A DNA stretch of 64,000 nt from Cryomorphaceae bacterium (GTDB taxonomy: Bacteria > Bacteroidota > Bacteroidia > Flavobacteriales_D > Sanyastnellaceae), in NCBI GenBank assembly GCA_016124575.1, contig WGNM01000022.1, positions 62,001 to 126,000 of the forward strand. The letters run 5' to 3'. The notes beneath the pieces were generated by a model. That model searched no databases, was not told where the DNA came from, and saw only the letters and a program-made list of their open reading frames with translations. The position numbers were made by a program, and so were the translations under genes. This document shows, piece after piece, positions 1 to 64,000 of the stretch (position 1 is its first letter; each line of letters opens with the position of its first letter).

Positions 1-886
1 CCAACTGGGCAGGATCTACCTGAAGTAAGAGTATGTACATGGGAAAACTGCCATCAGGAATAAGCCCTTCTAGCGATTTCACCACGGCGTGATGCAGGTA
101 TGGGTGCTTTATATAACGGTTGTTGACGAAGAAAAACTGCTCACCTCTTGTCTTACGCGCAAACTCTGGCTTACCCACAAACCCTTTCACCTGTACCAAA
201 TCGGTATCTTCATCAACCGGCACCAAGCGTTCGTCGTACTTCGTTCCAAACAAGGCAACCACCCTTTGTCGGGATGTGCCTTTCGACAAATGATAGGTCT
301 CTCCACCGTTGTGGTACATCGACATAGCAACTTCCGGGTGGGCCATGGCTACACGCTGAAACTCGTCCATAACGTGTTTTGTCTCTACAACATCTGATTT
401 CAAAAACTGCCTGCGCGCAGGGATGTTGTAAAAGAGATTCTTAACGGAAAATGAAGATCCAACAGCTGTTTGACAGGGCTCACAACTCAGCACATTAGAT
501 CCTTCAATGAGGATGTGCGTTCCCAGTTCATCTTCAGGTTGTCGTGTTTTTAATTCCACATGCGCCACTGAGGCGATAGATGCAAGTGCCTCACCTCTAA
601 AACCCTTGGTCTGCAAACGAAAGAGATCATCTGCTTCAGCTATCTTGGATGTTGCATGGCGCTCAAAACACATGCGTGCATCACCCTGACTCATGCCTCG
701 TCCGTTGTCGATAACCTGCACCAACGTCCGCCCTGCATCTTTTATAATCAATTGAATAGAATCCGCACCTGAATCAATGGCGTTTTCAAGTAGCTCTTTC
801 ACTACAGATGCCGGACGTTGTACCACCTCTCCCGCTGCTATTTGGTTGGCAACGTGATCAGGCAGCAGTTGAATGATATTAGACAT
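1..886 (-). CDS. mutL: DNA mismatch repair protein MutL (partial, 3' end outside window)
   Basis: About 295 N-terminal codons are visible; the rest lies beyond the left edge. MutL is the GHKL-ATPase linker of methyl-independent mismatch repair, coupling MutS recognition to strand incision. Seen: the ATP-binding motifs [11 protein letters not shown] (residues 31-41), DNGRGM (60-65) and [10 protein letters not shown] (95-104), in the order and spacing of the family. The N-terminus [20 protein letters not shown] is typical, so the ATG at 886 is secure. The start overlaps the end of the upstream membrane-protein gene by 8 bases, suggesting co-transcription. Whether the C-terminal endonuclease motif is present cannot be judged here. 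Confidence 0.95.
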
Positions 887-1214
887 TCTTAAATAGGTTC
901 AACGATTTCATGAAGTCGGTCTTATCTGCCCATTCCAAACCATAGTATAAGCCAATCAATAGACCAATTAGGATAGCAACAAATCGCAAAATTCTGCCCT
1001 TCGATTCATGATTCTGAAGTGCTCGCCTTCTTTTGAAGTCAATTTTTCTTCGGTGCGTGTACCCGTCTGCTGCATTTGATGCTTCTGCTTCAAGCTGCGA
1101 CAAGCGCTCTTCAATCTTCATTTTCTTTGGATCGTAGAGCGGAGATTTGAAAGTAAAACGGCGTGGTTCCGTCCGAATATTTCTAAAAGGGCTGCGAACT
1201 TTTGGTGCTTCCAT
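879..1214 (-). CDS. small membrane protein upstream of mutL
   Basis: A 111-residue protein of unknown function. The first ~85 residues are charged and basic, with a likely helical stretch near [17 protein letters not shown]. One hydrophobic helix follows (about residues 80-97, [18 protein letters not shown]), so it is probably a single-pass inner-membrane protein with a long cytoplasmic N-terminus. Its stop overlaps the mutL start by 8 bases and the two are probably co-transcribed. A -7-like box TAACTTCG (one mismatch to TAnnTTTG) lies at 1222-1229 on this strand, 8 bases before the ATG. I do not recognise the family beyond its position next to mutL. Confidence 0.75.
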
Positions 1215-1257
1215 GCGTTTGCGAAGTTACGAATTTCACCTGTGACATCACAGGTTT

Positions 1258-2502
1258 TCATTCATAACGAGAAAGTTCCGCACTCATTTCATCAACGGCA
1301 ATCTCAACGTTTTTATCGATTTGATAATAATTGAGAATTTTTGTCATCACGCGTTCCAAAAGCGAATCCGGACAGCTTGCCCCGCTTGTAATGATGATTG
1401 TAGGATGTTCAACTTCCGGCAGATAGTTGCTTTCGACCATTTGTTTCTGCTCGTGCAAATCGAAAAACCGAATCTCGTTTTCGCTGATCAGATCTTCTTC
1501 AGACTGAATAAAGTATGTCTTCACCTTCTCTTCGCACAACTCCACCAAGTGCGATGTATTCGAACTATTGGCTCCTCCAATTACGATGGCAAGATCGGCC
1601 TTGTTCTTGAGTAATTCCAAGGTAGCTTGCTGGTTCTCATTGGTCGCGTAACAAAGCGTATCACGCGTATCCGCGAAGTGATTTTTGATTTGCTCTTCAC
1701 CAAACTTGCGTTGCATAGCAAGTTTCACACGGTCGGCAATGGCCTGTGTATCAGACGCTAGCATTGTCGTTTGGTTTACTACTCCGACACGCTGAAGGTC
1801 TTTCTCTGGGTCGAAACCTACCGAACCACGGGTTTCTTCAAACACCTCAAAAAAAGTACTCCAAGGCTTGTTGCCCTCAATAAATGCACACAGCAATTCA
1901 GTTTCTTGCATATCGGTTACCACAAACGATTTGGCATTCTGCTTGGCATGTGAAAATGTCGCTCGGGTTTCTTCGTGTTTCGGCTTGCCATGAATGATAA
2001 CCGTGTAGTCGTCGTTACCGAGCTTTGTTGAACGGTTCCATACCTTTTCAACGAACGGACAAGTCGTATTGTATTTTTCGAGTTGAATGCCACGATTTGT
2101 CAGCTCCGCTTCCATTTCAATGGTGGTTCCAAAAGCGGGAGTTATAACAACATCATCAGTTGTAACTTCCGAAAGTGGTATCAGTTCGTTTCCATACGTA
2201 TCCATCAAAAAGCGAATACCCAAACTCTCCAAATCTTCATTCACCGCTTGGTTGTGGATCATTTGACTGAGGAGAAAGATGCGCTTTCCAGGGTTTTCTG
2301 AAATAGCTCTGTACGATATCTCAATGGCATTCTCTACGCCGTAGCAAAATCCAAAATGGCGAGCGAGTAAGACGTTCACTTTACCAAAATCGAGCTTGCT
2401 CGGCGTAAAATCACGCTTGCGCGGATCAGCAACTTTTCTTGCCAGCTTCACTTTGGAAACCAGATCAGACCGAAAATAAGATGGAATTTCGAACGACTTC
2501 AT
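1258..2502 (-). CDS. ispH: 4-hydroxy-3-methylbut-2-enyl diphosphate reductase (IspH/LytB)
   Basis: Last enzyme of the MEP isoprenoid pathway, reducing HMBPP to IPP and DMAPP with a [4Fe-4S] cluster in the cytoplasm. Three cluster cysteines are visible in FGFCYGVENA (about residue 53), NTTCPFVEKV (about 148) and GASCPDS (near 378). The HGKPKHEETRATFSHA segment and SSNTSHL substrate loop also fit. At 414 residues it is about 100 longer than the E. coli enzyme, with an N-terminal extension and internal inserts. This matches the long form known from cyanobacteria, plants and many Bacteroidota. Its own -7 box (TACCTTTG) sits 17 bases ahead of the ATG. Confidence 0.95.
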   Translation of the reverse strand: MKSFEIPSYFRSDLVSKVKLARKVADPRKRDFTPSKLDFGKVNVLLARHFGFCYGVENAIEISYRAISENPGKRIFLLSQMIHNQAVNEDLESLGIRFLMDTYGNELIPLSEVTTDDVVITPAFGTTIEMEAELTNRGIQLEKYNTTCPFVEKVWNRSTKLGNDDYTVIIHGKPKHEETRATFSHAKQNAKSFVVTDMQETELLCAFIEGNKPWSTFFEVFEETRGSVGFDPEKDLQRVGVVNQTTMLASDTQAIADRVKLAMQRKFGEEQIKNHFADTRDTLCYATNENQQATLELLKNKADLAIVIGGANSSNTSHLVELCEEKVKTYFIQSEEDLISENEIRFFDLHEQKQMVESNYLPEVEHPTIIITSGASCPDSLLERVMTKILNYYQIDKNVEIAVDEMSAELSRYE

Positions 2503-2518
2503 AGCAACTTTAACCCTG

Positions 2519-2526
2519 CAAAGGTA
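2519..2526 (-). promoter_or_regulatory. -7 promoter box of ispH
   Basis: TACCTTTG on the minus strand, an exact match to the Bacteroidota sigma-A -7 consensus TAnnTTTG. Transcription would start about 4 bases downstream, giving a leader of roughly 13 nt. A clear -33 TTTG at ideal spacing was not identified. Confidence 0.5.
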
Positions 2527-2620
2527 CCATTTGTTTACACTCTACCTCTCCGAATTTTCCTACATCTCTTCACCGAACGTTTTTTCATTTTTCCCGTAAG
2601 AATCAGGAAACACGAAAATT

Positions 2621-3133
2621 ATGAAACGGTTTACAATATCACTTTTCTCTTTATTTCTTGCCTGCATGGTTTACGGACAAGGGAATTTGAACATCACTTT
2701 CGATGTGGCACTTGAGGGTGTATCATCGGGAAACACAACGATCAAAATATTCAAAGGAAATGAGTTGTTGCGCACCCTTTCGAGTGTTGACAATAAAATT
2801 TTCAATTGCGCCCTGCAGGGCGGATGTTTATACACTGCAGAGGTTGAAAGCAACGGCATGACTAGCAAGCGCGTCGCTTTTGACCTATATTCCATGACCA
2901 TTTCGAGTGAACTTACTACCATTCATGTCCCAATAGGCTTGAAATCCGAATTGCTCACTGCTGGCATGAACGACAACTTCAGCGATTTTCCAATCACCAT
3001 GTATACGTTTGATGGAACATCCGGACAGATGGAAGAGAACATTCCGTACGCCAACAGCATGAATACCTTGGCCTACAAGACGATTCAAGAAGCGAGTGTG
3101 CGGTTTGAAGAAGTTACCTACGAGCAAGAATAG
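2621..3133 (+). CDS. secreted protein of unknown function
   Basis: A 170-residue protein with a signal peptide (MKRFTISLFSLFLACMVYGQ, cleavage likely before GN). The mature part begins with an alternating beta-strand pattern (NITFDVALEGVSSGNTTIKIFKG), reminiscent of transthyretin-like or DUF4369-type beta-sandwiches, followed by a less structured C-terminal third. It has no lipobox and no T9SS sorting domain, so a periplasmic location is the simplest guess. It converges on the next gene with 3 bases between stops. I do not recognise the family. Confidence 0.7.
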   Translation: MKRFTISLFSLFLACMVYGQGNLNITFDVALEGVSSGNTTIKIFKGNELLRTLSSVDNKIFNCALQGGCLYTAEVESNGMTSKRVAFDLYSMTISSELTTIHVPIGLKSELLTAGMNDNFSDFPITMYTFDGTSGQMEENIPYANSMNTLAYKTIQEASVRFEEVTYEQE

Positions 3134-3134
3134 C

Positions 3135-3154
3135 GATCAGATTTTTTGCTGATC
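3135..3154. repeat. small inverted repeat at convergent stop codons
   Basis: GATCAG (3135-3140) and CTGATC (3149-3154) are perfect inverted arms around an ATTTTTTG loop, directly between and over the stop codons of two convergent genes. The T-run is in the loop rather than after the stem, so this is not a standard intrinsic terminator, but it may help end transcription on both strands. Confidence 0.3.
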
Positions 3155-3673
3155 CTCAATCCAACTTGAAATTTTCTTCTTGCGAATCAGCTTGTGGAGC
3201 TGTTTTAAGTCGGGATCTTTTCTCAATGTTTTAGAAGACCGACAAAAGCTATCCACAGCCTTCAATCCGCTGACCAGCGCTTTTACCTGTGTCTGTTCTT
3301 TCTTGTCGGTGCTAAGCGCATACTGCGCACTGCCATGCACCATTGGAAACAAAAGTTCAGGATGTTTGTCGATAAATGGCATAACCCGCGTCTCAACATT
3401 GACAATTACATCCGGATGTCCGCTCAACCACACAAGCACATACGCATTCACGCCTTCTCTTTGCTCGCTGCACTCAAAAGAATCTTTGCTTAGCAGCCAC
3501 TCCAGGCATTCAGCCGCTTTCGCATCTTGTGAACGGTAATCTGTTGCGTTCTTGAATGCAACTGAATTCGGCAGCGCTGGCGGCACACATTGTGCTGCTG
3601 CATGCACTGTGAATAGACAAATGCCTATCAACAAAACGAAACTATAGTACCTTTTCTTTGAAGACAATTCCAT
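3137..3673 (-). CDS. secreted protein of unknown function, possibly helical-repeat
   Basis: A 178-residue protein with a signal peptide (KRYYSFVLLIGICLFTVHAAAQ) and a mature part that looks mostly alpha-helical. It has four cysteines in the mature part (CVPPALP, AAECLEW, FECSEQ, SFCRSS), which could form disulfides in the periplasm, and a basic C-terminus (LIRKKKISS). The helices resemble HEAT-like repeats only loosely. Its 5' end overlaps the 3' end of the saccharopine dehydrogenase-like gene by 32 bases, so the two are probably co-transcribed. Function unknown. Confidence 0.7.
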   Translation of the reverse strand: MELSSKKRYYSFVLLIGICLFTVHAAAQCVPPALPNSVAFKNATDYRSQDAKAAECLEWLLSKDSFECSEQREGVNAYVLVWLSGHPDVIVNVETRVMPFIDKHPELLFPMVHGSAQYALSTDKKEQTQVKALVSGLKAVDSFCRSSKTLRKDPDLKQLHKLIRKKKISSWIEDQQKI

Positions 3674-4967
3674 GGTCTTTAAGTTCCTCTAATATAGGAA
3701 TATAGACTTCGGGCATTACAGGAACCTGAACACCAGTTAGATTTATTGCTCCGTTGAGAATCATCTTCGCTGCGATTCCTACGGGAACACCTACCGTTTC
3801 AGCCATGGCTGTGTATGTTTGATCTTCACCAAGCACCACCATGTAGCTATGCAACTCCTCAATTTTTCCGCCTAACTCATATTCAAATCGGTGCCACATG
3901 ACGATCATATCTTTGTCATGTTCTTCCAATTTCCATTTGCTTTCAAGAAGATTTTGAAGAATCAGCGCAGGAGTCGCATTCTTCAATCCAATCATTTCTT
4001 TGCTAAAAATGCCTGTCCACACCAACATCTCCATAACCTCGGCGCTCAAATCCAGATAACGCTTCAGCTTGTCTTCTACCGCTAGATCTTTATCGAACAT
4101 CAAAAAAGCATTGATAAACTCGCGGTACGTCATGGTTTCGCTATTCTCAATCGTGAACGATTCTGTGGTCATTCCCAGTTTCACGAAAACGCTCCACGCT
4201 GCGCAAAATCCTTTACCGCGCAGTGTACCGCGGTAAATTGTAGGGACATCTTCTATGCCGTATACCTTTCTATAACTTAGACTATCGCGGTTTGCGTACC
4301 CTTCGAAAGTGCCGTGTTCTTCAATCTCAATTTCCTTAAAACGATCGAAAATTTTGTGCGGCGGAATGTATTTTAATTGATGATCTTGCATGAACTGGGC
4401 TGTGCCCCCTTGTCCGGCCATTATCACATTCCTCGGATTCCATGTAAACTTGTAATGCCACGGATTGTTGTCGCTCTCTGGTGCTATTAGTCCACCCGTG
4501 AACGACTCAAAGCGAATGATTTTCCCGCCTTCGCTTTTGATCCTGTGGATGATTTCCATGGCACTCATATGATCAATTCCCGGATCTACTCCCAGTTCAT
4601 TCAGCAGCAACACACCAGCTTCTTTTGCTTGCGCATCGAGTTTTTGCATTTCGGGAGAGACATAGCTCGGCGTGATCAAATTCTTTTTTTGCTGCACCGC
4701 ATAGTTTGCGATGTCGATGTGCATCGTTGCGGGCAACATAGATATCACAAGGTCAGCACCATCAATCAGTGCATTTCTCTTAACGATATCGTTACTATCA
4801 AAGCCTACTGCCACCGCATTCGGATGTCTGTTCAACTTTCTCTCAACCAACGCCACATCAAGATCGGCAACGGTAATTTGCCAATTCTCCTTAATAGACT
4901 CCTTTAAAAGGTAACGGATAAGCGAAGAGCTTGATCTTCCCGCACCAATCACTAGCACTTTTTTCAA
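3642..4967 (-). CDS. saccharopine dehydrogenase family oxidoreductase
   Basis: A 441-residue NAD(P)-dependent oxidoreductase of the saccharopine dehydrogenase/reductase (LYS9-like) family. The Rossmann motif VLVIGAGRSSSSLIRYLL is at the N-terminus. DADLVISMLPATMHIDIA, LNELGVDPGIDHMSAMEII and the YRGTLRGKGFCAAW segment are typical of the family. The substrate could be saccharopine or another lysine-derived imine; the sequence alone does not decide. No other lysine-degradation gene is in the window. A -7 box TATCTTTG lies at 4985-4992, and the 178-residue secreted gene follows with an overlap. Confidence 0.88.
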   Translation of the reverse strand: MKKVLVIGAGRSSSSLIRYLLKESIKENWQITVADLDVALVERKLNRHPNAVAVGFDSNDIVKRNALIDGADLVISMLPATMHIDIANYAVQQKKNLITPSYVSPEMQKLDAQAKEAGVLLLNELGVDPGIDHMSAMEIIHRIKSEGGKIIRFESFTGGLIAPESDNNPWHYKFTWNPRNVIMAGQGGTAQFMQDHQLKYIPPHKIFDRFKEIEIEEHGTFEGYANRDSLSYRKVYGIEDVPTIYRGTLRGKGFCAAWSVFVKLGMTTESFTIENSETMTYREFINAFLMFDKDLAVEDKLKRYLDLSAEVMEMLVWTGIFSKEMIGLKNATPALILQNLLESKWKLEEHDKDMIVMWHRFEYELGGKIEELHSYMVVLGEDQTYTAMAETVGVPVGIAAKMILNGAINLTGVQVPVMPEVYIPILEELKDHGIVFKEKVL

Positions 4968-4984
4968 CTTCGTAATTTTGCGGT

Positions 4985-4992
4985 CAAAGATA
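4985..4992 (-). promoter_or_regulatory. -7 promoter box of the saccharopine dehydrogenase-like gene
   Basis: TATCTTTG on the minus strand matches TAnnTTTG exactly and lies 17 bases ahead of the ATG at 4967. Confidence 0.5.
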
Positions 4993-5131
4993 AGTGTTCA
5001 ATTCAGAAGGCACTTGGTTAGTTATCAAGAAGTATTAAACGTTTGACTACTGAAAAATCGAGGATATGCGTTAATTTGGCACGCTCATTGAAAGATGAGG
5101 GGTAACAATGATTAACCCAAACCATAAAGAA

Positions 5132-6139
5132 ATGAAAAAAACTCTACTCTCTCTATCCTTTGCTTTTGTTAGCATACTTGCTTTTGCACAAACAGGAAAT
5201 GTAGTTCTCTTCACCGAAATGGGTGAAAACTTCACTGCCTATTTAAACAGTGTAAAACAAAACGACACACCTACAAACAACTTCAAGATTGAGAATCTGA
5301 ATCAAGAATTTTACCAAGTCCGCATTGATTTTGAGGATCCGTCGTATCAAGACTTTTCAGCCAATTTGGGCGTTGAATTCGGCATGGAATGGACGATGGT
5401 AATTCGCATTGGTAAGAAAGGAACCTATGTTTTACGGCCATTTAGTTCAGCTGCCATCGCTTCAACATCCGCGCCAGCGCAACCTGCTGTGCAAGTGCAA
5501 CAGCCAGCACCGGTTCAACAAACAACGCCAGCTCAACAGCCGACTCGCATTGTAGAAGAAGAAGTAATCATTACAGAAACACCAGGCGTAGCTGTTCAAA
5601 CAACCACTACAACTGTAAAAACGAACCAGACAGACAATGTTGATGTGAAAATCAATGTCCCTGGATTCGACATGAAGGTTGAAATGACTGTTCCTTCTAT
5701 GGAAACCGAAGTCGAATACCATGAAACGACCACGACGACAACTACCAAAGTTGTTAATCCAGGCCAGTCGGAAAGACTTTCACGACCGGTGCCTGTAGAA
5801 GAAGAAGTTGTGGTTGCCATGCCCGGTTACAACGGTCCAACAGGTTGTTCTTGGCCTGCAGCCGATAGCGACATCAGTCAGTTGAAATCGTCAGTTGAGA
5901 GCAAATCGTTTGAAGACAGCAAGCTATCAACGATGAAAAGCGCTGCAAAAAACAAATGTCTCACAGCAACGCAGGTAAAAGACCTAATGATGTTGCTCAC
6001 TTTTGAAGAATCACGACTTGACTTTGCAAAATTCGCGTATGACTACACGTACGATCAAGGCAACTATTATGTTGTTAACGACGCGTTCACATTCGAATTT
6101 AGCATTGATGAATTAAATGAGTATTTGGAAGGTCGTTAA
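5132..6139 (+). CDS. secreted DUF4476 domain protein
   Basis: Taking the ATG at 5132 places a signal peptide (MKKTLLSLSFAFVSILAFAQ) at the N-terminus; an in-frame ATG at 5108 would only add eight polar residues, though it has a purine-rich AGGGG before it. The product is 335 residues. A beta-rich N-terminal domain (about 20-110) is followed by a Pro/Gln/Thr-rich linker with tracts of threonine. The C-terminal ~90 residues (CSWPAADSDISQLKSSVESK onward) carry repeated short helices with F/S pairs typical of DUF4476, common in Bacteroidota secreted proteins. It heads a four-gene run with the CsgG-like and LPP20-like lipoproteins, 17 bases apart. Role unknown. Confidence 0.85.
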   Translation: MKKTLLSLSFAFVSILAFAQTGNVVLFTEMGENFTAYLNSVKQNDTPTNNFKIENLNQEFYQVRIDFEDPSYQDFSANLGVEFGMEWTMVIRIGKKGTYVLRPFSSAAIASTSAPAQPAVQVQQPAPVQQTTPAQQPTRIVEEEVIITETPGVAVQTTTTTVKTNQTDNVDVKINVPGFDMKVEMTVPSMETEVEYHETTTTTTTKVVNPGQSERLSRPVPVEEEVVVAMPGYNGPTGCSWPAADSDISQLKSSVESKSFEDSKLSTMKSAAKNKCLTATQVKDLMMLLTFEESRLDFAKFAYDYTYDQGNYYVVNDAFTFEFSIDELNEYLEGR

Positions 6140-6156
6140 CCACCAATCTCACAATT

Positions 6157-7530
6157 ATGAAAGCACTAACTTACCTTATGATGATTTTGGTTTTGATGGG
6201 TGGCGTTTCTTGCGCCACCTCAAAATCATTCTCTAAAAAAGGAAAAAAGCTCGAAGAAGCTGGACTCCTTGATGAAGCAGCGAATATGTACCTCACTTCT
6301 TTGCAGAAGAACAGAGGAAATATTGATGCAAAAATCGGCTTGAAGTCGACAGGACAAGTTGTGCTCAATAAGCGTCTACAAGAATTCGTTCAGAAGAAAG
6401 AATTTGGGAATAAAAGAGATGCCATACAAGCCTACCAACTTGCTGAAAAATACAAGCAACGTGTTGCAACGTTAGGCGTAGAACTGGCCATAGCTGAATT
6501 TTACCAAAACGACTTTGAGACGTTCAAGTTGATGTATATGGATGAATTGTATGCCGAAGGACTTGCTTTGATGGACGAACAAAAATTCAAAGAAGCAGAA
6601 TTACTCTTTCGCGAGATCAATTCATTGGATCCATCGTATCAAGATGCAGGGTCATTGGCCGACATTGCATATGTAGAGCCGATATACAAAAAAGGTGTCG
6701 AACATCTAGATGCTGAGCAATACCGAGCGGCTTACAATGAATTTACTACAATCATCAAGCGGGCCGGCGCGTATAAAAACTCAATGGAGCTTCAGAAAGA
6801 GGCATTGGAAAATGGACTTTTCACCATTGCCATGATCCCTTTCGAGAATAGCACCTCATTGAAAGGACTTGACAGCAAAGTAGCCGCTTATGCACTAGAA
6901 GCATTGACAAGTGTTAATGACCCTTTCTTGAAAGTAGTCGATCGGAACAACCTCACAATGATCATTGAAGAGCAGCAACTCGGATTGAGTGGAGTGATCA
7001 ATGAGCAAACCGCTGTTTCAGTTGGGGAGTTGATTGGTGCGCAAGCTTTTGTAACCGGTACCGTGTTGAATTACAACAAAGTTGACGGTCAGCCAAGCCG
7101 CAGTGACAGAGAAGGATTTCGCCAGTACCAAGTAAAACGTCTTAACAAAGAAGACAACAAATACTACTACGAAACGAAGTACGATAAAACAACATACAGA
7201 GAGTTTTACGACTTTAACAAAGTGGTTATCAGTTTTCAATACAAACTCGTTTCTTTGAAAACTGGGGAGATACTGCAGTCACGCATCATTGAAAAAGAGC
7301 AGATCAGCGAAACACGTTGGACAGAGTATGACGGTGAGGTTCAAAGCTTGTTTCCTTCTACAGGAAGTGGTCCGAACACCAACAACCGCGCAAAAAACTC
7401 TTTGATGCAAATGATGAATGCACAGCGGACACCTGTAACGCATGAAGAACTTACCAACGCTGCGTTTCAAGCGGTTTCTGCCGACATGAAAAACGACATT
7501 TCGAAACTTATGTTACAAATAGTCAAGTGA
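6157..7530 (+). CDS. CsgG/HfaB family lipoprotein with TPR-like N-terminus
   Basis: A 457-residue lipoprotein (lipobox GGVSC, mature start CATSKS). Residues ~25-215 are helical with TPR-like repeats (ALMDEQKFKEAELLFREINSLDP; YKKGVEHLDAEQYRAAYNEF). From ~220 the domain FTIAMIPFENSTSLKGLDSKVAAYALEAL, followed by FLKVVDRNNLTMIIEEQQLGLSGVINEQTAVSVGELIGAQAFVTGTV, matches the periplasmic fold of CsgG, the curli secretion channel, also shared with LpoB-type PBP activators. The transmembrane hairpins of real CsgG are not evident by eye. It overlaps the next gene by GTGA. No curli subunit gene is nearby, so a curli role is not supported. Confidence 0.85.
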   Translation: MKALTYLMMILVLMGGVSCATSKSFSKKGKKLEEAGLLDEAANMYLTSLQKNRGNIDAKIGLKSTGQVVLNKRLQEFVQKKEFGNKRDAIQAYQLAEKYKQRVATLGVELAIAEFYQNDFETFKLMYMDELYAEGLALMDEQKFKEAELLFREINSLDPSYQDAGSLADIAYVEPIYKKGVEHLDAEQYRAAYNEFTTIIKRAGAYKNSMELQKEALENGLFTIAMIPFENSTSLKGLDSKVAAYALEALTSVNDPFLKVVDRNNLTMIIEEQQLGLSGVINEQTAVSVGELIGAQAFVTGTVLNYNKVDGQPSRSDREGFRQYQVKRLNKEDNKYYYETKYDKTTYREFYDFNKVVISFQYKLVSLKTGEILQSRIIEKEQISETRWTEYDGEVQSLFPSTGSGPNTNNRAKNSLMQMMNAQRTPVTHEELTNAAFQAVSADMKNDISKLMLQIVK

Positions 7531-8900
7531 GTAAATTAGTCAGACATATCACCTTGCTAGCGTTTATCATTATGATTTTGGCTACTGCATGCAAAGGACC
7601 TAAGAATATAGAGTCTGTAGCGGCCAAGCCGAAACCAGAGTGGGTAAATGATCGTCCGCTAAACAGCTCATACTACATCGGTATTGGTTCTGCTTCTAAA
7701 AAAGTAGAACCACTGGAGTACGCCACTGTAGCGAAGAAAAATGCCATGAACGATCTCGCTTCTGAAATCCGCGTCACCGTGAAAAGCGAATCGTTTTTGA
7801 ATACCATGCAGGTCAATAATTATGTCCAAGAAGAATTCAACTCAACCATTTCCACCCTCGCAAATGAAGAGCTAGAAGGCTTCGAAATCATTGATGTTTG
7901 GGAGAATGGCGACGACTACTGGATATATTACAGACTTTCGAAATCAACCCATGCCCACATAAAGGCAGAAAAAAAACAAAAAGCCATGCAGTCGGCGCAT
8001 GATTTTCTCTTGAAAGCACAAGATGCCCGAGCAAATGGAAATGTGCCCTCGGCATATGACCTTTACATGCACGGCTTGTTCGACATGAAAGATTATTGGA
8101 ACGATGTCAATGTCTGGGAAGATGGCACCTACCTCGACAATACCTTATACAAAGAGATGCGAGAGATGGTTTCGAACGTGCGTTTTGAAACAGCAGACAA
8201 CGAAATACTCTTGAACCCGAACAATAGCTTCAAAAAAGAGGTGAAAATTTCTGCGACAAGCGGAGGAAAAGCAGCAGCAAATTTGCCGATATCGATTACA
8301 TTCGACAACGGGAAATTTAGAAATGTCCAGTTTCTAAGCACCGACCAACAAGGAAATGTGGTAGTGCGCATTGCAGATGCCAACCTCAAGAATACAGCGA
8401 ATGTGCTTACCGTGCAGGTTGACCTCGATAAACTTCGACCAAGCGACCTAGACAGAAAACTAGTTGATGGTTTGATGGAATCTGTAAATGCCAACAGGAA
8501 ATCCATTCCCATTCGCGCAACCTTGCCTGTTGTAGCATTTAAAGTGTCTGAGAAGAACTTCGACCAGACGCTCGCTTCCCAGCGTTTAGCTGATCCGCTC
8601 AGGAAAGTGTTTTCTGATGAAGGCTTTACTTTTTCGGAGAATGTCAGCAAAGCTGATTACGTGATAACCATCGATGCAAACACGAGAGAAGGAGGCACCT
8701 CGAGTGGCTTTCACGTAGCCTATCTAGATGTAAATTGGAGTTTAACAGCCAAATCTGGAAGTGTGCTCTTGCAAAATAGTGAAAGCAACATCAAAGGATT
8801 GCAATTGAATTTTGAAGCTGCCGGACTAGATGCTTATCGAAAAGGTTCACTTCAAATGGAAAAGGAAGTCTCTAAAAAAATACTTGACGCAATATTCTAG
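7527..8900 (+). CDS. LPP20-family lipoprotein, large
   Basis: A 457-residue lipoprotein starting at GTG 7527 inside the GTGA overlap with the CsgG-like gene; the lipobox is ATACKG. Residues ~35-150 (KPEWVNDRPLNSSYYIGIGSA, then EYATVAKKNAMNDLASEIRVTV) are an LPP20 domain, the fold first seen in a Helicobacter outer-membrane lipoprotein. The middle contains an Ig-like stretch (NSFKKEVKISATSGGKAAANLPISI). The C-terminal part (LRKVFSDEGFTFSENVSKADYVITIDANTREGG) resembles the LPP20/CsgG-associated fold again. It probably sits at the outer membrane with its neighbours. Confidence 0.8.
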   Translation: MSKLVRHITLLAFIIMILATACKGPKNIESVAAKPKPEWVNDRPLNSSYYIGIGSASKKVEPLEYATVAKKNAMNDLASEIRVTVKSESFLNTMQVNNYVQEEFNSTISTLANEELEGFEIIDVWENGDDYWIYYRLSKSTHAHIKAEKKQKAMQSAHDFLLKAQDARANGNVPSAYDLYMHGLFDMKDYWNDVNVWEDGTYLDNTLYKEMREMVSNVRFETADNEILLNPNNSFKKEVKISATSGGKAAANLPISITFDNGKFRNVQFLSTDQQGNVVVRIADANLKNTANVLTVQVDLDKLRPSDLDRKLVDGLMESVNANRKSIPIRATLPVVAFKVSEKNFDQTLASQRLADPLRKVFSDEGFTFSENVSKADYVITIDANTREGGTSSGFHVAYLDVNWSLTAKSGSVLLQNSESNIKGLQLNFEAAGLDAYRKGSLQMEKEVSKKILDAIF

Positions 8901-8968
8901 TATTTTTGGCACGGTTTTTCGAAACCCAGAATAACAAATAATTGAATACCCACACAAAAACCACGAAT

Positions 8969-9553
8969 ATGAAAAAGTTCATCACAACCAACGGACTATT
9001 TATGTTGCTTGCTGCTACCGTTTTGATCGGAGCACAGGGATGCAAGAAAAACAAAGAAGTAGTTGAAGCAAAGCCAGCTGGCGAAGTTATCATCAATGAG
9101 TACTGCACAGGCGACAACTACATGTCGAGCAAAGAAACATTTCGCTCTGCCGCTACAGGTGAAAGCATGAGCCGCGAAACAGCAAAAAAGATGTCTCGCT
9201 CAAATGCTGAAGACGAATTGGCACGTACCATCAGCTCAACTTTGAAAGCTGTAACAGACAACTACGTGAACTCTACAAAATTCAACAACAAAGAAGAAGT
9301 TACTGAAACATTCAACAACCTCGCAAGAACAGTTGTTGATCAGCAACTGCGCGGAGCAATCACAATTTGCGATAAGCTTACTCAAAAGCCAAACGGTAGT
9401 TATGTTAGCTACATAGCAATTGAACTTTCTGGCGAAGATGTTGCCGCAGCATACAATGAACGTCTTTCTAAAGACGAAAAAATCATGGCTGAATACAACT
9501 ACGAAAAGTTCAAAGAAACATTCGAAGCTGAAATGGAGAAATTAGGAAACTAA
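8969..9553 (+). CDS. LPP20-like lipoprotein, small
   Basis: A 194-residue lipoprotein. The ATG at 8969 gives MKKFITTNGLFMLLAATVLI followed by a lipobox GAQGC and a charged mature start KKNKEVV; an upstream TTG (8942) would only add nine residues. The mature protein has the LPP20 pattern (FRSAATGESMSRETAKKMSRSNAEDELARTI) like the gene before it, so the operon holds one long and one short copy of the fold. A strong terminator follows 22 bases after the stop, marking the end of the four-gene unit. Confidence 0.78.
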   Translation: MKKFITTNGLFMLLAATVLIGAQGCKKNKEVVEAKPAGEVIINEYCTGDNYMSSKETFRSAATGESMSRETAKKMSRSNAEDELARTISSTLKAVTDNYVNSTKFNNKEEVTETFNNLARTVVDQQLRGAITICDKLTQKPNGSYVSYIAIELSGEDVAAAYNERLSKDEKIMAEYNYEKFKETFEAEMEKLGN

Positions 9554-9575
9554 TTCACTCATTACCATAAAATTG

Positions 9576-9608
9576 AGCCCCATCTTTTACAGATGGGGCT
9601 TTTTTTTT
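9576..9608 (+). terminator. intrinsic terminator of the DUF4476/CsgG/LPP20 operon
   Basis: A perfect 10-bp stem (AGCCCCATCT, 9576-9585, with AGATGGGGCT, 9591-9600), a 5-base loop and then eight T residues (9601-9608). Confidence 0.92.
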
Positions 9609-9624
9609 GAAAGTATCATTTCAT

Positions 9625-9632
9625 TATCTTTG
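9625..9632 (+). promoter_or_regulatory. -7 promoter box ahead of the type A T9SS gene
   Basis: TATCTTTG matches TAnnTTTG exactly, 17 bases before the ATG at 9650. The nearest upstream TTTG (9606-9609) is only 15 bases away, shorter than the usual -33 spacing. Confidence 0.45.
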
Positions 9633-9649
9633 TCGTAATCCTACCTTTT

Positions 9650-12193
9650 ATGCGGCATCTATTCACCCTTTTTGTCATTCTCTCTTCCACTTTAGCAGCG
9701 AACGCACAAGTTTACGGAACCCCCATTTTTACATGGGATTTTGCAAATGGTATTCCGGCAAACTGGACGAATGAAAGCGATAGTGGAATCGGACTTTGGG
9801 AATATCGCGGACCGAGCACAACGCCAGATAATACAGTTTGTTCGCAAGGCTCGTGCGGTGCTACTTCGGTTCCAATTACGTCGGTAACAACCGGTAATGG
9901 GTTTGTTATTTTCGATTCTAATTACTGGGACGACCCTGTTGGACCATGTGGAAATTTTGAAAGTGGCGCAGATCCTGGTCCCCATAGTGCACGCCTAATT
10001 ACAAATCCAATAGATCTGACTGGTTATTCAGCTATTTCACTTGCTTTTCAACAGCAGTATAAACATTATCAATGTGAGACTTCTGTTCACCTTTCGGTGG
10101 ATGGCGGTCAAACATGGACACAAATCCACAACAATCCGGGTGAAAACGCAATTTCAGCATCCTCAGTTTGGGTAAATGTGAATCTCAATGCAAATGCCGC
10201 CAATCAAAGTGATGTCCGATTCAAGTTTGAATTTACTGGCAACTATTACTTTTGGCTGCTTGATGACATAACAGTATTCATCCCAAGCAACAACGACCTC
10301 CTTCTCACCAATGCCCGATTTACTCAATACGATGGTACATTGGCACCGTCTGGTTTTGGCGATATGGAATACTTTGATTACCCGACAAGTATGCCTCCTA
10401 GCATGAAATTCTCAAGCAGAATTACGAACATCGGCGGTTTGACACAGAACAATGTTCAGATGAACGTAAAAGTGTTCAATGGAGCCAATGAGCAGCTTTA
10501 CAATACGAGCACCACAGCAGTAAATGTATCTTCTGGCGTGCAAATCAGTCCGAGCATTTTCACCCCTTACATCCCCCCTGCAGTTGTCGACAATTACTCC
10601 ATTCAATTTAGCGCCGTGCAATCGCAAACCGATGAGACGCCGAGCAACAACCTGGTAACGAAAAATGTGCGCTTGACACCATTTATGTATGGCAGAGATA
10701 AAGGATCACTAGAAGACACTTTTTTCCCTTCTGGCATTTACGAAGGTGAGGCGTATGAGCTCGGAAATGTTTTTGAGGCAACAGTATCGAATCTCCGCTT
10801 CCACTCCATTGCTGTTGCCTTTGCTGAACCAACTGTTCCTGGAACGGAAGTCTATGGCATCGTTTATAATCTCACTAGAACTCAAGTTTTGGGCACCACT
10901 CAGCCTTATGCAATAAACGAATGGGACATAAATCAAGTTGGTGAAGAGCGTATGATTCACCTCCAATTGAATGAAGACATTTTACTGATTAATGACAGTG
11001 CCTACATCGTCATGGTGGGATACAATGCTGCACCAGATGAAGCCATGTTTTTAGGCCGCAGCGGACCGAGTCCGATTCAATCTTCGCTTATTTCTTATCC
11101 CAATTTGAACGGACTGTTTTACATGTTGCGCACGCCCATGGTACGCATGGATATATTTCCTAACTCAAGTGTTCCGGGATGCATGGATGCAGAAGCCATG
11201 AACTATGAACCAGAAGCCACCATGGATGATGGTTCTTGCAGATATCCTGGATGTTTGAATACGGAAGCAACAAACTATGACCCAACGGCGAACTTTGCCG
11301 ACGACACCTGCATTATTGAAGGATGCACAGATCCAGCAGCATCCAACTACAATGAAGAAGCTACTGATGAAAATGGCACGTGCTTGTACCCAGGATGCAC
11401 AGATGCAAATGCAACCAACTACAACGAAGGAGCAAACATTGACGATGGAAGCTGCGACTATCTAGATGCCTTCATAAGCGCTCCTGCCGTTTCGGGATGT
11501 TCAACGTTCGAACTTATCATCAACAATCAAACAGCATTCAACGAATTCTCTACTTGTCTGCTTGAGATATTGGATAATTTAGGGACAATCGTAGCTACAT
11601 TTGATACATGCAATGAGACTTGGAGTCTGCTTATAGACACGCCAGGTGTCTACTCTGCGAATTTCTTTTATACTTCTGGTGAATTCGAATCTTCGTTTTC
11701 TATTTCAGATTTAGTTGTCTTTGCTAACCCTGACCAACCATCGTTCAGCTATGACGGCACGAATTTGAATTGTGATGGCTGTGACGGACAAACAATTCAA
11801 TGGTTTTTGAATGGTGCGTTGGTTGCCGGTGTTGAAACCAGCTCTTGGGTACCAACTGAAAATGGTGATTATGCAGTGCAAATATCTACTACAGATGGAT
11901 GTTCGGCTATCAGCGAAACTGAAAATGTAATCGTTATCGGTGTTTACGAAGCAGCATTCCGTTCATTAAACTTGTACCCAAATCCATTTGAGGACACGTT
12001 TATTATTGATGGAGACAATACCCTTTTGATTGAAATTTACGTCTACGACCTCACAGGAAGAATCGTTTACAGCCAATCAAACATCAATCAAAAGACTGTG
12101 GTTGTAAGCGGAGCAGACTGGAGCAACGGCGCTTATCTTATTTCTATAGCCACAGAAGCAGGCATTCAAAACCAGCGATTGGTGAAGCGATAA
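9650..12193 (+). CDS. T9SS type A sorting-domain protein with tandem Cys/Asp repeats
   Basis: An 847-residue secreted protein. A signal peptide (MRHLFTLFVILSSTLAANAQ) is followed by a lectin- or MAM-like beta-sandwich (about 25-215; WDFANGIPANWTN, then FEFTGNYYFWLLDDITVF). A CARDB/Ig-like region comes next, then four 24-residue repeats (residues 509-604) and a further Ig-like part. The C-terminal ~75 residues (LNLYPNPFEDTFIIDGD, ending GIQNQRLVKR) are a type A sorting domain, directing export by the type IX system and surface anchoring or release. Probably an adhesin or surface-layer component (inference). It appears to be its own transcription unit. Confidence 0.9.
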   Translation: MRHLFTLFVILSSTLAANAQVYGTPIFTWDFANGIPANWTNESDSGIGLWEYRGPSTTPDNTVCSQGSCGATSVPITSVTTGNGFVIFDSNYWDDPVGPCGNFESGADPGPHSARLITNPIDLTGYSAISLAFQQQYKHYQCETSVHLSVDGGQTWTQIHNNPGENAISASSVWVNVNLNANAANQSDVRFKFEFTGNYYFWLLDDITVFIPSNNDLLLTNARFTQYDGTLAPSGFGDMEYFDYPTSMPPSMKFSSRITNIGGLTQNNVQMNVKVFNGANEQLYNTSTTAVNVSSGVQISPSIFTPYIPPAVVDNYSIQFSAVQSQTDETPSNNLVTKNVRLTPFMYGRDKGSLEDTFFPSGIYEGEAYELGNVFEATVSNLRFHSIAVAFAEPTVPGTEVYGIVYNLTRTQVLGTTQPYAINEWDINQVGEERMIHLQLNEDILLINDSAYIVMVGYNAAPDEAMFLGRSGPSPIQSSLISYPNLNGLFYMLRTPMVRMDIFPNSSVPGCMDAEAMNYEPEATMDDGSCRYPGCLNTEATNYDPTANFADDTCIIEGCTDPAASNYNEEATDENGTCLYPGCTDANATNYNEGANIDDGSCDYLDAFISAPAVSGCSTFELIINNQTAFNEFSTCLLEILDNLGTIVATFDTCNETWSLLIDTPGVYSANFFYTSGEFESSFSISDLVVFANPDQPSFSYDGTNLNCDGCDGQTIQWFLNGALVAGVETSSWVPTENGDYAVQISTTDGCSAISETENVIVIGVYEAAFRSLNLYPNPFEDTFIIDGDNTLLIEIYVYDLTGRIVYSQSNINQKTVVVSGADWSNGAYLISIATEAGIQNQRLVKR
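11174..11461 (+). repeat. four tandem 24-residue (72-bp) repeats in the T9SS protein
   Basis: Four consecutive units with pattern PGCxDxxAxNYxxxAxxDDGSCxY at protein residues 509-604. Each has two cysteines and a conserved NY and acidic DDG-type loop (one unit reads DENGTC, another ADDTC). The period is exactly 72 bases, so copy number could change by recombination, although DNA identity between units is only moderate. Confidence 0.85.
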
Positions 12194-12268
12194 ATTGTTT
12201 TTCGGGTAGAATTAGTCTGTCTAACAAGCATTGAAATTTTTCTTACATTTAGGAAATTGCTTTTCTAC

Positions 12269-13177
12269 ATGAACCGACTGATATTCTACTTTGTCGCAAT
12301 TGTAATTTTTGCTTCGTGCAAGAAAGAGGAGGTTGTGTTTGAGAACAACGACATTCCTGAATATGATGGCATCCCTACCCTACTCGTACAAAATTATGTG
12401 AATCGCCTGTTTATCGATTTGATAGGGCGTGAACCATTGGATACCGAAATGAATGCAGAAGTGGCAGCCCTAGAAACAGCAGGATTGTCGTTCACCGCTC
12501 GGACCGATTTAGCAAACCGGCTTATTTATAGCACCAACTATTTAGCTGGCGACAGCTCATACAACTACGCTTATCATGTCAAATTGTATGAGAATGCCAA
12601 AGCCCGACTGTTGGAAGGAGCATCAGACGCCTACATCTATTCAGAATATGGAATCTTCAGAAATGCAGCAGTAAACGATTCGGCCGGAGGAAATTTTACA
12701 GGTTATGAATTGAATATGGCACAGGCCAATCGGCTGTTGGACATCATTTATTCTCGTGAAGAATTGCGAATGGGAGAGATCGACATAGATGAGATGTTCA
12801 GACGCATGATGTACAATTCCATCTATGACCAAATCAACATGAACAGCTTCAATTTCGTGAATGCCACCTTCAACGATTTGTATTATCGCTTTCCAACCCA
12901 ATCTGAATTTGAGCACGCTTACAACATCATTGAGTTCAATCAACCCGCTGAATTGTTCGGAAACATCATTCAGAACAAGACCGAGTACCTTGAGACGCTG
13001 ACGCAGAATCAAGAGTATTTCGAAGGCATGATTCAATGGGCTTATCAATCGCTGTTGTCGCGTGATGCGCAGACCAGTGAGGTGTTCCAACTAAGCGGCA
13101 CATTCATGTCAGACAAGAATTTTCAAACCGTTCAACTCAAAATTTTAATCTCAGATGAGTATGCAGGTTTTAATTAA
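12269..13177 (+). CDS. lipoprotein resembling DUF1549 / DUF4214-type helical domains
   Basis: The ATG at 12269 gives MNRLIFYFVAIVIFASCKKEE, a lipoprotein signal; the longer TTG frame is unlikely. The product is 302 residues and largely helical. QNYVNRLFIDLIGREPLDTEMNAE (about 45-65) resembles the 'RLylDltGlpPt' pattern of planctomycete DUF1549 and also DUF4214. Two further short echoes are NDLYYRFPTQSEFEHAY and YQSLLSRDAQTSEVF. First gene of a run whose reading frames touch or overlap down to 20840; it overlaps the next gene by 23 bases. Function unknown; family placement is by pattern only. Confidence 0.72.
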   Translation: MNRLIFYFVAIVIFASCKKEEVVFENNDIPEYDGIPTLLVQNYVNRLFIDLIGREPLDTEMNAEVAALETAGLSFTARTDLANRLIYSTNYLAGDSSYNYAYHVKLYENAKARLLEGASDAYIYSEYGIFRNAAVNDSAGGNFTGYELNMAQANRLLDIIYSREELRMGEIDIDEMFRRMMYNSIYDQINMNSFNFVNATFNDLYYRFPTQSEFEHAYNIIEFNQPAELFGNIIQNKTEYLETLTQNQEYFEGMIQWAYQSLLSRDAQTSEVFQLSGTFMSDKNFQTVQLKILISDEYAGFN

Positions 13178-13652
13178 ACATCTCAGTTTGGTGGTTCTAG
13201 TGATCGCCATGTTCGGTTGCAAAAAAGAACCCGAGGCAAAATTTGAGTTGAACAATATCGAATTGTACCCAACGTCGGCGGGAAAAGACAAACTCAAAAC
13301 CAACGAACAATACGTTGCTATACTGCATGCCAATTTGTTTCAGACGGCCTTATCGGCGAACGATATTTTTGACGTGAACAACTGCATCGAGTCGATAGGC
13401 GACAAAGAACTGGCGCGGGAAGTCATCATCTCCAATTTCATGAACAAGCCGGAAGTGCAGATCCCTTCGGTGGAGCTTATGAACGAAGACCTCGATCAAT
13501 TTATAGAAGACACCTACGTGCGATTCTACGTCCGTTATCCCACGCAAGCAGAGAAAGAATACTTGAGAAATTTCATTTCTGGAAATCCATACATGACACC
13601 AGAACTCGTTTACTTCTCATTTGCCCTATCGAACGAATACATGTTTTATTAA
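13155..13652 (+). CDS. lipoprotein resembling the DUF1553 C-terminal region
   Basis: A 165-residue lipoprotein (lipobox IAMFGC, mature start CKKEPE); ATG 13155 and ATG 13161 are both possible starts. The C-terminal part, with YVRFYVRYPTQAEKEYLRNF then ELVYFSFALSNEYMFY, resembles the end of DUF1553 proteins ('LyrraLgRpPTpeEl... aLlnsnEFlyv'). It overlaps the gene before it by 23 bases and is followed after 7 bases by the DUF1501-like gene. That order copies the DUF1549-DUF1553-DUF1501 arrangement of Planctomycetes, but split. Function unknown. Confidence 0.7.
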   Translation: MSMQVLIKHLSLVVLVIAMFGCKKEPEAKFELNNIELYPTSAGKDKLKTNEQYVAILHANLFQTALSANDIFDVNNCIESIGDKELAREVIISNFMNKPEVQIPSVELMNEDLDQFIEDTYVRFYVRYPTQAEKEYLRNFISGNPYMTPELVYFSFALSNEYMFY

Positions 13653-13659
13653 AATCGCT

Positions 13660-14994
13660 ATGGAAAGAAGAGACTTTTTAAAGAAAGGAGCGCTAACCAC
13701 AGCGGGAACGATCATGGCGCCTTACATCCTGCCGACAGGCAGACTTTTTGCACCGTCTGGCAGGCAGATGGGCGGACACGTCGTGCTCGTTATGTTTGCA
13801 GGAGGGGTTCGTCAGCAAGAGAGTGTATTGCAACGTTATCTTGACGACAGTCAGATCAACAACCCGTATGCAGGGAATATCATGTACAATATGCTCACGG
13901 GTGCGGCGCCAACACAAAAAATCGTTTTTGGAACAGGTCAGGGAGGTATCAACCCCATACCATCGATACTTTCGCAATCGCTGCAGCAGCAGGGCACTCT
14001 GTTCCCAGAAGTAAATGCCCTGAGTGCAGGTCATTTTGGTGGATTGAATTCCTTGATTCAGGGCAGCATGGTCACCACTCAAGGATTAAAACAACGTCCG
14101 CTGAACCCTACAATTTTCGAATACTTGCGCCGTCACGGCGGATATAGCGCATCCGACATTTGGTTTGTCGGAAACGGCATTGGAAACTCCGTACCGCTGT
14201 TAAATTACAGTGCCCACCCAAATTACGGGGCGCAATACGGAGCTAACTTCTTCGCACCCACCGTTACTTTTAGCGATGTGGGTGAGCAGTTTCTAGGCGA
14301 TGCGAAAATATACCACCCTGAAAACGAGTTGGCGCCGATGTATCGGTTGAAGTACTTCCTCGATAACGCTTTCGATCAATACGCAGATGGATTGTTATCG
14401 CTTGGAAATACCGCAGAAGAAAAGTTGAACATCAAAGCCTTCATGGATGAAATGTTTACACGCACTGCCAACGGCACCATTGACCTTCCTCCTATTGCTG
14501 ATAATGGTGATTTGGTGAATGTAGGATATGCCTGTGAAGTGATGAAATGGTTCAAACCAGCTCTCACTGTGATCAATTTGAACGCCGTAGACACTTGTCA
14601 CTCGAACTTTACTGGATACTTGCAAGCGCTGCATAGGGCTGATCATGCGGTTGGACATATTTGGAATACCATTCAAAATGAGATTCCGGAGATGGCTGGC
14701 AACACCACCATCATTTGCACACCTGAATGTGGTAGGAACGACAACCCCAACAACATTCTCGATGAAAATGATTGGCGCTCATACGATCACTCGGATGCGA
14801 ACTCCTTGCGTGTTTTCTCACTGCTAGCCGGCCCGAACATCCCTTCGAACCTTGTTGTAGGTTCAGAAACGAACCCGGTTGGTATGGTAACCGATAGCAT
14901 GATGACGATAGCTGATATTTTAGGTGTTAAAAATGAAGTGCAAGCTGCGGGAATGACTGCCGGAGGAACCATGTCGTTATTGGATTTAATATGA
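13660..14994 (+). CDS. DUF1501-like protein with twin-arginine-type signal
   Basis: The ATG at 13660 yields MERRDFLKKGALTTAGTIMA, a Tat-like signal (RRDFLKK), and lies 7 bases after the previous stop; the longer frame overlaps that gene. The 444-residue protein has an alkaline-phosphatase/sulfatase-like layout close to DUF1501. HVVLVMFAGGVRQQES opens the domain, LTVINLNAVDTCHSNFTGYLQ lies in the middle, and TTIICTPECGRNDNPNN with YDHSDANSLRVFSLLAGPNIP near the end match the 'EFGRtp..N...rDH...llaG' signature. The catalytic residue of true sulfatases (C/S-x-P-x-R) was not seen. It overlaps the next gene by ATGA. Confidence 0.78.
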   Translation: MERRDFLKKGALTTAGTIMAPYILPTGRLFAPSGRQMGGHVVLVMFAGGVRQQESVLQRYLDDSQINNPYAGNIMYNMLTGAAPTQKIVFGTGQGGINPIPSILSQSLQQQGTLFPEVNALSAGHFGGLNSLIQGSMVTTQGLKQRPLNPTIFEYLRRHGGYSASDIWFVGNGIGNSVPLLNYSAHPNYGAQYGANFFAPTVTFSDVGEQFLGDAKIYHPENELAPMYRLKYFLDNAFDQYADGLLSLGNTAEEKLNIKAFMDEMFTRTANGTIDLPPIADNGDLVNVGYACEVMKWFKPALTVINLNAVDTCHSNFTGYLQALHRADHAVGHIWNTIQNEIPEMAGNTTIICTPECGRNDNPNNILDENDWRSYDHSDANSLRVFSLLAGPNIPSNLVVGSETNPVGMVTDSMMTIADILGVKNEVQAAGMTAGGTMSLLDLI

Positions 14995-15947
14995 GGTACG
15001 TTGCTGTCATATCATTGCTGGTAGTGCTGACCGTTGCCGTTGGGAGCTGTAAGAAAAAAACCGTCGACAACCCATACGAGGTTGAGACAGTGATTGTAGA
15101 CAACCCTGTGGCAGATGAGTTGCCTTATGGAAATTTCGCGTGGCTGCATGCCAAAGTATTCAAGCCTACTTGCGCCAATAGTGGCTGTCATGATGGTACA
15201 TTTGAGCCTCACTTTGCAACCATCTCATCGTCGTACAATTCACTCGTTAACCATGCCGTCATTTCCAATGACGCACAGTTCTCATATACCTATCGTGTGG
15301 TCCCCGGTGCGCTGAGCAGCTCGTTACTTTACACCCGAATGACTGAAAACATTCCAAACACAACGGGCATTATGCCGGCAGTTGTGGATGCTGGATCTGA
15401 TTGGCCAGCCATGGGTACCGTATACAAGAACGTGATCAAAGCGTGGATTGAAAATGGTGCCATAGATATGTATGGCAACGCACCAGGAGCTGCTGGAGGA
15501 GATTTCCCTCCGCAGGTTGAAGGGTTTGCTGTTTTCCCTCAAGGCAATACCACTGAACCTTATTTGCGTGAAGAAGACGGTATTGGAATAACACCTGTGC
15601 TTGTAGACAATGGCCTGGTGGACGTATGGGTGCGGGTTTCCGACGACAATACTACGGCAACATCGCTAACCGTTAACGAACTGCGTTTCGCTACTGAGAT
15701 TTCAGGCATTGACGCTGAATTTCCAGTTAATTTTTCTACTTCAGCAACCATTCAAGCGACAGATTTCAGCAATGGGGCGGCCACTTTCTATCACAAAGCG
15801 ACCATCGACTTGAGCAGCTATGCAGCTGGAACTAGTCTGTTTTTGCGAACCTATTTTTCAGACGGCGTTCAAACAGCCACCACGGTAATACCGAATGAAA
15901 ATAGCAACCCCATTATCACATCCATCTTTGTTTTGAAAATTCAATGA
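14991..15947 (+). CDS. lipoprotein with CX4CH motif, cytochrome c-like N-terminal part
   Basis: A 318-residue lipoprotein (lipobox AVGSC, mature start CKKKT). Residues ~48-160 look like a cytochrome c-type domain. VFKPTCANSGCHDG carries a CX4CH heme-like motif, and TRMTENIPNTTGIMPAVVDAG offers a methionine in the place where class I cytochromes supply the sixth ligand. Whether heme is attached is uncertain because the standard site is CX2CH. The C-terminal half is beta-rich (VDVWVRVSDDNTTATSLTVNEL). It overlaps both neighbours by ATGA, so it is translationally tied to the DUF1501-like gene. Confidence 0.72.
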   Translation: MRYVAVISLLVVLTVAVGSCKKKTVDNPYEVETVIVDNPVADELPYGNFAWLHAKVFKPTCANSGCHDGTFEPHFATISSSYNSLVNHAVISNDAQFSYTYRVVPGALSSSLLYTRMTENIPNTTGIMPAVVDAGSDWPAMGTVYKNVIKAWIENGAIDMYGNAPGAAGGDFPPQVEGFAVFPQGNTTEPYLREEDGIGITPVLVDNGLVDVWVRVSDDNTTATSLTVNELRFATEISGIDAEFPVNFSTSATIQATDFSNGAATFYHKATIDLSSYAAGTSLFLRTYFSDGVQTATTVIPNENSNPIITSIFVLKIQ

Positions 15948-16378
15948 GGACATTTGCCATCATAACATTGGTGCTGCTGCTTTCTTGCAAAAAGAAAGAG
16001 GAAGTATCGCTAATACCTGTGATTGAATTGAAATCGGTATCGGAGACGACCGTTGTTGCATTCGACAACGAAATACGTGTTGAATTAGCCTTTACTGACC
16101 ACAATGGCGACATCGGTTATGCCGATCCAGATATCTATTCTGTGCGCGTGAAAGACAGCCGGTTGGAAGATTTTGATTGGTACCATGTGCCACCTGTTAC
16201 TCCAGACCTGATGGAATTGGACGTATCAGGCAATCTGACCATCATATTAAATCCGCTGTTTTTACTTGGAAATGGTGAAGAAGAAATAGCCAGTTTTACT
16301 TTGCAACTAAAGGATCGGGCAGGAAACTGGTCGAATCAGGTTACTACAGCGAACATAACCATTGTTGACAGCCTGTAA
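15944..16378 (+). CDS. small lipoprotein with Ig-like fold
   Basis: A 144-residue lipoprotein (LVLLLSC, mature start CKKKEE) with an alternating beta-strand pattern, including FDNEIRVELAFTDHNGDIGYADPD and SFTLQLKDRAGNWSNQVTTANITI, as in cadherin- or Ig-like domains. DHNGDIGYADPD could bind calcium (inference). It overlaps the previous gene by ATGA and is followed after 2 bases by the large T9SS type B gene. Function unknown. Confidence 0.7.
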   Translation: MRTFAIITLVLLLSCKKKEEVSLIPVIELKSVSETTVVAFDNEIRVELAFTDHNGDIGYADPDIYSVRVKDSRLEDFDWYHVPPVTPDLMELDVSGNLTIILNPLFLLGNGEEEIASFTLQLKDRAGNWSNQVTTANITIVDSL

Positions 16379-16380
16379 AG

Positions 16381-19300
16381 ATGAGAAACGTTGTCGTTCT
16401 TAGCCTGCTTCTAATGGCATCGTTTGTAACCGATGCGCAAGAAATCATTGCCTACGACATGTCGGATTTGGAAGTGAGTGACTGCGATGGAATCTTGTAC
16501 GATTCGGGCAGTGTTGACGGCGCTTACAGCATCAATGAAGACCTGATTTTTGTAGTAAACACGGGTGGCGCTTCGATTTCCATATCTTTTTTAAATGATA
16601 TCTGTATTGAAGATGGATTTGATCATTTGTACATCCATGACGGACCGGGAATAGGATCGCCATTGCTGGCAGATATCACTGGAGCCGGCTTCATACCGCC
16701 CAATTTGCAAAGTACGGGCGGGGTTGTGACCTTTCATTTCGTATCGGATGTGAGTGCCAGCTATTGTGGATTTGAGATATTGTGGAATACCATTGTTGCG
16801 CCGCCGGTGCCACCATCGCTTGCAGTACCCAATGCACCTGTTTGCAACAGTGGGATTATCAATTTAGAATTTAGTGAAGCCATAGGATGCGACTGGTTGC
16901 TGGCTGACAGTATTGTAGTAACCTCTCTAACCAATTTCAATGTTTTAGATGCAAATGTTGATTGCAACAATGGCTTTGGAACCAGTGCCAACATAACCAT
17001 TGCTCCCGTGCCCACCTACAACTGCGATTTCTCAATCGACCTGGTTTTGGGCATTCCTGATGCATGCGACAGCATTTGGTACTTCCCGTTATCTGCTGGG
17101 TTTTCAATTACCAGTTGTGGCATCGATGCAACTACCTACAGCAATGTTTATGAAGTATGCCAAGGAGAATGCGCCAACATTGGGGTGAATGTTATTGGAT
17201 GCTTCGATTACACCTATGAGTGGAGCAGTGGAGAAACGGTCGCCGGACCTTTTGAGGTTTGTCCGCCCCAAACTACCACCTATACTGTTACCATAACTGA
17301 AGTTCAAACGGGGGTTACAACCACAGAGAGTCTTACAATCACTGTTTCGGAAATAGAGATTCTAGAATCAGGTGGTTTATTGTGTCAAAGCACACCTGCG
17401 AGTAATCTTCAGGCGACGCCTCCCGGCGGATGGTGGAGTGGCCCCGGCATACAAGATGGTGAAACTGGTTATTTCGTCCCCGATAGTTTGATGGGTGGCA
17501 TAAACGTCATCATGTACAGCTTAGATAATGGGTGTTCAGCGACTTTAGTTTACGACATGATACCCATAGACTCCGATGATTTCGCAGCGAGCTGTCCGGG
17601 ACAGGCACCATTCCCATTGATTGGTGAGCCACTTGGTGGTGTGTGGACAGGTCCTTTCGTGAATGCGAACATGTTTGATCCAAGTACGGAAGGAATTTAC
17701 GATTTGGTGTACAGTTTAAACGGCTGTACCGATACCTTACAAATGAGTGTTGGCAATATCGGCGGACAGTTTATGGCCGACACCTTGTGTCAGTCGAATT
17801 GGCCCGACACACTTGTATTTAGTCCGTTTGGTGGCACATGGACTGGCCCCGGCATCATCGACGATTTGTATGGTGTTTTCGACCCCTCCGAGGTGGATCC
17901 TGGCACATACGACCTTGTCTACAACGCCATAGGTTGTGATCAAATTTTCACCATCACCGTGAAAGAAATGAATACAGGGCGGCGCGTTCGCTCTTCTTGT
18001 CCGTCGCAAGCCCCCTACATCCCCTACCCCAACTTTTCACCCATCGGAGGCAACTGGCAAGGCGAAGGCATCATTGATCAGATGACGGGGCTGTACGATC
18101 CAGGCAGTTTGCCTGAAGATTACTGGACCAGTTTGATTTACTATGCACCAAATGGCTGTACAGACACCATATTTATATACAATCGCACTACTGAAATACC
18201 TGCAGACACCGTTCAGATTTGTGCTTCGCAAGAAGGCGCCATGTTGAATTTTGATACTGTTGGCAACGTGCCATTTGGTGGCGATTGGACAGGAAACGGA
18301 GTGATCGATTTGGGAGGTGGCGACTTCTATTTTGAGCCCGATCTTGCCGGAGTGGGATTGCATTGGATCACTTACGATGCCAATGGATGTTCAGACAGTT
18401 TGATGGTCGTGATACATCCCGACAACATCGCAGCTACCGACATCGCATTGTGTTCAGACATAGAACCATTTGTTGTAGACCCTTCTATTTTCACCCCGAG
18501 CGAGTGGATAGGCCCCGGCATAACCGACAGTCAATCGGGAGTTTTTGACCCAACATCCGCCGTGGAAGGCGCGAATATGATTTATTGGACAACAGCTGCG
18601 GGATGTGTTGATTCACTGCAAATTACTGTTGAGCAGTTTCAGCAAGCCGACATTTCCGGACTTTCAGCCAGCTATTGCTATGAATTTCAAGACTTTGAAC
18701 TCATATTGTTTCCAGACGACGGCGTATTGACCGGATCTACATCGGCTACATCATTTAATCCCGCACTTGCCGGAGAAGGGCTTCAAACATTGGTTTACAC
18801 ATGGACTGGCACTTTGTGCAGCAGTTCAATTACAGTTGAAACCTTTGTTTTACCTGCTTTGGACATTGTTTTAACCGCATCGGACCAAGAAATTTGTGAA
18901 GGAAGTGGCACAGTGCTGACAGCTGCTGGGTCAGGCGGACAGCCCGATGCCTTTTTGGAATATACATGGAGTGATGGATTGTTTCCTGTGAATCAGAACA
19001 CCGCGGTACCTGAAAACACGCAGTATTACTACGTCAGCGTGAACGATGGCTGCTCAGACCCCGTTGTTGACTCCGTTTTGATTTCTGTGTTACCACCTTT
19101 GCAACCGACTGTTTCAACCAGTGGTATTGCCTGTTATGGCGAATCGGGATTTGTGACAGCGAGCATATCACCGGCTGGAAATTTCGCTATTTATTGGGAC
19201 GACAACCTTTTTGGGAGTGGCGATCAGGTGAGTGCCTTTTCTGGAGAGATCGTGCCTTTGGTTATTGAAGATATAACTGAAGGATGTCTGTTCGACACCC

Positions 19301-19857
19301 TTGTACTTGTGCCCAGCTACCCGCCTATCACCACCCTATTTTCATCGAGTCCGAATCTCGATTGCATACCTTTTGCGGAGCAACCGATCCAATTTTTAGA
19401 CTACAGTCAAAACGCCATTGCAGGGATTTGGGATTTTGGCAACGGCGAAATTGAACCGTATGCGTTAGGGATTAGTCCGCAGGTTAGCTACCCCCAGCCT
19501 GGCAACTACACCGTGACGCTTGTTGCTGAAAACATTGGAGGTTGTATCGACAGCTTGTCTATAAACGTATGCATTCTCGACCCAGTTGAAATATTTATCC
19601 CTGACTTGTTCTCACCCAACGGTGATGGTAACAACGATTTTCTTTTCATTCGCGGTCGCGGATTGGATGACGTAACATTCAGAGTAATTGATCGCTGGGG
19701 CGTAACCATTTTTGAGACCAACGACCCGAAAGAAGGCTGGGATGGCACACATGGCGGCAAAGACATGCCAAGTGGCACCTATTTGTGGTATGCCAAAGCG
19801 AGGATCTCGACTGGAGAATATTTGGAATTGCAGGGAGACATAACCCTGTTGCGATGA
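16381..19857 (+). CDS. large T9SS type B (gliding-associated CTD) repeat protein
   Basis: A 1158-residue surface protein. After the signal peptide (VVLSLLLMASFVTDAQ) there is a CUB-like domain (about 25-140; DGFDHLYIHDGPGIGSP). Ig-like segments follow, then about seven repeats of 65-75 residues centred on a GGxWxGPGIxDxxxGxFDP core (residues ~347, 417, 483, 556, 632, 707 and a degenerate one at 778). A PKD-like domain (FLDYSQNAIAGIWDFGNGE) precedes the C-terminal CHU_C/type B sorting domain (IPDLFSPNGDGNNDFLFI to GDITLLR). Type B cargo is usually exported with a PorP/SprF partner, and one overlaps its stop by ATGA. It resembles an adhesin such as SprB in layout, though much smaller. Confidence 0.9.
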   Translation: MRNVVVLSLLLMASFVTDAQEIIAYDMSDLEVSDCDGILYDSGSVDGAYSINEDLIFVVNTGGASISISFLNDICIEDGFDHLYIHDGPGIGSPLLADITGAGFIPPNLQSTGGVVTFHFVSDVSASYCGFEILWNTIVAPPVPPSLAVPNAPVCNSGIINLEFSEAIGCDWLLADSIVVTSLTNFNVLDANVDCNNGFGTSANITIAPVPTYNCDFSIDLVLGIPDACDSIWYFPLSAGFSITSCGIDATTYSNVYEVCQGECANIGVNVIGCFDYTYEWSSGETVAGPFEVCPPQTTTYTVTITEVQTGVTTTESLTITVSEIEILESGGLLCQSTPASNLQATPPGGWWSGPGIQDGETGYFVPDSLMGGINVIMYSLDNGCSATLVYDMIPIDSDDFAASCPGQAPFPLIGEPLGGVWTGPFVNANMFDPSTEGIYDLVYSLNGCTDTLQMSVGNIGGQFMADTLCQSNWPDTLVFSPFGGTWTGPGIIDDLYGVFDPSEVDPGTYDLVYNAIGCDQIFTITVKEMNTGRRVRSSCPSQAPYIPYPNFSPIGGNWQGEGIIDQMTGLYDPGSLPEDYWTSLIYYAPNGCTDTIFIYNRTTEIPADTVQICASQEGAMLNFDTVGNVPFGGDWTGNGVIDLGGGDFYFEPDLAGVGLHWITYDANGCSDSLMVVIHPDNIAATDIALCSDIEPFVVDPSIFTPSEWIGPGITDSQSGVFDPTSAVEGANMIYWTTAAGCVDSLQITVEQFQQADISGLSASYCYEFQDFELILFPDDGVLTGSTSATSFNPALAGEGLQTLVYTWTGTLCSSSITVETFVLPALDIVLTASDQEICEGSGTVLTAAGSGGQPDAFLEYTWSDGLFPVNQNTAVPENTQYYYVSVNDGCSDPVVDSVLISVLPPLQPTVSTSGIACYGESGFVTASISPAGNFAIYWDDNLFGSGDQVSAFSGEIVPLVIEDITEGCLFDTLVLVPSYPPITTLFSSSPNLDCIPFAEQPIQFLDYSQNAIAGIWDFGNGEIEPYALGISPQVSYPQPGNYTVTLVAENIGGCIDSLSINVCILDPVEIFIPDLFSPNGDGNNDFLFIRGRGLDDVTFRVIDRWGVTIFETNDPKEGWDGTHGGKDMPSGTYLWYAKARISTGEYLELQGDITLLR
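17400..18850 (+). repeat. region of about seven GG-x-W-x-GPGI repeats
   Basis: Diverged tandem protein repeats, each about 65-75 residues with GGxWxGPGI, an FDP/FxP turn and a conserved xxGC near the end. DNA identity is low, so the repeats are old. Limits are approximate. Confidence 0.75.
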
Positions 19858-20840
19858 GAACCCTGCTTTTCATATTGACCATGGGGGCTTCGTTAGCCAT
19901 TACTGGACAAGACGCCTTGTTTTCGCAATATTGGTTAACACCAGCAAGCATCAATCCGGCAGCTACGGCAACGCAGAACAGCGACTATAGGGCTACGTTG
20001 CAGCGAAAAAACCAAGGAACCTTACCTCAGGTAAAGTTCAACACCAGCCAACTCGTAGGTGAGATGAAACTTTTAAACAACGGTAACCGCCACCTCGGGG
20101 TAGGGTTATTGATTCGACAAGACCGAACGGGGGAAGCGCAACTTTCTGTTTTTGAAGCTGGAGGTTTGCTCGCCTATCATATACGCACAGGCAAGAAAAA
20201 CAGATTGAGTGCTGGGTTCGGCGCGTCGTACCGTCAGCGCAATATTGCTCTTGATGGACTGTCGTGGGACTCCCAGTACAACGGGGCAGGTTTTGACCCC
20301 ACATTGCCAACAGGGGAGACATTTGCTGCCAATACCAGTTGGTCGATCGATTTACAGACCGGATTGCAATGGATGCATGAAGGGAAGCACCGCTACACCC
20401 TAGGATATTCGACCTACCATTACATGCAAGATCAAGGATTGTTGGGCACCAGCGCAGATAAAACCATTTTGCGACATCAATTCATGGGATCATATAGTAA
20501 AAAGCTAAAGCCCGTTGATTTGACCGGAGATTTGTTGTTTGTTCAGCATGGTGGAGCTACCACAGCCATTGTTGGCGCACGTGCCGAGTACAAGTTGGGG
20601 ACAGATTCTCGTTACACCACCGCATCGACATCGAGTTTTGTAATGGCAGGAGCGCACTACCGTTGGGCTGACGCCGTAATTTTGATGGTCGGATATGACT
20701 ATCACAAAACCATGAAAATCACTTTTGGGTACGACATAACAACAGGGAGTATCAAAGCGCTCAATACAGGCCGTGGTGGTTGGGAGCTCGGCTTGGTTTG
20801 GAGCTCACCCGTGAAGAATGAGAGAATACGATTGAAGTAA
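19854..20840 (+). CDS. PorP/SprF family type IX secretion membrane protein
   Basis: The ATG at 19854 overlaps the upstream stop by ATGA and gives a signal peptide (MRTLLFILTMGASLAITGQ). The 328-residue product has the family opening DALFSQYWLTPASINPAATA, a classic 'FSQY...NPA' motif, then alternating beta-strands of an outer-membrane barrel, ending GGWELGLVWSSP. PorP/SprF proteins help T9SS export or attach type B cargo at the outer membrane. The pairing with the 1158-residue protein makes that its likely client. The rest of the T9SS machinery is not in this window. Confidence 0.9.
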   Translation: MRTLLFILTMGASLAITGQDALFSQYWLTPASINPAATATQNSDYRATLQRKNQGTLPQVKFNTSQLVGEMKLLNNGNRHLGVGLLIRQDRTGEAQLSVFEAGGLLAYHIRTGKKNRLSAGFGASYRQRNIALDGLSWDSQYNGAGFDPTLPTGETFAANTSWSIDLQTGLQWMHEGKHRYTLGYSTYHYMQDQGLLGTSADKTILRHQFMGSYSKKLKPVDLTGDLLFVQHGGATTAIVGARAEYKLGTDSRYTTASTSSFVMAGAHYRWADAVILMVGYDYHKTMKITFGYDITTGSIKALNTGRGGWELGLVWSSPVKNERIRLK

Positions 20841-20848
20841 ACGTTGCT

Positions 20849-21010
20849 TTAAGACGTCCAGCGGAAAATCAAGTATATCAAGCATAACAAGAACATCAAA
20901 AAAGAGATCTTGTTGATGCCATGCATCATTCGCAAATTCAATTCTGCCCCTTCTTCTTTTTTGAAAAGGTTAAGCGGGTTGATGTAGTACAGCACTTTTT
21001 TCAAGAACAT
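20849..21010 (-). CDS. 53-residue single-pass membrane protein
   Basis: A short gene: MFLKKVLYYINPLNLFKKEE, then AELNLRMMHGINKISFLMFL followed by LCLIYLIFRWTS. A short amphipathic N-terminus with a basic patch is followed by one C-terminal membrane helix. Small proteins with 'NPLNLFK' and 'MHGINkIS' patterns are widespread in Bacteroidota (possibly DUF6728; name from memory, unverified). It lies 30 bases downstream of ridA on the same strand and may be co-transcribed with it. The coding-like composition, clean stop and family-like motifs support a real gene. Confidence 0.7.
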   Translation of the reverse strand: MFLKKVLYYINPLNLFKKEEGAELNLRMMHGINKISFLMFLLCLIYLIFRWTS

Positions 21011-21040
21011 AATCAACGAACAATTGAGATTAATAAAAGT

Positions 21041-21421
21041 TCAATCGGCGGTAGCGATTGCAGATATTTCAACATTCACACCTTTCGGCAAACCAGACAC
21101 CGCGACCGTTTCTCTGGCCGGAAAATCGCTGGCAAAGCGCTTTGCGTAAAGGGCATTCACCTCTACAAAAAGGCTCATATCAGATAAAAAGATAGACGTT
21201 TTAATGATGCAGTTGAAATCGCTACCCGATTCTTTCAGCACCGCGCCCAAATTATTGAGCACCATTTCTGTTTCTTCAGCTATTGAGCTCATTTTCAACT
21301 CGCCACTACTCGGCTCAATGGCAATTTGTCCGCTCACATATACCAACCCACCCACCTTAACAGCCTGACTATACGGCCCGATAGGAGCAGGAGCATTTGT
21401 TGTGAAAACTATTTCTTTCAT
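21041..21421 (-). CDS. ridA: RidA family reactive intermediate/imine deaminase
   Basis: A 126-residue cytoplasmic enzyme that hydrolyses reactive 2-aminoacrylate and other imines released by PLP enzymes. Seen: APIGPYSQAVKVGGLVYVSGQIAI at the N-terminus, the catalytic arginine in FPARETVAV, and a C-terminal VNVEISAIA. Length and motifs match the family. It diverges from the glutamine amidotransferase gene with about 30 bases between starts. A near-match -7 box (TAACTTTA) is at 21439-21446 on this strand. Confidence 0.93.
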   Translation of the reverse strand: MKEIVFTTNAPAPIGPYSQAVKVGGLVYVSGQIAIEPSSGELKMSSIAEETEMVLNNLGAVLKESGSDFNCIIKTSIFLSDMSLFVEVNALYAKRFASDFPARETVAVSGLPKGVNVEISAIATAD

Positions 21422-21426
21422 TCGAT

Positions 21427-21434
21427 TACATTTG
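21427..21434 (+). promoter_or_regulatory. -7 promoter box of the trpG/pabA-like gene
   Basis: TACATTTG matches TAnnTTTG exactly. It lies downstream of the ATG at 21326, which argues that the real start of the amidotransferase is the TTG at 21452, with a leader of about 14 nt. Confidence 0.5.
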
Positions 21435-21451
21435 CGGCTAAAGTTAATGCA

Positions 21452-22024
21452 TTGAAGATACTTCTTCTCGACAACTACGATTCATTTACCTTCAACCTCT
21501 TCCATTATTTGGTTGGCGCTGGCGCGGATGTAGAAGTGTTCAGAAACAACGAAATAAGCGTAACTGAAGCGGGAGCATACGACGCCATTGTTTTTAGTCC
21601 AGGCCCTGGCCTGCCCGAAGAAGCCGGTTTGATGATGTCGATAATAGCAGCGCATTATCAAAACATACCCATGCTAGGAGTGTGTTTAGGACATCAGGCC
21701 ATCGTAGAATTCTTTGGAGGGAGTTTAGAAAATTTGGTAGAAGTCTGCCACGGCCAGCCCACAATCACCACACACGACACCAGTTCGCTGCTTTTCCTTA
21801 ACCTAGAGAGCCAGATTCAAACAGGTCACTACCATTCATGGATAGCCTCGAAAGAGAACTTTCCAAAACAGTTGAAAATAACAGCAGTGAACGACCGAGG
21901 ATGGGTCATGGCCATTGAACACAACACATTGCCCATTTTCGGCGTGCAGTTTCATCCAGAATCGGTGTTGACACCGGGAGGCTATCAGATGATAGAAAAC
22001 TGGGTGCGATCTCTAGAAAAGTAG
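21452..22024 (+). CDS. glutamine amidotransferase, anthranilate/aminodeoxychorismate synthase component II
   Basis: A class I glutamine amidotransferase of the TrpG/PabA type, supplying ammonia from glutamine to a chorismate-converting partner. Starting at TTG 21452 gives MKILLLDNYDSFTFNLFHYL, the standard N-terminus, and 190 residues; the longer ATG frame runs into ridA and its promoter. The catalytic cysteine is in MLGVCLGHQA and the His/Glu pair in GVQFHPESVLT. CHGQPTIT follows the family's H-G-K/x pattern. No component I gene is nearby, so it may serve folate, tryptophan or both. It overlaps the convergent lptD end by 12 bases. Confidence 0.9.
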   Translation: MKILLLDNYDSFTFNLFHYLVGAGADVEVFRNNEISVTEAGAYDAIVFSPGPGLPEEAGLMMSIIAAHYQNIPMLGVCLGHQAIVEFFGGSLENLVEVCHGQPTITTHDTSSLLFLNLESQIQTGHYHSWIASKENFPKQLKITAVNDRGWVMAIEHNTLPIFGVQFHPESVLTPGGYQMIENWVRSLEK

Positions 22025-24586
22025 TCCATTCGGGCCACCACGCGCCTGCAGCTTCAGGTCTTTGAGCAAAGCCGACTTCACATTCAACTGGATGCTGAAA
22101 CTTTGACGGAACCCGAAAGGGATGTAATTAAACGTCAGCTCCCAGCAATGCAAATCCCAGTAAAGATTAAGAGTTGTAGGAGTCAATTCTTTCGCCACCA
22201 AATCGTAGCCTGAATCGACACCTATTTTCCACCTTTTAAAGACTGTAACATCGCCATTGAACAAGATGCTTTGCGTGATATCGTCGACATCAGTTTGCGT
22301 TGGAGCATCGAACTGGCGATTTAAGTTTAGGCTGTAGTTCAGCACAATCGTCCATGGAACAGAAAAATCGACAAAAGCGGCTCTGTTCTGATTGATTGTT
22401 TCAAGTTGTTCCTCCGTGCCTTCTTCGCTTGTCTTCTTTCGTTCACCCTTGCCTCTAAAGTTCATTCCCAGCGCGGCTGAGGCCCTTCTCATGCGGAGCA
22501 GACCTGCATTTTGACTCAATAAAAATGTATTGATCGCATTTCCATTTTCATCGCGAGCATAAGCCGAGTGCGTGCTATTTACGTTTACCGTTACATTCTT
22601 AAACAGCGTAGTAAAACCACGCATCGATATATCGCTCAGATTCAAAGAATCAGCCAGCATATTGTAGCTACCCGAAATGATATAGTTCTCAATCAGCTTC
22701 ACTTTTTTTGTTGCCTTGCCCCCTTTCTCCTTGTCTTTCACCTTCATTTCCAAGTTATTGGCCAACGAGAAATTGACATTGAACTGCTCGCGTGTATTGC
22801 CCGGGCGGAATCTTGCCACACTAAAAGGAGAGAAGCTAGTTAGCTCACCATTGTCGCCAAAATATCCGTACACATTGTTGTCAATAGCTGGCACGTAAGA
22901 CAATCCAGCTTGTGGAGTTAACACATGTCGAATTGCCTTTAGGTTTTCGCTTTTTCTCAAGTTAAACGTACCGTAGAAACGCGTATTGAAAGAACCGCTG
23001 ACCCTCCAATCGCGCGACGATCGGAAGCCCGCCAAAGTATCAGCCTCGTAAGTTCCCGCAGTATTCTGATTGTACGTTAAATACTTAAAAGCCCAGTATT
23101 CATTGTAGTTGAAAGACGGCGTGAACGTAACAAAACCAATTTTTGCCGACGTAGTGAGCGCAGCAGTATGGCGAATACCATTTTGCACCTCCCTGCTGAG
23201 AGTCGATAATTCATCCCAGCGGACAATTGATGTTGGGGCCGATAGGTAGTTTTCAAAATTCGCGCTATAGGAGAATCCAATTTGGTCGATTTTCTTTTTC
23301 GGCCCCTTGTTTCCTAGCCACTTTGAAATGGGAAGATTCGTACGTGTGCGGTTCAGCGTGAGTGCTGGCAAGATAAGCTCCACATTTTGCGTCGCTGAGT
23401 TTTGAGATTGGCGAGCGCTGGCTGTTAAGTTGTAAGGTTTTCCTGGGAAGCTTTTTGTGAACTGCAAGCTTGAAGCAAACGTGTTCGATAGATAATCAGT
23501 TTGACTGCTATTGATATTGTTTCTGAAGTTGTTTGAGCTACCAAAGTTTATGTTCGCCGAGAACCGCGAATTTGGACGAGCTTTTGGGTCTTGGTCGTGG
23601 TTCCAACGGACGAAAAATTGGGCATTTTTCGAGAAACCAGGAACTTCAGGAATGCCTTCTCTGACGACAGTGCGCGAAATATTAAACGCCCCAGAATACT
23701 TGTACCTCACCTTGTAATTCGTGATGTTTCTCAACGTCCAGCTGCCTCGCGAATAAATATCTCCCAAAATCCGCGTATCAGCATGTCGGCCCAACGGCAA
23801 ATAATACCCACCATCTTTCAAAAAGAAACCCAAGTTGTTTGCATTTCCATACCCGGGCAGGATGACACCGTGCGAAGATTCATTTTTCGTCGGAAACCAA
23901 GCAAAAGGCAGCGCTAGCGGCGTAGGCACCTTTCGGATTTTCAGGTATAGAGGCCCACTAACCACCTTATCATCAGGAATGAGAACAGCTTTTTTAAGGT
24001 GAAAATGGTAGTGTGGATTTTCGGCATCGCAAGTTGTAAACTTCCCATTGCCAATGTGGATAGACCCATCGGTGTGACGTTTGGAGATCCCCGCATGGAA
24101 AATAGCATCACCTTCTTGCGTCACCGAGTTTTTAGAGAAACCCTGTTGCGTCAGGAAATTGTAGCACATGTATTCTTGCGTGAACGACTGGCTGTTTTGA
24201 TCCAACTTCGGTTTACCGATAAGCGTACCTGTAGAATCGGGAACCCCTGAAGCACAAGCCATGTTATCGCCAAAGCTGTATTCAACAAAGGCCGCGGTTA
24301 GCTCAAGATCATCGTATTTTACGAACGCATTTCCGTAAAGGAGTACCTTATTGTTTATTAAGTCAATAACAATAGAGTCGTCGGCGTTATAGTATATAGT
24401 CGCCAAGATTCCATCTTCCTTTTCAATAACCAGAGAGTCTGGTTTCGAAATTTGAGCAACGAGAGAATCGGGCACTAAAATTGAAGGTACAGCAGCCTCC
24501 TGAATGAAAGTAGAGTCTTCTTGTGCGAAAGCAAATCTCACGTTCATTATTAACAGCAACACGAGGATAATTCGCATCAGACGCAT
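22013..24586 (-). CDS. lptD: LPS-assembly protein LptD (OstA-type outer-membrane protein)
   Basis: An 857-residue outer-membrane protein that inserts lipopolysaccharide into the outer leaflet. ATG 24586 gives the signal peptide MRLMRIILVLLLIMNVRFAFAQ; the longer frame adds 19 residues and is less likely. Residues ~60-200 form the OstA/LptA-like periplasmic domain (VIDLINNKVLLYGNAFVKYDDLELTAAFVEY). The rest is a large beta-barrel (YGFGNANN-like turns, GGYYLPLGRHADTRILGDIYSRGSW), typical of the long Bacteroidota LptD. It diverges from the amidase gene with 77 bases between starts. A weak -7 (TCCATTTG) lies next to the ATG. Confidence 0.9.
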   Translation of the reverse strand: MRLMRIILVLLLIMNVRFAFAQEDSTFIQEAAVPSILVPDSLVAQISKPDSLVIEKEDGILATIYYNADDSIVIDLINNKVLLYGNAFVKYDDLELTAAFVEYSFGDNMACASGVPDSTGTLIGKPKLDQNSQSFTQEYMCYNFLTQQGFSKNSVTQEGDAIFHAGISKRHTDGSIHIGNGKFTTCDAENPHYHFHLKKAVLIPDDKVVSGPLYLKIRKVPTPLALPFAWFPTKNESSHGVILPGYGNANNLGFFLKDGGYYLPLGRHADTRILGDIYSRGSWTLRNITNYKVRYKYSGAFNISRTVVREGIPEVPGFSKNAQFFVRWNHDQDPKARPNSRFSANINFGSSNNFRNNINSSQTDYLSNTFASSLQFTKSFPGKPYNLTASARQSQNSATQNVELILPALTLNRTRTNLPISKWLGNKGPKKKIDQIGFSYSANFENYLSAPTSIVRWDELSTLSREVQNGIRHTAALTTSAKIGFVTFTPSFNYNEYWAFKYLTYNQNTAGTYEADTLAGFRSSRDWRVSGSFNTRFYGTFNLRKSENLKAIRHVLTPQAGLSYVPAIDNNVYGYFGDNGELTSFSPFSVARFRPGNTREQFNVNFSLANNLEMKVKDKEKGGKATKKVKLIENYIISGSYNMLADSLNLSDISMRGFTTLFKNVTVNVNSTHSAYARDENGNAINTFLLSQNAGLLRMRRASAALGMNFRGKGERKKTSEEGTEEQLETINQNRAAFVDFSVPWTIVLNYSLNLNRQFDAPTQTDVDDITQSILFNGDVTVFKRWKIGVDSGYDLVAKELTPTTLNLYWDLHCWELTFNYIPFGFRQSFSIQLNVKSALLKDLKLQARGGPNGLLF

Positions 24587-24663
24587 GACAAATGGAGTAC
24601 AGTTGATTCTATTTTTGAACATTGGGGCTGAACAGGCAGCCAAAGCTAACGAAAAGTCCCTAT

Positions 24664-25878
24664 ATGACTAGGATGAACTCATTCATACCTCAAACAGAAG
24701 TTGTTAAGAAACGACTAATGTTCCTGTTTCTTATGGCAACAGTCACAATTTTTGTGGCCTTTACTCCCAATTATTCTAAACCGAGCATCAAAAAAATTGT
24801 GATTGATGCCGGACATGGAGGCAGTGACCCGGGAAATTTGGGTACGGGAAGGTATAAAATCACCGAAAAAGATGTCACTTTGGATGTTGCCAAGCAACTT
24901 GGCACATACATCAACGACCAATTTCCGGAGATTGAGATTGTTTACACAAGAAAAGACGACAGTTATCCAACGCTCAACAAACGCGTAGAGATTGCCAACA
25001 ATAGCAATGCTGACCTATTCATTTCGGTGCATTGCGATGCATTCACAAAGCCCACTGCGAAAGGATCGAGCTCGTTTGTAATGGGGATGCACAAAACAGA
25101 AGAATCGCTTCGCGTTGCAATGAAAGAGAACGCATCGATTTACCGCGAAGAGAACTACCAACAGAATTACAGCTTCGACCCGGGAGATCCCGATACATAT
25201 ATCGCGCTAACCCTTCGTCAGAACGCATATTTAGACAATAGTTTATTGCTCTCGCAGAAAATTCAGGATCAATTTCGAACACGCGTTGGTCGAGTTGACA
25301 GGGGTGTAAGACAAGCAGGCTATTTCGTAATATGTTACACCACCATGCCCAGTGTATTGGTGGAATTGGGCTTTTTGACCAATGAAGAAGAAGAAGACTT
25401 TCTGAACAGTAAAGATGGGCGCAGCTATATGGCTTCTGCCCTATTTAGAGCATTCAAAGAATACAAGACTGAGATTGAAGGAGAAAGCAGTGGTGAGGAA
25501 ACAATAGTTCAACATCCTACGCCAGTAGAAAAGCCAAAAGAAGAACAAAAACCGAAAGATATTGTGCATGTTGACTCAAAGTGGACTGAAAAGATAAAAT
25601 ACCGCGATGTTAGTGGTGTTCATTATCAAGTTCAAATTGTGACATCGAGTGCGCGACTGACAATAAAGCCTGAGAACTTTAACGGATTGGTGAAGGTTGA
25701 TGAGTATATTCGCGATGGAATTTACAAGTACGCTGCAGGCAAAACCACAGACTTTGAAGAAGCGCGTGATATGCAGCGAATATTGAGAGAAAACGGATTT
25801 CCTGGAGCGTTTGTAATTGCATTTCGAGACAAAGAAAGGATCGTTATTGCAGAAGCATTAAAAGGAAATTCAAAATAG
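24664..25878 (+). CDS. N-acetylmuramoyl-L-alanine amidase (Amidase_3)
   Basis: A 404-residue peptidoglycan amidase cleaving the glycan-stem peptide bond in the periplasm. A membrane or signal segment (LMFLFLMATVTIFVAF) is followed by the zinc-dependent Amidase_3 domain (about 45-260). Ligands are visible in IDAGHGGSDPGN, KITEKDVTLDV and FISVHCDA, with the catalytic Glu in VLVELGFLTNEEE. The C-terminal ~100 residues (HYQVQIVTSSARLTI to GFPGAFVIAF) are a SPOR-like domain, which usually directs such enzymes to septal peptidoglycan. ATG 24673 is an alternative start. Followed after 8 bases by the MCE gene. Confidence 0.93.
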   Translation: MTRMNSFIPQTEVVKKRLMFLFLMATVTIFVAFTPNYSKPSIKKIVIDAGHGGSDPGNLGTGRYKITEKDVTLDVAKQLGTYINDQFPEIEIVYTRKDDSYPTLNKRVEIANNSNADLFISVHCDAFTKPTAKGSSSFVMGMHKTEESLRVAMKENASIYREENYQQNYSFDPGDPDTYIALTLRQNAYLDNSLLLSQKIQDQFRTRVGRVDRGVRQAGYFVICYTTMPSVLVELGFLTNEEEEDFLNSKDGRSYMASALFRAFKEYKTEIEGESSGEETIVQHPTPVEKPKEEQKPKDIVHVDSKWTEKIKYRDVSGVHYQVQIVTSSARLTIKPENFNGLVKVDEYIRDGIYKYAAGKTTDFEEARDMQRILRENGFPGAFVIAFRDKERIVIAEALKGNSK

Positions 25879-25886
25879 TATAAACA

Positions 25887-26933
25887 GTGAGTGGCGTTTC
25901 AAAAGAGTTTAAAATAGGCAGCATCGTAATAGTGAGCATCACCCTTTTGGTGTTGGGCATGAATTACTTGAAAGGGGTAAACTTGTTTGCTTCGCAACGA
26001 AAATTCAATGCTGTTTATTCAAATATTGACGGATTGGGACCGTCTAACCCTGTCATTTTGAATGGATTTAAAATCGGACTTGTCCAAAAAGTAGGTTTCC
26101 ACTCCTCTGGTGATGGCACTTTGGTAGCCACCTTCTCTATCGATCAAAAAGAGCTGAAGATACCGAGCGACACCAAGGCCCGCATCATCAGTTCAGATTT
26201 CTTTGGATCGAAAGCCATTGAGCTCATGATTGGAACATCCGGCGTGGAAGCCGCAAATGGCGACACCTTAAGTTCAGAAATTCAGATGGGACTAGCCGAA
26301 GCTGTAAGGATAGAACTTATCCCGCTCAAGAAAAAAACAGACGAGTTGATAGAAGGTGTGGATGATATCTTGACCAATTTAAAATCTGTATTTGCCGCCG
26401 ACGCTACTCAAGGCTTACCGAAAGTATTCGAAAGCTTGCAGCGCACCATGAGCAATTTAGAATCTACTACAGCTGTGCTGGATGGCACCATACGTGAAAA
26501 CCGATCGGCGCTGGATGGGATTTTTAGCAATGTTTTGAGCATTACAGACAACCTAGAGGCTAACAATACGAAGCTTTCGAATATCATCAACAACTTCAAC
26601 TCTATCAGCGATAGCTTGGCAAAAATTGAACTCGCAGCTACGATTAAAAAGGCTGATAAGACCTTGGCTGACGTCTCTTCAATAATGGATAAAGTGAATT
26701 CGGGAGAAGGATCATTGGGGATGTTGATCAACAACGACACATTGCACACCTCGTTGCTTGAAACGAATAAAGAGGTACAATTTCTCATAAATGACCTCTA
26801 CATGAACCCGTGGAAATACGTACATGTTTCTATCTTTGGAAAAAAGCCGGAAGAAAAATTTTCTCGTCAGGAATTGGAACAACTGCGTGACCTGATCGAC
26901 GAAGAGATTGATTCTTCAAAGCAACCAAAATAG
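25887..26933 (+). CDS. MlaD/MCE-domain protein
   Basis: A 348-residue inner-membrane anchored protein starting at GTG 25887, 8 bases after the amidase. One N-terminal helix (GSIVIVSITLLVLGMNYL) is followed by an MCE domain (about 40-115; NAVYSNIDGLGPSNPVILNGFKIGLVQKV). A long region likely to be coiled-coil comes next (ESLQRTMSNLESTTAVLDGTIRENR). MCE proteins form hexamers that move phospholipids between the membranes. The permease and ATPase partners (MlaE/MlaF) are not adjacent here; in Bacteroidota they can be elsewhere. It sits between envelope genes, consistent with that role. Confidence 0.9.
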   Translation: MSGVSKEFKIGSIVIVSITLLVLGMNYLKGVNLFASQRKFNAVYSNIDGLGPSNPVILNGFKIGLVQKVGFHSSGDGTLVATFSIDQKELKIPSDTKARIISSDFFGSKAIELMIGTSGVEAANGDTLSSEIQMGLAEAVRIELIPLKKKTDELIEGVDDILTNLKSVFAADATQGLPKVFESLQRTMSNLESTTAVLDGTIRENRSALDGIFSNVLSITDNLEANNTKLSNIINNFNSISDSLAKIELAATIKKADKTLADVSSIMDKVNSGEGSLGMLINNDTLHTSLLETNKEVQFLINDLYMNPWKYVHVSIFGKKPEEKFSRQELEQLRDLIDEEIDSSKQPK

Positions 26934-26942
26934 AGCTGATTC

Positions 26943-28280
26943 ATGATTTCACAGATACTCTTCATTCTGGTTTTTGCAACTGGGATTTTCCTTTTCGCTC
27001 GACGTGCCAAGACCATACGGAGAAACATTCTTCTTGGCAAGGATGTAGACCGCAGCGACAATCGATCTGAGCGCCTAAAAAACTTGATATTGGTGGCCTT
27101 TGGTCAATCGAAAATGGTTGTGCGACCTGTTTCAGGGATTCTACACCTCCTCGTCTACCTCGGTTTCATCATCATCAACATTGAAGTCCTTGAAATAGTT
27201 CTTGACGGTATATTGGGCACCCACCGTTTGTTTGCCTCAACCCTCGGAGGTCTTTACGATGTTTTGATAGGCACTTTTGAGCTTTTGGCTCTCGGAGTCT
27301 TGGTGGCGTGTGTGATTTTTTTGATCCGAAGAAATGTATTGAATATCAAACGCTTTCATAGCAAAGAGCTGACTTCATGGCCGAAGAGTGATGCAAACAT
27401 CATTTTGGTTACCGAGATACTTTTGATGTTCGCCTTTTTAAGCATGAACGCTACCGATGCTCTATTGCAAGTTGCAAATGCAGGCGGTGCGCCAGATGCA
27501 GCACATTATCTCGCTGCGGGATCATTTCCAATAAGCCAGTACCTTGTGCCATTGTTTGATGGATTGAGTGTGAATGGATTGGTCATGGTTGAGCGAGGCA
27601 TGTGGTGGTTTCACATCATCGGCATTATGGCCTTTTTGGTTTATGTCTCGTATTCCAAACATTTGCACATCATGCTGGCTTTTCCAGCCACGTATTTCGG
27701 CAACCTGAATCCAAAGGGTTACATGCCCAACATGGAAGCTGTTACCTCAGAAGTAAAGATGATGTTGGACCCACAGGCAGACCCTTACGCTGCTGCACCA
27801 GCGGGAAGTGAGCCACAGCGTTTTGGCGCAAAGGATGTTACTGACCTCAGTTGGAAACAGTTACTTGATTCTTATTCATGCACCGAGTGCGGACGTTGCA
27901 CTTCTGTTTGTCCGGCCAACCAGACCGGTAAGCTGCTATCGCCTCGCAAAGTGCTGATGGACACGCGTGACCGACTTGAAGAAGTTGGCAAAAACATAGA
28001 TCTCGGTGTAGAAGAAACAGATGGCAAATCGCTTCTCGGCAGCTACATCACCGAAGAAGAATTGTGGGCATGCACCACGTGCAACGCATGCACCGATGCT
28101 TGTCCGATAAACCTCGACCCGCTCAGCGTAATCATGGAGATGCGCCGCTACCTCATCATGGAAGAAAGCAAGTCTCCAGAGTCGATTACTTCAATGTTCA
28201 ACAACATTGAGAACAATGGAGCACCATGGGCTTTTCCTGCTGCAGACCGCGGAAAGTGGATTGATGAATTAAACGCCTGA
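26943..28280 (+). CDS. membrane-bound 4Fe-4S oxidoreductase subunit (HdrD/GlpC-like)
   Basis: A 445-residue protein with several N-terminal membrane helices (MISQILFILVFATGIFLF; GILHLLVYLGFIIINIEVLEIVL; FELLALGVLVACVIFLI; WWFHIIGIMAFLVYVSYS) resembling a cytochrome b/NarI-like heme domain. Two ferredoxin clusters follow: CTECGRCTSVCPANQ (about 312) and CTTCNACTDACPIN (about 380). It is followed 4 bases later by a CCG-domain protein. Together they resemble the split heterodisulfide-reductase-like or glycolate/glycerol-3-phosphate oxidase electron carriers. The electron donor is not encoded alongside. Confidence 0.88.
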   Translation: MISQILFILVFATGIFLFARRAKTIRRNILLGKDVDRSDNRSERLKNLILVAFGQSKMVVRPVSGILHLLVYLGFIIINIEVLEIVLDGILGTHRLFASTLGGLYDVLIGTFELLALGVLVACVIFLIRRNVLNIKRFHSKELTSWPKSDANIILVTEILLMFAFLSMNATDALLQVANAGGAPDAAHYLAAGSFPISQYLVPLFDGLSVNGLVMVERGMWWFHIIGIMAFLVYVSYSKHLHIMLAFPATYFGNLNPKGYMPNMEAVTSEVKMMLDPQADPYAAAPAGSEPQRFGAKDVTDLSWKQLLDSYSCTECGRCTSVCPANQTGKLLSPRKVLMDTRDRLEEVGKNIDLGVEETDGKSLLGSYITEEELWACTTCNACTDACPINLDPLSVIMEMRRYLIMEESKSPESITSMFNNIENNGAPWAFPAADRGKWIDELNA

Positions 28281-28284
28281 TAAA

Positions 28285-29082
28285 ATGAGTCAAAGCATAC
28301 ACGTACCTACAATGGCCGAAATGGCTGCCAGCGGCGAAGTTCCCGAGATTCTTTTTTGGGTAGGATGTTCAGGCAGTTTCGACGATCGCGCAAAGCGTAT
28401 AACAAAAGCCATTGTCCGCATCTTAAATCACTGCAACGTGAAATTCGCCGTTCTAGGTGCAGAAGAAAGCTGTAGTGGTGACCCCGCGAAACGCGCAGGT
28501 AACGAATTCCTATTTCAAATGCAGGCAATGCAAAACATCGCTGTATTGAATGGTTATGGAATAAAAAAAGTGGTTACTGGCTGTCCGCATTGCTTCAACA
28601 CCCTCAAAAACGAATACCCTCAGCTTGGAGGTGAATACGAAGTGATACACCACACCCAACTTGTGAATGAGTTGTTGGCTGACGGACGCATGACAGTAAG
28701 CGGTGGCGGAGATTTCAAAGGAAAGCGCATCACCTTTCATGACCCTTGCTATTTGGGCCGTGCAAACGACGTTTTCGAAGCGCCACGTGCTGTTCTGGAA
28801 AAACTAGATGCCGAGTTGGTTGAAATGAAACGCTGCAAAACAAAAGGATTGTGCTGTGGTGCTGGTGGTGCTCAGATGTTCAAAGAAGCTGAGCCGGGCA
28901 ACAAAGAGGTAAACGTTGAACGGACAGAAGACGCGCTCGAAGTAAAACCAAACATCATCGCAACGGGATGTCCGTTCTGCAACACGATGATGACCGATGG
29001 AGTGAAAAACTTCAACAAAGAAGAAGAAATACAAGTTAAAGACATAGCAGAGTTGATTGCAGAGGCAGCAGACCTGCTTTGA
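28285..29082 (+). CDS. CCG-domain Fe-S oxidoreductase subunit (HdrB/GlpC-like)
   Basis: A 265-residue cytoplasmic protein with two CCG-type cysteine motifs. The first half has WVGCSG, SCSGDPAKR and VTGCPHCFNTLKNEYP; the second has FHDPCYLGR, GLCCGAGGAQMF and ATGCPFCNTMM. These motifs hold noncubane [4Fe-4S] clusters in HdrB and related proteins. It pairs with the preceding membrane subunit (4-base gap) and is followed by fabG 14 bases later. The pair probably passes electrons between a quinone pool and an unknown thiol or hydroxy-acid substrate. Confidence 0.9.
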   Translation: MSQSIHVPTMAEMAASGEVPEILFWVGCSGSFDDRAKRITKAIVRILNHCNVKFAVLGAEESCSGDPAKRAGNEFLFQMQAMQNIAVLNGYGIKKVVTGCPHCFNTLKNEYPQLGGEYEVIHHTQLVNELLADGRMTVSGGGDFKGKRITFHDPCYLGRANDVFEAPRAVLEKLDAELVEMKRCKTKGLCCGAGGAQMFKEAEPGNKEVNVERTEDALEVKPNIIATGCPFCNTMMTDGVKNFNKEEEIQVKDIAELIAEAADLL

Positions 29083-29096
29083 TAAAAAGATACGAA

Positions 29097-29843
29097 ATGA
29101 AACTACTAGAAGGAAAAGTAGCAATAATAACAGGCGCTTCCCGCGGAATTGGAAAAGGCATCGCTGAATCGTTTGTCCGCCACGGCGCAACTGTAGCATT
29201 CACCTACCTATCATCAGATGAGAAGGCACGTGCCTTGGAGCAAGAACTAAGCGCACAGGGTGGTGTTGCAAAAGGATTCCGCTCAGATGCTTCCAAATAT
29301 GATTCAGCGCATCAGCTTGTTGACGATGTGATGGCAGAGTTCGGGAAAATCGATATCGTGGTCAACAATGCGGGCATCACACGCGACAATTTGTTGATGC
29401 GGATGACCGAAGAGCAGTGGGATGAGATCATGGAGATCAACCTAAAATCGGCATTTAATCTTACAAAAGCAGTTATAAAACCGATGCTAAAAGCACGTTC
29501 AGGTTCGATTGTGAACATGAGCTCGGTAGTGGGTGTGAAAGGCAATGGCGGACAAGCCAACTACGCCGCATCGAAAGCCGGAATGATAGGATTCACCAAA
29601 TCGGTAGCTGCTGAATTGGGATCTCGCAACATACGTTGCAATGCCATCGCACCGGGATTCATCGAAACAGAGATGACAGGAGCATTGGATGAAAAAGTAG
29701 TACAAGGCTGGAGAGATGCTATACCTCTTAAGCGTGGTGGGACAACAGAAGACGTAGCTAATTTAACCGTGTTCCTCGCGTCAGACATGAGCGCCTATAT
29801 TACAGGCCAGGTGATCAATGTAGACGGTGGGATGTTGATGTAA
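29097..29843 (+). CDS. fabG: 3-oxoacyl-ACP reductase FabG (SDR)
   Basis: A 248-residue short-chain dehydrogenase, NADPH-dependent and typical of fatty-acid elongation. Seen: cofactor motif TGASRGIGKGIAE, VNNAGITRDNLLMRM, the catalytic Ser in NMSSVVG, YAASKAG with Tyr/Lys, and the ending GQVINVDGGMLM. Start ATG 29097 (MKLLEGKVAIITG) is preferred over TTG 29079, which overlaps the previous stop. The exact acyl substrate cannot be proved from sequence because FabG and other SDRs look alike. Confidence 0.9.
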   Translation: MKLLEGKVAIITGASRGIGKGIAESFVRHGATVAFTYLSSDEKARALEQELSAQGGVAKGFRSDASKYDSAHQLVDDVMAEFGKIDIVVNNAGITRDNLLMRMTEEQWDEIMEINLKSAFNLTKAVIKPMLKARSGSIVNMSSVVGVKGNGGQANYAASKAGMIGFTKSVAAELGSRNIRCNAIAPGFIETEMTGALDEKVVQGWRDAIPLKRGGTTEDVANLTVFLASDMSAYITGQVINVDGGMLM

Positions 29844-29850
29844 TGAAATT

Positions 29851-31938
29851 TTGAATCTACTCTTTGAATATCCTTCTTGGCTCATACTAGCGTGTGGTGG
29901 CTTTGCTTTTATCTTCGCTTTTTGGTTGTACCGCAGCGATCGATTAAACGGGCACCTCTCATTGCCTGCGCGGATATTCCTTGGATTCATCCGATTTATC
30001 GCTCTCTTTTTGCTAGCCATCTTCCTCCTGCACCCACTATTAAAATCGGTGCTACGCGAAGTTGAAGATCCGATTGTCGTCGTCGCCATCGACGATTCTG
30101 AATCGATTGCCTCAGGCAGTGATTCCAGCTATGTGCTAGGCAGCTACAGGTCAGATATTCAAGCCTTGGTTGCGAATCTTTCAGAAACCTTTGAAGTGCG
30201 TACGTATAATTTCGGTGAGCAGTTTGGGGAAGGCACAGATTCATTGACATTCAATCAGAAGATTACCGATTTTGACCCCTTACTTGATGGTTTGTATAGC
30301 CGCTATTCGAATCGCAATGTAGGTGCTGTGATCATTGCGTCTGACGGTGTATATAACCGCGGTAAAAATCCACTGTACGACGCCAAGAAACTCAATGCAC
30401 CCGTGTACACAATTGCTTTGGGAGACACTGTTCCGAAGAGAGATTTAAGGGTTGTAAACGTGGCGTCGAACCGTTTGGCTTATTTGGGGAATAAATTCCC
30501 GATTGAGATACTCGTGGAAGGACGGGAAGCAGCGGGAACGCAGACGCAGCTAACGATAGAAAACAACGGAGGTATTGTTTTTTCTGAAAGTGTGAGTTTC
30601 AATGAAGACTTTCAACAGAAAACCATTCGCACAACTTTGGAAGCTGATAAATCAGGAAGTCAACGTTACCGCATTACCTTGAAGCCCATCAGCAATGAAG
30701 CTACAACCGCTAACAACATTACCGATGTATTTGTAGATGTGCTGCAGAACCGTCAGAAAATATTGATTCTTTCTACTGCACCGCATCCCGATGTAGCAGC
30801 CATGGCTGAAAGCATACGTTCGAATGAGAATTATGAGGTCAATGTCGCTTTGGCGGATGAATTCGATGGTAAAATCTCCGACTACAGCTTGGCAATATTT
30901 GTCCAAATACCCGCTATTTCAGGAGCCGGAGACCGTTTCATAACAGAAGCTATGGATGCCAACGTTCCTTGTCTATTCATGCTCGGTGCGAACACCTCAT
31001 TCACCTCTTTCAACAACTTGAAACTCGGTTATTCTCTGACCGGATTTAAAGGCACTATGTCGGATGTTCACGGCAGCTTCACCAAAGGCTTCAACAATTT
31101 CCGGGTTGAAGAAGAGGTGCAACGCATGTTCCGTGAGTTGCCTCCACTACGGGTGCCATTTGGAGAGTTGAAAAGTTCAGCCGGCGCGATAAACGTAGTA
31201 AATCAACGCATCGGCATGATCGATACTGATTTGCCGCTTGTAAGCTTCAATAAAGTAAGGTCGAATAACATTGCCGTTGTATTTGGTGAAGGACTTTGGA
31301 GATGGCGGATGATTAACTTCGTGAAGCAAGGAAGTCACAACCGATACAACACCTTCATCGCCAAGGTGGTTCAGTATATGGCCAACAAAGAAGACCGTCG
31401 ACAGTTTAGAATCCGTGCACCGAAAAGTCAGGGTGAAAATGAACGACTGCTTTTCGAAGCAGAGGTGTACGACGATACGTATGAAGCGATTACCGATCCT
31501 GAAGTTACGCTTACAATTACCAATGATCAGGGCGCCAATTTCGAATTCACCTTCAGCAGAAACGACCGCTATTACAAACTCGATGCGGGGTTGTTGCCGG
31601 TTGGCGACTATTCGTGGGTAGCAAAGACGACTATAGGGGGCAAAGGACAAACATTGGATGGGAAATTTTCTGTTTACCCCTTGCAATTTGAATTGGCACA
31701 GACGACCGCTAACCACAAGCTACTCAACCAGTTTGCCATTGCGAATGGCGGACAAATGGTTCTACCTAGCGATATGTTGGGATTGTCTGAATTGATTCGC
31801 AACAACGCAGAGGTAAAATCCATCTCGTTTGAAAGAAAACAGCTATCAGATTTAATCGATGTCCGCTGGCTTCTGGCCTTCATCCTTCTTCTCCTTAGCA
31901 CCGAATGGCTTCTCCGCAAGCGAAGTGGATCCTATTAA
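29851..31938 (+). CDS. vWA-like membrane protein
   Basis: A 695-residue membrane protein starting at TTG 29851 (an ATG at 29843 hits a stop at once). Two N-terminal helices (WLILACGGFAFIFAFWLY; IFLGFIRFIALFLLAIFLL) and one at the C-terminus (WLLAFILLLLSTEWLL) enclose a large soluble part. VVVAIDDSESIASGS has the DxSxS metal-site pattern of vWA domains and IIASDGVYNRG a second MIDAS-like acidic site. Further beta-rich domains follow. Similar proteins are found in Bacteroidota as 'BatA-like' or vWA membrane proteins of unclear role. Seven bases separate it from fabG. Confidence 0.8.
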   Translation: MNLLFEYPSWLILACGGFAFIFAFWLYRSDRLNGHLSLPARIFLGFIRFIALFLLAIFLLHPLLKSVLREVEDPIVVVAIDDSESIASGSDSSYVLGSYRSDIQALVANLSETFEVRTYNFGEQFGEGTDSLTFNQKITDFDPLLDGLYSRYSNRNVGAVIIASDGVYNRGKNPLYDAKKLNAPVYTIALGDTVPKRDLRVVNVASNRLAYLGNKFPIEILVEGREAAGTQTQLTIENNGGIVFSESVSFNEDFQQKTIRTTLEADKSGSQRYRITLKPISNEATTANNITDVFVDVLQNRQKILILSTAPHPDVAAMAESIRSNENYEVNVALADEFDGKISDYSLAIFVQIPAISGAGDRFITEAMDANVPCLFMLGANTSFTSFNNLKLGYSLTGFKGTMSDVHGSFTKGFNNFRVEEEVQRMFRELPPLRVPFGELKSSAGAINVVNQRIGMIDTDLPLVSFNKVRSNNIAVVFGEGLWRWRMINFVKQGSHNRYNTFIAKVVQYMANKEDRRQFRIRAPKSQGENERLLFEAEVYDDTYEAITDPEVTLTITNDQGANFEFTFSRNDRYYKLDAGLLPVGDYSWVAKTTIGGKGQTLDGKFSVYPLQFELAQTTANHKLLNQFAIANGGQMVLPSDMLGLSELIRNNAEVKSISFERKQLSDLIDVRWLLAFILLLLSTEWLLRKRSGSY

Positions 31939-31981
31939 CAGAACGTCCCACATCCGCCGAGAGAGGCGAAAAGCAGCTACC

Positions 31982-32611
31982 ATGTTTCAACAACCCTTTT
32001 ACACCCGCAAATGGTTTAAGGCAAGCGTTGCAATGCTATGTATTGCTGGCACTGCTTATATATTTCGCGAAGAGCTACTCACATCTGCTGGCGATTTCCT
32101 TGTACGAGAAGATGCTTGCGCTCAGGTTGATGCCATTGTTGTTTTAGGCGGCAACAGTTACGAGCGCGGGTTGGAGGGGGTGAAGCTTTTTCAAGCAGGC
32201 TGGGCCGATTTGGTAGTGTGCACAGGCGGCAACGTACCCACTGTTTTCGACGCTATGGATACGGTGATTTACGAATCAGAGCTTACACGCTCGATGATGA
32301 TGAGGAGAGGTGTTTCAGCAGATCAGGTTGTTGCATTAACCACAGCAACTAGCACCCGAGAAGAAGCCAGCGAAGTGTTGACGTGGTGTAAAGAGCACCG
32401 GAAGACGAGTTTGATGGTTGTGAGTAGCACCTTTCACACACGACGTGTATCGAGCACTTTTGAAGAAGCCTTTGAAGGCAGCGGAATAGAATTGTTATTT
32501 CGCGCAGCACCATCAACCAGCTACGATGAGAAACGCTGGTGGGAGGCTGAATCAGGCTTGATTATGGTATTCAACGAATATGCGAAAACAGCGTATTACC
32601 TGATCAAGTAA
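31982..32611 (+). CDS. YdcF family protein (DUF218)
   Basis: A 209-residue protein from ATG 31982, 43 bases after the vWA gene; the longer frame overlaps that gene. One N-terminal membrane helix (ASVAMLCIAGTAYIF) precedes the DUF218 domain: VDAIVVLGGNSYERGLEGVKLF, ADLVVCTGGN, TREEASEVLTWC and VVSSTFHTRRVSSTF. The family includes E. coli SanA, ElyC and YdcF, linked to envelope integrity; biochemical activity is unclear. Last gene of the plus-strand run from the amidase onward. Confidence 0.85.
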   Translation: MFQQPFYTRKWFKASVAMLCIAGTAYIFREELLTSAGDFLVREDACAQVDAIVVLGGNSYERGLEGVKLFQAGWADLVVCTGGNVPTVFDAMDTVIYESELTRSMMMRRGVSADQVVALTTATSTREEASEVLTWCKEHRKTSLMVVSSTFHTRRVSSTFEEAFEGSGIELLFRAAPSTSYDEKRWWEAESGLIMVFNEYAKTAYYLIK

Positions 32612-32621
32612 GACAATAAAA

Positions 32622-32646
32622 AAAGCGTCCCGTTGAGGAACGCTTT
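32622..32646 (-). terminator. intrinsic terminator downstream of rpmB
   Basis: Arms AAAGCGTCC (32622-32630) and GGAACGCTTT (32637-32646) pair with one bulged base and a 6-base loop. Read on the minus strand the stem is followed by a T-rich run, so it terminates rpmB; the plus-strand side has no T-tract. Confidence 0.75.
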
Positions 32647-32664
32647 CATATATTCAACACCAGC

Positions 32665-32904
32665 TTAAGCGGTGTAAACTCCGAGTTCTTTTCCGCGTTT
32701 GATAGCAGCTTCAAGACCAATTTTATTGATCGTACGAAGTCCGTTCGCAGAAATACGCAACGTCACCCAAGCGTCTTCAGACTCTAGGTAAAAACGTTTA
32801 CGAATCAAGTTCGGGTAGAACTTACGCTTCGTTTTTCTATTTGAGTGAGAAACATTGTTCCCAACCATTACTTTCTTTCCAGTGATTTGACAAACACGAG
32901 CCAT
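32665..32904 (-). CDS. rpmB: 50S ribosomal protein L28
   Basis: A 79-residue ribosomal protein. ATG 32904 gives the family N-terminus [20 protein letters not shown], then [20 protein letters not shown] and a C-terminus [20 protein letters not shown]. The longer frame would add 16 non-conserved residues. It has no zinc-binding CXXC motif. A -7-like TTTCTTTG (one mismatch) lies at 32942-32949. It is not followed by rpmG in this window, although the pair is often adjacent. Confidence 0.96.
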
Positions 32905-32965
32905 CGTCTTCAGTATTAAACCATTCTCTAAAAATGGAGTGCAAAGAAACAAAAAATCTTAGGAA

Positions 32966-34219
32966 TCACAAAGGTTGTTGACGTAAAATTTCATTTCGTG
33001 CCATAGAAAGCCCCATTTGAGAAGTTCTTTGCAGTATTCTTTTGCGATCTCCGCGGAAAAGGAACTTCTCTGCAACGGTTTCATTTGGTCCGGCAATGGC
33101 TATCCAAACCGTGCCTACAGGTTTTTCTTCACTGCCTCCATCTGGCCCAGCAATGCCCGACACAGCGATAGAATACGTAGAGTTTAATTTTTCTTTCACT
33201 CCATTGGCCATTTGGATTACAACCGCTTCTGATACCGCGCCATGTGCATGAATGGCATTATCGTCGACCTGTAGCAGATTCACCTTCACATCGTTTGCAT
33301 AAGATACCACACTGCCCAGAAAATAAGCCGAACTGCCGTGAATAGACGTAATTGCAGAAGCTATCCTGCCTCCAGTGCAACTTTCAGCGGTAGACAGTGT
33401 TGCTTTTCTTTCTTGGAGCAACTCCCCTACTGTAGCCTCGAGTGATTCATCATTAAAACCATACACCACTTCGCCTGCAATTTTCATGAATTCGCTGACC
33501 TTTTGATCCACATGCTTTTTGAGCAATTTTTCATCAGGTCCGCTCGTTGTGAGGCGCAGTTTTACCGCTCCAAACGAAGGGAGATATGCCAATTTGATAT
33601 CCACCTCCGCTAGGCTTGCTTCCCAATCGGCGATTCGATTGGCCAGCATGCTTTCGCCAATTCCTTGCGTGAGGATGTGAAAGTGCAAAATGTGAGGTGT
33701 TTCAAAATGCAGGCGGATCTTTTCGAGCAGATGATCTTTCATAATGCCCTCCATCTCGAATGGAACACCCGGCATCGAAGCATAAACAACACCTTTGTAT
33801 TCGAACCACATACCCTGAGCAGTGCCGCGTTTATTCTCTATCACTTGGCAGTTAGCGGGCAGGTCAGCTTGTTGGAGGTTCACATCGAGAATCGGAATGC
33901 CACGTTGTCCAAACATCGTCTTTATCTTCTCTTCAACACCCTCATTTCGAACCAAATGAGTACTAAAATACTCGCACAACGTTGCTTTTGTTATGTCGTC
34001 ATTTGTCGGCCCCAACCCACCCGTTATAAGCACCAGTTCAACCCGGCTGGCAGCATCAGCAAGCGCCTGAAGAATATGCTCTCTGGTATCGGAGATGCTT
34101 GTGATTTGATACACGAAAATCCCCAATTCGTTGAGGTTTTTCGCCATCCATGCAGAATTGGTATCTACAGTTTGTCCGATTAAGATTTCATCCCCGATGG
34201 TGATAAGCTCAGCACGCAT
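32966..34219 (-). CDS. cinA: CinA family protein (nicotinamide mononucleotide deamidase / competence-damage inducible)
   Basis: A 417-residue two-domain protein. The N-terminal MoCF-like domain (ELITIGDEILIGQTVDTNSA; TGGLGPTNDDITK) is linked to the CinA C-terminal amidase domain (TLSTAESCTGGRIASAITSI; YFLGSVVSYANDVK; VSGIAGPDGGSEEKPVGTVW). In other bacteria the C-terminal domain deamidates NMN in pyridine salvage. Full-length for the family. Its -7 box TACCTTTG lies 20 bases ahead of the ATG. rpmB lies downstream on the same strand (62-base gap). Confidence 0.94.
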   Translation of the reverse strand: MRAELITIGDEILIGQTVDTNSAWMAKNLNELGIFVYQITSISDTREHILQALADAASRVELVLITGGLGPTNDDITKATLCEYFSTHLVRNEGVEEKIKTMFGQRGIPILDVNLQQADLPANCQVIENKRGTAQGMWFEYKGVVYASMPGVPFEMEGIMKDHLLEKIRLHFETPHILHFHILTQGIGESMLANRIADWEASLAEVDIKLAYLPSFGAVKLRLTTSGPDEKLLKKHVDQKVSEFMKIAGEVVYGFNDESLEATVGELLQERKATLSTAESCTGGRIASAITSIHGSSAYFLGSVVSYANDVKVNLLQVDDNAIHAHGAVSEAVVIQMANGVKEKLNSTYSIAVSGIAGPDGGSEEKPVGTVWIAIAGPNETVAEKFLFRGDRKRILQRTSQMGLSMARNEILRQQPL

Positions 34220-34238
34220 AAATATTCGATTTCGTGGT

Positions 34239-34246
34239 CAAAGGTA
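34239..34246 (-). promoter_or_regulatory. -7 promoter box of cinA
   Basis: TACCTTTG on the minus strand, exact match to TAnnTTTG, giving a leader of roughly 16 nt before the ATG at 34219. Confidence 0.5.
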
Positions 34247-34291
34247 CATAGTTGCCTGACATCTGATTATCTTGCAACAAATCATTTTAAC

Positions 34292-35023
34292 ATGTCGAAG
34301 AAAGTATTGTTTTCAACCTTTATCATACTGCTGATCGCAGGATGTGCGGAAATACAGCAAATAGGTGGAGTCATCCTTGCTCCTGAATCAACAACTCCTG
34401 CGTTAACCGAGGCCGATGTAACTGCCGGACTAAAAGAAGCGCTCGTGAATGGCACTAAGAAAGCTGTAGGATTTGCATCGTCAGAAAACGGATATTTCAA
34501 AAATCCTGCTTTGTTTATTCCCTTTCCGCCAGAGGCGCAGAAAGTGAAGGATGTGGCATTGCAATATGGGCTGCAAGGACAAGTGGATCAGTTCGAAATG
34601 ACATTGAATCGTGCAGCAGAGAAGGCAGCACCTGAAGCGACTGCGGTATTCGTTAACGCCATTGCACAAATGACGGTGGCTGATGCCTTTGGGATACTGA
34701 ACGGAGGCGAACATTCAGCAACCAATTATTTGAAAGAAAAGACGACTCCTGTTTTGATCTCAAAATTCAAGCCCCACGTTAGTCAAGCCATCGAATCTGT
34801 TGAGCTCACGAAATACTGGAATCCCCTGATTTCGAAATACAACATTGCTACCATGATCACGGGCGGACAGGAGATCAACCCCGATTTGGACATGTATGTA
34901 ACCGAAAAAGGTGTTGTTGGATTGTTCGTGCACATCGCTTCTGAAGAAGCACTAATTCGAAAAGATCCAAAGGCAAGAATAACTGAACTATTGCAGCGTG
35001 TTTTCGGTTCAGTGTCGAATTAG
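34292..35023 (+). CDS. DUF4197 lipoprotein
   Basis: A 243-residue lipoprotein (lipobox LIAGC, mature start CAEIQQI). It has the helical DUF4197 layout: ALTEADVTAGLKEALVNGTKKAV, NGYFKNPALFIPFPPEAQKV, NRAAEKAAPEATAVFVNAI and ITELLQRVFGSV. The family is common in Gammaproteobacteria and Bacteroidota and its function is not known to me. Probably a single-gene unit, 56 bases ahead of the T9SS gene. Confidence 0.9.
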   Translation: MSKKVLFSTFIILLIAGCAEIQQIGGVILAPESTTPALTEADVTAGLKEALVNGTKKAVGFASSENGYFKNPALFIPFPPEAQKVKDVALQYGLQGQVDQFEMTLNRAAEKAAPEATAVFVNAIAQMTVADAFGILNGGEHSATNYLKEKTTPVLISKFKPHVSQAIESVELTKYWNPLISKYNIATMITGGQEINPDLDMYVTEKGVVGLFVHIASEEALIRKDPKARITELLQRVFGSVSN

Positions 35024-35078
35024 AATTTTGTTTTTATGTGTCGTTTTGTATCTTCACCATAACTTAAATAATCATACC

Positions 35079-36965
35079 ATGAAGAAAATCTACCTTTTAC
35101 TTTTTTCTTCAACTTTTGCTACTATGTCTATCGCACAAGCACCGCAGCTTCCAGTAAGTCAGCGTGTTTCTAAGCCGATGCCTACAAAGTCATTAGTTGG
35201 AGCTGAGATGCCAGTAGCAGCATCAGCCGGACATCCTATCACTTCGAACGACATTCAAGTTGACAATTCGAGGGATGTAAATGTTACCCGACAAATTATC
35301 GGTATTACAGATTACGATTTGCAATCAAATGCTGCTGTTCAGAATCGATTCATTCTCGACGGCGATAATATTGCCGCCGCTTGGACCATGTCGCTTTCAA
35401 GTGATTTCAACGATCGCGGTACAGGTTTCAATGAAAGCATTGGTGCTGATGGTTGGGATATTGAACCTTACAACCGACTGGAAGATACGCGAACTGGCTG
35501 GCCTTCGTTGCTGCGAACAGGAAATGGGAAAACGATTTCGATCACCCACGCGGCGGTTGATGGCCCACTTCACATGGTATCGCGCGAAGCTGCATCTTCA
35601 AATTGGGTTGATGGCAGTTTAAACCAGATTGCAGCTCCTGGTCATTTGTGGAACCGCGCCGCAGTTGGTGGAGAAGACGAAAACACGATTCACGTAATCT
35701 GTGTTTCTACTCCAGTAGGAAATGGTGGTACTGAATTCATGGGACAAGATGGTGCTTTGATGTACTTCCGTTCTCAAGATGCAGGTGTAACCTGGGATAT
35801 CGAAGAACACATTTTCCCTGAGTTAGACGCCACGCATTTCTTGAACTTCTCTGGAGATGTATACAGTATTCAAGCCCGCGGAAATAAGGTGGCATTTGCT
35901 GTTTTCAATGATCTAGCAGATTCATTCGTAATGATCTCTGAAGACAATGGAGATACATGGACCTACCGCAGTTTGGTTGACTTTCCTGTAGACCTTTATG
36001 TTCTGGATTCGGGATTGCCTGAAACAGGGGAAGATTTCGATGAAGACGGTATTTTCGCAGAGTTCCTAAACACTGATGGTGCTGGTAGCGTGTTGATCGA
36101 TAACGATGGTAAAGTTCACGTTTTCTATGGCGAGATGTACTACACAGATACAGACTTGGCTGATGGCAATTTCCAGTATTTCCCTGGCACGAATGGACTT
36201 TCATATTGGAATGAGGATATGGAAGACAACATGCGTGAGACCATCGCATATGCCTATGATTTGGATGGCAATGGGACGTGGGATTTGACAGAAGACATCG
36301 CCCTATATTTTGTTAGCGGTAGCGGTATGCCAAGTTCTAGTGTCGACGCTGATGGAAACCTTTATGTTTCATATTCTGCATTGATGGAAAGTCACTCTTC
36401 TGGAACTCAGAACTACCGTCACATTTATGTTGTCCGCTCAGAAGACGGCGGTGCCACATGGAATACCGAAACGGCCTGCAACTTAACACCGGATTTTGAT
36501 TTCGACTTTTTCGAATGTGTTTTCGGCACAATGCCGATGGACATCACCGATAAGATTCACGTGGTTTACCAGCGTGATTTCGAGCCGGGGTTGAGTGTGC
36601 GTGGAGATGAAGATGCACCATCTACAAACGACATCGTGCACATGACCGTGCCAACTGCTGATTTGGCAAACTGCGATGCTGGTGATGATGTGATAACTGA
36701 AGATGTGATTGGGGTAAACGAAATCCTCGATCGTCAAGGTTTCGCTGCATTCCCTAACCCTGCAAAATCAGTTGTAACGTTGTCTCTTAAGGTGAATGGC
36801 CAAGCTGTTGTCCGCTTGTTCGACACTGCCGGAAAAGAGGTTTTAAACCAAACCATCTATGCTTCTGGCGTACAGCTAAGTGTTAACCATCTTGAAGCTG
36901 GGGTGTACATCATTCAACTTGAGCAGCATGGAAATGTTAGCACTCAACGCTTGACAATTGAATAA
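35079..36965 (+). CDS. T9SS type A protein with Asp-box (sialidase-like) repeats
   Basis: ATG 35079 gives the signal peptide MKKIYLLLFSSTFATMSIAQ; the longer frame runs into the previous gene. The 628-residue protein has at least three Asp-boxes (SQDAGVTW, SEDNGDTW, SEDGGATW), spaced as in beta-propellers of exo-sialidases and BNR proteins. The catalytic arginine triad and Tyr of sialidases could not be assigned, so glycosidase activity is unproven. Residues ~560-628 (FAAFPNPAKSVVTLSLKVNG to STQRLTIE) are a type A sorting domain. A strong terminator follows. Confidence 0.88.
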   Translation: MKKIYLLLFSSTFATMSIAQAPQLPVSQRVSKPMPTKSLVGAEMPVAASAGHPITSNDIQVDNSRDVNVTRQIIGITDYDLQSNAAVQNRFILDGDNIAAAWTMSLSSDFNDRGTGFNESIGADGWDIEPYNRLEDTRTGWPSLLRTGNGKTISITHAAVDGPLHMVSREAASSNWVDGSLNQIAAPGHLWNRAAVGGEDENTIHVICVSTPVGNGGTEFMGQDGALMYFRSQDAGVTWDIEEHIFPELDATHFLNFSGDVYSIQARGNKVAFAVFNDLADSFVMISEDNGDTWTYRSLVDFPVDLYVLDSGLPETGEDFDEDGIFAEFLNTDGAGSVLIDNDGKVHVFYGEMYYTDTDLADGNFQYFPGTNGLSYWNEDMEDNMRETIAYAYDLDGNGTWDLTEDIALYFVSGSGMPSSSVDADGNLYVSYSALMESHSSGTQNYRHIYVVRSEDGGATWNTETACNLTPDFDFDFFECVFGTMPMDITDKIHVVYQRDFEPGLSVRGDEDAPSTNDIVHMTVPTADLANCDAGDDVITEDVIGVNEILDRQGFAAFPNPAKSVVTLSLKVNGQAVVRLFDTAGKEVLNQTIYASGVQLSVNHLEAGVYIIQLEQHGNVSTQRLTIE

Positions 36966-37000
36966 AAAAGATCACGGTACACCGTGGATATCAAACACAG

Positions 37001-37037
37001 AAAAGAGCTATCTGATATGGATGGCTCTTTTTTTTTT
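37001..37037 (+). terminator. intrinsic terminator after the Asp-box T9SS gene
   Basis: Arms AAAAGAGCTATC (37001-37012) and GATGGCTCTTTT (37020-37031), with one G-U pair, a 7-base loop and a run of T to 37037. Confidence 0.88.
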
Positions 37038-37348
37038 GTTAAATGAAGATACACGGTTAAACGTATGATATATGCTACAGCTTTACCGCATCGTTCAATT
37101 TGATTGGTATTTGTCATATGTGGATTTGCCTGAACCTGGAATGCAAAAAACACACAACAAATTGAATGTCAGTATTTTACATTAAAATATTTAAACGTTT
37201 ATAAACGTTTAAAACAGCTCACAATTTCAGGAGAATTGTAGCTTCGCCTTGGGGAGGAGGATGGTGGCCCCCGATTTCAATCCATATAAAAGACTGAAAA
37301 CCATAGTTTTAGATTATTTTACAAAATACCATTTCGCAAAACATGCTT
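37038..37348. other. 311-base non-coding stretch with palindromes
   Basis: No convincing gene. It holds a perfect 24-base palindrome at 37190-37213, a short hairpin (ACAATT 37221-37226 with AATTGT 37234-37239) and a G-rich run facing CCCCC (37251-37272) that could also pair. AT-rich on the left side. It is downstream of both flanking genes, since psd ends at 37349 on the minus strand and the T9SS gene ends at 36965. Confidence 0.5.
37190..37213. repeat. perfect 24-base palindrome with two AAACGTTT cores
   Basis: Two copies of the self-complementary 8-mer AAACGTTT (37193-37200 and 37203-37210), separated by AT and flanked by TTT and AAA, form a perfect 24-base dyad. It could be a dimer-of-dimers protein site or a small cruciform. 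It stands between two genes that both end towards it, so it is not an obvious promoter operator. Confidence 0.6.
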
Positions 37349-38002
37349 TCAAGGCAACTTCGCCAAAATTGTTTCCATCCCAGAAACCTTTTGTCCGAGT
37401 TCAACCTTGATTTCCGAATTCAACGGCAAGAAAATATCTACGCGACTGCCGAACTTAATAAATCCGCACTCCTCTCCTTGTCCGACCTGCTCGCCAGCCT
37501 TCACATAATACTTTATCCTGCGTGCTACAGCACCCGCAATCTGTCTGAAAAGGACTTCATGCTTGTTGTTTTTCACTACAATGGTGGTACGCTCGTTCTC
37601 TGTCGAGCTCTTCGGATGCCACGCCACAAGGAACAAACCCGGATGATACTTGGCATACGTTACAACGCCCTCAATCGGTGTCCATTGAACATGGACATTC
37701 AACGGCGACATGAATATTGAGACTTGCATGCGTTTTTCTTTGAAGTACTCCGTTTCTTCTACTTCTTCGATTACGACTACTTTGCCATCAGACGGACAAA
37801 CAACTTCACCTTCTTGGGCGGATAGCGTTCTCTTCGGGACACGGAAAAATTGAGCAACCAATACGAATAATGCGAAGCACAAGATAGTTGTGGCGATGCC
37901 CCAAATGCTATTGGAAACAAAATAAAACACCACGAAAACTATGGTAGCTAGCACTGCTGCGAGACCAATAAGAATGGAATGACCCTCCCGATGTAGATAC
38001 AT
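37349..38002 (-). CDS. psd: phosphatidylserine decarboxylase proenzyme (short form)
   Basis: A 217-residue membrane enzyme producing phosphatidylethanolamine from phosphatidylserine. Two N-terminal helices (ILIGLAAVLATIVFVVFYF; IATTILCFALFVLVAQFF) precede VVCPSDGKVV, SIFMSPLNVHVQWTPIEG and the self-cleavage site IKFGSRVDIFLP. There, the Gly-Ser replaces the LGST of the E. coli enzyme, as in the archaeal/Bacteroidota short class, and the pyruvoyl group forms from the Ser. One base from cdsA, so the two are co-transcribed. Confidence 0.93.
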   Translation of the reverse strand: MYLHREGHSILIGLAAVLATIVFVVFYFVSNSIWGIATTILCFALFVLVAQFFRVPKRTLSAQEGEVVCPSDGKVVVIEEVEETEYFKEKRMQVSIFMSPLNVHVQWTPIEGVVTYAKYHPGLFLVAWHPKSSTENERTTIVVKNNKHEVLFRQIAGAVARRIKYYVKAGEQVGQGEECGFIKFGSRVDIFLPLNSEIKVELGQKVSGMETILAKLP

Positions 38003-38003
38003 A

Positions 38004-38816
38004 TTATAAGTTTGAAGACAACAAATATGCGAGTATCACGGGAACAGACAATAGAATTCCATCAAATCTATCTAAAACACCACCGTGACCGGGTAAGAAA
38101 TTACCTGAATCTTTAACTCCCATGTTGCGTTTGAATAGGCTTTCAACCAAATCGCCCGCATTTGAAAAAACAGAAATAATCAGCGCAATTGCAATCCAGT
38201 TCTTGACTTCTAACGTATTGGTGAGATCAGAAAGAAAAAAAGCAGCACTCAACGAAAGGGCTACCCCACCAATGAATCCTTCCCATGTCTTACCTGGAGA
38301 TACTTGCGGCATCAATTTGTGTTTTCCCATCGATCTTCCGACCAAGTAAGCACCTGTATCGTTAATCCAAAGCAGACAAAAGAAACCAAGAATTATTTCC
38401 GGTTGGTAAACCCCTGTCACCATGCCCAAAATGGGCAGACAGGCAAATGGAATAGCGATCCAGACAACAGAAGCTATTGCAATAACAACACGTTCAAATC
38501 CACGATCTGAATCACCAAAAAGTTCGATGAGCGGTAAGACAAACAGAGGTACCAACCCTAAAATCAAGTATTTGCTTTCAATCAGCGACGATGTGAAAAG
38601 CAACGAAAGAAGAGCGATTGTAAAAACACTCAAGAAGCCCCACCCTTTTTTAACGGGTGAGAACTTCATGCGTGAAATGGTCACAAATTCGTTGTATCCC
38701 ACCAATGCGAAGAGCATGGCGAGTAGACTGATCCAAATCGGACCAGCGAAGATACCGGCGATGAGTAATGAAACAAACACGATTCCCGTTAGGGCGCGCT
38801 GCCAGAAATTGCTCAT
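38004..38816 (-). CDS. cdsA: phosphatidate cytidylyltransferase CdsA
   Basis: A 270-residue polytopic membrane enzyme forming CDP-diacylglycerol from phosphatidic acid and CTP. About seven to eight hydrophobic helices are visible. Family signature: PQVSPGKTWEGFIGGV and, near the C-terminus, SNAGDLVESLFKRNMGVKDSG then PGHGGVLDRFDG with the conserved DRFDG. It lies 4 bases downstream of ftsH and 1 base upstream of psd, linking it to phosphatidylethanolamine synthesis; pssA is not in the window. Confidence 0.96.
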   Translation of the reverse strand: MSNFWQRALTGIVFVSLLIAGIFAGPIWISLLAMLFALVGYNEFVTISRMKFSPVKKGWGFLSVFTIALLSLLFTSSLIESKYLILGLVPLFVLPLIELFGDSDRGFERVVIAIASVVWIAIPFACLPILGMVTGVYQPEIILGFFCLLWINDTGAYLVGRSMGKHKLMPQVSPGKTWEGFIGGVALSLSAAFFLSDLTNTLEVKNWIAIALIISVFSNAGDLVESLFKRNMGVKDSGNFLPGHGGVLDRFDGILLSVPVILAYLLSSNL

Positions 38817-38820
38817 GCCA

Positions 38821-40818
38821 CTATTCTTTCGATTCTTGTTCTTCCGCCGACTGCGTTTCTGCTGCAGGCGTCTCGATAATAAGATTCTCTGTTGGAAGTG
38901 GATTGCTCGCTAGTTCTTCTGCTGCATCGAACTGACGGTGACCCAAGACTTCTTCCAAGTCTTCTTTGAAAATGACTTCTTTTTCCAAAAGTGTTTTCGC
39001 CAATCGGTTCAGCAAATCCTTGTTCTTGGTCAGCAGATCTTTCGCTCTCTCGTAAGCAGATTCGATGATCTTGCTTACTTCTTCATCGATAACCCGCGCT
39101 GTTTCTTCGCTATACGGTTTGGTAAATGCAGAATCACCTGAGCTGTCGTAATAGCTTCTGTTTCCAATACGCTTGTTTAAGCCATACACAGAAACCATGG
39201 CATACGCTTGCTTGGTTACTTTCTCTAGATCGCTCAAAGCGCCGGTACTGATTTTCCCGAATGTTATCTCCTCCGCAGCTCGTCCGCCCAAAGCAGCACA
39301 CATTTCATCAAAAATCTGTTCGGTAGTCGTTATTTGGCGTTCTTCAGGTAAATACCACGCTGCACCTAGGCTTTGTCCGCGTGGCACAATTGTTACCTTC
39401 ACCAGAGGCGATGCATGTTCCAAAAGCCAGCTCACCATCGCGTGACCTGCTTCGTGATAAGCAATGGTCTGCTTCTCTTTCGGAGAGATGATCTTATTTC
39501 GTTTTTCTAGTCCACCTATGATACGATCTACAGCATCTAAAAAGTCTTGTTTCGAAACAACTTCTTTGTTCTGACGGGCTGCTATCAAAGCCGCTTCATT
39601 ACAGATATTCGCTATATCTGCCCCTGAGAACCCTGGCGTTTGTTTCGCTAGGAAATCGACGTCAATGCTTGCATCTGCTTTGATTGGGCGGAGGTGAACT
39701 TCAAGAATCGCTTTGCGCTCATTCAAATCTGGCATATCGACATAGATTTGACGGTCGAAACGTCCGGCACGCATTAGCGCTTTGTCGAGAATATCAGCCC
39801 GGTTCGTAGCTGCAATAATGATAACGCCTGAGTTGGTGCCAAAACCATCCATCTCCGTCAAAAGCTGGTTCAACGTATTTTCACGTTCATCGTTCGAACC
39901 GAGGTTCGCATTCTTTCCACGGGCGCGTCCAATGGCATCGATCTCATCGATAAAGATAATAGCCGGTGCTTTTTCCTTCGCTTGTTTGAAAAGGTCACGC
40001 ACACGCGAGGCCCCTACTCCAACGAACATCTCAACGAAATCGGAACCTGACAAAGAGAAAAACGGGACTTGTGCTTCTCCTGCTACTGCCTTTGCGAGCA
40101 ACGTTTTTCCTGTTCCCGGAGGACCTACTAGTAATGCCCCTTTCGGAATCTTCGCTCCCAGATCTGTGTATTTTTTCGGGTTTTTGAGGAAGTCTACGAT
40201 CTCCTTTAATTCTTCTTTCGCCCCGTCTAAACCAGCGACATCGTTGAAAGTAACATTCGTACCTTTTCCTTTCTCAAACAATTGGGCTTTCGACTTACCA
40301 ATATTGAATATCTGGCCACCGCCTGATGATCCACCGCCCATTCTGCGCATGAGCAATACCCAGACAACGATCAAAATCCCTAGAAAAATGATCCAAGTAA
40401 CGATTTGCTGACCCCATTCATTTACAGGCTCATAGTCATGCTTGAAGTGATATTGATCTTGAAGCTGTTTGATTTCAGCCGTATATTCATCACCTGGCGG
40501 GATGAAAAACCAAAAGTCTGCTCCAGCATATATACGCTGAAACATTTGATCTTGGCCTTTGTCTTTTGCGAGCGAATCACGCACACTTTGCTTCAAAAAC
40601 ACCATGGCTCGTTCGCCATTTTGGACAAGCCGAAGCACTTCTCCAGCCCGTGCCTTCTCACGGAATTGATCGTACGAAATACGATCTCCATCAGAGCCGC
40701 TGTTGAACAATAGCATCGCGAACAACACCGCGCCAATGATGGCATAAATCCAATAAAAGTTCATCTGCTTTTTCGGCGACTTCTTATCTGGATTTTGATT
40801 TTCGTTTTCCAATGACAT
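38821..40818 (-). CDS. ftsH: ATP-dependent zinc metalloprotease FtsH
   Basis: A 665-residue membrane AAA protease. ATG 40818 ([18 protein letters not shown]) is chosen; the longer frame overlaps rsfS. Two transmembrane helices ([37 protein letters not shown]) flank a periplasmic segment. Walker A is [16 protein letters not shown], Walker [12 protein letters not shown], and the second-region-of-homology motif [19 protein letters not shown]. The zinc site HEAGH is in [15 protein letters not shown]. Acidic, disordered C-terminus. It lies 14 bases after rsfS and 4 bases before cdsA, an arrangement common in Bacteroidota. Confidence 0.97.
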
Positions 40819-40832
40819 AAATTTTTTTTCTA

Positions 40833-41207
40833 TCAAACGTTGTAAGCAAACTCGGTCGTAATCGCATCGGCCCAAAGGTCTTCGATCGCATAAAACTCAC
40901 GTGCCTCTCTGTAAAATATATGAACCACTACATCCGAGTAATCCAATAATACCCATTCAGCATTTTGAATTCCTTCTTTGTGCCAAGGTGTCTCACCCAA
41001 ATTCTTTTCAGCATTGTCGTCAATTCTTCTCGCTATGGCCTGCACCTGGGTGTGGGAATTACCATGACAAACGATAAAAAAGTCTGCAACTGCATTTGGA
41101 ACTTTCCTTAAGTCAAGGCTCTTTATCTTTTCACCTTTGACATCTTGAATAGAATTAACTATTTCTTCGACAAGTTGTTCTGTCGAACTTGTTGTGTTTT
41201 TCTTCAT
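40833..41207 (-). CDS. rsfS: ribosome silencing factor RsfS (Iojap/YbeB)
   Basis: A 124-residue cytoplasmic factor that binds ribosomal protein L14 and blocks subunit joining in stationary phase. Seen: VEEIVNSIQDVKGEKIKSLDL, the Iojap core ADFFIVCHGNSHTQVQAIARRI, then WVLLDYSDVVVHIFYREAREFY with YAIEDLW. Full-length. A -7 box TACTTTTG lies at 41231-41238, 24 bases ahead of the ATG, and starts the rsfS-ftsH-cdsA-psd operon. Confidence 0.96.
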   Translation of the reverse strand: MKKNTTSSTEQLVEEIVNSIQDVKGEKIKSLDLRKVPNAVADFFIVCHGNSHTQVQAIARRIDDNAEKNLGETPWHKEGIQNAEWVLLDYSDVVVHIFYREAREFYAIEDLWADAITTEFAYNV

Positions 41208-41230
41208 TCAGAAGATCTTGTATTTGGTTA

Positions 41231-41238
41231 CAAAAGTA
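41231..41238 (-). promoter_or_regulatory. -7 promoter box of the rsfS-ftsH-cdsA-psd operon
   Basis: TACTTTTG on the minus strand, exact match to TAnnTTTG, with a predicted leader of about 20 nt. Confidence 0.55.
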
Positions 41239-41297
41239 ATACTTTTACTGACCTATTTCATTTAACGAATCCGCCGACCGATGCGGACTAGCGCAGT

Positions 41298-42035
41298 ATG
41301 ACAACAAATTTTGTTGGACAACCAACAATTCGCCTTAAAACGGTTGACAGCACTAACAAGTATGCTGCCAATTTCATGTCTCTGTCAGAATGGTCAGAAG
41401 GTACAGCCATTCTGTCAGAACATCAAACTGAAGGAAGAGGCAGAAAAGATAAAAACTGGAACAGCTCCGCGGGTGAAAACCTCCTTATGTCGCTGATGCT
41501 CAAACCAAACTTCTTACTCGCTCACGAAGTCTTCCAACTGAGTATGGCTATGGCCCTGGCTGTTGGGGCTACCGTCAGTTCATTTGGAATTGATCAGGTG
41601 TCAGTAAAATGGCCGAACGACATCTACGTTGAAAGCAAAAAAATTGCTGGTATTTTGATAGAAAATCAGGTGCGAGGTCAAATCGTTGTATCATCGATTG
41701 TTGGCATCGGATTGAATGTGAATCAAATAAACGGACTAGATGATCGGGCTACTTCTTTCAAAAAAGTTTTAGGCAATGACCTTTCTGTGAACGTTGTCTT
41801 CGATCAACTTTGCCTAGAACTGGAAAAACAATATCAGACCCTGCGATCAAATCCGCTCGCAATATTAGAAGATTATAACGAAGGGCTCTACGCGAAAGGA
41901 ATTCCGAGAGCATACGTATTCAACGAGATACAAAATGCAGTTCTGATTGGTGTGGAAAGAAATGGCTTTGCACGATTTTCAACAAGTGAGGGAGAAAAAC
42001 ACTACGACATAGACTCAGTGCGGTGGGTATGGTGA
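41298..42035 (+). CDS. birA: biotin-[acetyl-CoA-carboxylase] ligase BirA
   Basis: A 245-residue biotin-protein ligase, attaching biotin to the acetyl-CoA carboxylase carrier protein via biotinyl-AMP. Motifs: GRGRKDKNWNSSAGENL, VKWPNDIYVESKKIAGILIE, and a short C-terminal SH3-like domain. There is no N-terminal helix-turn-helix, so it is the non-repressor (class I) type. It ends 1 base before the convergent SRPBCC gene. Confidence 0.94.
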   Translation: MTTNFVGQPTIRLKTVDSTNKYAANFMSLSEWSEGTAILSEHQTEGRGRKDKNWNSSAGENLLMSLMLKPNFLLAHEVFQLSMAMALAVGATVSSFGIDQVSVKWPNDIYVESKKIAGILIENQVRGQIVVSSIVGIGLNVNQINGLDDRATSFKKVLGNDLSVNVVFDQLCLELEKQYQTLRSNPLAILEDYNEGLYAKGIPRAYVFNEIQNAVLIGVERNGFARFSTSEGEKHYDIDSVRWVW

Positions 42036-42437
42036 TCAACCAAATTTCTGTTGCAATCGCTCTGCAATAAAGTCAAAAAGATTCCGAAGTGGCTTCTCAA
42101 CCATCATCATAACAAAGGCATTCGCCTCTATATTGCACACCATGCCCGCTTCACATCCGACATCCGATGGGTTGATCTGAATGTCTAAGTCGAACTTCAA
42201 TGGTGATCCTGCAGATGATTGCAAAATGATTTGGTTGAACTCCGAAAGAGATTTGTGTTCAAGTCCCAAAGCGTATCCGCCCGACACTTTAAATGAACAG
42301 TTGGTATCGCCCCCTTTCCAATCAGACACCTTATCTTGAGGAAGAAGCTCAATGAGGTTGTTCAAATCTTTCACAAAGTTGTAAACCGTTTGTTGATCTG
42401 CTTTGAGAACTACTTTTTTACTTTCAATTAAAGCCAT
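42036..42437 (-). CDS. SRPBCC/polyketide cyclase-like protein
   Basis: A 133-residue protein of the START/SRPBCC fold: VVLKADQQTVYNFVKDLNNL at the N-terminus, a central beta-sheet (CSFKVSGGYALGL) and a C-terminal amphipathic helix (PLRNLFDFIAERLQQKF). ATG 42437 is chosen over TTG 42443. Such small proteins bind hydrophobic ligands; the ligand here is unknown. It follows pyrE on the same strand with 9 bases between them, and a near -7 (TAAATTTTG) overlaps the pyrE stop. Confidence 0.78.
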   Translation of the reverse strand: MALIESKKVVLKADQQTVYNFVKDLNNLIELLPQDKVSDWKGGDTNCSFKVSGGYALGLEHKSLSEFNQIILQSSAGSPLKFDLDIQINPSDVGCEAGMVCNIEANAFVMMMVEKPLRNLFDFIAERLQQKFG

Positions 42438-42446
42438 CTGCAAAAT

Positions 42447-43088
42447 TTATTGACCCCACACAGACGGATTTTCTCGCCATGCCCGAAGAAGTGATGATTG
42501 ATGTTCATTTATATAACCCGCCTGCAATGCCTGCTTCAGCAAGGTTTCGTAATCGGTTAAGGTTTGCAATGGCACGCCGTAATCAGCAAATGCCTTCCTG
42601 CTTTGCTCGAAGCCGTATGTGAAAATCGCAACCATGCCTTTGACATTGACATTCGCTGCTTTTAAAGCATCGACTGCCGACAGACTGCTTTTTCCTGTTG
42701 AAATAAGATCTTCAACAACCACTGCCGTTTGTCCTTTTTCAACTACTCCTTCTATGCGATTGCCCAATCCATGTCCTTTGGCTTCGGCACGTATGTATGC
42801 AAAAGGCAACCCCAACTCTTCAGCAACCAAAGCCCCAATGGCTACACCGCCTGTTGCTACGCCAATAATAACATCCGGCTTGCCGAAAGACTCATTGATG
42901 GCTGTAACAAATTGTTGACGGATGTACGTGCGGATCTTCGGGTACGACAATGTTTTGCGGTTGTCGCAATAAATCGGTGACTTCCATCCCGATGCCCAAG
43001 TATACGGTGACTCAGGGCTCAGCTCAATCGCCTTAATCTGCAACAGAAATTCTGCTACCTTTAAGCCCGTTTCCTCCTTTGTTCTCAT
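42447..43088 (-). CDS. pyrE: orotate phosphoribosyltransferase
   Basis: A 213-residue enzyme of de novo UMP synthesis, joining orotate and PRPP. ATG 43088 gives MRTKEETGLKVAEFLLQIKA, the family N-terminus; the longer frame runs over the promoter. Seen: WKSPIYCDNRKTLSYPKIR, VIIGVATGGVAIGALVAE, YIRAEAKGHGLGNRIEGVVEKG and the PRPP loop VVVEDLISTGKSSLSA. It diverges from the Nudix gene with 7 bases between start codons. Confidence 0.95.
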   Translation of the reverse strand: MRTKEETGLKVAEFLLQIKAIELSPESPYTWASGWKSPIYCDNRKTLSYPKIRTYIRQQFVTAINESFGKPDVIIGVATGGVAIGALVAEELGLPFAYIRAEAKGHGLGNRIEGVVEKGQTAVVVEDLISTGKSSLSAVDALKAANVNVKGMVAIFTYGFEQSRKAFADYGVPLQTLTDYETLLKQALQAGYINEHQSSLLRAWRENPSVWGQ

Positions 43089-43092
43089 GCCG

Positions 43093-43100
43093 CAAATGTA
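43093..43100 (-). promoter_or_regulatory. -7 promoter box of pyrE, overlapping the Nudix start codon
   Basis: TACATTTG on the minus strand (exact TAnnTTTG) ends 4 bases before the pyrE ATG, so the pyrE message would be leaderless or nearly so. The same bases include the ATG (43096) of the divergent Nudix gene. Confidence 0.5.
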
Positions 43101-43716
43101 TAAAGTTTTCATGTCAGACCGCCCTGTAAGTTTGATTCAAACAACAGGAAATTCAATAATTGTTGAGGATCGTCAGCTCCTGATTCGTTTTGATCATGTC
43201 GGCGACATGGAATCAATCCAATCTCTGATTGATAAAGATCATGACATTCAATCGGTTAAGCTGTTATGCGCCGATGTAGAAACGTCGTGGAAGCTTTTTC
43301 AATCGCAATACAAAGTAGTCGAAGCAGCAGGCGGAATTGTCTTAAACGCGAAAGATGAAGTGCTGATGATACACCGGCTCGGACAATGGGATTTACCGAA
43401 AGGAAAAGTCGATACAGGTGAAACAATCGAGCAAGCAGCTGTGAGGGAAGTGTCAGAAGAGTGTGGCATTGAAGAGCCAACAATAACATCGTTCTTTTCA
43501 ACCTCTTACCATACGTATTATTTCAAAGAAAGATGGGTACTGAAGCCTTCTCACTGGTATGTGATGCGTGTGAATAAAGAAGAAGCCTTGGTGCCACAAA
43601 CAGAAGAGAACATCGATATTGTGAGGTGGGTGCCGCAATCGGAAATAGCCGATTATCTGCCGCAGGCCTATGCAAGCATTCGTGATGTGCTAACCGCTTT
43701 CCTCGCTAGAAACTAA
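43096..43716 (+). CDS. Nudix hydrolase
   Basis: A 206-residue cytoplasmic protein. Residues ~82-206 are the Nudix domain with a complete box: GKVDTGETIEQAAVREVSEE then CGI (GX5EX7REUXEEXGU). The N-terminal ~80 residues (MYKVFMSDRPVSLIQTTGN) form a separate small domain usual in this Bacteroidota subfamily, which supports ATG 43096 over 43087. The substrate, a nucleoside diphosphate linked to something, is not evident. It ends overlapping the convergent thioredoxin-fold gene by 4 bases. Confidence 0.92.
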   Translation: MYKVFMSDRPVSLIQTTGNSIIVEDRQLLIRFDHVGDMESIQSLIDKDHDIQSVKLLCADVETSWKLFQSQYKVVEAAGGIVLNAKDEVLMIHRLGQWDLPKGKVDTGETIEQAAVREVSEECGIEEPTITSFFSTSYHTYYFKERWVLKPSHWYVMRVNKEEALVPQTEENIDIVRWVPQSEIADYLPQAYASIRDVLTAFLARN

Positions 43717-45212
43717 TCTCGCCAGGTGCGTCCGTTTCCTTTTTTCTCATTCATGAATAGCTGTTCCAAACGATATGGCAAGCCATCGGCAGGAAGTGGT
43801 GTGACATCATCAATGAACCTATTGTCGGTATCTACGAGGTAACCCGTAGGAATAGATTTTAAATTGAAATGATGACGAATGGCTGGGGTATTTCCAGAGC
43901 GCAGCAATTGAATTTTGTTCGCTCGTGCCAAGCTCTGTAAGGCATTAATGGAGTTTCCCTCACCCATTTCAACGACTACGAAAGTCATTTTACTCGTCCA
44001 TTTTGATATCAGCGACGACAAAGCAGAAATTTCCTTTTGAGCTGAGGGCATGTTGCTATCAACGAAAAACAGGTACACCAATTCTCCATTGAAATCGACT
44101 AGGTTGATGCGATCACCGGTGAGATTGAGCAACACCACATTCGGCAGTGCTTCGGTATCGGATCGGCTGCCTTGCATGCTGTTTTCTAATATTGCAGAGC
44201 ATTGAATACCAAGAACGGAATCAGCAGAAAATCTGGCTATCACGGCTTGGATCTTTTTCTTAGAAAAATCGATATAAGAAGGCGTCTGCTCCAGAGCCAA
44301 CAATGCCAGCATGCTTTTCTCCTCATTGTTCAGCGTATTGGTTGGATCCAGGGCTTTAAAAAGAGAATCGGCAGGGGCCATTGAAATCAGTATGTCTTCC
44401 CATTTTGATGGGGAAACATTTCGTTTCGCCAATGGTGCGAAATTGAGCTGACGGAACAAACGGACATATTCAGGGTTAGTGAGATCGGTTTTGATGGTTG
44501 GGTAATCATTGGCTATTCGCTCAGAAGATTTCCCCAAAGAATGGTCAAGACTTGCCAACGAAGTCAGCAGCAATTGCTCAGTGAAGGCATCACACGGAGG
44601 CAACCATGAATGCACCCGTTCAGCGAAAGCATTGAATCGCAACGAGGTTGAATCGGCGAGCAACTCTACCACCTCATCATCATCCTCTTCTGTGATTAGG
44701 TTTGCTCGCAAAAGTTTTTCTCGTTGAACCTTTCTATAGCCGCTATTCCCTTTTGATTGTTGCTTCGCTAGATCGAGGAACGACTCGTTAAATAGCACTT
44801 CCATTTCACTTTGGAACTGCGACATGAGGACATTGGCATCCGCCGCGTGAGGCGAAGAGACAAATACGTTGAGCATGTTGTCGCAAAATTTGCGCGGTGC
44901 GTTTGATGGCTTTCGAAGCTCAATCGTGTAATCAGAATTTGGGAAGGCGTAGAATTCGCCCATCCATTCGCGGCAGTAGAGGCGAATAAGGTGCGGACGA
45001 GTTAGCGGAAAATCGACTTTGAAAGAACCGTCGTCGTTTATAGACACCGAAGTGATTTCAGACTGACGATTTACGAAAGCATCATCGAGGCGGTAGATGA
45101 AGAGTTCGCCACCTGCCAATTCCGATGCAGAACCCGCAATAGACGTTGCTGAACTATCTGGTTGGACCAGAAATATGAATGCAAGTAGGTATAAAATGCG
45201 ATACATCGCCAT
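43713..45212 (-). CDS. secreted thioredoxin-fold protein without CXXC
   Basis: A 499-residue protein from ATG 45212 (alternative ATG 45206) with a signal peptide (YRILYLLAFIFLVQPDSSA). The N-terminal ~100 residues look like a DUF4369-type beta domain (SINDDGSFKVDFPL). The middle is helical, and the last ~150 residues resemble a TlpA/AhpC-type thioredoxin fold (VVLLNLTGDRINLVDFNGEL; FVVVEMGEGNS; IPTGYLVDTDNRFI). At the active-site position the sequence reads FFVDSNMPSAQK, with no CXXC, so disulfide reductase activity is unlikely. The start lies within the 3' end of coaD (overlap 59 bases). Confidence 0.8.
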   Translation of the reverse strand: MAMYRILYLLAFIFLVQPDSSATSIAGSASELAGGELFIYRLDDAFVNRQSEITSVSINDDGSFKVDFPLTRPHLIRLYCREWMGEFYAFPNSDYTIELRKPSNAPRKFCDNMLNVFVSSPHAADANVLMSQFQSEMEVLFNESFLDLAKQQSKGNSGYRKVQREKLLRANLITEEDDDEVVELLADSTSLRFNAFAERVHSWLPPCDAFTEQLLLTSLASLDHSLGKSSERIANDYPTIKTDLTNPEYVRLFRQLNFAPLAKRNVSPSKWEDILISMAPADSLFKALDPTNTLNNEEKSMLALLALEQTPSYIDFSKKKIQAVIARFSADSVLGIQCSAILENSMQGSRSDTEALPNVVLLNLTGDRINLVDFNGELVYLFFVDSNMPSAQKEISALSSLISKWTSKMTFVVVEMGEGNSINALQSLARANKIQLLRSGNTPAIRHHFNLKSIPTGYLVDTDNRFIDDVTPLPADGLPYRLEQLFMNEKKGNGRTWRD

Positions 45213-45624
45213 TGTTTCTGAGTATCTCACGTACAACTGTCGAATTTATTGCCGCGTACTCTGGATCTGTGAATAAAATCACTGTCTCTAATTGAGGATC
45301 CATGTACTTGGTCATTTGTGCTATGGTGCGCTCATATTCAAAGTCGCCACCGTTGCGCACGCCCCTCAGCAAAAACTGAGCCCCAATACTTTTACAATGG
45401 TCAATCGTCAATCCATCGTAAGAATCAACCGTTACATTCGAAACATCAGCAAACACTTCACGCAGCCAATTGGTGCGTTGCTCGAGTGTAAACATGCTTT
45501 GCTTGGTGCTGTTGCTACCTATTGAAACCACAATTTCATCGAATATCAATGCGGCACGTCTGACAATGTTCTCATGTCCTTTAGTAATTGGATCGAATGA
45601 CCCTGGGAAGACTGCTTTCTTCAT
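45154..45624 (-). CDS. coaD: phosphopantetheine adenylyltransferase
   Basis: A 156-residue cytoplasmic enzyme of coenzyme A synthesis, making dephospho-CoA. Seen: AVFPGSFDPITKGHENIVRRA at the N-terminus with the nucleotide-binding T/HxGH motif, FLLRGVRNGGDFEYERTIAQ, and PEYAAINSTVVREILRNNGD. The C-terminal tail overlaps the start of the next gene by 59 bases, suggesting the tail beyond residue ~140 may be strain-specific. It overlaps the rsmD stop by 4 bases. Confidence 0.96.
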   Translation of the reverse strand: MKKAVFPGSFDPITKGHENIVRRAALIFDEIVVSIGSNSTKQSMFTLEQRTNWLREVFADVSNVTVDSYDGLTIDHCKSIGAQFLLRGVRNGGDFEYERTIAQMTKYMDPQLETVILFTDPEYAAINSTVVREILRNNGDVSHFIPTCIHISGPTR

Positions 45625-46163
45625 ACTTCATCGAAATTAAAGAAACTAAAATGGACATGTCCATATTTACGTTCATCGAACAGCCCTTCAGAGCCTGTAA
45701 ACGAATGTTCCGGACCGTGTTCCAAGATAAAGATACCCGATTTGCGGACAATACCTTTTTCTTTGATCAGTTTCGGAAGTTCTTTTAGCCGCGGCAAATC
45801 GTAAGGGGGATCGGCGAAAACGATGTCCCACGTTTCACGAGTTTGCGCCAGCCATGAGAACACATCTGCTTTAACAGGAATGATTTGGGTGATACCAAAA
45901 CTCAGCGCTGTTGCTCTTATAAAGGAACAAGAACTCCCAGATAGCTCAATTGCTCTTACTGTAGAAGCCCCTCTGCTGGCCAGTTCATAGCTCACAGCCC
46001 CAGACCCAGCGAACAAATCTACCGTATCAGCATCTTGAATCTCGAATTTATGTTGTAGAATATTGAATAAACTCTCGCGCGCATAATCTGTTGTTGGTCG
46101 CCCCTTAAAGTTGGATGGAGGCTGAAAACGCCGGCCTTTTAATGACCCTCCTATGATGCGCAT
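45621..46163 (-). CDS. rsmD: 16S rRNA (guanine966-N2)-methyltransferase
   Basis: A 180-residue SAM-dependent methyltransferase modifying G966 in the 30S subunit. Seen: MRIIGGSLKGRRFQPPSN, RPTTDYARESLFNIL, VDLFAGSGAVSYELASRGA and the catalytic motif DPPYDL. It overlaps the DUF3822 gene by 13 bases and coaD by 4 bases, the usual Bacteroidota order DUF3822-rsmD-coaD. Confidence 0.95.
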   Translation of the reverse strand: MRIIGGSLKGRRFQPPSNFKGRPTTDYARESLFNILQHKFEIQDADTVDLFAGSGAVSYELASRGASTVRAIELSGSSCSFIRATALSFGITQIIPVKADVFSWLAQTRETWDIVFADPPYDLPRLKELPKLIKEKGIVRKSGIFILEHGPEHSFTGSEGLFDERKYGHVHFSFFNFDEV

Positions 46164-46984
46164 GCAATGATATTTAAAAGTGTGGTATGCCTTGAATTCG
46201 CATCAATAGCCGCATCAACGGGTGGTTGATCATACCCCTCAAATCTGGTTACAGATTCAAAATATTCTCTGAAAAGCTCGAGCTGCTGGTCGGTTACTTC
46301 TCCACACGCCTCAATCGATATTTCCTCATTTTCGAGTGCGAGCTGCTTCACAATGTTAGCGGTATAAAAAAGGATGTCTTCGTCGGTCTTAAAATTGAAC
46401 GAATTCGCTAAAAACAATTTCGAATGTCCGACCACTGCGAAATCGCATTTACGACCATGCACATCAACGACTATTTGCGTGTTTCTATCGAAACGATTGT
46501 GTTTCAAGAGAGCATCAATCAGCAACCCTTGAGAAGGAACCAATTTTTGTCCGCGAAAAACACCCTGAAAAAAACCCAACACTTCTTCATCTACCCCATA
46601 AATCAATGTCGCTGAAAGGCGGGAGATGTTAAAAGACAAACAGTTTTGATATTCGACACCGCTTGATAACTGAAGCAATTCAGGAGAACGTTTAAAATCG
46701 TACAATGCATTGGGAACCAACACCATATCGCACGACCTCAGCGCAATGCTAGTGCTCGCGAACGTTGTATTCCGAAGGGTATTGGACGTCCAAGAATTCA
46801 GTTTTGAAATCCGCTCCGATGGCTCGAATCGCAAATCACCAATTGAGAGCACCGATTTATATGCATTGGTTACAGCCCACAACAGCGAGTCATCAGCCAC
46901 CAACGCATATAAAAAATGGTCAGAAGAATAGTGATCGGGCGAAAGCCCTTGGATATCGACTTTCTCTTTATTTCCAGTTACCAT
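46151..46984 (-). CDS. DUF3822 family protein
   Basis: A 277-residue cytoplasmic protein. ATG 46984 is chosen (MVTGNKEKVDIQGLS); the longer frame overlaps its neighbour more. The layout resembles an actin/ASKHA-like fold: SSDHFLYALVADDSLLWAVT, VLVPNALYDFKR, IVVDVHGRKCDFAVVGHSK and LFLANSFNFKTDEDILFYTANI. This family sits next to rsmD across Bacteroidota; the function is unknown. It overlaps both neighbours by 13-17 bases. Confidence 0.88.
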   Translation of the reverse strand: MVTGNKEKVDIQGLSPDHYSSDHFLYALVADDSLLWAVTNAYKSVLSIGDLRFEPSERISKLNSWTSNTLRNTTFASTSIALRSCDMVLVPNALYDFKRSPELLQLSSGVEYQNCLSFNISRLSATLIYGVDEEVLGFFQGVFRGQKLVPSQGLLIDALLKHNRFDRNTQIVVDVHGRKCDFAVVGHSKLFLANSFNFKTDEDILFYTANIVKQLALENEEISIEACGEVTDQQLELFREYFESVTRFEGYDQPPVDAAIDANSRHTTLLNIIACAS

Positions 46985-47846
46985 CGAGGTGAGGTTCGGT
47001 AAGCGAACCAAACTTAAGCGTGTCTTTACGAGCACCTTCCTGACCGAAAGGCGTAGGGTCTTTCACTTCCAAGGTAGCTTTGTTGACACCACCTACTTCG
47101 ATAGAACTCATTTTCGCTTCAAAGCGCACACCTGAAAGCGGCGAATATGTTAAAGAATCGAGGTTTACCATATCCATTTTCTTCTCCTTGCGCTTTTCTG
47201 GAGCAAAGTTTTCATCGAAAAAGCTCGTATAAATGGTATCACGGATTTTCCAAACACTCATATCGGACTCGATTTTAGTGAGAAGATCATCAGGTGATAG
47301 ACCGATCATTGTGGCAACAGAATCGACATCTGCACGCGTGATTACATAACCCATTTCTAGCGACCGCTGTTCAGGCAACGAATCGTGGAAAGTACCTGCT
47401 TTAAAAGGAATAGCTACAACTGGTTTGTAAACGAAATCAATAAGTGTATCGAAGTTGGTTGTAAAAACACCATAAACATCTTCATATGCCTCTTCGATTG
47501 ACCGAATATCTTTCAGCTTTTGAATCACCACCTCATCGTACAGTCTCTTTTTCTCTTGATATACCAATTCACTATCTACCGAGTCATACACTTGATAACC
47601 AAGAAAAAGAGCTAGAATAGCTGCTCCAAACCCAAGGATTTTAGAAATTGAACCGCTCAATTTTTCTAAAACCGTTGGAGACATCAATATCGCCACCGCG
47701 ATTAAGATTAGCGATGAAATCAGAAGCATGATCGGTTGTTTTTCCAATGCGTCGCCACTAAAATATTTGACCAAAAAGACCAAACCCATGACAAACAACC
47801 CGATTGAGATAACGTATTTTCCTAATGTCTTCCCAAGATTTTCCAT
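46968..47846 (-). CDS. membrane protein of unknown function
   Basis: A 292-residue protein from ATG 47846 (MENLGKTLGKYVISIGLFVM). Three N-terminal hydrophobic helices (VISIGLFVMGLVFLVKYF; PIMLLISSLILIAVAILM; ILGFGAAILALFLGYQVY) precede a coiled-coil-like, acidic soluble part (VYQEKKRLYDEVVIQKLKDI) and a C-terminal domain ending KFGSLTEPHLDGNWK. Start of the minus-strand operon leading to DUF3822, rsmD and coaD; the -7 box at 47888-47895 fits. Function unknown. Confidence 0.78.
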   Translation of the reverse strand: MENLGKTLGKYVISIGLFVMGLVFLVKYFSGDALEKQPIMLLISSLILIAVAILMSPTVLEKLSGSISKILGFGAAILALFLGYQVYDSVDSELVYQEKKRLYDEVVIQKLKDIRSIEEAYEDVYGVFTTNFDTLIDFVYKPVVAIPFKAGTFHDSLPEQRSLEMGYVITRADVDSVATMIGLSPDDLLTKIESDMSVWKIRDTIYTSFFDENFAPEKRKEKKMDMVNLDSLTYSPLSGVRFEAKMSSIEVGGVNKATLEVKDPTPFGQEGARKDTLKFGSLTEPHLDGNWK

Positions 47847-47887
47847 TTTCGCTTGACGATTTAAAAGTATAACGGCATGTGCCCGCG

Positions 47888-47895
47888 CAAACTTA
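47888..47895 (-). promoter_or_regulatory. -7 promoter box of the membrane protein-DUF3822-rsmD-coaD operon
   Basis: TAAGTTTG on the minus strand, exact match to TAnnTTTG, with a leader of about 38 nt before the ATG at 47846. Confidence 0.45.
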
Positions 47896-48083
47896 CAATT
47901 TTTTCTTTTCCACTTTCCTCCGAAATCCAACGATAATATCGTTTCTAATAGATATTATTTCTAATTCCTTTCCGATATTAGCACTTCAAAAAAAATTAAC
48001 CATTTGATGTGACCTTGCGTTAGACCTTTCGTCGAAACGTTGTTCTCTTTCAAAGAGGGGTTCATTATTGTAAGACTAAAAAT

Positions 48084-48184
48084 GCCGAAGCGGGCTATCC
48101 GCAAGGGACAGGGTTCGTGGCTAACTAAAAGGTCACCATTGGGAGAGAGTGGTGAACTCCCTGGGCTCGCTTCGGTTCATTTTT
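48084..48184 (+). ncRNA. candidate structured RNA, possibly 6S-Flavo-like
   Basis: A non-coding segment of about 100 bases folds into a rod. The closing stem pairs 48084-48095 with 48165-48176 (12 bp, two G-U pairs). Inside are a small hairpin with a GCAA tetraloop (48099-48106), an inner stem CAGGG/CCCTG (48109-48113 with 48159-48163) and a hairpin TCACCATT/AGTGGTGA (48133-48140 with 48148-48155). Five T residues follow at 48180-48184. G-U pairs and the GNRA loop work only if the plus strand is transcribed. The rod with an internal bubble resembles 6S RNA; 6S-Flavo and Flavo-1 are the named Bacteroidota candidates (from memory, not searched). Confidence 0.55.
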
Positions 48185-48230
48185 CTGATTCTCTGCTGTT
48201 TCACCTTGTCGTTTCTTTTATCTTCGCGCA

Positions 48231-49742
48231 GTGTCTGCAATAAGATTTATAGCCTCTCGCATGGCGGGAAAGAGTGAAAGTCAAAAACTTTCTCGTCCTG
48301 TCGTCACCATCGCCACACTTGGCGTCGCCGTTGGCGTAGCGCTTATGATCATCAGTGTTGCTATTGTTACAGGGTTTCAGCAGGAGGTGAGAGATAAAGT
48401 GGTCGGATTTGGAGCGCACTTCCAGATTGTAAACGCCGATCAATCTTTCAACAAAGAAAGTTCTCGCATTGAAATTTCTCAAGATTTTTATCCCTCACTC
48501 GGGGATGCGGAAGGAATTCGTCAAATACAAATCTTCGCTACAAAACCGGGCATCATGGAAACCTCCGACAACCTACAAGGTGTTGTCATAAAGGGCATTG
48601 GAACCGATTTTGATTGGTCGTTCTTCAATTCGAAAATCACACGAGGACAGCCGCTGCAGATTGGAGAATCAGCCGGTGAAAGTCAACTTATGATCTCTGA
48701 GTTCACTGCCAAACGTCTCGAACTCGACTTGGGCGACAAAGTAACACTCTACTTCGTTTTAAAAGAAGGTGACATACGTCCGAGGAACTTCGAAATAACC
48801 ACCATGTTCAATACCGGACTAAAAGAGTTCGATGAACAATTCGTTTTTGTCGACATCGCCCACATCCAACGCATCAACAAATGGGGCATCGAAGCTCAAA
48901 TAGCTCTCATTGATTCATGCCAACGCGATGTTGTGACTGTTCAGGGGTTTGGGTTTGGCGGACAAAACGACTTGAGATACAGTTGGTCGGAAAGCAGCCT
49001 TGCTGGGCCCGGTCCGCATGAAATTGTCATGGGTACTTCGATAGACACAACCTTCTCGTTGATTGTGACCGATGGGGCGAATACCCTCGCCGATACTGCT
49101 TTTTTAAAAATATCGAAAACCAATACAGACAGTTGTTTCCACGGATCATTGACCACTTCTGGCGGAAGTTGGAAATACTACGCCGGTGGATTTGAGGTCT
49201 TGATCGACGACTATGCCCAACTAGGTGATATGGACGATGCCGTGTTTTATGAAGTCCCATACTACCTCGATGTCTTGAGCGTTGCCGACCGAAATCCAGA
49301 AATATTCTCTTGGCTCGAAATGCTCGATTTGAATGTAGACCTTATAATATATATGATGATTCTGATTGCCGTAGTGAATATGACTTCTGCGCTGTTAATC
49401 ATCATCTTAGAGCGGACAAATATGATTGGCATGCTGAAAGCGTTTGGCATGCGCGACCGTTATGTCGTATTTATTTTCATCCGCCATGCGGCGAGAATAA
49501 TCGGCATTGGGATGCTAGTAGGAAACCTAATTGGCTTTGGGTTGTGTGCTTTGCAGAAGTCGACAGGCCTGATCAAACTGAATCCAGAAACGTATTATGT
49601 TGACTACGTCCCTATCCGATTTGACTTTTTATACCTCTTTCAAATAGAAGCCATCACCTTCGTAGTCTGCGTATTGATGATGTTGTTACCGGCACTTTAT
49701 GTATCAAAGATATCACCGGTAAAAGCTATTCGCTTCGATTAA
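48231..49742 (+). CDS. ABC transporter permease, LolC/LolE (FtsX) type, with Ig-like insertion
   Basis: A 503-residue inner-membrane permease starting at GTG 48231. A variant -7 box (TATCTTCG, 48219-48226) lies 4 bases ahead. The N-terminal helix (TIATLGVAVGVALMIISVAIV), the periplasmic MacB-like domain (SRIEISQDFYPSLGDAEGIRQ) and three C-terminal helices (about 368-490; ILERTNMIGMLKAFGM) are those of LolC/E. Between residues ~230 and 302 an extra ~70-residue Ig/PKD-like segment (LRYSWSESSLAGPGPHEIVM) is inserted, bounded by C230 and C302. Related proteins are about 400-410 residues. The ATPase gene is not adjacent. Confidence 0.88.
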   Translation: MSAIRFIASRMAGKSESQKLSRPVVTIATLGVAVGVALMIISVAIVTGFQQEVRDKVVGFGAHFQIVNADQSFNKESSRIEISQDFYPSLGDAEGIRQIQIFATKPGIMETSDNLQGVVIKGIGTDFDWSFFNSKITRGQPLQIGESAGESQLMISEFTAKRLELDLGDKVTLYFVLKEGDIRPRNFEITTMFNTGLKEFDEQFVFVDIAHIQRINKWGIEAQIALIDSCQRDVVTVQGFGFGGQNDLRYSWSESSLAGPGPHEIVMGTSIDTTFSLIVTDGANTLADTAFLKISKTNTDSCFHGSLTTSGGSWKYYAGGFEVLIDDYAQLGDMDDAVFYEVPYYLDVLSVADRNPEIFSWLEMLDLNVDLIIYMMILIAVVNMTSALLIIILERTNMIGMLKAFGMRDRYVVFIFIRHAARIIGIGMLVGNLIGFGLCALQKSTGLIKLNPETYYVDYVPIRFDFLYLFQIEAITFVVCVLMMLLPALYVSKISPVKAIRFD

Positions 49743-49749
49743 GACTCTC

Positions 49750-49757
49750 TACCTTTG
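49750..49757 (+). promoter_or_regulatory. -7 promoter box directly ahead of the CBS-type synthase gene
   Basis: TACCTTTG, exact match to TAnnTTTG, ends 4 bases before the ATG at 49762, so transcription would start at or next to the start codon (leaderless). Confidence 0.5.
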
Positions 49758-49761
49758 CATT

Positions 49762-51129
49762 ATGAAAAACCGTGTTTACGACAACATTTTAGGAGCCATC
49801 GGCAATACACCGATGATCCGACTAAATAAAATTGCAGCCGACATCCCAGGAACGGTATATGCAAAAGTTGAGTACTTCAATCCAGGCAACTCGGTGAAAG
49901 ACCGCATGGCGCTCAAGATGATCGAAGATGCCGAAAAAAATGGCACCTTGAAACCGGGTGGAACTGTAATTGAATGTACTTCCGGAAATACAGGTATGGG
50001 ACTGGCTTTGGCTTGCATCGTAAAGGGCTATAAACTGATTTGTACTACCAGCGATAAACAGTCGAAAGAGAAATTCGATGTCTTACGCGCCCACGGCGCT
50101 CAAGTGTATGTTTGTCCGACCAACGTTGCACCAACCCACCCCGATAGCTACTACTCTGTTGCGGAGCGTTTGCACAAAGAAACACCGAATAGCATTTGGT
50201 GCAATCAATACGACAATCTAAGCAACCGCCAAGCGCATTACGAAAGCACAGGACCTGAGATTTGGGAACAGACGGAAGGAAAAATAACCCATTTTGTAGT
50301 GGGAGTAGGAACCGGAGGCACCATTTCAGGAGTAGCGAAATTTCTCAAAGAGAAAAATCCGAACATCAAGATTTGGGGCGCTGATACATACGGATCAGTA
50401 TTTAAAAAATACCATGAAACGGGAGAATTCGACGAAAAAGAAATCTACCCTTACATCACCGAAGGTATTGGTGAAGATATTCTACCAAAAAACGTTGATT
50501 TCAGTTTAATTGATGGTTTCGAGAAGGTTACAGATAAAGATGGCGCCTTAGTTACTCGTGAGCTAGCCATCAAAGAAGGATTGTTTCTTGGATACAGCGC
50601 AGGATCTGCATATCAACTCATTCGTCAGCGCAAGCATGAGCTCGACGAAAACAGTTTTGTCGTAGTCCTTTTCCACGATCATGGCAGCCGCTACGTAGGT
50701 AAAGTTTTCAATGACGATTGGATGCGCGATCGCGGGTTTTTGAAAGAAGAGGTGAAGACAGCCAAAGACATCATTGCCAAGCACCGAAACTTACCTTTGG
50801 TTAAGGTATACTCAGGTGAGCCTATTGAAACAGTAATTCAAAAAATGAAGCAATTTGGCATTAGTCAAATGCCTGTTGTGCAAGAAGGAGAAATTGTAGG
50901 CTCGGTAGATGATAGAAAACTATTCGAAGCCATTTTTGATGGGTCGAACACGATGACCGACGCAGTGCACAAAGTTATGTCGGCACCCTACCCTGTTGTT
51001 TCAGAAAGCACATCTTTGAGCGATTTATCGAAGATGATGACCAAAGACAATGCTGCGGTGCTGGTGACTTTAAGTGAAGGCGGACATCATATCATCACCC
51101 GACACGACTTGATAGCTGCCATTGGATAA
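49762..51129 (+). CDS. cystathionine beta-synthase / cysteine synthase with CBS domains
   Basis: A 455-residue PLP enzyme. Residues 1-330 are the cysteine synthase/CBS fold: IGNTPMIRLN, the PLP lysine in NPGNSVKDRMA, TSGNTGMGLALA, and the phosphate loop GVGTGGTISGVAKFL. Residues ~335-455 are a pair of CBS domains (PLVKVYSGEPIETVIQKMKQ; MSAPYPVVSESTSLSDLSKM), which usually bind adenosyl ligands for regulation. It forms cystathionine from serine and homocysteine, or cysteine from O-acetylserine. Sequence does not settle which. Possible leaderless message. Confidence 0.93.
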   Translation: MKNRVYDNILGAIGNTPMIRLNKIAADIPGTVYAKVEYFNPGNSVKDRMALKMIEDAEKNGTLKPGGTVIECTSGNTGMGLALACIVKGYKLICTTSDKQSKEKFDVLRAHGAQVYVCPTNVAPTHPDSYYSVAERLHKETPNSIWCNQYDNLSNRQAHYESTGPEIWEQTEGKITHFVVGVGTGGTISGVAKFLKEKNPNIKIWGADTYGSVFKKYHETGEFDEKEIYPYITEGIGEDILPKNVDFSLIDGFEKVTDKDGALVTRELAIKEGLFLGYSAGSAYQLIRQRKHELDENSFVVVLFHDHGSRYVGKVFNDDWMRDRGFLKEEVKTAKDIIAKHRNLPLVKVYSGEPIETVIQKMKQFGISQMPVVQEGEIVGSVDDRKLFEAIFDGSNTMTDAVHKVMSAPYPVVSESTSLSDLSKMMTKDNAAVLVTLSEGGHHIITRHDLIAAIG

Positions 51130-51133
51130 CAGC

Positions 51134-52180
51134 ATGAAGTGGTGCCTGACCTCTTTATTTGTTGTTGGGTTTGGATTGTGTGCGTTTTGTCAACCAGACG
51201 TCCGCTTGGCTTACGCCGTGAAACTTGATGTAGGTGCAAACTTTGCCAAATTCGACGACCAGCGAGATCTAAATGTTAGGCAAAAAATGGGCTCTGTGCT
51301 CGATCTTACTGCCGGTTTGGGTATCCGATATCGCGAGCGCTATGGCATTTTTGCCAGTGGTGGTGGCGTGCTTGATTCATATGCCTTCCAGCTTGATAGC
51401 GGTGAATATTCAGTTTCGAGTATTACTTGGAAAATGCACCTCTCAGCCTTTGCACTTTTGCCAATTAAAAAAAACAATCATTCAGACCTGCATGTAGGCA
51501 TCGACCTTGGCACCGTCTTCTATGGCCCCGATACAGAAGGCGAAACCATTGGTAATTACAGCATTCTGGCAAGTTCTTTTGGGCCGAAAAGCAATATCCT
51601 TTCTCCTGAATTGGGTCTAGTGAAATCTTTTCCTCGCGGTGCCATGCATTTCTTATTGACCTATTCCTACATCTTCAGAGATAGCGCAACAGTGAACTTT
51701 GCCTTTACAAAAGACGGAGTCACAAATTACGCAAGAGGAAAAGGCGACTACGTCGGATTGCGCTTCCGATATACAGGCGACATCACACCTCCAAAGCCAC
51801 CAAAATTGAAGTTACCCCAGCCACCCGCTGAAATGAAAAACTTCATGGCAAGGGAAACCCGCGTTGGCAGAACCTACAGTGTAAAAAGAAGAGTCGTGAA
51901 ACTGCGGTTGTGGGATCAAGCAGAGCTAGACGGAGATTCAATTTCAGTATTTTTCAACGATAATTTCATCCTCGTTGATCACGCATTAACAAGGAAAAAG
52001 AAAGTAATCAAGCTGTACCTTCAAGATGGCACGAACACAATCATGGTCTGTGCAAAAAATGAAGGGACAATTTCTCCAAACACCGTAGCTTGTCGATTAC
52101 GCGTTAGAGGCAGGAAAGAAGATTTCGTATTCAGCACCTCGATGGACAGAAATGAAACCTTGATATTGAACCTCGATTGA
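51134..52180 (+). CDS. secreted protein with barrel-like N-terminus and Ig-like C-terminus
   Basis: A 348-residue protein from ATG 51134, 4 bases after the CBS-type gene; the TTG at 51122 overlaps it. Signal peptide MKWCLTSLFVVGFGLCAFCQ. Residues ~20-230 have alternating strands of an outer-membrane barrel (VKLDVGANFAKFDDQ; GVLDSYAFQLDSG; HFLLTYSYIFRDSA). The last ~100 residues (VVKLRLWDQAELDGDSISVF, then VIKLYLQDGTNTIMVCAKNE) are a beta-sandwich seen after many Bacteroidota lipoproteins and OmpA-like proteins. Function unknown. It ends next to the convergent rocD. Confidence 0.78.
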   Translation: MKWCLTSLFVVGFGLCAFCQPDVRLAYAVKLDVGANFAKFDDQRDLNVRQKMGSVLDLTAGLGIRYRERYGIFASGGGVLDSYAFQLDSGEYSVSSITWKMHLSAFALLPIKKNNHSDLHVGIDLGTVFYGPDTEGETIGNYSILASSFGPKSNILSPELGLVKSFPRGAMHFLLTYSYIFRDSATVNFAFTKDGVTNYARGKGDYVGLRFRYTGDITPPKPPKLKLPQPPAEMKNFMARETRVGRTYSVKRRVVKLRLWDQAELDGDSISVFFNDNFILVDHALTRKKKVIKLYLQDGTNTIMVCAKNEGTISPNTVACRLRVRGRKEDFVFSTSMDRNETLILNLD

Positions 52181-53470
52181 TTATTTTCTGTGCTCGAGAA
52201 TTGTCTTTCTGATGATGTTCACACACTCCATCAATTGATCCTCAGTCATCACCAAAGGAGGTGCAAATCGGATGATATTTCCGTGTGTAGGTTTTGCGAG
52301 TAGTCCATTGTTTTTCAGCTCTACGCAAATGTTCCATGCTGTTGGGCTATCAGGAGTATCATTCACTATAATCGCATTCAACAATCCACGTCCGCGCACC
52401 AGCGTAACAAGATCCGTTTCCTCGATCAGCTTGCGCATCTCTGCTCTGAAAATGTTTCCAAGTCGGCGAGCATTCTGAGCCAGATTTTCATCTCTCACCA
52501 CTTCCAAAGCTGCGATAGCCACCTCACCAGCAATGGGGTTACCTCCGAAAGTAGAGCCGTGTTCACCAGGCTTGATGACCATCATCACATCGTCATCAGC
52601 CAATACTGCCGACACCGGATACGAGCCACCAGAGAGCGCTTTTCCAAGAATTAAAATATCAGGTCGAGCATACGTAGATTGACGTTCACAATGATTTTCG
52701 CATGAGCAATTTCCACAAACAGCGAGAAGACTTCCGGTGCGTGCAATACCCGTTTGCACCTCGTCTGCAATGAACAATACATTCTTTTCCTTGCATGCTT
52801 TCGCTGCCAATTGAATGAAATCATCAGCTGGAGTGTTCACCCCTGCTTCTCCTTGGATAGGCTCTACCAAGAAACCGGCAACATTGGGATCCTCCAACTC
52901 AGTGCGAAGAGCGTTCAAATCATTGTACGGAATGCTCACAAAACCAGGAGTGTACGGACCGAAGTTACCCTTTGAATCGGGGTCGCTAGAAAACGAAATG
53001 ATCGTTGTAGTGCGACCGTGGAAGTTCTCGCCGCAGACAATAATTTTTGCTGCATTGCTCGGCACACCTTTTTTCTCGTAGGCCCATTTGCGGCAAAGTT
53101 TAATCGCTGTTTCAACAGCCTCCGCTCCCGTATTCATTGGCAACACCTTGTCGTAGCTGAAATACTCAGTTATATATTTCTCATATCTACCCAGAACACT
53201 GTTGTAGAACGCACGTGATGTCAGACAAAGTTTCTCCGCCTGGTCTTTCATTGCCTTCACAATTCGCGGATGGCAGTGACCTTGATTGACAGCAGAGTAT
53301 GCAGACAAGAAATCGAAGTATCGTTTCCCTTCAACATCCCAAACGAAAACACCTTCGCCACGATCCAGCACCACAGGCAGTGGGTGGTAGTTGTGTGCAC
53401 CATGTTTATCTTCTAGTTCTATCGCTTGTTGAGAAGTCAACTTATTTTCCATTACGTCAGCCATTGTCAT
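52181..53470 (-). CDS. rocD: ornithine--oxo-acid transaminase, with cysteine-rich insert
   Basis: A 429-residue class III PLP aminotransferase converting ornithine to glutamate semialdehyde. Motifs: [67 protein letters not shown] and the PLP lysine in [19 protein letters not shown]. Between them is an unusual stretch [11 protein letters not shown] (about residues 262-272), with four cysteines, not found in the E. coli or Bacillus enzymes as I recall them. The -7 box TACCTTTG is 10 bases ahead of the ATG at 53470. Confidence 0.94.
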
Positions 53471-53479
53471 GCATTTTCA

Positions 53480-53487
53480 CAAAGGTA
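53480..53487 (-). promoter_or_regulatory. -7 promoter box of rocD
   Basis: TACCTTTG on the minus strand, exact match to TAnnTTTG; predicted leader about 6 nt. Confidence 0.5.
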
Positions 53488-53558
53488 GAAAAATCAATTG
53501 GTCGAAACATTTGAAAAGATTGCATGAGCATTCACGCCTATTTCACGACCTTTGAAAT

Positions 53559-54998
53559 GTGAATATTGGCGATCTCGAATACCTCTTAAAGGAAGCATTT
53601 CCTTACACCCCGACCACCAGTCAGGAAGGACTACTGCATGCATTCAGTAGGTTTTTATGGTCGCCGAAACCCAAATGCGCCTTGCTCATCAAAGGATATG
53701 CGGGAACGGGGAAAACGACAGTCACAGGAACCATTGTTCAAGTTTTAAAAAGCCTCGACATTGATGTAGTGCTTATGGCACCCACCGGACGTGCTGCAAA
53801 AGTGCTTTCATCATTCGCACATGCGCCAGCCTACACCATCCACAAAACCATTTACATGGGAAAGACCGAAGGCGGAGGCATGGATTTCTCTCTCGGTTTC
53901 AATCGCCGACGAAACGCATTGTTTGTGGTTGATGAAGCATCGATGATCGGAGAAGCAACCGCCTCTCAAGAAGACTATCGCGATTTGCTCGACGACATGA
54001 TGGCCTATGTCTTTGCCGGCGAAGGCTGTAGGCTGTTGCTCATCGGCGATGGTGCACAATTGCCTCCCGTAGGCACAACCGACAGTCCGGCGTTGCGCAC
54101 AACCCATCTCTCAGAACGTTTCGATTTGACGATGGCAGAAATCGAATTGAAAGAAGTTGTCAGACAAGAAATCGACTCAGGTATTTTACTGAACGCCAAC
54201 ATATTGCGACAACACCTGATGAATAAGACACCCGGTTTCCCGACATTGCAGATGGAAGGTTTTTCGGATATCAAACGTATTGAAGGCGGCGAATTGCACG
54301 AATTGCTTGAAGATTTGTATGGTAAGTACGGACAAGAAGGCGTGTGTGTGATAACACGTTCGAACAAAAGGGCAAATTTATTCAACCAGCAGATTCGCAA
54401 CCGCATACTTTGGCACGAAGAAGAGCTTTCAGGCGGAGATATGATCATGGTAGTGCGCAACAACTATCATTGGTTGATAGATTACAAAGACGCCCCCACT
54501 CCTTTTCTCGCCAACGGAGATGCCTTGGAGATAGAGAAAGTCGGCAGGCACTATGAACAATACGGTTTGCGCTTCGCGGATGTGACAGTTCGCCTTGCTG
54601 ATTACCCAGAATACCCATCCATTGACATGCGTGTAATGCTCGACGTGCTCATGCACGAACAGGCCAACCTCGGGATGGAAGCCCAGCGCAGGTTTTACGA
54701 AGCCGTTACTGAAGACTATCTGCATTTGGGAAGCAGGAGAAAAATCCATGAAGCCGTTTCGAAAGACCCCTTTTACAATGCCGTGCAGATTAAATTCGCG
54801 TATGCTGTAACCTGCCACAAGTCGCAAGGCGGACAATGGCCAGCCGTTGTTGTGGATCAAGGTTTTCTTACCGAGGAAATGCTAGATGAATCGTTGTTGC
54901 GATGGTTTTACACAGCCTTTACGCGTTCTCAAACGGTGTTATACCTGCTGAATTTTGCCCCAGAATTTTTCGAAACAGAGATTCAATCGAAATCTTAA
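53559..54998 (+). CDS. RecD-like ATP-dependent DNA helicase (AAA_30/UvrD_C_2 type)
   Basis: A 479-residue superfamily 1 helicase starting at GTG 53559. Walker A GYAGTGKTTVTGTI, motif Ia LMAPTGRAAKVL, motif II FVVDEASMIG, motif III LIGDGAQLPPVG, and C-terminal motifs YAVTCHKSQGGQWPAVVVD and WFYTAFTRSQ. This resembles RecD2/TraA-like helicases found as single genes in Bacteroidota, and has no nuclease domain or RecBC partner. A variant -7 (GACCTTTG) lies 5 bases before the start. No defence gene neighbours it. Confidence 0.9.
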   Translation: MNIGDLEYLLKEAFPYTPTTSQEGLLHAFSRFLWSPKPKCALLIKGYAGTGKTTVTGTIVQVLKSLDIDVVLMAPTGRAAKVLSSFAHAPAYTIHKTIYMGKTEGGGMDFSLGFNRRRNALFVVDEASMIGEATASQEDYRDLLDDMMAYVFAGEGCRLLLIGDGAQLPPVGTTDSPALRTTHLSERFDLTMAEIELKEVVRQEIDSGILLNANILRQHLMNKTPGFPTLQMEGFSDIKRIEGGELHELLEDLYGKYGQEGVCVITRSNKRANLFNQQIRNRILWHEEELSGGDMIMVVRNNYHWLIDYKDAPTPFLANGDALEIEKVGRHYEQYGLRFADVTVRLADYPEYPSIDMRVMLDVLMHEQANLGMEAQRRFYEAVTEDYLHLGSRRKIHEAVSKDPFYNAVQIKFAYAVTCHKSQGGQWPAVVVDQGFLTEEMLDESLLRWFYTAFTRSQTVLYLLNFAPEFFETEIQSKS

Positions 54999-55266
54999 AC
55001 CACAAGCCGACTGTTATTAGTCTTGATTCTTCGTTCGTGCATGGAACAGATTGCTATTGATTAATAATTGAAGTTAGACTTTTGCAAACCATATCAGTTA
55101 GAGCTTTGAATGTACTCACTTATCTCAATCAAAACCGTTTAGAAAAATACCATTTCGAAAGATGTAATTAATTGTAATTTTCTTGTTGACGTTCACAAAA
55201 ATTGAAATACCACTGCAAGGGATATTGCTGAATCTTGCGCGAACGAACATATTTCAGAAGCAGGAA
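54999..55266. other. 268-base gap between convergent genes
   Basis: AT-rich, with no ORF of useful length and no clear terminator stem. I see nothing else that I can support here. Confidence 0.4.
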
Positions 55267-55740
55267 TTAGGATTTGAGTATACGTTCAAAGAGACTGTGT
55301 TCTTCGTGGGCATGCAATTCGAGTAAACCAATCAATTTCTCCACTCTTGTGACAAGAAGGTTATAGATCATATCGTTTTTAAGTGCAATCATATCGACCG
55401 TTAACACATTCAAAAATGTTGTTAAGCGCTCTTCAAGATCGTCGTGTGCGGTAACAAAGTTGCGTGCCTCATCTGTTAGCTCCGGTTCTATTCCTTCCAT
55501 AAATGGGAAGATATATTGCTCTTCAAACCGAAAATGACTGTTCAATTCCTGCTTAAATCTTTTAAACCAATAAAAACAGATAGCAGCCTGAGCACCTGAT
55601 CTGCCCTCATAGTGTGACATGATGTCTAGATAGTGCTCCATAGTCGGTAAAAAATCGCTTTGAATTTTCCTATGAGCGGCTTCTAACTGATTGGTGGTAG
55701 CGGCAGTTGGTTGGTTTCTTCGGTGGTGGATGTGAATCAT
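55267..55740 (-). CDS. hemerythrin (HHE) domain protein
   Basis: A 157-residue cytoplasmic four-helix bundle. The histidine and acidic residues that bind a diiron site are visible: AAHRKIQSDFLP, NSHFRFEEQYIFPFME, VTAHDDLEERL and LLELHAHEEHSLFERI. Such proteins bind oxygen or nitric oxide, or repair iron-sulfur clusters. The N-terminus MIHIHHRRNQ is also His-rich. A 12-bp hairpin with a 2-base bulge sits just upstream of the ATG, at 55752-55782. Confidence 0.85.
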   Translation of the reverse strand: MIHIHHRRNQPTAATTNQLEAAHRKIQSDFLPTMEHYLDIMSHYEGRSGAQAAICFYWFKRFKQELNSHFRFEEQYIFPFMEGIEPELTDEARNFVTAHDDLEERLTTFLNVLTVDMIALKNDMIYNLLVTRVEKLIGLLELHAHEEHSLFERILKS

Positions 55741-55751
55741 TGGTAGTAGAT

Positions 55752-55782
55752 ATTGGGTATTTGAAAAGTATTCAAACCCAAT
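55752..55782 (-). promoter_or_regulatory. inverted repeat directly upstream of the hemerythrin gene
   Basis: ATTGGG and TTTGAA (55752-55757 and 55760-55765) pair with TTCAAA and CCCAAT (55771-55782), with a TA bulge and a 5-base AAGTA loop. It ends 12 bases from the ATG. The TTGA/TCAA half-sites resemble a CRP/FNR-family operator, but the spacing is 7 rather than the usual 6 bases. It overlaps a weak -7 (TGGGTTTG). Confidence 0.45.
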
Positions 55783-55870
55783 CGAGCAGCAACTACCTCA
55801 AACAAGGTATTTCAAAATTAGAAATTCACAAAGGGTGGTGGATTAGGTTAGCTGAGTAAATATTTAAACA

Positions 55871-55898
55871 AAAAAGGTGCACCATAGCGCACCTTTTT
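55871..55898 (-). terminator. intrinsic terminator of icd
   Basis: Stem of 10 bp (AAAAAGGTGC, 55871-55880, with GCACCTTTTT, 55889-55898) and an 8-base loop. Read on the minus strand it is followed by a T-run, 21 bases beyond the icd stop. It could also act on the plus strand because both arms end in A/T runs. Confidence 0.8.
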
Positions 55899-55918
55899 AG
55901 ATCAATATTCAAGAAATA

Positions 55919-57148
55919 TTAACTCATCATTCTCTTTTTCAATTCCTGATCAAGCGCATCAAGGAAGTCTTCAGTAGTAAGATAATCGGCTTCAGTCACT
56001 TTTCCATCTTTCACTAGCATGGCCAAGTCTTTGGTCATTTTACCACCTTCAACAACATCTACGCATACTTGCTCCAGTGTTGAACAGAATGAGCGCAAAG
56101 CGTCGTTCCCATCTAGTTTCCCTCTGAAATCCAAACCACGGGTCCATGCAAAAATTGATGCAATGGGGTTCGTAGAAGTCTTCTTTCCTTGTTGATGCTG
56201 ACGGTAGTGGCGTGTAACAGTGCCATGAGCGGCTTCCGCTTCAACCGTTTTTCCATCTGGCGTTACAAGAACTGAGGTCATAAGTCCGAGAGACCCGAAA
56301 CCTTGAGCTACGGTATCAGACTGGACGTCGCCGTCGTAGTTTTTACAAGCCCAAACAAACGCACCGCTCCATTTCAGTGCAGATGCCACCATGTCGTCGA
56401 TCAGACGATGTTCGTAGGTAATGCCTGTTTCTTCGAATAGCGTTTTGAATTCATTTTGATACACTTCTTCAAAGATATCTTTGAAGCGACCATCGTAGGC
56501 TTTCAAAATTGTGTTCTTCGTAGAAAGGTACAAAGGCCATTTCTTCACCAAAGCCTGGTTGAAGCATGAGCGAGCGAAGCCATAAATAGATTCGTCAGTG
56601 TTGTACATGCTCAACGCCACACCGTCACCTTTAAAATCGTAGACCTCCCAAGTTTGGGTTTGTCCGCCATCTTCAGGTATAAACGACATAGTAAGCTTTC
56701 CTTTTCCTTTGATTACCGTATCGGTAGCCTTGTATTGATCACCGAAAGCATGACGTCCAATACAAATTGGCTGTGTCCAACCCGGCACCAAACGCGGCAC
56801 ATTCTTCATGATGATAGGCTCACGGAAAACGGTTCCTCCAACGATGTTACGGATGGTTCCATTTGGAGATTTCCACATCTTTTTCAATCCGAACTCTTCT
56901 ACACGTTGCTCATCGGGTGTGATAGTCGCGCATTTGATCCCCACGTTGTACTTTTTAATAGCCTCTGCCGAATCGATTGTGATTTGATCATTGGTTTCAT
57001 CGCGCTTCTCGATTCCAAGATCGTAGTATTTGATATCGAGGTCGAGGTAAGGGAAAATGAGCTTTTCTTTAATTGCACTCCAGATCACCCGTGTCATTTC
57101 GTCGCCGTCAAGCTCCACGACGGGGTTTGCAACTTTAATCTTATTCAT
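55919..57148 (-). CDS. icd: NADP-dependent isocitrate dehydrogenase (eukaryote-like homodimeric type)
   Basis: A 409-residue TCA-cycle enzyme oxidising isocitrate to 2-oxoglutarate. ATG 57148 gives [20 protein letters not shown], typical of the type II subgroup (shared with eukaryotes); the longer frame adds 24 unrelated residues. Seen: [74 protein letters not shown] and [18 protein letters not shown]. Substrate-binding Arg, Lys and Ser residues are in place. A -7-like TAACTTCG lies about 35 bases upstream. Confidence 0.96.
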
Positions 57149-57218
57149 CTTTGAGAAAGTGGTTTTGAAATTGGAAAGCGCGAAGTTACGATTTTTGCTC
57201 GAAAACACTGTTGGAAAC

Positions 57219-57251
57219 AAAAAGAGGCGACTGAATCAGCCGCCTCTTTTT
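57219..57251 (-). terminator. intrinsic terminator of ndk
   Basis: Stem AAAAAGAGGCG (57219-57229) with CGCCTCTTTTT (57241-57251), extended inside by a CTGA/TCAG pair with a mismatch. It lies 19 bases beyond the ndk stop and carries a T-run on the minus strand. Confidence 0.85.
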
Positions 57252-57270
57252 TGAATACTTTAATCGCTCA

Positions 57271-57690
57271 TTAAGCGCGCTCACGCTCACTGAAGAAGAA
57301 AAATCCTTCGTTGTGTGCGTTCTCATCGCTATCAGATCCGTGAACCGCATTCGCTGCGATGCTTTCAGCAAAATCACGACGGATAGTGCCTTCTGCAGCT
57401 TGTTTCGGGTCAGTAGCTCCGATCAATGTGCGGAAATCTTCTACTGCATTGTCTTTCTCAAGAATGGCAGCTACGATAGGACCTGAAGTCATGTAGTCTA
57501 CCAATTCACCGAAGAACGGACGCTCTTTGTGAATGGCATAGAACTTCTCAGCTTCCTGACGTGAAAGTTGTGTCCACTTCATTGCGCGAATTGAAAAACC
57601 CGCTCCGATGATGCGATCAATTATTTTCCCGGTGTTACCAGCGCCGGTCGCATCCGGCTTAATCATTGTAAAAGTTCTGTTCGTAGCCAT
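57271..57690 (-). CDS. ndk: nucleoside diphosphate kinase
   Basis: A 139-residue enzyme exchanging phosphate between nucleoside di- and triphosphates via a phosphohistidine. ATG 57690 gives [20 protein letters not shown]; the longer frame adds 18 residues and crosses the promoter. The active-site histidine is in [12 protein letters not shown], and the Kpn loop and C-terminus ([10 protein letters not shown]) match. The -7 box TACCTTTG is 25 bases ahead. Confidence 0.97.
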
Positions 57691-57714
57691 CTTTGGACAT
57701 TTGAAAAATCGGCG

Positions 57715-57722
57715 CAAAGGTA
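57715..57722 (-). promoter_or_regulatory. -7 promoter box of ndk
   Basis: TACCTTTG on the minus strand, exact match to TAnnTTTG, with a predicted leader of about 21 nt. Confidence 0.5.
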
Positions 57723-57809
57723 CGACATTTCTAAAAGTCATCACACATCAACTAAAGCAAAATACCTCTTAACTTCGCTGCTTGGAACAATAGTTGTCAT
57801 TCCGCGCAC

Positions 57810-59042
57810 ATGAAATCTACTTTTCTCATTGTCCTTTGTTGCTTTGTTTTCGCCTGTTCTAGCGAATCGCAACCTACCATGCAAGCCAGTGCACCCTTTA
57901 TGGCCAGCTTGAAAGAAAATTCTGAAATAGTTACTGGTGCTGAGCAAATGGATCGCTACATCGGACTATTGCAAAACAAAAAAGTTGGCTTGGTCGTGAA
58001 CCACACCTCCGTGATTGGCGATCAGCATCTTGCAGATGTTTTGGTAGAAAAAGGCGTTACTGTTGGTGCCATTTTCGCTCCCGAACATGGATTTCGCGGC
58101 GAGGCTGCCAATGGAGAGCATGTGGCGAGCGGTATTGATGGCAAAACCGGACTTCCTGTGCGGTCGTTATATGGAAAAACAAAGAAGCCGACACCAGAGA
58201 TGCTTGCAGACATCGACATCTTGGTATTTGATATTCAAGACGTTGGTGCACGATTTTACACCTATTTATCAACCTTGTACTACATAATCGAGGCAGGGGC
58301 TGAAAATAAGATTCCTGTCATTGTTCTCGATCGTCCAAACCCAAATGGCTTTTATGTTGACGGACCAGTATTGGAGCCAAGTTTCACCTCATTTGTCGGC
58401 ATCATTCCTATCCCCGTCGTGCACGGGATGACCTTGGGCGAATTGGCGAAAATGATTTGTGGCGAAAATTGGATGACTACAACCGCGACCTGCGACCTTC
58501 AGGTGATTGCATGCAAACATTATCAGCACGACGATCTGTACGCCTTACCCATCAATCCTAGTCCGAACCTCAGCAGTCAATCTGCCATTTACCTCTACCC
58601 TACTTTGTGTTTGTTTGAACCCACTAAGATCAGTATCGGCCGAGGCACTCCATTTCCCTTTGAGGTTATTGGCTATCCTGAAAATCAGAACGGATCATTT
58701 CAATTCACTCCTGCAGCCATTGCGGGGAAAGTCACCAATCCGAAGTATGAAGGTAAAGCGTGTAACGGACAAAACCTCGGTGAGTTTGGGAGTTTTTACT
58801 TCAAATCATATCGCCACATGTACCTTCCGTTTATTCTCGACTCGTACAAATTCTATCCAGACAAGTCTAAGTTTTTCACCGATGCTGCTTTTTTCGACAA
58901 GCTAGCAGGCACAGACAAACTGCGAAAGCAGATCATAGCTGGCAATACCGAAGAAGAAATACGCGCTAGCTGGGCGCCTGATTTGCAAGCATTTAAGGAA
59001 ATGAGAAAAAAGTACCTCTTGTATCCCGACCCCTTGAATTGA
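57810..59042 (+). CDS. namZ: exo-beta-N-acetylmuramidase NamZ (DUF1343)
   Basis: A 410-residue lipoprotein (lipobox FVFACS) of the DUF1343/NamZ family, which removes terminal N-acetylmuramic acid from peptidoglycan fragments in recycling. Seen: KKVGLVVNHTSVIGDQHLAD, IFAPEHGFRGEAANGEHV, KTGLPVRSLYGKTKKPTPEM, VFDIQDVGARFYTYLSTL and VLDRPNPNGFYVDGPVLEP. Full-length. Variant -7 TAACTTCG at 57770-57777. Confidence 0.92.
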   Translation: MKSTFLIVLCCFVFACSSESQPTMQASAPFMASLKENSEIVTGAEQMDRYIGLLQNKKVGLVVNHTSVIGDQHLADVLVEKGVTVGAIFAPEHGFRGEAANGEHVASGIDGKTGLPVRSLYGKTKKPTPEMLADIDILVFDIQDVGARFYTYLSTLYYIIEAGAENKIPVIVLDRPNPNGFYVDGPVLEPSFTSFVGIIPIPVVHGMTLGELAKMICGENWMTTTATCDLQVIACKHYQHDDLYALPINPSPNLSSQSAIYLYPTLCLFEPTKISIGRGTPFPFEVIGYPENQNGSFQFTPAAIAGKVTNPKYEGKACNGQNLGEFGSFYFKSYRHMYLPFILDSYKFYPDKSKFFTDAAFFDKLAGTDKLRKQIIAGNTEEEIRASWAPDLQAFKEMRKKYLLYPDPLN

Positions 59043-59116
59043 CTTCAAGAATTGCGCTCTTTTGTATTTCTGTGGCTTTACTATTTTTGTACCTTCACAA
59101 GCCTATTAAAAAACGT

Positions 59117-59629
59117 ATGAAAAAGGTTCTACTCCTGCTTACTATTGCACTCGCTGTTGGTTCTTGTAAAAAAACCGATGAGTTCGTAAATCCAGTATTT
59201 ATGTGTGATTGTGGGTCTATTAAATGGGGTGGTGTAGAATATCCACTTCAGATGGCTGAGTATGTTTTGGGAGATCCAGAAAACTTCCTTTCCCGCAAAT
59301 ATGTGTTGACAGCTGATGTCCGTACCGAATTTGAAGTAGAGCCACACAACCTCAACATTCAATTGGGGGTAGACAGTGTTGATCAGCAGCTTTTTTACAT
59401 ACCAAACCCCGATGTTCTGAATTGGTTTGAAGAGATCAATCAAAACGATATTTTACTTCCGTACCGCACTTATACGAGCACTGTAGGCTTGGTGAACATC
59501 ACTCCTGCTATTTTAGGCGGCAATGAAACCGTAAGCTTTGAAATGATCTTGCGAGAAGTTGTGAATAGCGACACCGTTGGTTTCGACATCTCTATGAAAG
59601 GCAACTTCAACGTCACCATCAATAACTAA
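59117..59629 (+). CDS. small lipoprotein of unknown function
   Basis: ATG 59117 gives MKKVLLLLTIALAVGSCKKT, a lipoprotein signal; the longer frame overlaps namZ. The 170-residue protein is beta-rich (FLSRKYVLTADVRTEFEVEP; VSFEMILREVVNSDTVGFDI) with CDCG near the start of the mature part. It probably follows namZ in one transcript (74-base gap) and overlaps the end of the convergent SGNH gene by 11 bases. Function unknown. Confidence 0.75.
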   Translation: MKKVLLLLTIALAVGSCKKTDEFVNPVFMCDCGSIKWGGVEYPLQMAEYVLGDPENFLSRKYVLTADVRTEFEVEPHNLNIQLGVDSVDQQLFYIPNPDVLNWFEEINQNDILLPYRTYTSTVGLVNITPAILGGNETVSFEMILREVVNSDTVGFDISMKGNFNVTINN

Positions 59630-60857
59630 CAATCAATTTCTGATTGTACTGTTCTTTTTCGTCGCTGCTCACTCGCAGGATGTAAATGCCTCGGGGTAAA
59701 TGCTCTATACTTATATCCGATTGGTTTCCATTCAGTTTTTGACGGTGTACGAGTTGTCCGCTCATGTTTCGTATTTCCAACTCACCATTCGCTATTGAAG
59801 TCTTCACGCGCACCGCTGTTGATGCTGGGTTTGGATGAATAGAGAATCCTTCTAATTCAGCATCGAAAACACCCGTGTTATCAATCACGATCGTTTCGGT
59901 ATCCGCAGCCGTTCCGCACGGAGACGTGGACGAAGCTGTGAAAGTATACTCACCATTATCATAACCTTCTGTAGAGATAACAATTGGGAAGTCTGCGTAT
60001 TGCGTTATTTCACCATTTATAGATACTTCAACCGATAGTGTCGTAGCACTCGCATCAATCACCACCTCATCTTCAAACGAAGAAATGGTTGTCCACACCA
60101 TTGGAACGTTCATATTCCACATCTCCAAATTCCCGAAAACCACCTCATTTGCTGCCTCCTGTATTGCAAGAGCTTGTTGAGCGGTTACTCCATCAGGATA
60201 TGCTGCTCCAACAGGAGATTCATTAAACATTACCGCGAAGAACGTGCAGGCAGCGAGGTATGTACCGTGTATTGACGGATGACTACCATCGGCAGCATAA
60301 AGTGGAGCATCAGCCATAACCGATTGCCAAACGCTTCCGACAGGTGCAACCCATGCATCGTTGTCTGTTGCCATTTGCATGTAGCGTTCAGTAAGCAGCT
60401 CTTGCATACCATCGTAAGTGCAAACAGGCGGCCAGTTGGCGCAATTTTGACTATCACCATTTTCGCGACCCCAGGTCATGTAGAAAAGAGGACGAGCACA
60501 CGGATTGGCTTCGCGAATTAGGTTACAAAGTTGTCCTGCAAAAGGGAAGCAGTCTTGCTCGACTTGCGAAAGCGGGAAACTTGGAATTTGGCTTTGCTCT
60601 TGAAGGATCACAAAATCCCATTCATCAGCAGCGATTTTCTGCAGCGTTGTTGCATTTGATGTGTGCTGGTTGAACGTATATCCTCCCGGAGCGCTGCTAT
60701 CGAATATTAGTGAATGACCCATTGACGTAGCGACATCGCTCACCACATTTGGTAGAGCATTGTAATAGGTATAGCTATTGCCGATGAACAGCGATTTAAT
60801 TGTTGTTGCATCCGCGTTGAGCGATATTACTAAAAGCAGAGAAAAGAGAATACGCAT
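59619..60857 (-). CDS. T9SS type A protein with SGNH hydrolase-like (DUF4886-type) domain
   Basis: A 412-residue secreted protein (MRILFSLLLVISLNADA). Residues ~18-225 are an SGNH-like domain: the nucleophile serine in FIGNSYTYYNALP, WDFVILQEQSQ, and the Asp/His pair in DGSHPSIHGTY. An Ig-like segment follows, and the C-terminal ~75 residues (FSIHPNPASTAVRVKTSIAN to QKLIVSY) are a type A sorting domain. Substrate unknown; an esterase or carbohydrate deacetylase on the cell surface is plausible. It lies 18 bases downstream of the S41 peptidase gene. Confidence 0.9.
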   Translation of the reverse strand: MRILFSLLLVISLNADATTIKSLFIGNSYTYYNALPNVVSDVATSMGHSLIFDSSAPGGYTFNQHTSNATTLQKIAADEWDFVILQEQSQIPSFPLSQVEQDCFPFAGQLCNLIREANPCARPLFYMTWGRENGDSQNCANWPPVCTYDGMQELLTERYMQMATDNDAWVAPVGSVWQSVMADAPLYAADGSHPSIHGTYLAACTFFAVMFNESPVGAAYPDGVTAQQALAIQEAANEVVFGNLEMWNMNVPMVWTTISSFEDEVVIDASATTLSVEVSINGEITQYADFPIVISTEGYDNGEYTFTASSTSPCGTAADTETIVIDNTGVFDAELEGFSIHPNPASTAVRVKTSIANGELEIRNMSGQLVHRQKLNGNQSDISIEHLPRGIYILRVSSDEKEQYNQKLIVSY

Positions 60858-60875
60858 ACCGTATAAGAAAGGAGA

Positions 60876-62321
60876 TTAATACTCCGAATGTACGAAATCG
60901 CGGCTATTTAGAGCCTGTCGAAAAACACCGATTGGATTGTCATTTTCCCAAGCATTGCCCTCAATAAGCAAGTCAGGCTGCAAGCCACCATTTGTGCGTG
61001 GAAGCGAGATGGCTAGATCAAACCTAACCCGAGGAACATTGATTTCTATTTTTGTATTGGGCAGAATCAAGCGGTAGTAGTACCCACTGGTATGTCCGCC
61101 CTGCCCCCCACAAGTAGGCAACCCAATCAGCTCACAATCATCAACATAGCAGCGGGCGAGCGAAGCAAATTCAGAGGCTCCAGAAAACACATCTCCATCA
61201 ACCCAGATGTACACCTTGCCATTGAAAACTTGATCTGGACAAAAATTCGTGCGTTTGTATCTATTTCTGCGGTTCCAGCGATCATCATCAACCTTTTTAA
61301 ATTCGATGGTGGCATAGACAAAATCTTCCAGCCAACGGAGTCCGCCGCGATGCAGGTGACGGTAGAACGACGACCTCGGGTTCGACATGTACACCGCATC
61401 GTACCTGTTTATAGGCATGGTATTGAGGTACGACAAAAGGATATTCTCATAGCCTTCCATCCCACCCCCATTTCCGCGGATATCGATTATCAATTCAACA
61501 ATTCCAAGGTCGTTGACCTCGTTGAAAAATTGATCCATATTTGCGTGAAACGACTTCAAATTCATGCCGCTAAATCGCGGGATACGCAGGTAGGCAGTTT
61601 TGTTATCGAAAGACCAGTTTAAGACCTCATTCAACTCCGAATACTTTGGATACAGCTCATAAATTGCCGAGACACGTTCTTCCATCGGAATAGCGTCGAC
61701 CATGGCCGTTTGAATTTCACCAGAGGAAGATCGACAAGAAATTACATATTGCTCTGGGAAACCGTAATGCAAGCCCAAGTACCACCAGAACTGTTCATTG
61801 AGAGCAGCCAGTTTGCCTGAAATATTGAACCCATCGGCGGTGACATAAGGCATGAGATTTACGACAACCTCGCGGATATTAATGTTGTTGATCGCAGTCA
61901 ATTCAACCCCTGTTTCCAGAATTTCGTTGCCAGAAAGATCTTGAAAGACAACTATTTTTTGTCCACTTACCGCGATAGAAATAGGGATAAACTTCTCACG
62001 TTCTAGCACCTCACGAATACTTCCTTCATCGGGCAGCACCCAGGTATGTCCATCATGAATTCCATCAACCAACCCAGAAACAACTTGATATGCCCTTTTT
62101 GGGGAAAGCACCTTTTCGAGTTCAACTGCCTTGAACAGATCATCGAATTCACTTCGCGATATATAGGTTGTGATGCCGGGGTGCGATTCAATCAGCACCT
62201 CTCGCAGTATATTGATATCTGCGGCAACCTCATCCCCGCTGTATGCGGGAAGAGACCAAGAAGATTGCGCGATTGAAAAAAACGGCAACCAAACGAATAA
62301 GAACAAGGTTATGAGACGCAT
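60876..62321 (-). CDS. S41 family peptidase (tail-specific/IRBP type)
   Basis: A 481-residue secreted serine peptidase-like protein (MRLITLFLFVWLPFFSIAQ). The N-terminal helical domain (DEVAADINILREVLIESHPG; DGIHDGHTWVLPDEG) is followed by the protease core LIIDIRGNGGGMEGYENILL and the probable nucleophile in VDGDVFSGASEFASLARCY. The motif LPTCGGQGGHTSG lacks the lysine of CtpA-type enzymes, as in the IRBP-like subgroup. No classical PDZ domain was recognised, only a short insert. It may process surface or periplasmic proteins together with the SGNH gene. Confidence 0.88.
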   Translation of the reverse strand: MRLITLFLFVWLPFFSIAQSSWSLPAYSGDEVAADINILREVLIESHPGITTYISRSEFDDLFKAVELEKVLSPKRAYQVVSGLVDGIHDGHTWVLPDEGSIREVLEREKFIPISIAVSGQKIVVFQDLSGNEILETGVELTAINNINIREVVVNLMPYVTADGFNISGKLAALNEQFWWYLGLHYGFPEQYVISCRSSSGEIQTAMVDAIPMEERVSAIYELYPKYSELNEVLNWSFDNKTAYLRIPRFSGMNLKSFHANMDQFFNEVNDLGIVELIIDIRGNGGGMEGYENILLSYLNTMPINRYDAVYMSNPRSSFYRHLHRGGLRWLEDFVYATIEFKKVDDDRWNRRNRYKRTNFCPDQVFNGKVYIWVDGDVFSGASEFASLARCYVDDCELIGLPTCGGQGGHTSGYYYRLILPNTKIEINVPRVRFDLAISLPRTNGGLQPDLLIEGNAWENDNPIGVFRQALNSRDFVHSEY

Positions 62322-62411
62322 CAGTATAAATCATACGTGACGGGTGGAAAACAGTTTCACAGTGTAACCTACAGAGAAAAGAGCCGTAAAAAGTCGGACA
62401 CACACCCTGAA

Positions 62412-62807
62412 ATGATTCGAATTCTAGCTTTAGTATTGTCTTTTTTGATGCCCGTCACACTGCAAGATGACGGACTTACCAAACACATCGTGCGCACCCA
62501 TTCGAATGGGAAGCCATACGTAGTTATGTATACAGTAGGCACCAACAACGAGCGTGTCCGTGAAGAATTGTACTACGAAAATGGCAAGCTCGATTATGTA
62601 GGCAATTACAAAAACGGACAAGAGCATGGCGATTGGATATACTATTGGCAGAACGGCAACGTGAAATCGTTTGAGCACTATGAGCGCGGCTTAGAAGAAG
62701 GAGTGGCTTACGATTACAACGAAAAAGGAGTAAAAATCAAAGAATACCATTACCGTAAAGGAGTGTTGTTGCGGCAAGTTGACCTTACCTCAAATTCGAA
62801 GAACTGA
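62412..62807 (+). CDS. secreted MORN_2-type repeat protein
   Basis: ATG 62412 gives MIRILALVLSFLMPVTLQ as a signal; the longer frame adds 25 charged residues. The 131-residue product has MORN_2-like repeats (YYENGKLDYVGNYKNGQEHG; YYWQNGNVKSFEHYERGLEE; YNEKGVKIKEYHYRKGVLL). Such proteins are often labelled 'YwqK antitoxin' by homology, but nothing here supports a toxin-antitoxin pair. It overlaps the convergent pdeM end by 18 bases. Confidence 0.8.
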   Translation: MIRILALVLSFLMPVTLQDDGLTKHIVRTHSNGKPYVVMYTVGTNNERVREELYYENGKLDYVGNYKNGQEHGDWIYYWQNGNVKSFEHYERGLEEGVAYDYNEKGVKIKEYHYRKGVLLRQVDLTSNSKN

Positions 62808-63455
62808 TTCATCGGTTACAACGAAAACCACATCCTTCTTTCCCGGTTGAACCGTCACACTGCCCGTAAAATATCCGAAAGTTGGAAACACCCCTTGGTG
62901 TTCAGAGAACCAAAAGCAAGGCAACTTTAGCGATTGACGTCCGGCCCCGAGCAATCGCACAGCAGGATGTATATGTCCGCACAAGCGATACCCCCTTTCA
63001 TCAACCACCATGCTTGGTTCGTGGCACATTACAAACGGTTCTTCGCACAACTCCTCTACCACATCAATTTTGGCATTGTCCCACAGTTCTTGATCTAGAA
63101 TATCGTGATTTCCCTTTACCAAGACAGTTTTCAGTTTCGGAAAATTATCGAGCATATCGACAAATGCGTGCCATTCATCATTGAAAGAGCTATGAAACAG
63201 GTCACCGAGAAGAATTAGGCGATCCGCTTTCGTATCGAGCAGTAGGCCAGCCAGTCGCCATAGGTTATCATTGTTGATATCTAGTGGAAGGGCAACACCA
63301 TTTTTCCGAAAGTGCGCACCCTTTCCGATGTGAAGATCAGCGATGAGCAGTGATTTTTTTTCAACCCAAAACAAAGCTCTGTACGGCAATAGGATTACCT
63401 CTTCACCGCACAGCCAATGTCGCACTCCCTTAAACTTTTGATAATCCACCTTCAA
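62790..63455 (-). CDS. pdeM: calcineurin-like phosphoesterase PdeM (ligase-associated)
   Basis: A 221-residue metallophosphoesterase. Metal ligands are in LLIADLHIGKGAHFRK, LILLGDLFHSSFND, VLVKGNHDIL, VMCHEP and YRLCGHIHPAVR. The N-terminus has the family pattern GEEVILLPYRALFW. PdeM is usually linked to a DNA ligase and a ligase-associated helicase in DNA damage response; neither is adjacent here. The start is TTG 63455, or GTG 63449 if the -7 box TATATTTG at 63453-63460 is used, which would make the message leaderless. Confidence 0.88.
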   Translation of the reverse strand: MKVDYQKFKGVRHWLCGEEVILLPYRALFWVEKKSLLIADLHIGKGAHFRKNGVALPLDINNDNLWRLAGLLLDTKADRLILLGDLFHSSFNDEWHAFVDMLDNFPKLKTVLVKGNHDILDQELWDNAKIDVVEELCEEPFVMCHEPSMVVDERGYRLCGHIHPAVRLLGAGRQSLKLPCFWFSEHQGVFPTFGYFTGSVTVQPGKKDVVFVVTDESVLRI

Positions 63456-63588
63456 ATATAAAACACCTCGTTAACACATCATTTCAAATTCGTTACAATC
63501 TCATAAGAAGCCGATAAGATCGACCGTACAAAAGCGAGAGATCTTTGCACCGAGAAAATCAGCAACTGAAATTATTAAACACAAGATC

Positions 63589-63912
63589 ATGAAAGTCCTT
63601 ATCGCAGCAATTCTTTTCACATTTTTCACCCCCATGTTGAACGCCGGCGAGTTGCCGAGTTATTCAGACAATCTTTTGAAGCGCGAGATCAATCGCATGA
63701 TAGCCTATCCATCGAACTTGAAATCTCACAATGCTACAGAAGTAGTGATGGTTGCATTTCGGATAGAGCCATGTGGCACGATCAGCATCGACGAAGTTAA
63801 TGCGAGCAGAGCAGACTTTGCCCAATATGTCGTTGAGAAACTGAACACCATGCGATTCGAGAGTGGCAGTGGTGAGCAGATGTGCATGCGCTTCACCTTT
63901 AAGAAGCAATAG
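63589..63912 (+). CDS. small secreted TonB C-terminal-like protein
   Basis: A 107-residue protein with a signal peptide (MKVLIAAILFTFFTPMLNAG). The mature part (REINRMIAYPSNLKSH, then VVMVAFRIEPCGTISIDEVN and VVEKLNTMRF) resembles the C-terminal domain of TonB-like energy transducers, but lacks the membrane anchor and Pro-rich linker. Two cysteines (EPCGT, QMCMR) could pair. A -7-like GATCTTTG (one mismatch) lies at 63540-63547. Function unknown. Confidence 0.75.
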   Translation: MKVLIAAILFTFFTPMLNAGELPSYSDNLLKREINRMIAYPSNLKSHNATEVVMVAFRIEPCGTISIDEVNASRADFAQYVVEKLNTMRFESGSGEQMCMRFTFKKQ

Positions 63913-63914
63913 AA

Positions 63915-64000
63915 TTAGAAGCCGTAAACGATTTTAGCAAAGAACATAGAATCGAATTCGCGGGAGATTTCGGATTTTTCAAAAGGTGCATTCAAGCCAT
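63915..64000 (-). CDS. C-terminal end of a probable outer-membrane protein (partial)
   Basis: The last 27-28 codons of a minus-strand gene lie inside the window, ending REFDSMFFAKIVYGF followed by TAA (stop bases 63915-63917). The final aromatic residue and alternating hydrophobic pattern are typical of the closing strand of outer-membrane beta-barrels. The rest of the gene is beyond the right edge, so the family cannot be named. Confidence 0.5.
   Translation of the reverse strand, partial: GLNAPFEKSEISREFDSMFFAKIVYGF

Follow-up and report, generated by a model that had tools for sequence, protein, structure and literature searches.

Do seven tightly packed genes in a member of the Bacteroidota encode one envelope system, and are they the Planctomycete-type set of PSCyt1, DUF1549, DUF1553 and DUF1501 parts spread over separate proteins? 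The question arises from a window of 64,000 nucleotides (Cryomorphaceae bacterium, contig WGNM01000022.1), the whole stretch of DNA that was analysed, in which a sequence-only reading had singled out positions 12269–20840. Re-reading of the open reading frames confirmed the layout then described: seven genes on the plus strand either overlap or are spaced by no more than 7 bases (Table 1). Genes 1 and 2 overlap by 23 bases, a 7-base gap separates genes 2 and 3, overlaps of 4 bases join genes 3 and 4, 4 and 5, and 6 and 7, and 2 bases lie between genes 5 and 6. Genes 1, 2, 4 and 5 encode signal peptides that end with the Cys of a lipobox. Every aligned sequence of genes 2, 4 and 5 has this residue, and its conservation in gene 1 is 90% or higher. 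Genes 1, 2 and 4 had already been taken for lipoproteins; gene 5 is a fourth and is part of the core.

Table 1. Genes of the locus, with coordinates in the window.
Gene	Protein	Length (aa)	Position	Strand	Features
1	P0001	302	12269..13177	+	all-helical lipoprotein; two related halves of DUF4214/phycobilisome-linker type; DUF1549-like motif at residues ~42–91
2	P0002	165	13155..13652	+	DUF4214-like lipoprotein; kin of gene 1 C-terminal half; faint DUF1553-tail match
3	P0003	444	13660..14994	+	alkaline-phosphatase-superfamily protein; Tat signal; altered metal site; not DUF1501
4	P0004	318	14991..15947	+	lipoprotein; PSCyt1-like domain (CX4CH, Met128-Pro129), then C-terminal domain
5	P0005	144	15944..16378	+	small lipoprotein; acidic D-x-x-G-D-[IL]-G stretch
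6	P0006	1158	16381..19857	+	T9SS type B surface protein: CUB-like N-terminus, seven ~70-residue repeats, PKD, type B CTD
7	P0007	328	19854..20840	+	outer-membrane protein of PorP/SprF family

Wherever a related locus has sufficient contig, genes 1–5 stand in the same order; these loci span a minimum of five families of the order as well as Saprospiraceae MAGs. The block is kept in about 40 genomes of uncultured Bacteroidota, and every named hit was a MAG. Its flanks differ between clades, and a constant block amid such flanks points to more than chance conservation. All seven genes are contiguous in 24 of 42 loci, including one (L087) where genes 6 and 7 are interrupted; six loci have genes 1–6, four have genes 1–5 with room for more, and the remaining ones are ended by contig ends. 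Among 100 related genomes, which are not phylogenetically independent, genes 3 and 6 are both present in 36 and both absent from 59; gene 3 occurs alone in two and gene 6 alone in three, at least two of these five cases being contig breaks. The two genes are also jointly absent from some nearly complete genomes of the genera g5, g10 and g18 (G038, G056, G050 and G018). In four genomes (G027, G039, G049 and G082) genes 6–7 form a separate pair elsewhere and genes 1–5 are retained. Gene 7 is not beside gene 6 in the Saprospiraceae MAGs or in G066, G017 and G061 yielded no gene 6, and G088 carries a second copy of genes 1–5 with no adjoining gene 6. Genes 1–5 are the core, genes 6–7 are separable, and gene 7 can be missing; because of these absences, the pair may be replaceable. 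A functional link between genes 1–5 and genes 6–7 is well supported, since the order is kept, genes 3 and 6 co-occur, and unlinked 6–7 pairs still accompany genes 1–5. The idea of one conserved unit was thus upheld by locus comparison and co-occurrence, although adjacency of all seven genes is not constant. PADLOC gave no match on the locus, and nothing therefore points to a known defence system.

When genes 1–5 were scanned as single sequences against Pfam and NCBIfam, nothing exceeded the cut-off; weak matches to Kre28, gp37_trimer and GspK were discarded as chance hits. Lipoprotein families were compared with hhalign on their mature parts, because shared signal peptides, if left untrimmed, gave falsely high scores. 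Genes 1 and 2 resemble DUF4214 and phycobilisome linkers, gene 1 in both sequence and fold, gene 2 in sequence; the fold comparison covered proteins 1 and 3. For protein 1 it returned 38 phycobilisome-linker entries at Z 7.5–10.9, followed by a drop to 6, and all 15 matches of the gene 1 profile to PDB sequences were of this type (best E 4e-5). DUF4214 (PF13946), judged by E rather than by the Pfam cut-off, matched 17 of 37 gene 1 members (best E 2.7e-5) and 19 of 35 gene 2 members (best E 8e-5). Gene 1 had been called DUF1549-like. Its N-terminal half does carry such a motif (89%, above column shuffles, over 43 columns only), but the linker-type fold is the better description; single-sequence Pfam gave no clear match to DUF1549 (PF07583; 8 of 37 orthologues, best E 0.003), and a search of 60 close relatives turned up no PF07583 protein. 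Gene 2, read earlier as DUF1553-tail-like, is DUF4214-like. Its match to DUF1553 (PF07587) is faint, at 12% over 35 columns of the family tail, and beats 40 of 40 column shuffles by a slight margin (30.3 against 28.4 for the best shuffle). The C-terminal half of gene 1 matches the same tail at 12%, above column shuffles, and DUF1800 at 43%.

The description of gene 4 as a cytochrome-like lipoprotein stands. Its profile matches the PSCyt1 region of the fused proteins at 93%, above 40 of 40 column shuffles, with no clear single-sequence Pfam match to PSCyt1 (PF07635; 2 of 32 orthologues, best E 0.048). C61, C66, H67, M128 and P129 are invariant across 32 orthologues, and so is the motif CX4CH, in place of the CXXCH of PSCyt1. 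CX4CH is uncommon as a haem motif. The product is a probable one-haem cytochrome, the motif and the cytochrome c assembly genes (PF01578) of the same genome both suggesting haem attachment; its C-terminal domain may be Ig-like. Gene 5 matched no known family.

Gene 3 departs from the sequence-only reading, which had taken it for a Tat-exported DUF1501-like protein. The export signal is there: the N-terminus reads MERRDFLKK, and all 38 orthologues keep both arginines. DUF1501 (PF07394) matches none of the 38, and the only match to it in the genome is a different gene, on C34. The gene 3 profile matches a different branch of the alkaline phosphatase superfamily with 99.7% probability over 314 columns, the DUF1501 proteins that accompany PSCyt genes with 15%, and those that accompany DUF1800 with 1.4%, inside the shuffle range. 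Gene 3 is thus not a DUF1501 protein but a member of that other branch, with a remodelled active site. Its fold resembles PafA, phosphonate monoester hydrolase and sulfatases (Z ~25 over 250–290 residues). The signature of active hydrolases (metal Asp in DG, Thr/Ser nucleophile, DH pair) is not kept in the family. DG is replaced by GG in 38 of 38 orthologues, the nucleophile position is not conserved, and the DH pair reads E or D and then C, H or Q. Invariant residues are D311, H314 and H377. The equivalences are taken from a sequence alignment, with a D-H spacing shorter by one residue. With its customary nucleophile and one of the metal Asp residues gone, protein 3 is not necessarily an enzyme. 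Across 395 Bacteroidota genomes chosen as a spread sample, only distant relatives of gene 3 were found (~300–560 residues, scoring as Sulfatase, Phosphodiest or Metalloenzyme), and none of them has a homologue of gene 1, 2, 4 or 5 beside it.

The last two genes proved to be what they had been taken for. Gene 6 reaches 51.1 bits for the type B C-terminal domain (TIGR04131; NCBI cut-off 35), its seven repeats start near residues 349, 419, 484, 556, 633, 707 and 780, and the protein has 34 cysteines. Gene 7 scores 125.5 bits as PorP/SprF (TIGR03519; cut-off 90.55). In F. johnsoniae and P. gingivalis, PorP/SprF proteins both shuttle and anchor type B cargo (PMC12618676, PMC9143113).

We favour, at a probability of about 0.5, the reading that the seven genes form one envelope system of two modules cooperating across the outer membrane. 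Module A, an exported and most likely periplasmic assembly, would comprise genes 1–5: lipoproteins 1, 2, 4 and 5, presumably in the outer membrane, would hold the folded, Tat-exported protein 3 in a complex. Protein 3 would contribute its alkaline-phosphatase fold and a putative metal site, gene 4 a predicted c-type haem, and genes 1 and 2 linker-type helical domains, the probable scaffold of the complex. In module B, protein 6 would leave the cell through the type IX secretion system, carried and anchored by the gene 7 barrel. The likeliest job is a haem-dependent and perhaps redox reaction with material captured by protein 6, or the sensing of such material. A bolder version, which we regard as unlikely, sees an undescribed trans-envelope machine of uncultured Bacteroidota, in which a periplasmic haem and metal lipoprotein complex, with a phycobilisome-linker-type scaffold around a non-canonical alkaline-phosphatase-fold protein, partners a T9SS-displayed CUB/PKD protein, for example for electron transfer to or from captured surface material. 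Published lipoprotein export signals vary between genera (PMC5080379), and the four N-termini (CKKEE, CKKEP, CKKKT and CKKKE) are not decisive between periplasm and surface.

Genes 1–5 might instead be dedicated to the maturation and quality control of protein 6, covering its folding, its loading with disulfides or metal and its transfer to PorP/SprF. They would then catalyse nothing on outside substrates, and the haem protein would only handle the redox state of the 34 cysteines of protein 6. Tight co-inheritance with gene 6 even when unlinked, the cysteine-rich nature of protein 6 and a protein 3 that need not be an enzyme all agree with this. Most type B/PorP pairs are not known to come with such a five-gene set, which counts against it. 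So does the requirement of type B substrates, as studied in F. johnsoniae, for the T9SS and a PorP/SprF shuttle (PMC12618676). We consider this reading rather unlikely. A loose collection, in which genes 1–5 and 6–7 serve separate purposes and share a transcript only through an accident of history, would explain why the modules can separate and why gene 7 is missing next to gene 6 in Saprospiraceae MAGs. It is already disfavoured and very improbable: separated modules still co-occur, genes 3 and 6 are jointly absent within several genera, and the block stays constant within shuffled flanks.

That the locus is a PSCyt1-DUF1549-DUF1553 plus DUF1501 module, split by descent into separate genes and joined to a T9SS pair, is an unlikely proposition. 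The profile matches of gene 4, of both halves of gene 1 and of gene 2, all above column shuffles, speak for it, and in other Bacteroidota a DUF1501 gene directly follows the fused gene in most cases (none was found within ±1.5 kb of PSCyt2 matches, those loci being too short, and the partners appeared in longer stretches). The DUF1549 and DUF1553 matches, however, are weak and few, the 60 relatives offer no PF07583 protein, and the gene 3 result has already weakened the proposition. With gene 3 outside DUF1501 and gene 1 better described by the linker fold, the split-parts reading, to which gene 4 and the gene 1 motif lend something, is at most a loose analogy.

Returning to the two-module system, no published description of it was found in the literature searched, and a search for a combined type B/PorP-SprF description gave no match. 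Genes 6 and 7 are an adjacent pair as in F. johnsoniae, like SprB-SprF and PG1035-PorP (PMC12618676, PMC9143113), but are co-inherited with a five-gene lipoprotein/Tat set that the literature consulted does not report for SprB or PG1035. Such co-inheritance suggests that a type B substrate may have obligatory partners beyond its shuttle. The locus also places phycobilisome-linker-type domains (PF00427/PF13946), recognised by the fold of protein 1 and the best sequence matches of proteins 1 and 2, in Bacteroidota lipoproteins, with no phycobilisome.

With the Planctomycete-type modules, seen in Bacteroidota at L230–L244, the block shares a PSCyt1-like domain, a DUF1549-like motif and a Tat-exported alkaline-phosphatase-fold partner; it differs in its separate short lipoproteins, CX4CH, the other gene 3 branch, and the extra gene 5 and T9SS pair. 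DUF1800-DUF1501 operons (PMC5122149) likewise pair an exported protein of helical type with a Tat protein of alkaline-phosphatase fold, but no haem protein or PorP/SprF was seen with them and their partner, unlike gene 3, is a DUF1501. Both kinds of gene pair are widespread and without an assigned function (PMC5122149); for the PSCyt genes, PMC5615132 states that nothing is known. The locus can be regarded as a compact relative of these layouts, and its co-inheritance links it to a surface protein that can be identified and whose export route is known. This makes the role of such modules testable by deletion and pull-down. The same genome has a DUF1800-DUF1501 pair of its own (L166), located beside a small protein that ends in a T9SS-like tail.

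All seven reading frames of the block (four lipoproteins, genes 1, 2, 4 and 5; a Tat-signal protein, gene 3; a T9SS type B surface protein, gene 6; and a PorP/SprF-family protein, gene 7) were confirmed on re-reading at the positions assigned earlier. Neighbouring frames overlap by 23, 4, 4 and 4 bases or are separated by gaps of 7 and 2 bases, a spacing that makes a single transcription unit likely. The genome is 3.68 Mb in 61 contigs, its closest named relatives being Flavobacteriales MAGs. The run of exported genes just 5′ of the block, with lipoproteins and a type A T9SS protein among them, is conserved with it in the window's own clade only. An imperfect short 9-base repeat immediately follows gene 7.

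Positions in the window of the features discussed
Feature	Position	Strand	Remark
Run of exported genes	6157-12193		just 5′ of block
Separate type A T9SS protein	9650-12193		upstream of block
Gene 1 start	12269	+	ATG
Gene 3 start	13660	+	
Gene 7 start	19854	+	
9-base repeat	20864-20899		after gene 7

Full-length orthologues of gene 3 were found in 38 of 100 related genomes (own genome included) belonging to several families, with 43-79% identity; MAGs of Saprospiraceae and other Bacteroidia carry them too. One MAG contig, bearing the title Chryseobacterium gleum (L036), has gene 3 with 62% identity; the title is probably a misassignment, since all other named matches are uncultured Flavobacteriales or Saprospiraceae/Bacteroidia MAGs. 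Within the order, 52 of 399 genomes contain gene 2 (families f1, f2, f7, f9 and f13), and among 395 genomes sampled across the phylum full-type gene 3 occurs in the window's own genome only. The system is narrow, yet old enough that identity in orthologue alignments has fallen to about 25-45% for several of its proteins. The order 1-2-3-4-5 is constant wherever the contig is long enough (42 loci read). All seven genes stand in a row at 24 loci, six have genes 1-6 without a recognisable adjoining gene 7 (five Saprospiraceae/Bacteroidia MAG loci and one in genome G066), four hold just genes 1-5 at the site, and the remainder are cut by contig ends. At one of the 24 (L087, genome G052), a stop or frameshift interrupts gene 6 and likewise gene 7, the block being otherwise intact. 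Genome G088 carries genes 1-5 in two copies (L103, L108), with genes 6-7 adjoining one copy and not the other.

Co-conservation had been set beforehand as a test of whether the genes form a system, and the outcome favours one. Of these 100 related genomes, 39 have a gene 6 homologue (E ≤ 1e-40); genes 3 and 6 are both present in 36, both missing from 59 and found singly in five, gene 3 in two (G017, G061) and gene 6 in three (G028, G044, G057), which gives a Fisher p of about 3e-21, uncorrected for kinship. The G044 exception is a contig break, the contig with gene 6 starting next to gene 5, and G028 has a gene 2 fragment on a different contig from gene 6. In G027, G039 and G049 the pair 6-7 is set between other genes, with genes 1-5 on another contig; its flank, with a murA-like gene on one side, is of the same kind as around the full block in relatives (e.g., L090-L093). 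The two modules are also apart in G082. Such co-retention of unlinked modules speaks more strongly for a functional link than does the operon by itself. Some nearly complete genomes of genera g5, g10 and g18 (G038, G056, G050, G018) have neither gene 3 nor gene 6. Within the family, the median genome size is 3.1 Mb for carriers vs. 2.3 Mb for non-carriers.

The type B CTD of gene 6 and the PorP/SprF match of gene 7 are over their cut-offs; PorP/SprF proteins serve type B cargo as shuttle and anchor (PMC12618676, PMC9143113). The N-terminal CUB domain of gene 6 scores over the Pfam cut-off in two relatives, whereas the window's copy does not reach it. In family f13 (L103, L222) gene 6 is far longer, at about 1700 residues, and at L222 it has an additional Big_5 domain.

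The sequence-only reading saw in genes 1-4 Planctomycete-like DUF1549, DUF1553, DUF1501 and cytochrome parts split over separate genes, a proposal that holds for gene 4, in part for gene 1, barely for gene 2 and not for gene 3. Residues ~100-160 of gene 4 match PSCyt1 at 93%, and its CX4CH and a Met-Pro further on show no variation among 32 sequences. This pattern is as expected for the His/Met haem ligation known from c-type cytochromes. The genome also encodes two members of the cytochrome c assembly family. No known family was found for gene 5.

Scans of individual members of genes 1 and 2 gave DUF4214 matches in 17 of 37 (best E 2.7e-5) and 19 of 35 (best E 8e-5), respectively, as well as matches to PSCyt2/DUF1549 in eight members (best E 0.003), phycobilisome linker in five (5e-4) and PSD1/DUF1553 in three (0.008). 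The AlphaFold model of protein 1 is all helical (pLDDT 91), and the first 38 of the top 50 structure matches are phycobilisome linkers with Z from 10.9 to 7.5, followed by a drop to 6. Helical proteins can attain middling Z by chance; however, the gene 1 sequence profile, searched separately against the PDB, also finds phycobilisome-linker-type proteins only (15/15, best E 4e-5). Comparison by hhalign relates the N- and C-halves of gene 1 to each other (90%) and gene 2 to the C-half (57%). Compared with DUF1549-DUF1553 proteins of other Bacteroidota, the N-half of gene 1 matches the start of DUF1549 at 89%, over 43 columns only, while its C-half and gene 2 reach the same DUF1553 tail at 12% each. 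These matches beat 40/40 column shuffles, gene 2 by a small margin.

The protein 3 model (pLDDT 81) has an alkaline phosphatase/sulfatase fold (Z about 25). Its assignment to DUF1501 is ruled out by both the Pfam cut-off and profile comparison, the latter placing it nearest to exported Bacteroidota proteins of 300-380 residues (99.7% over 314 columns) that score as Sulfatase/Phosphodiest/Metalloenzyme. These relatives retain DG, T-x-x-GH, D-x-x-x-H, DHG and the final H. Gene 3 has GG in place of DG (38/38 sequences), a nucleophile position with no constant Thr or Ser, a D-x-C-H that is shorter by one residue than D-x-x-x-H, and E/D + C/H/Q where the relatives have DH; it also has an invariant DH. 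From the sequence of this site, we read protein 3 as a predicted metal-binding protein that lacks typical hydrolase chemistry.

Planctomycetes and Verrucomicrobia commonly carry genes of the PSCyt family, which the literature describes as of unknown function, with carbohydrate or redox roles proposed (PMC5615132, PMC2754498). No account of the present seven-gene arrangement turned up in the full-text literature searched, which is mostly open-access. In other Bacteroidota, most of 15 stretches (L230-L244) have a fused PSCyt1-DUF1549-DUF1553 gene followed directly by a Tat DUF1501 gene (470-500 residues); next in line there is often a membrane protein, some 470-720 residues long. DUF1800-DUF1501 operons, also of unknown function, occur beside bacterial chitin synthases (PMC5122149). 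In the window's own genome, locus L166 (contig C34, 3-3485) holds a bona fide DUF1800-DUF1501 pair and, after it, a gene for a small exported protein with an end resembling a T9SS sorting tail; this is a second layout in the genome with a helical protein and a Tat alkaline-phosphatase-fold protein.
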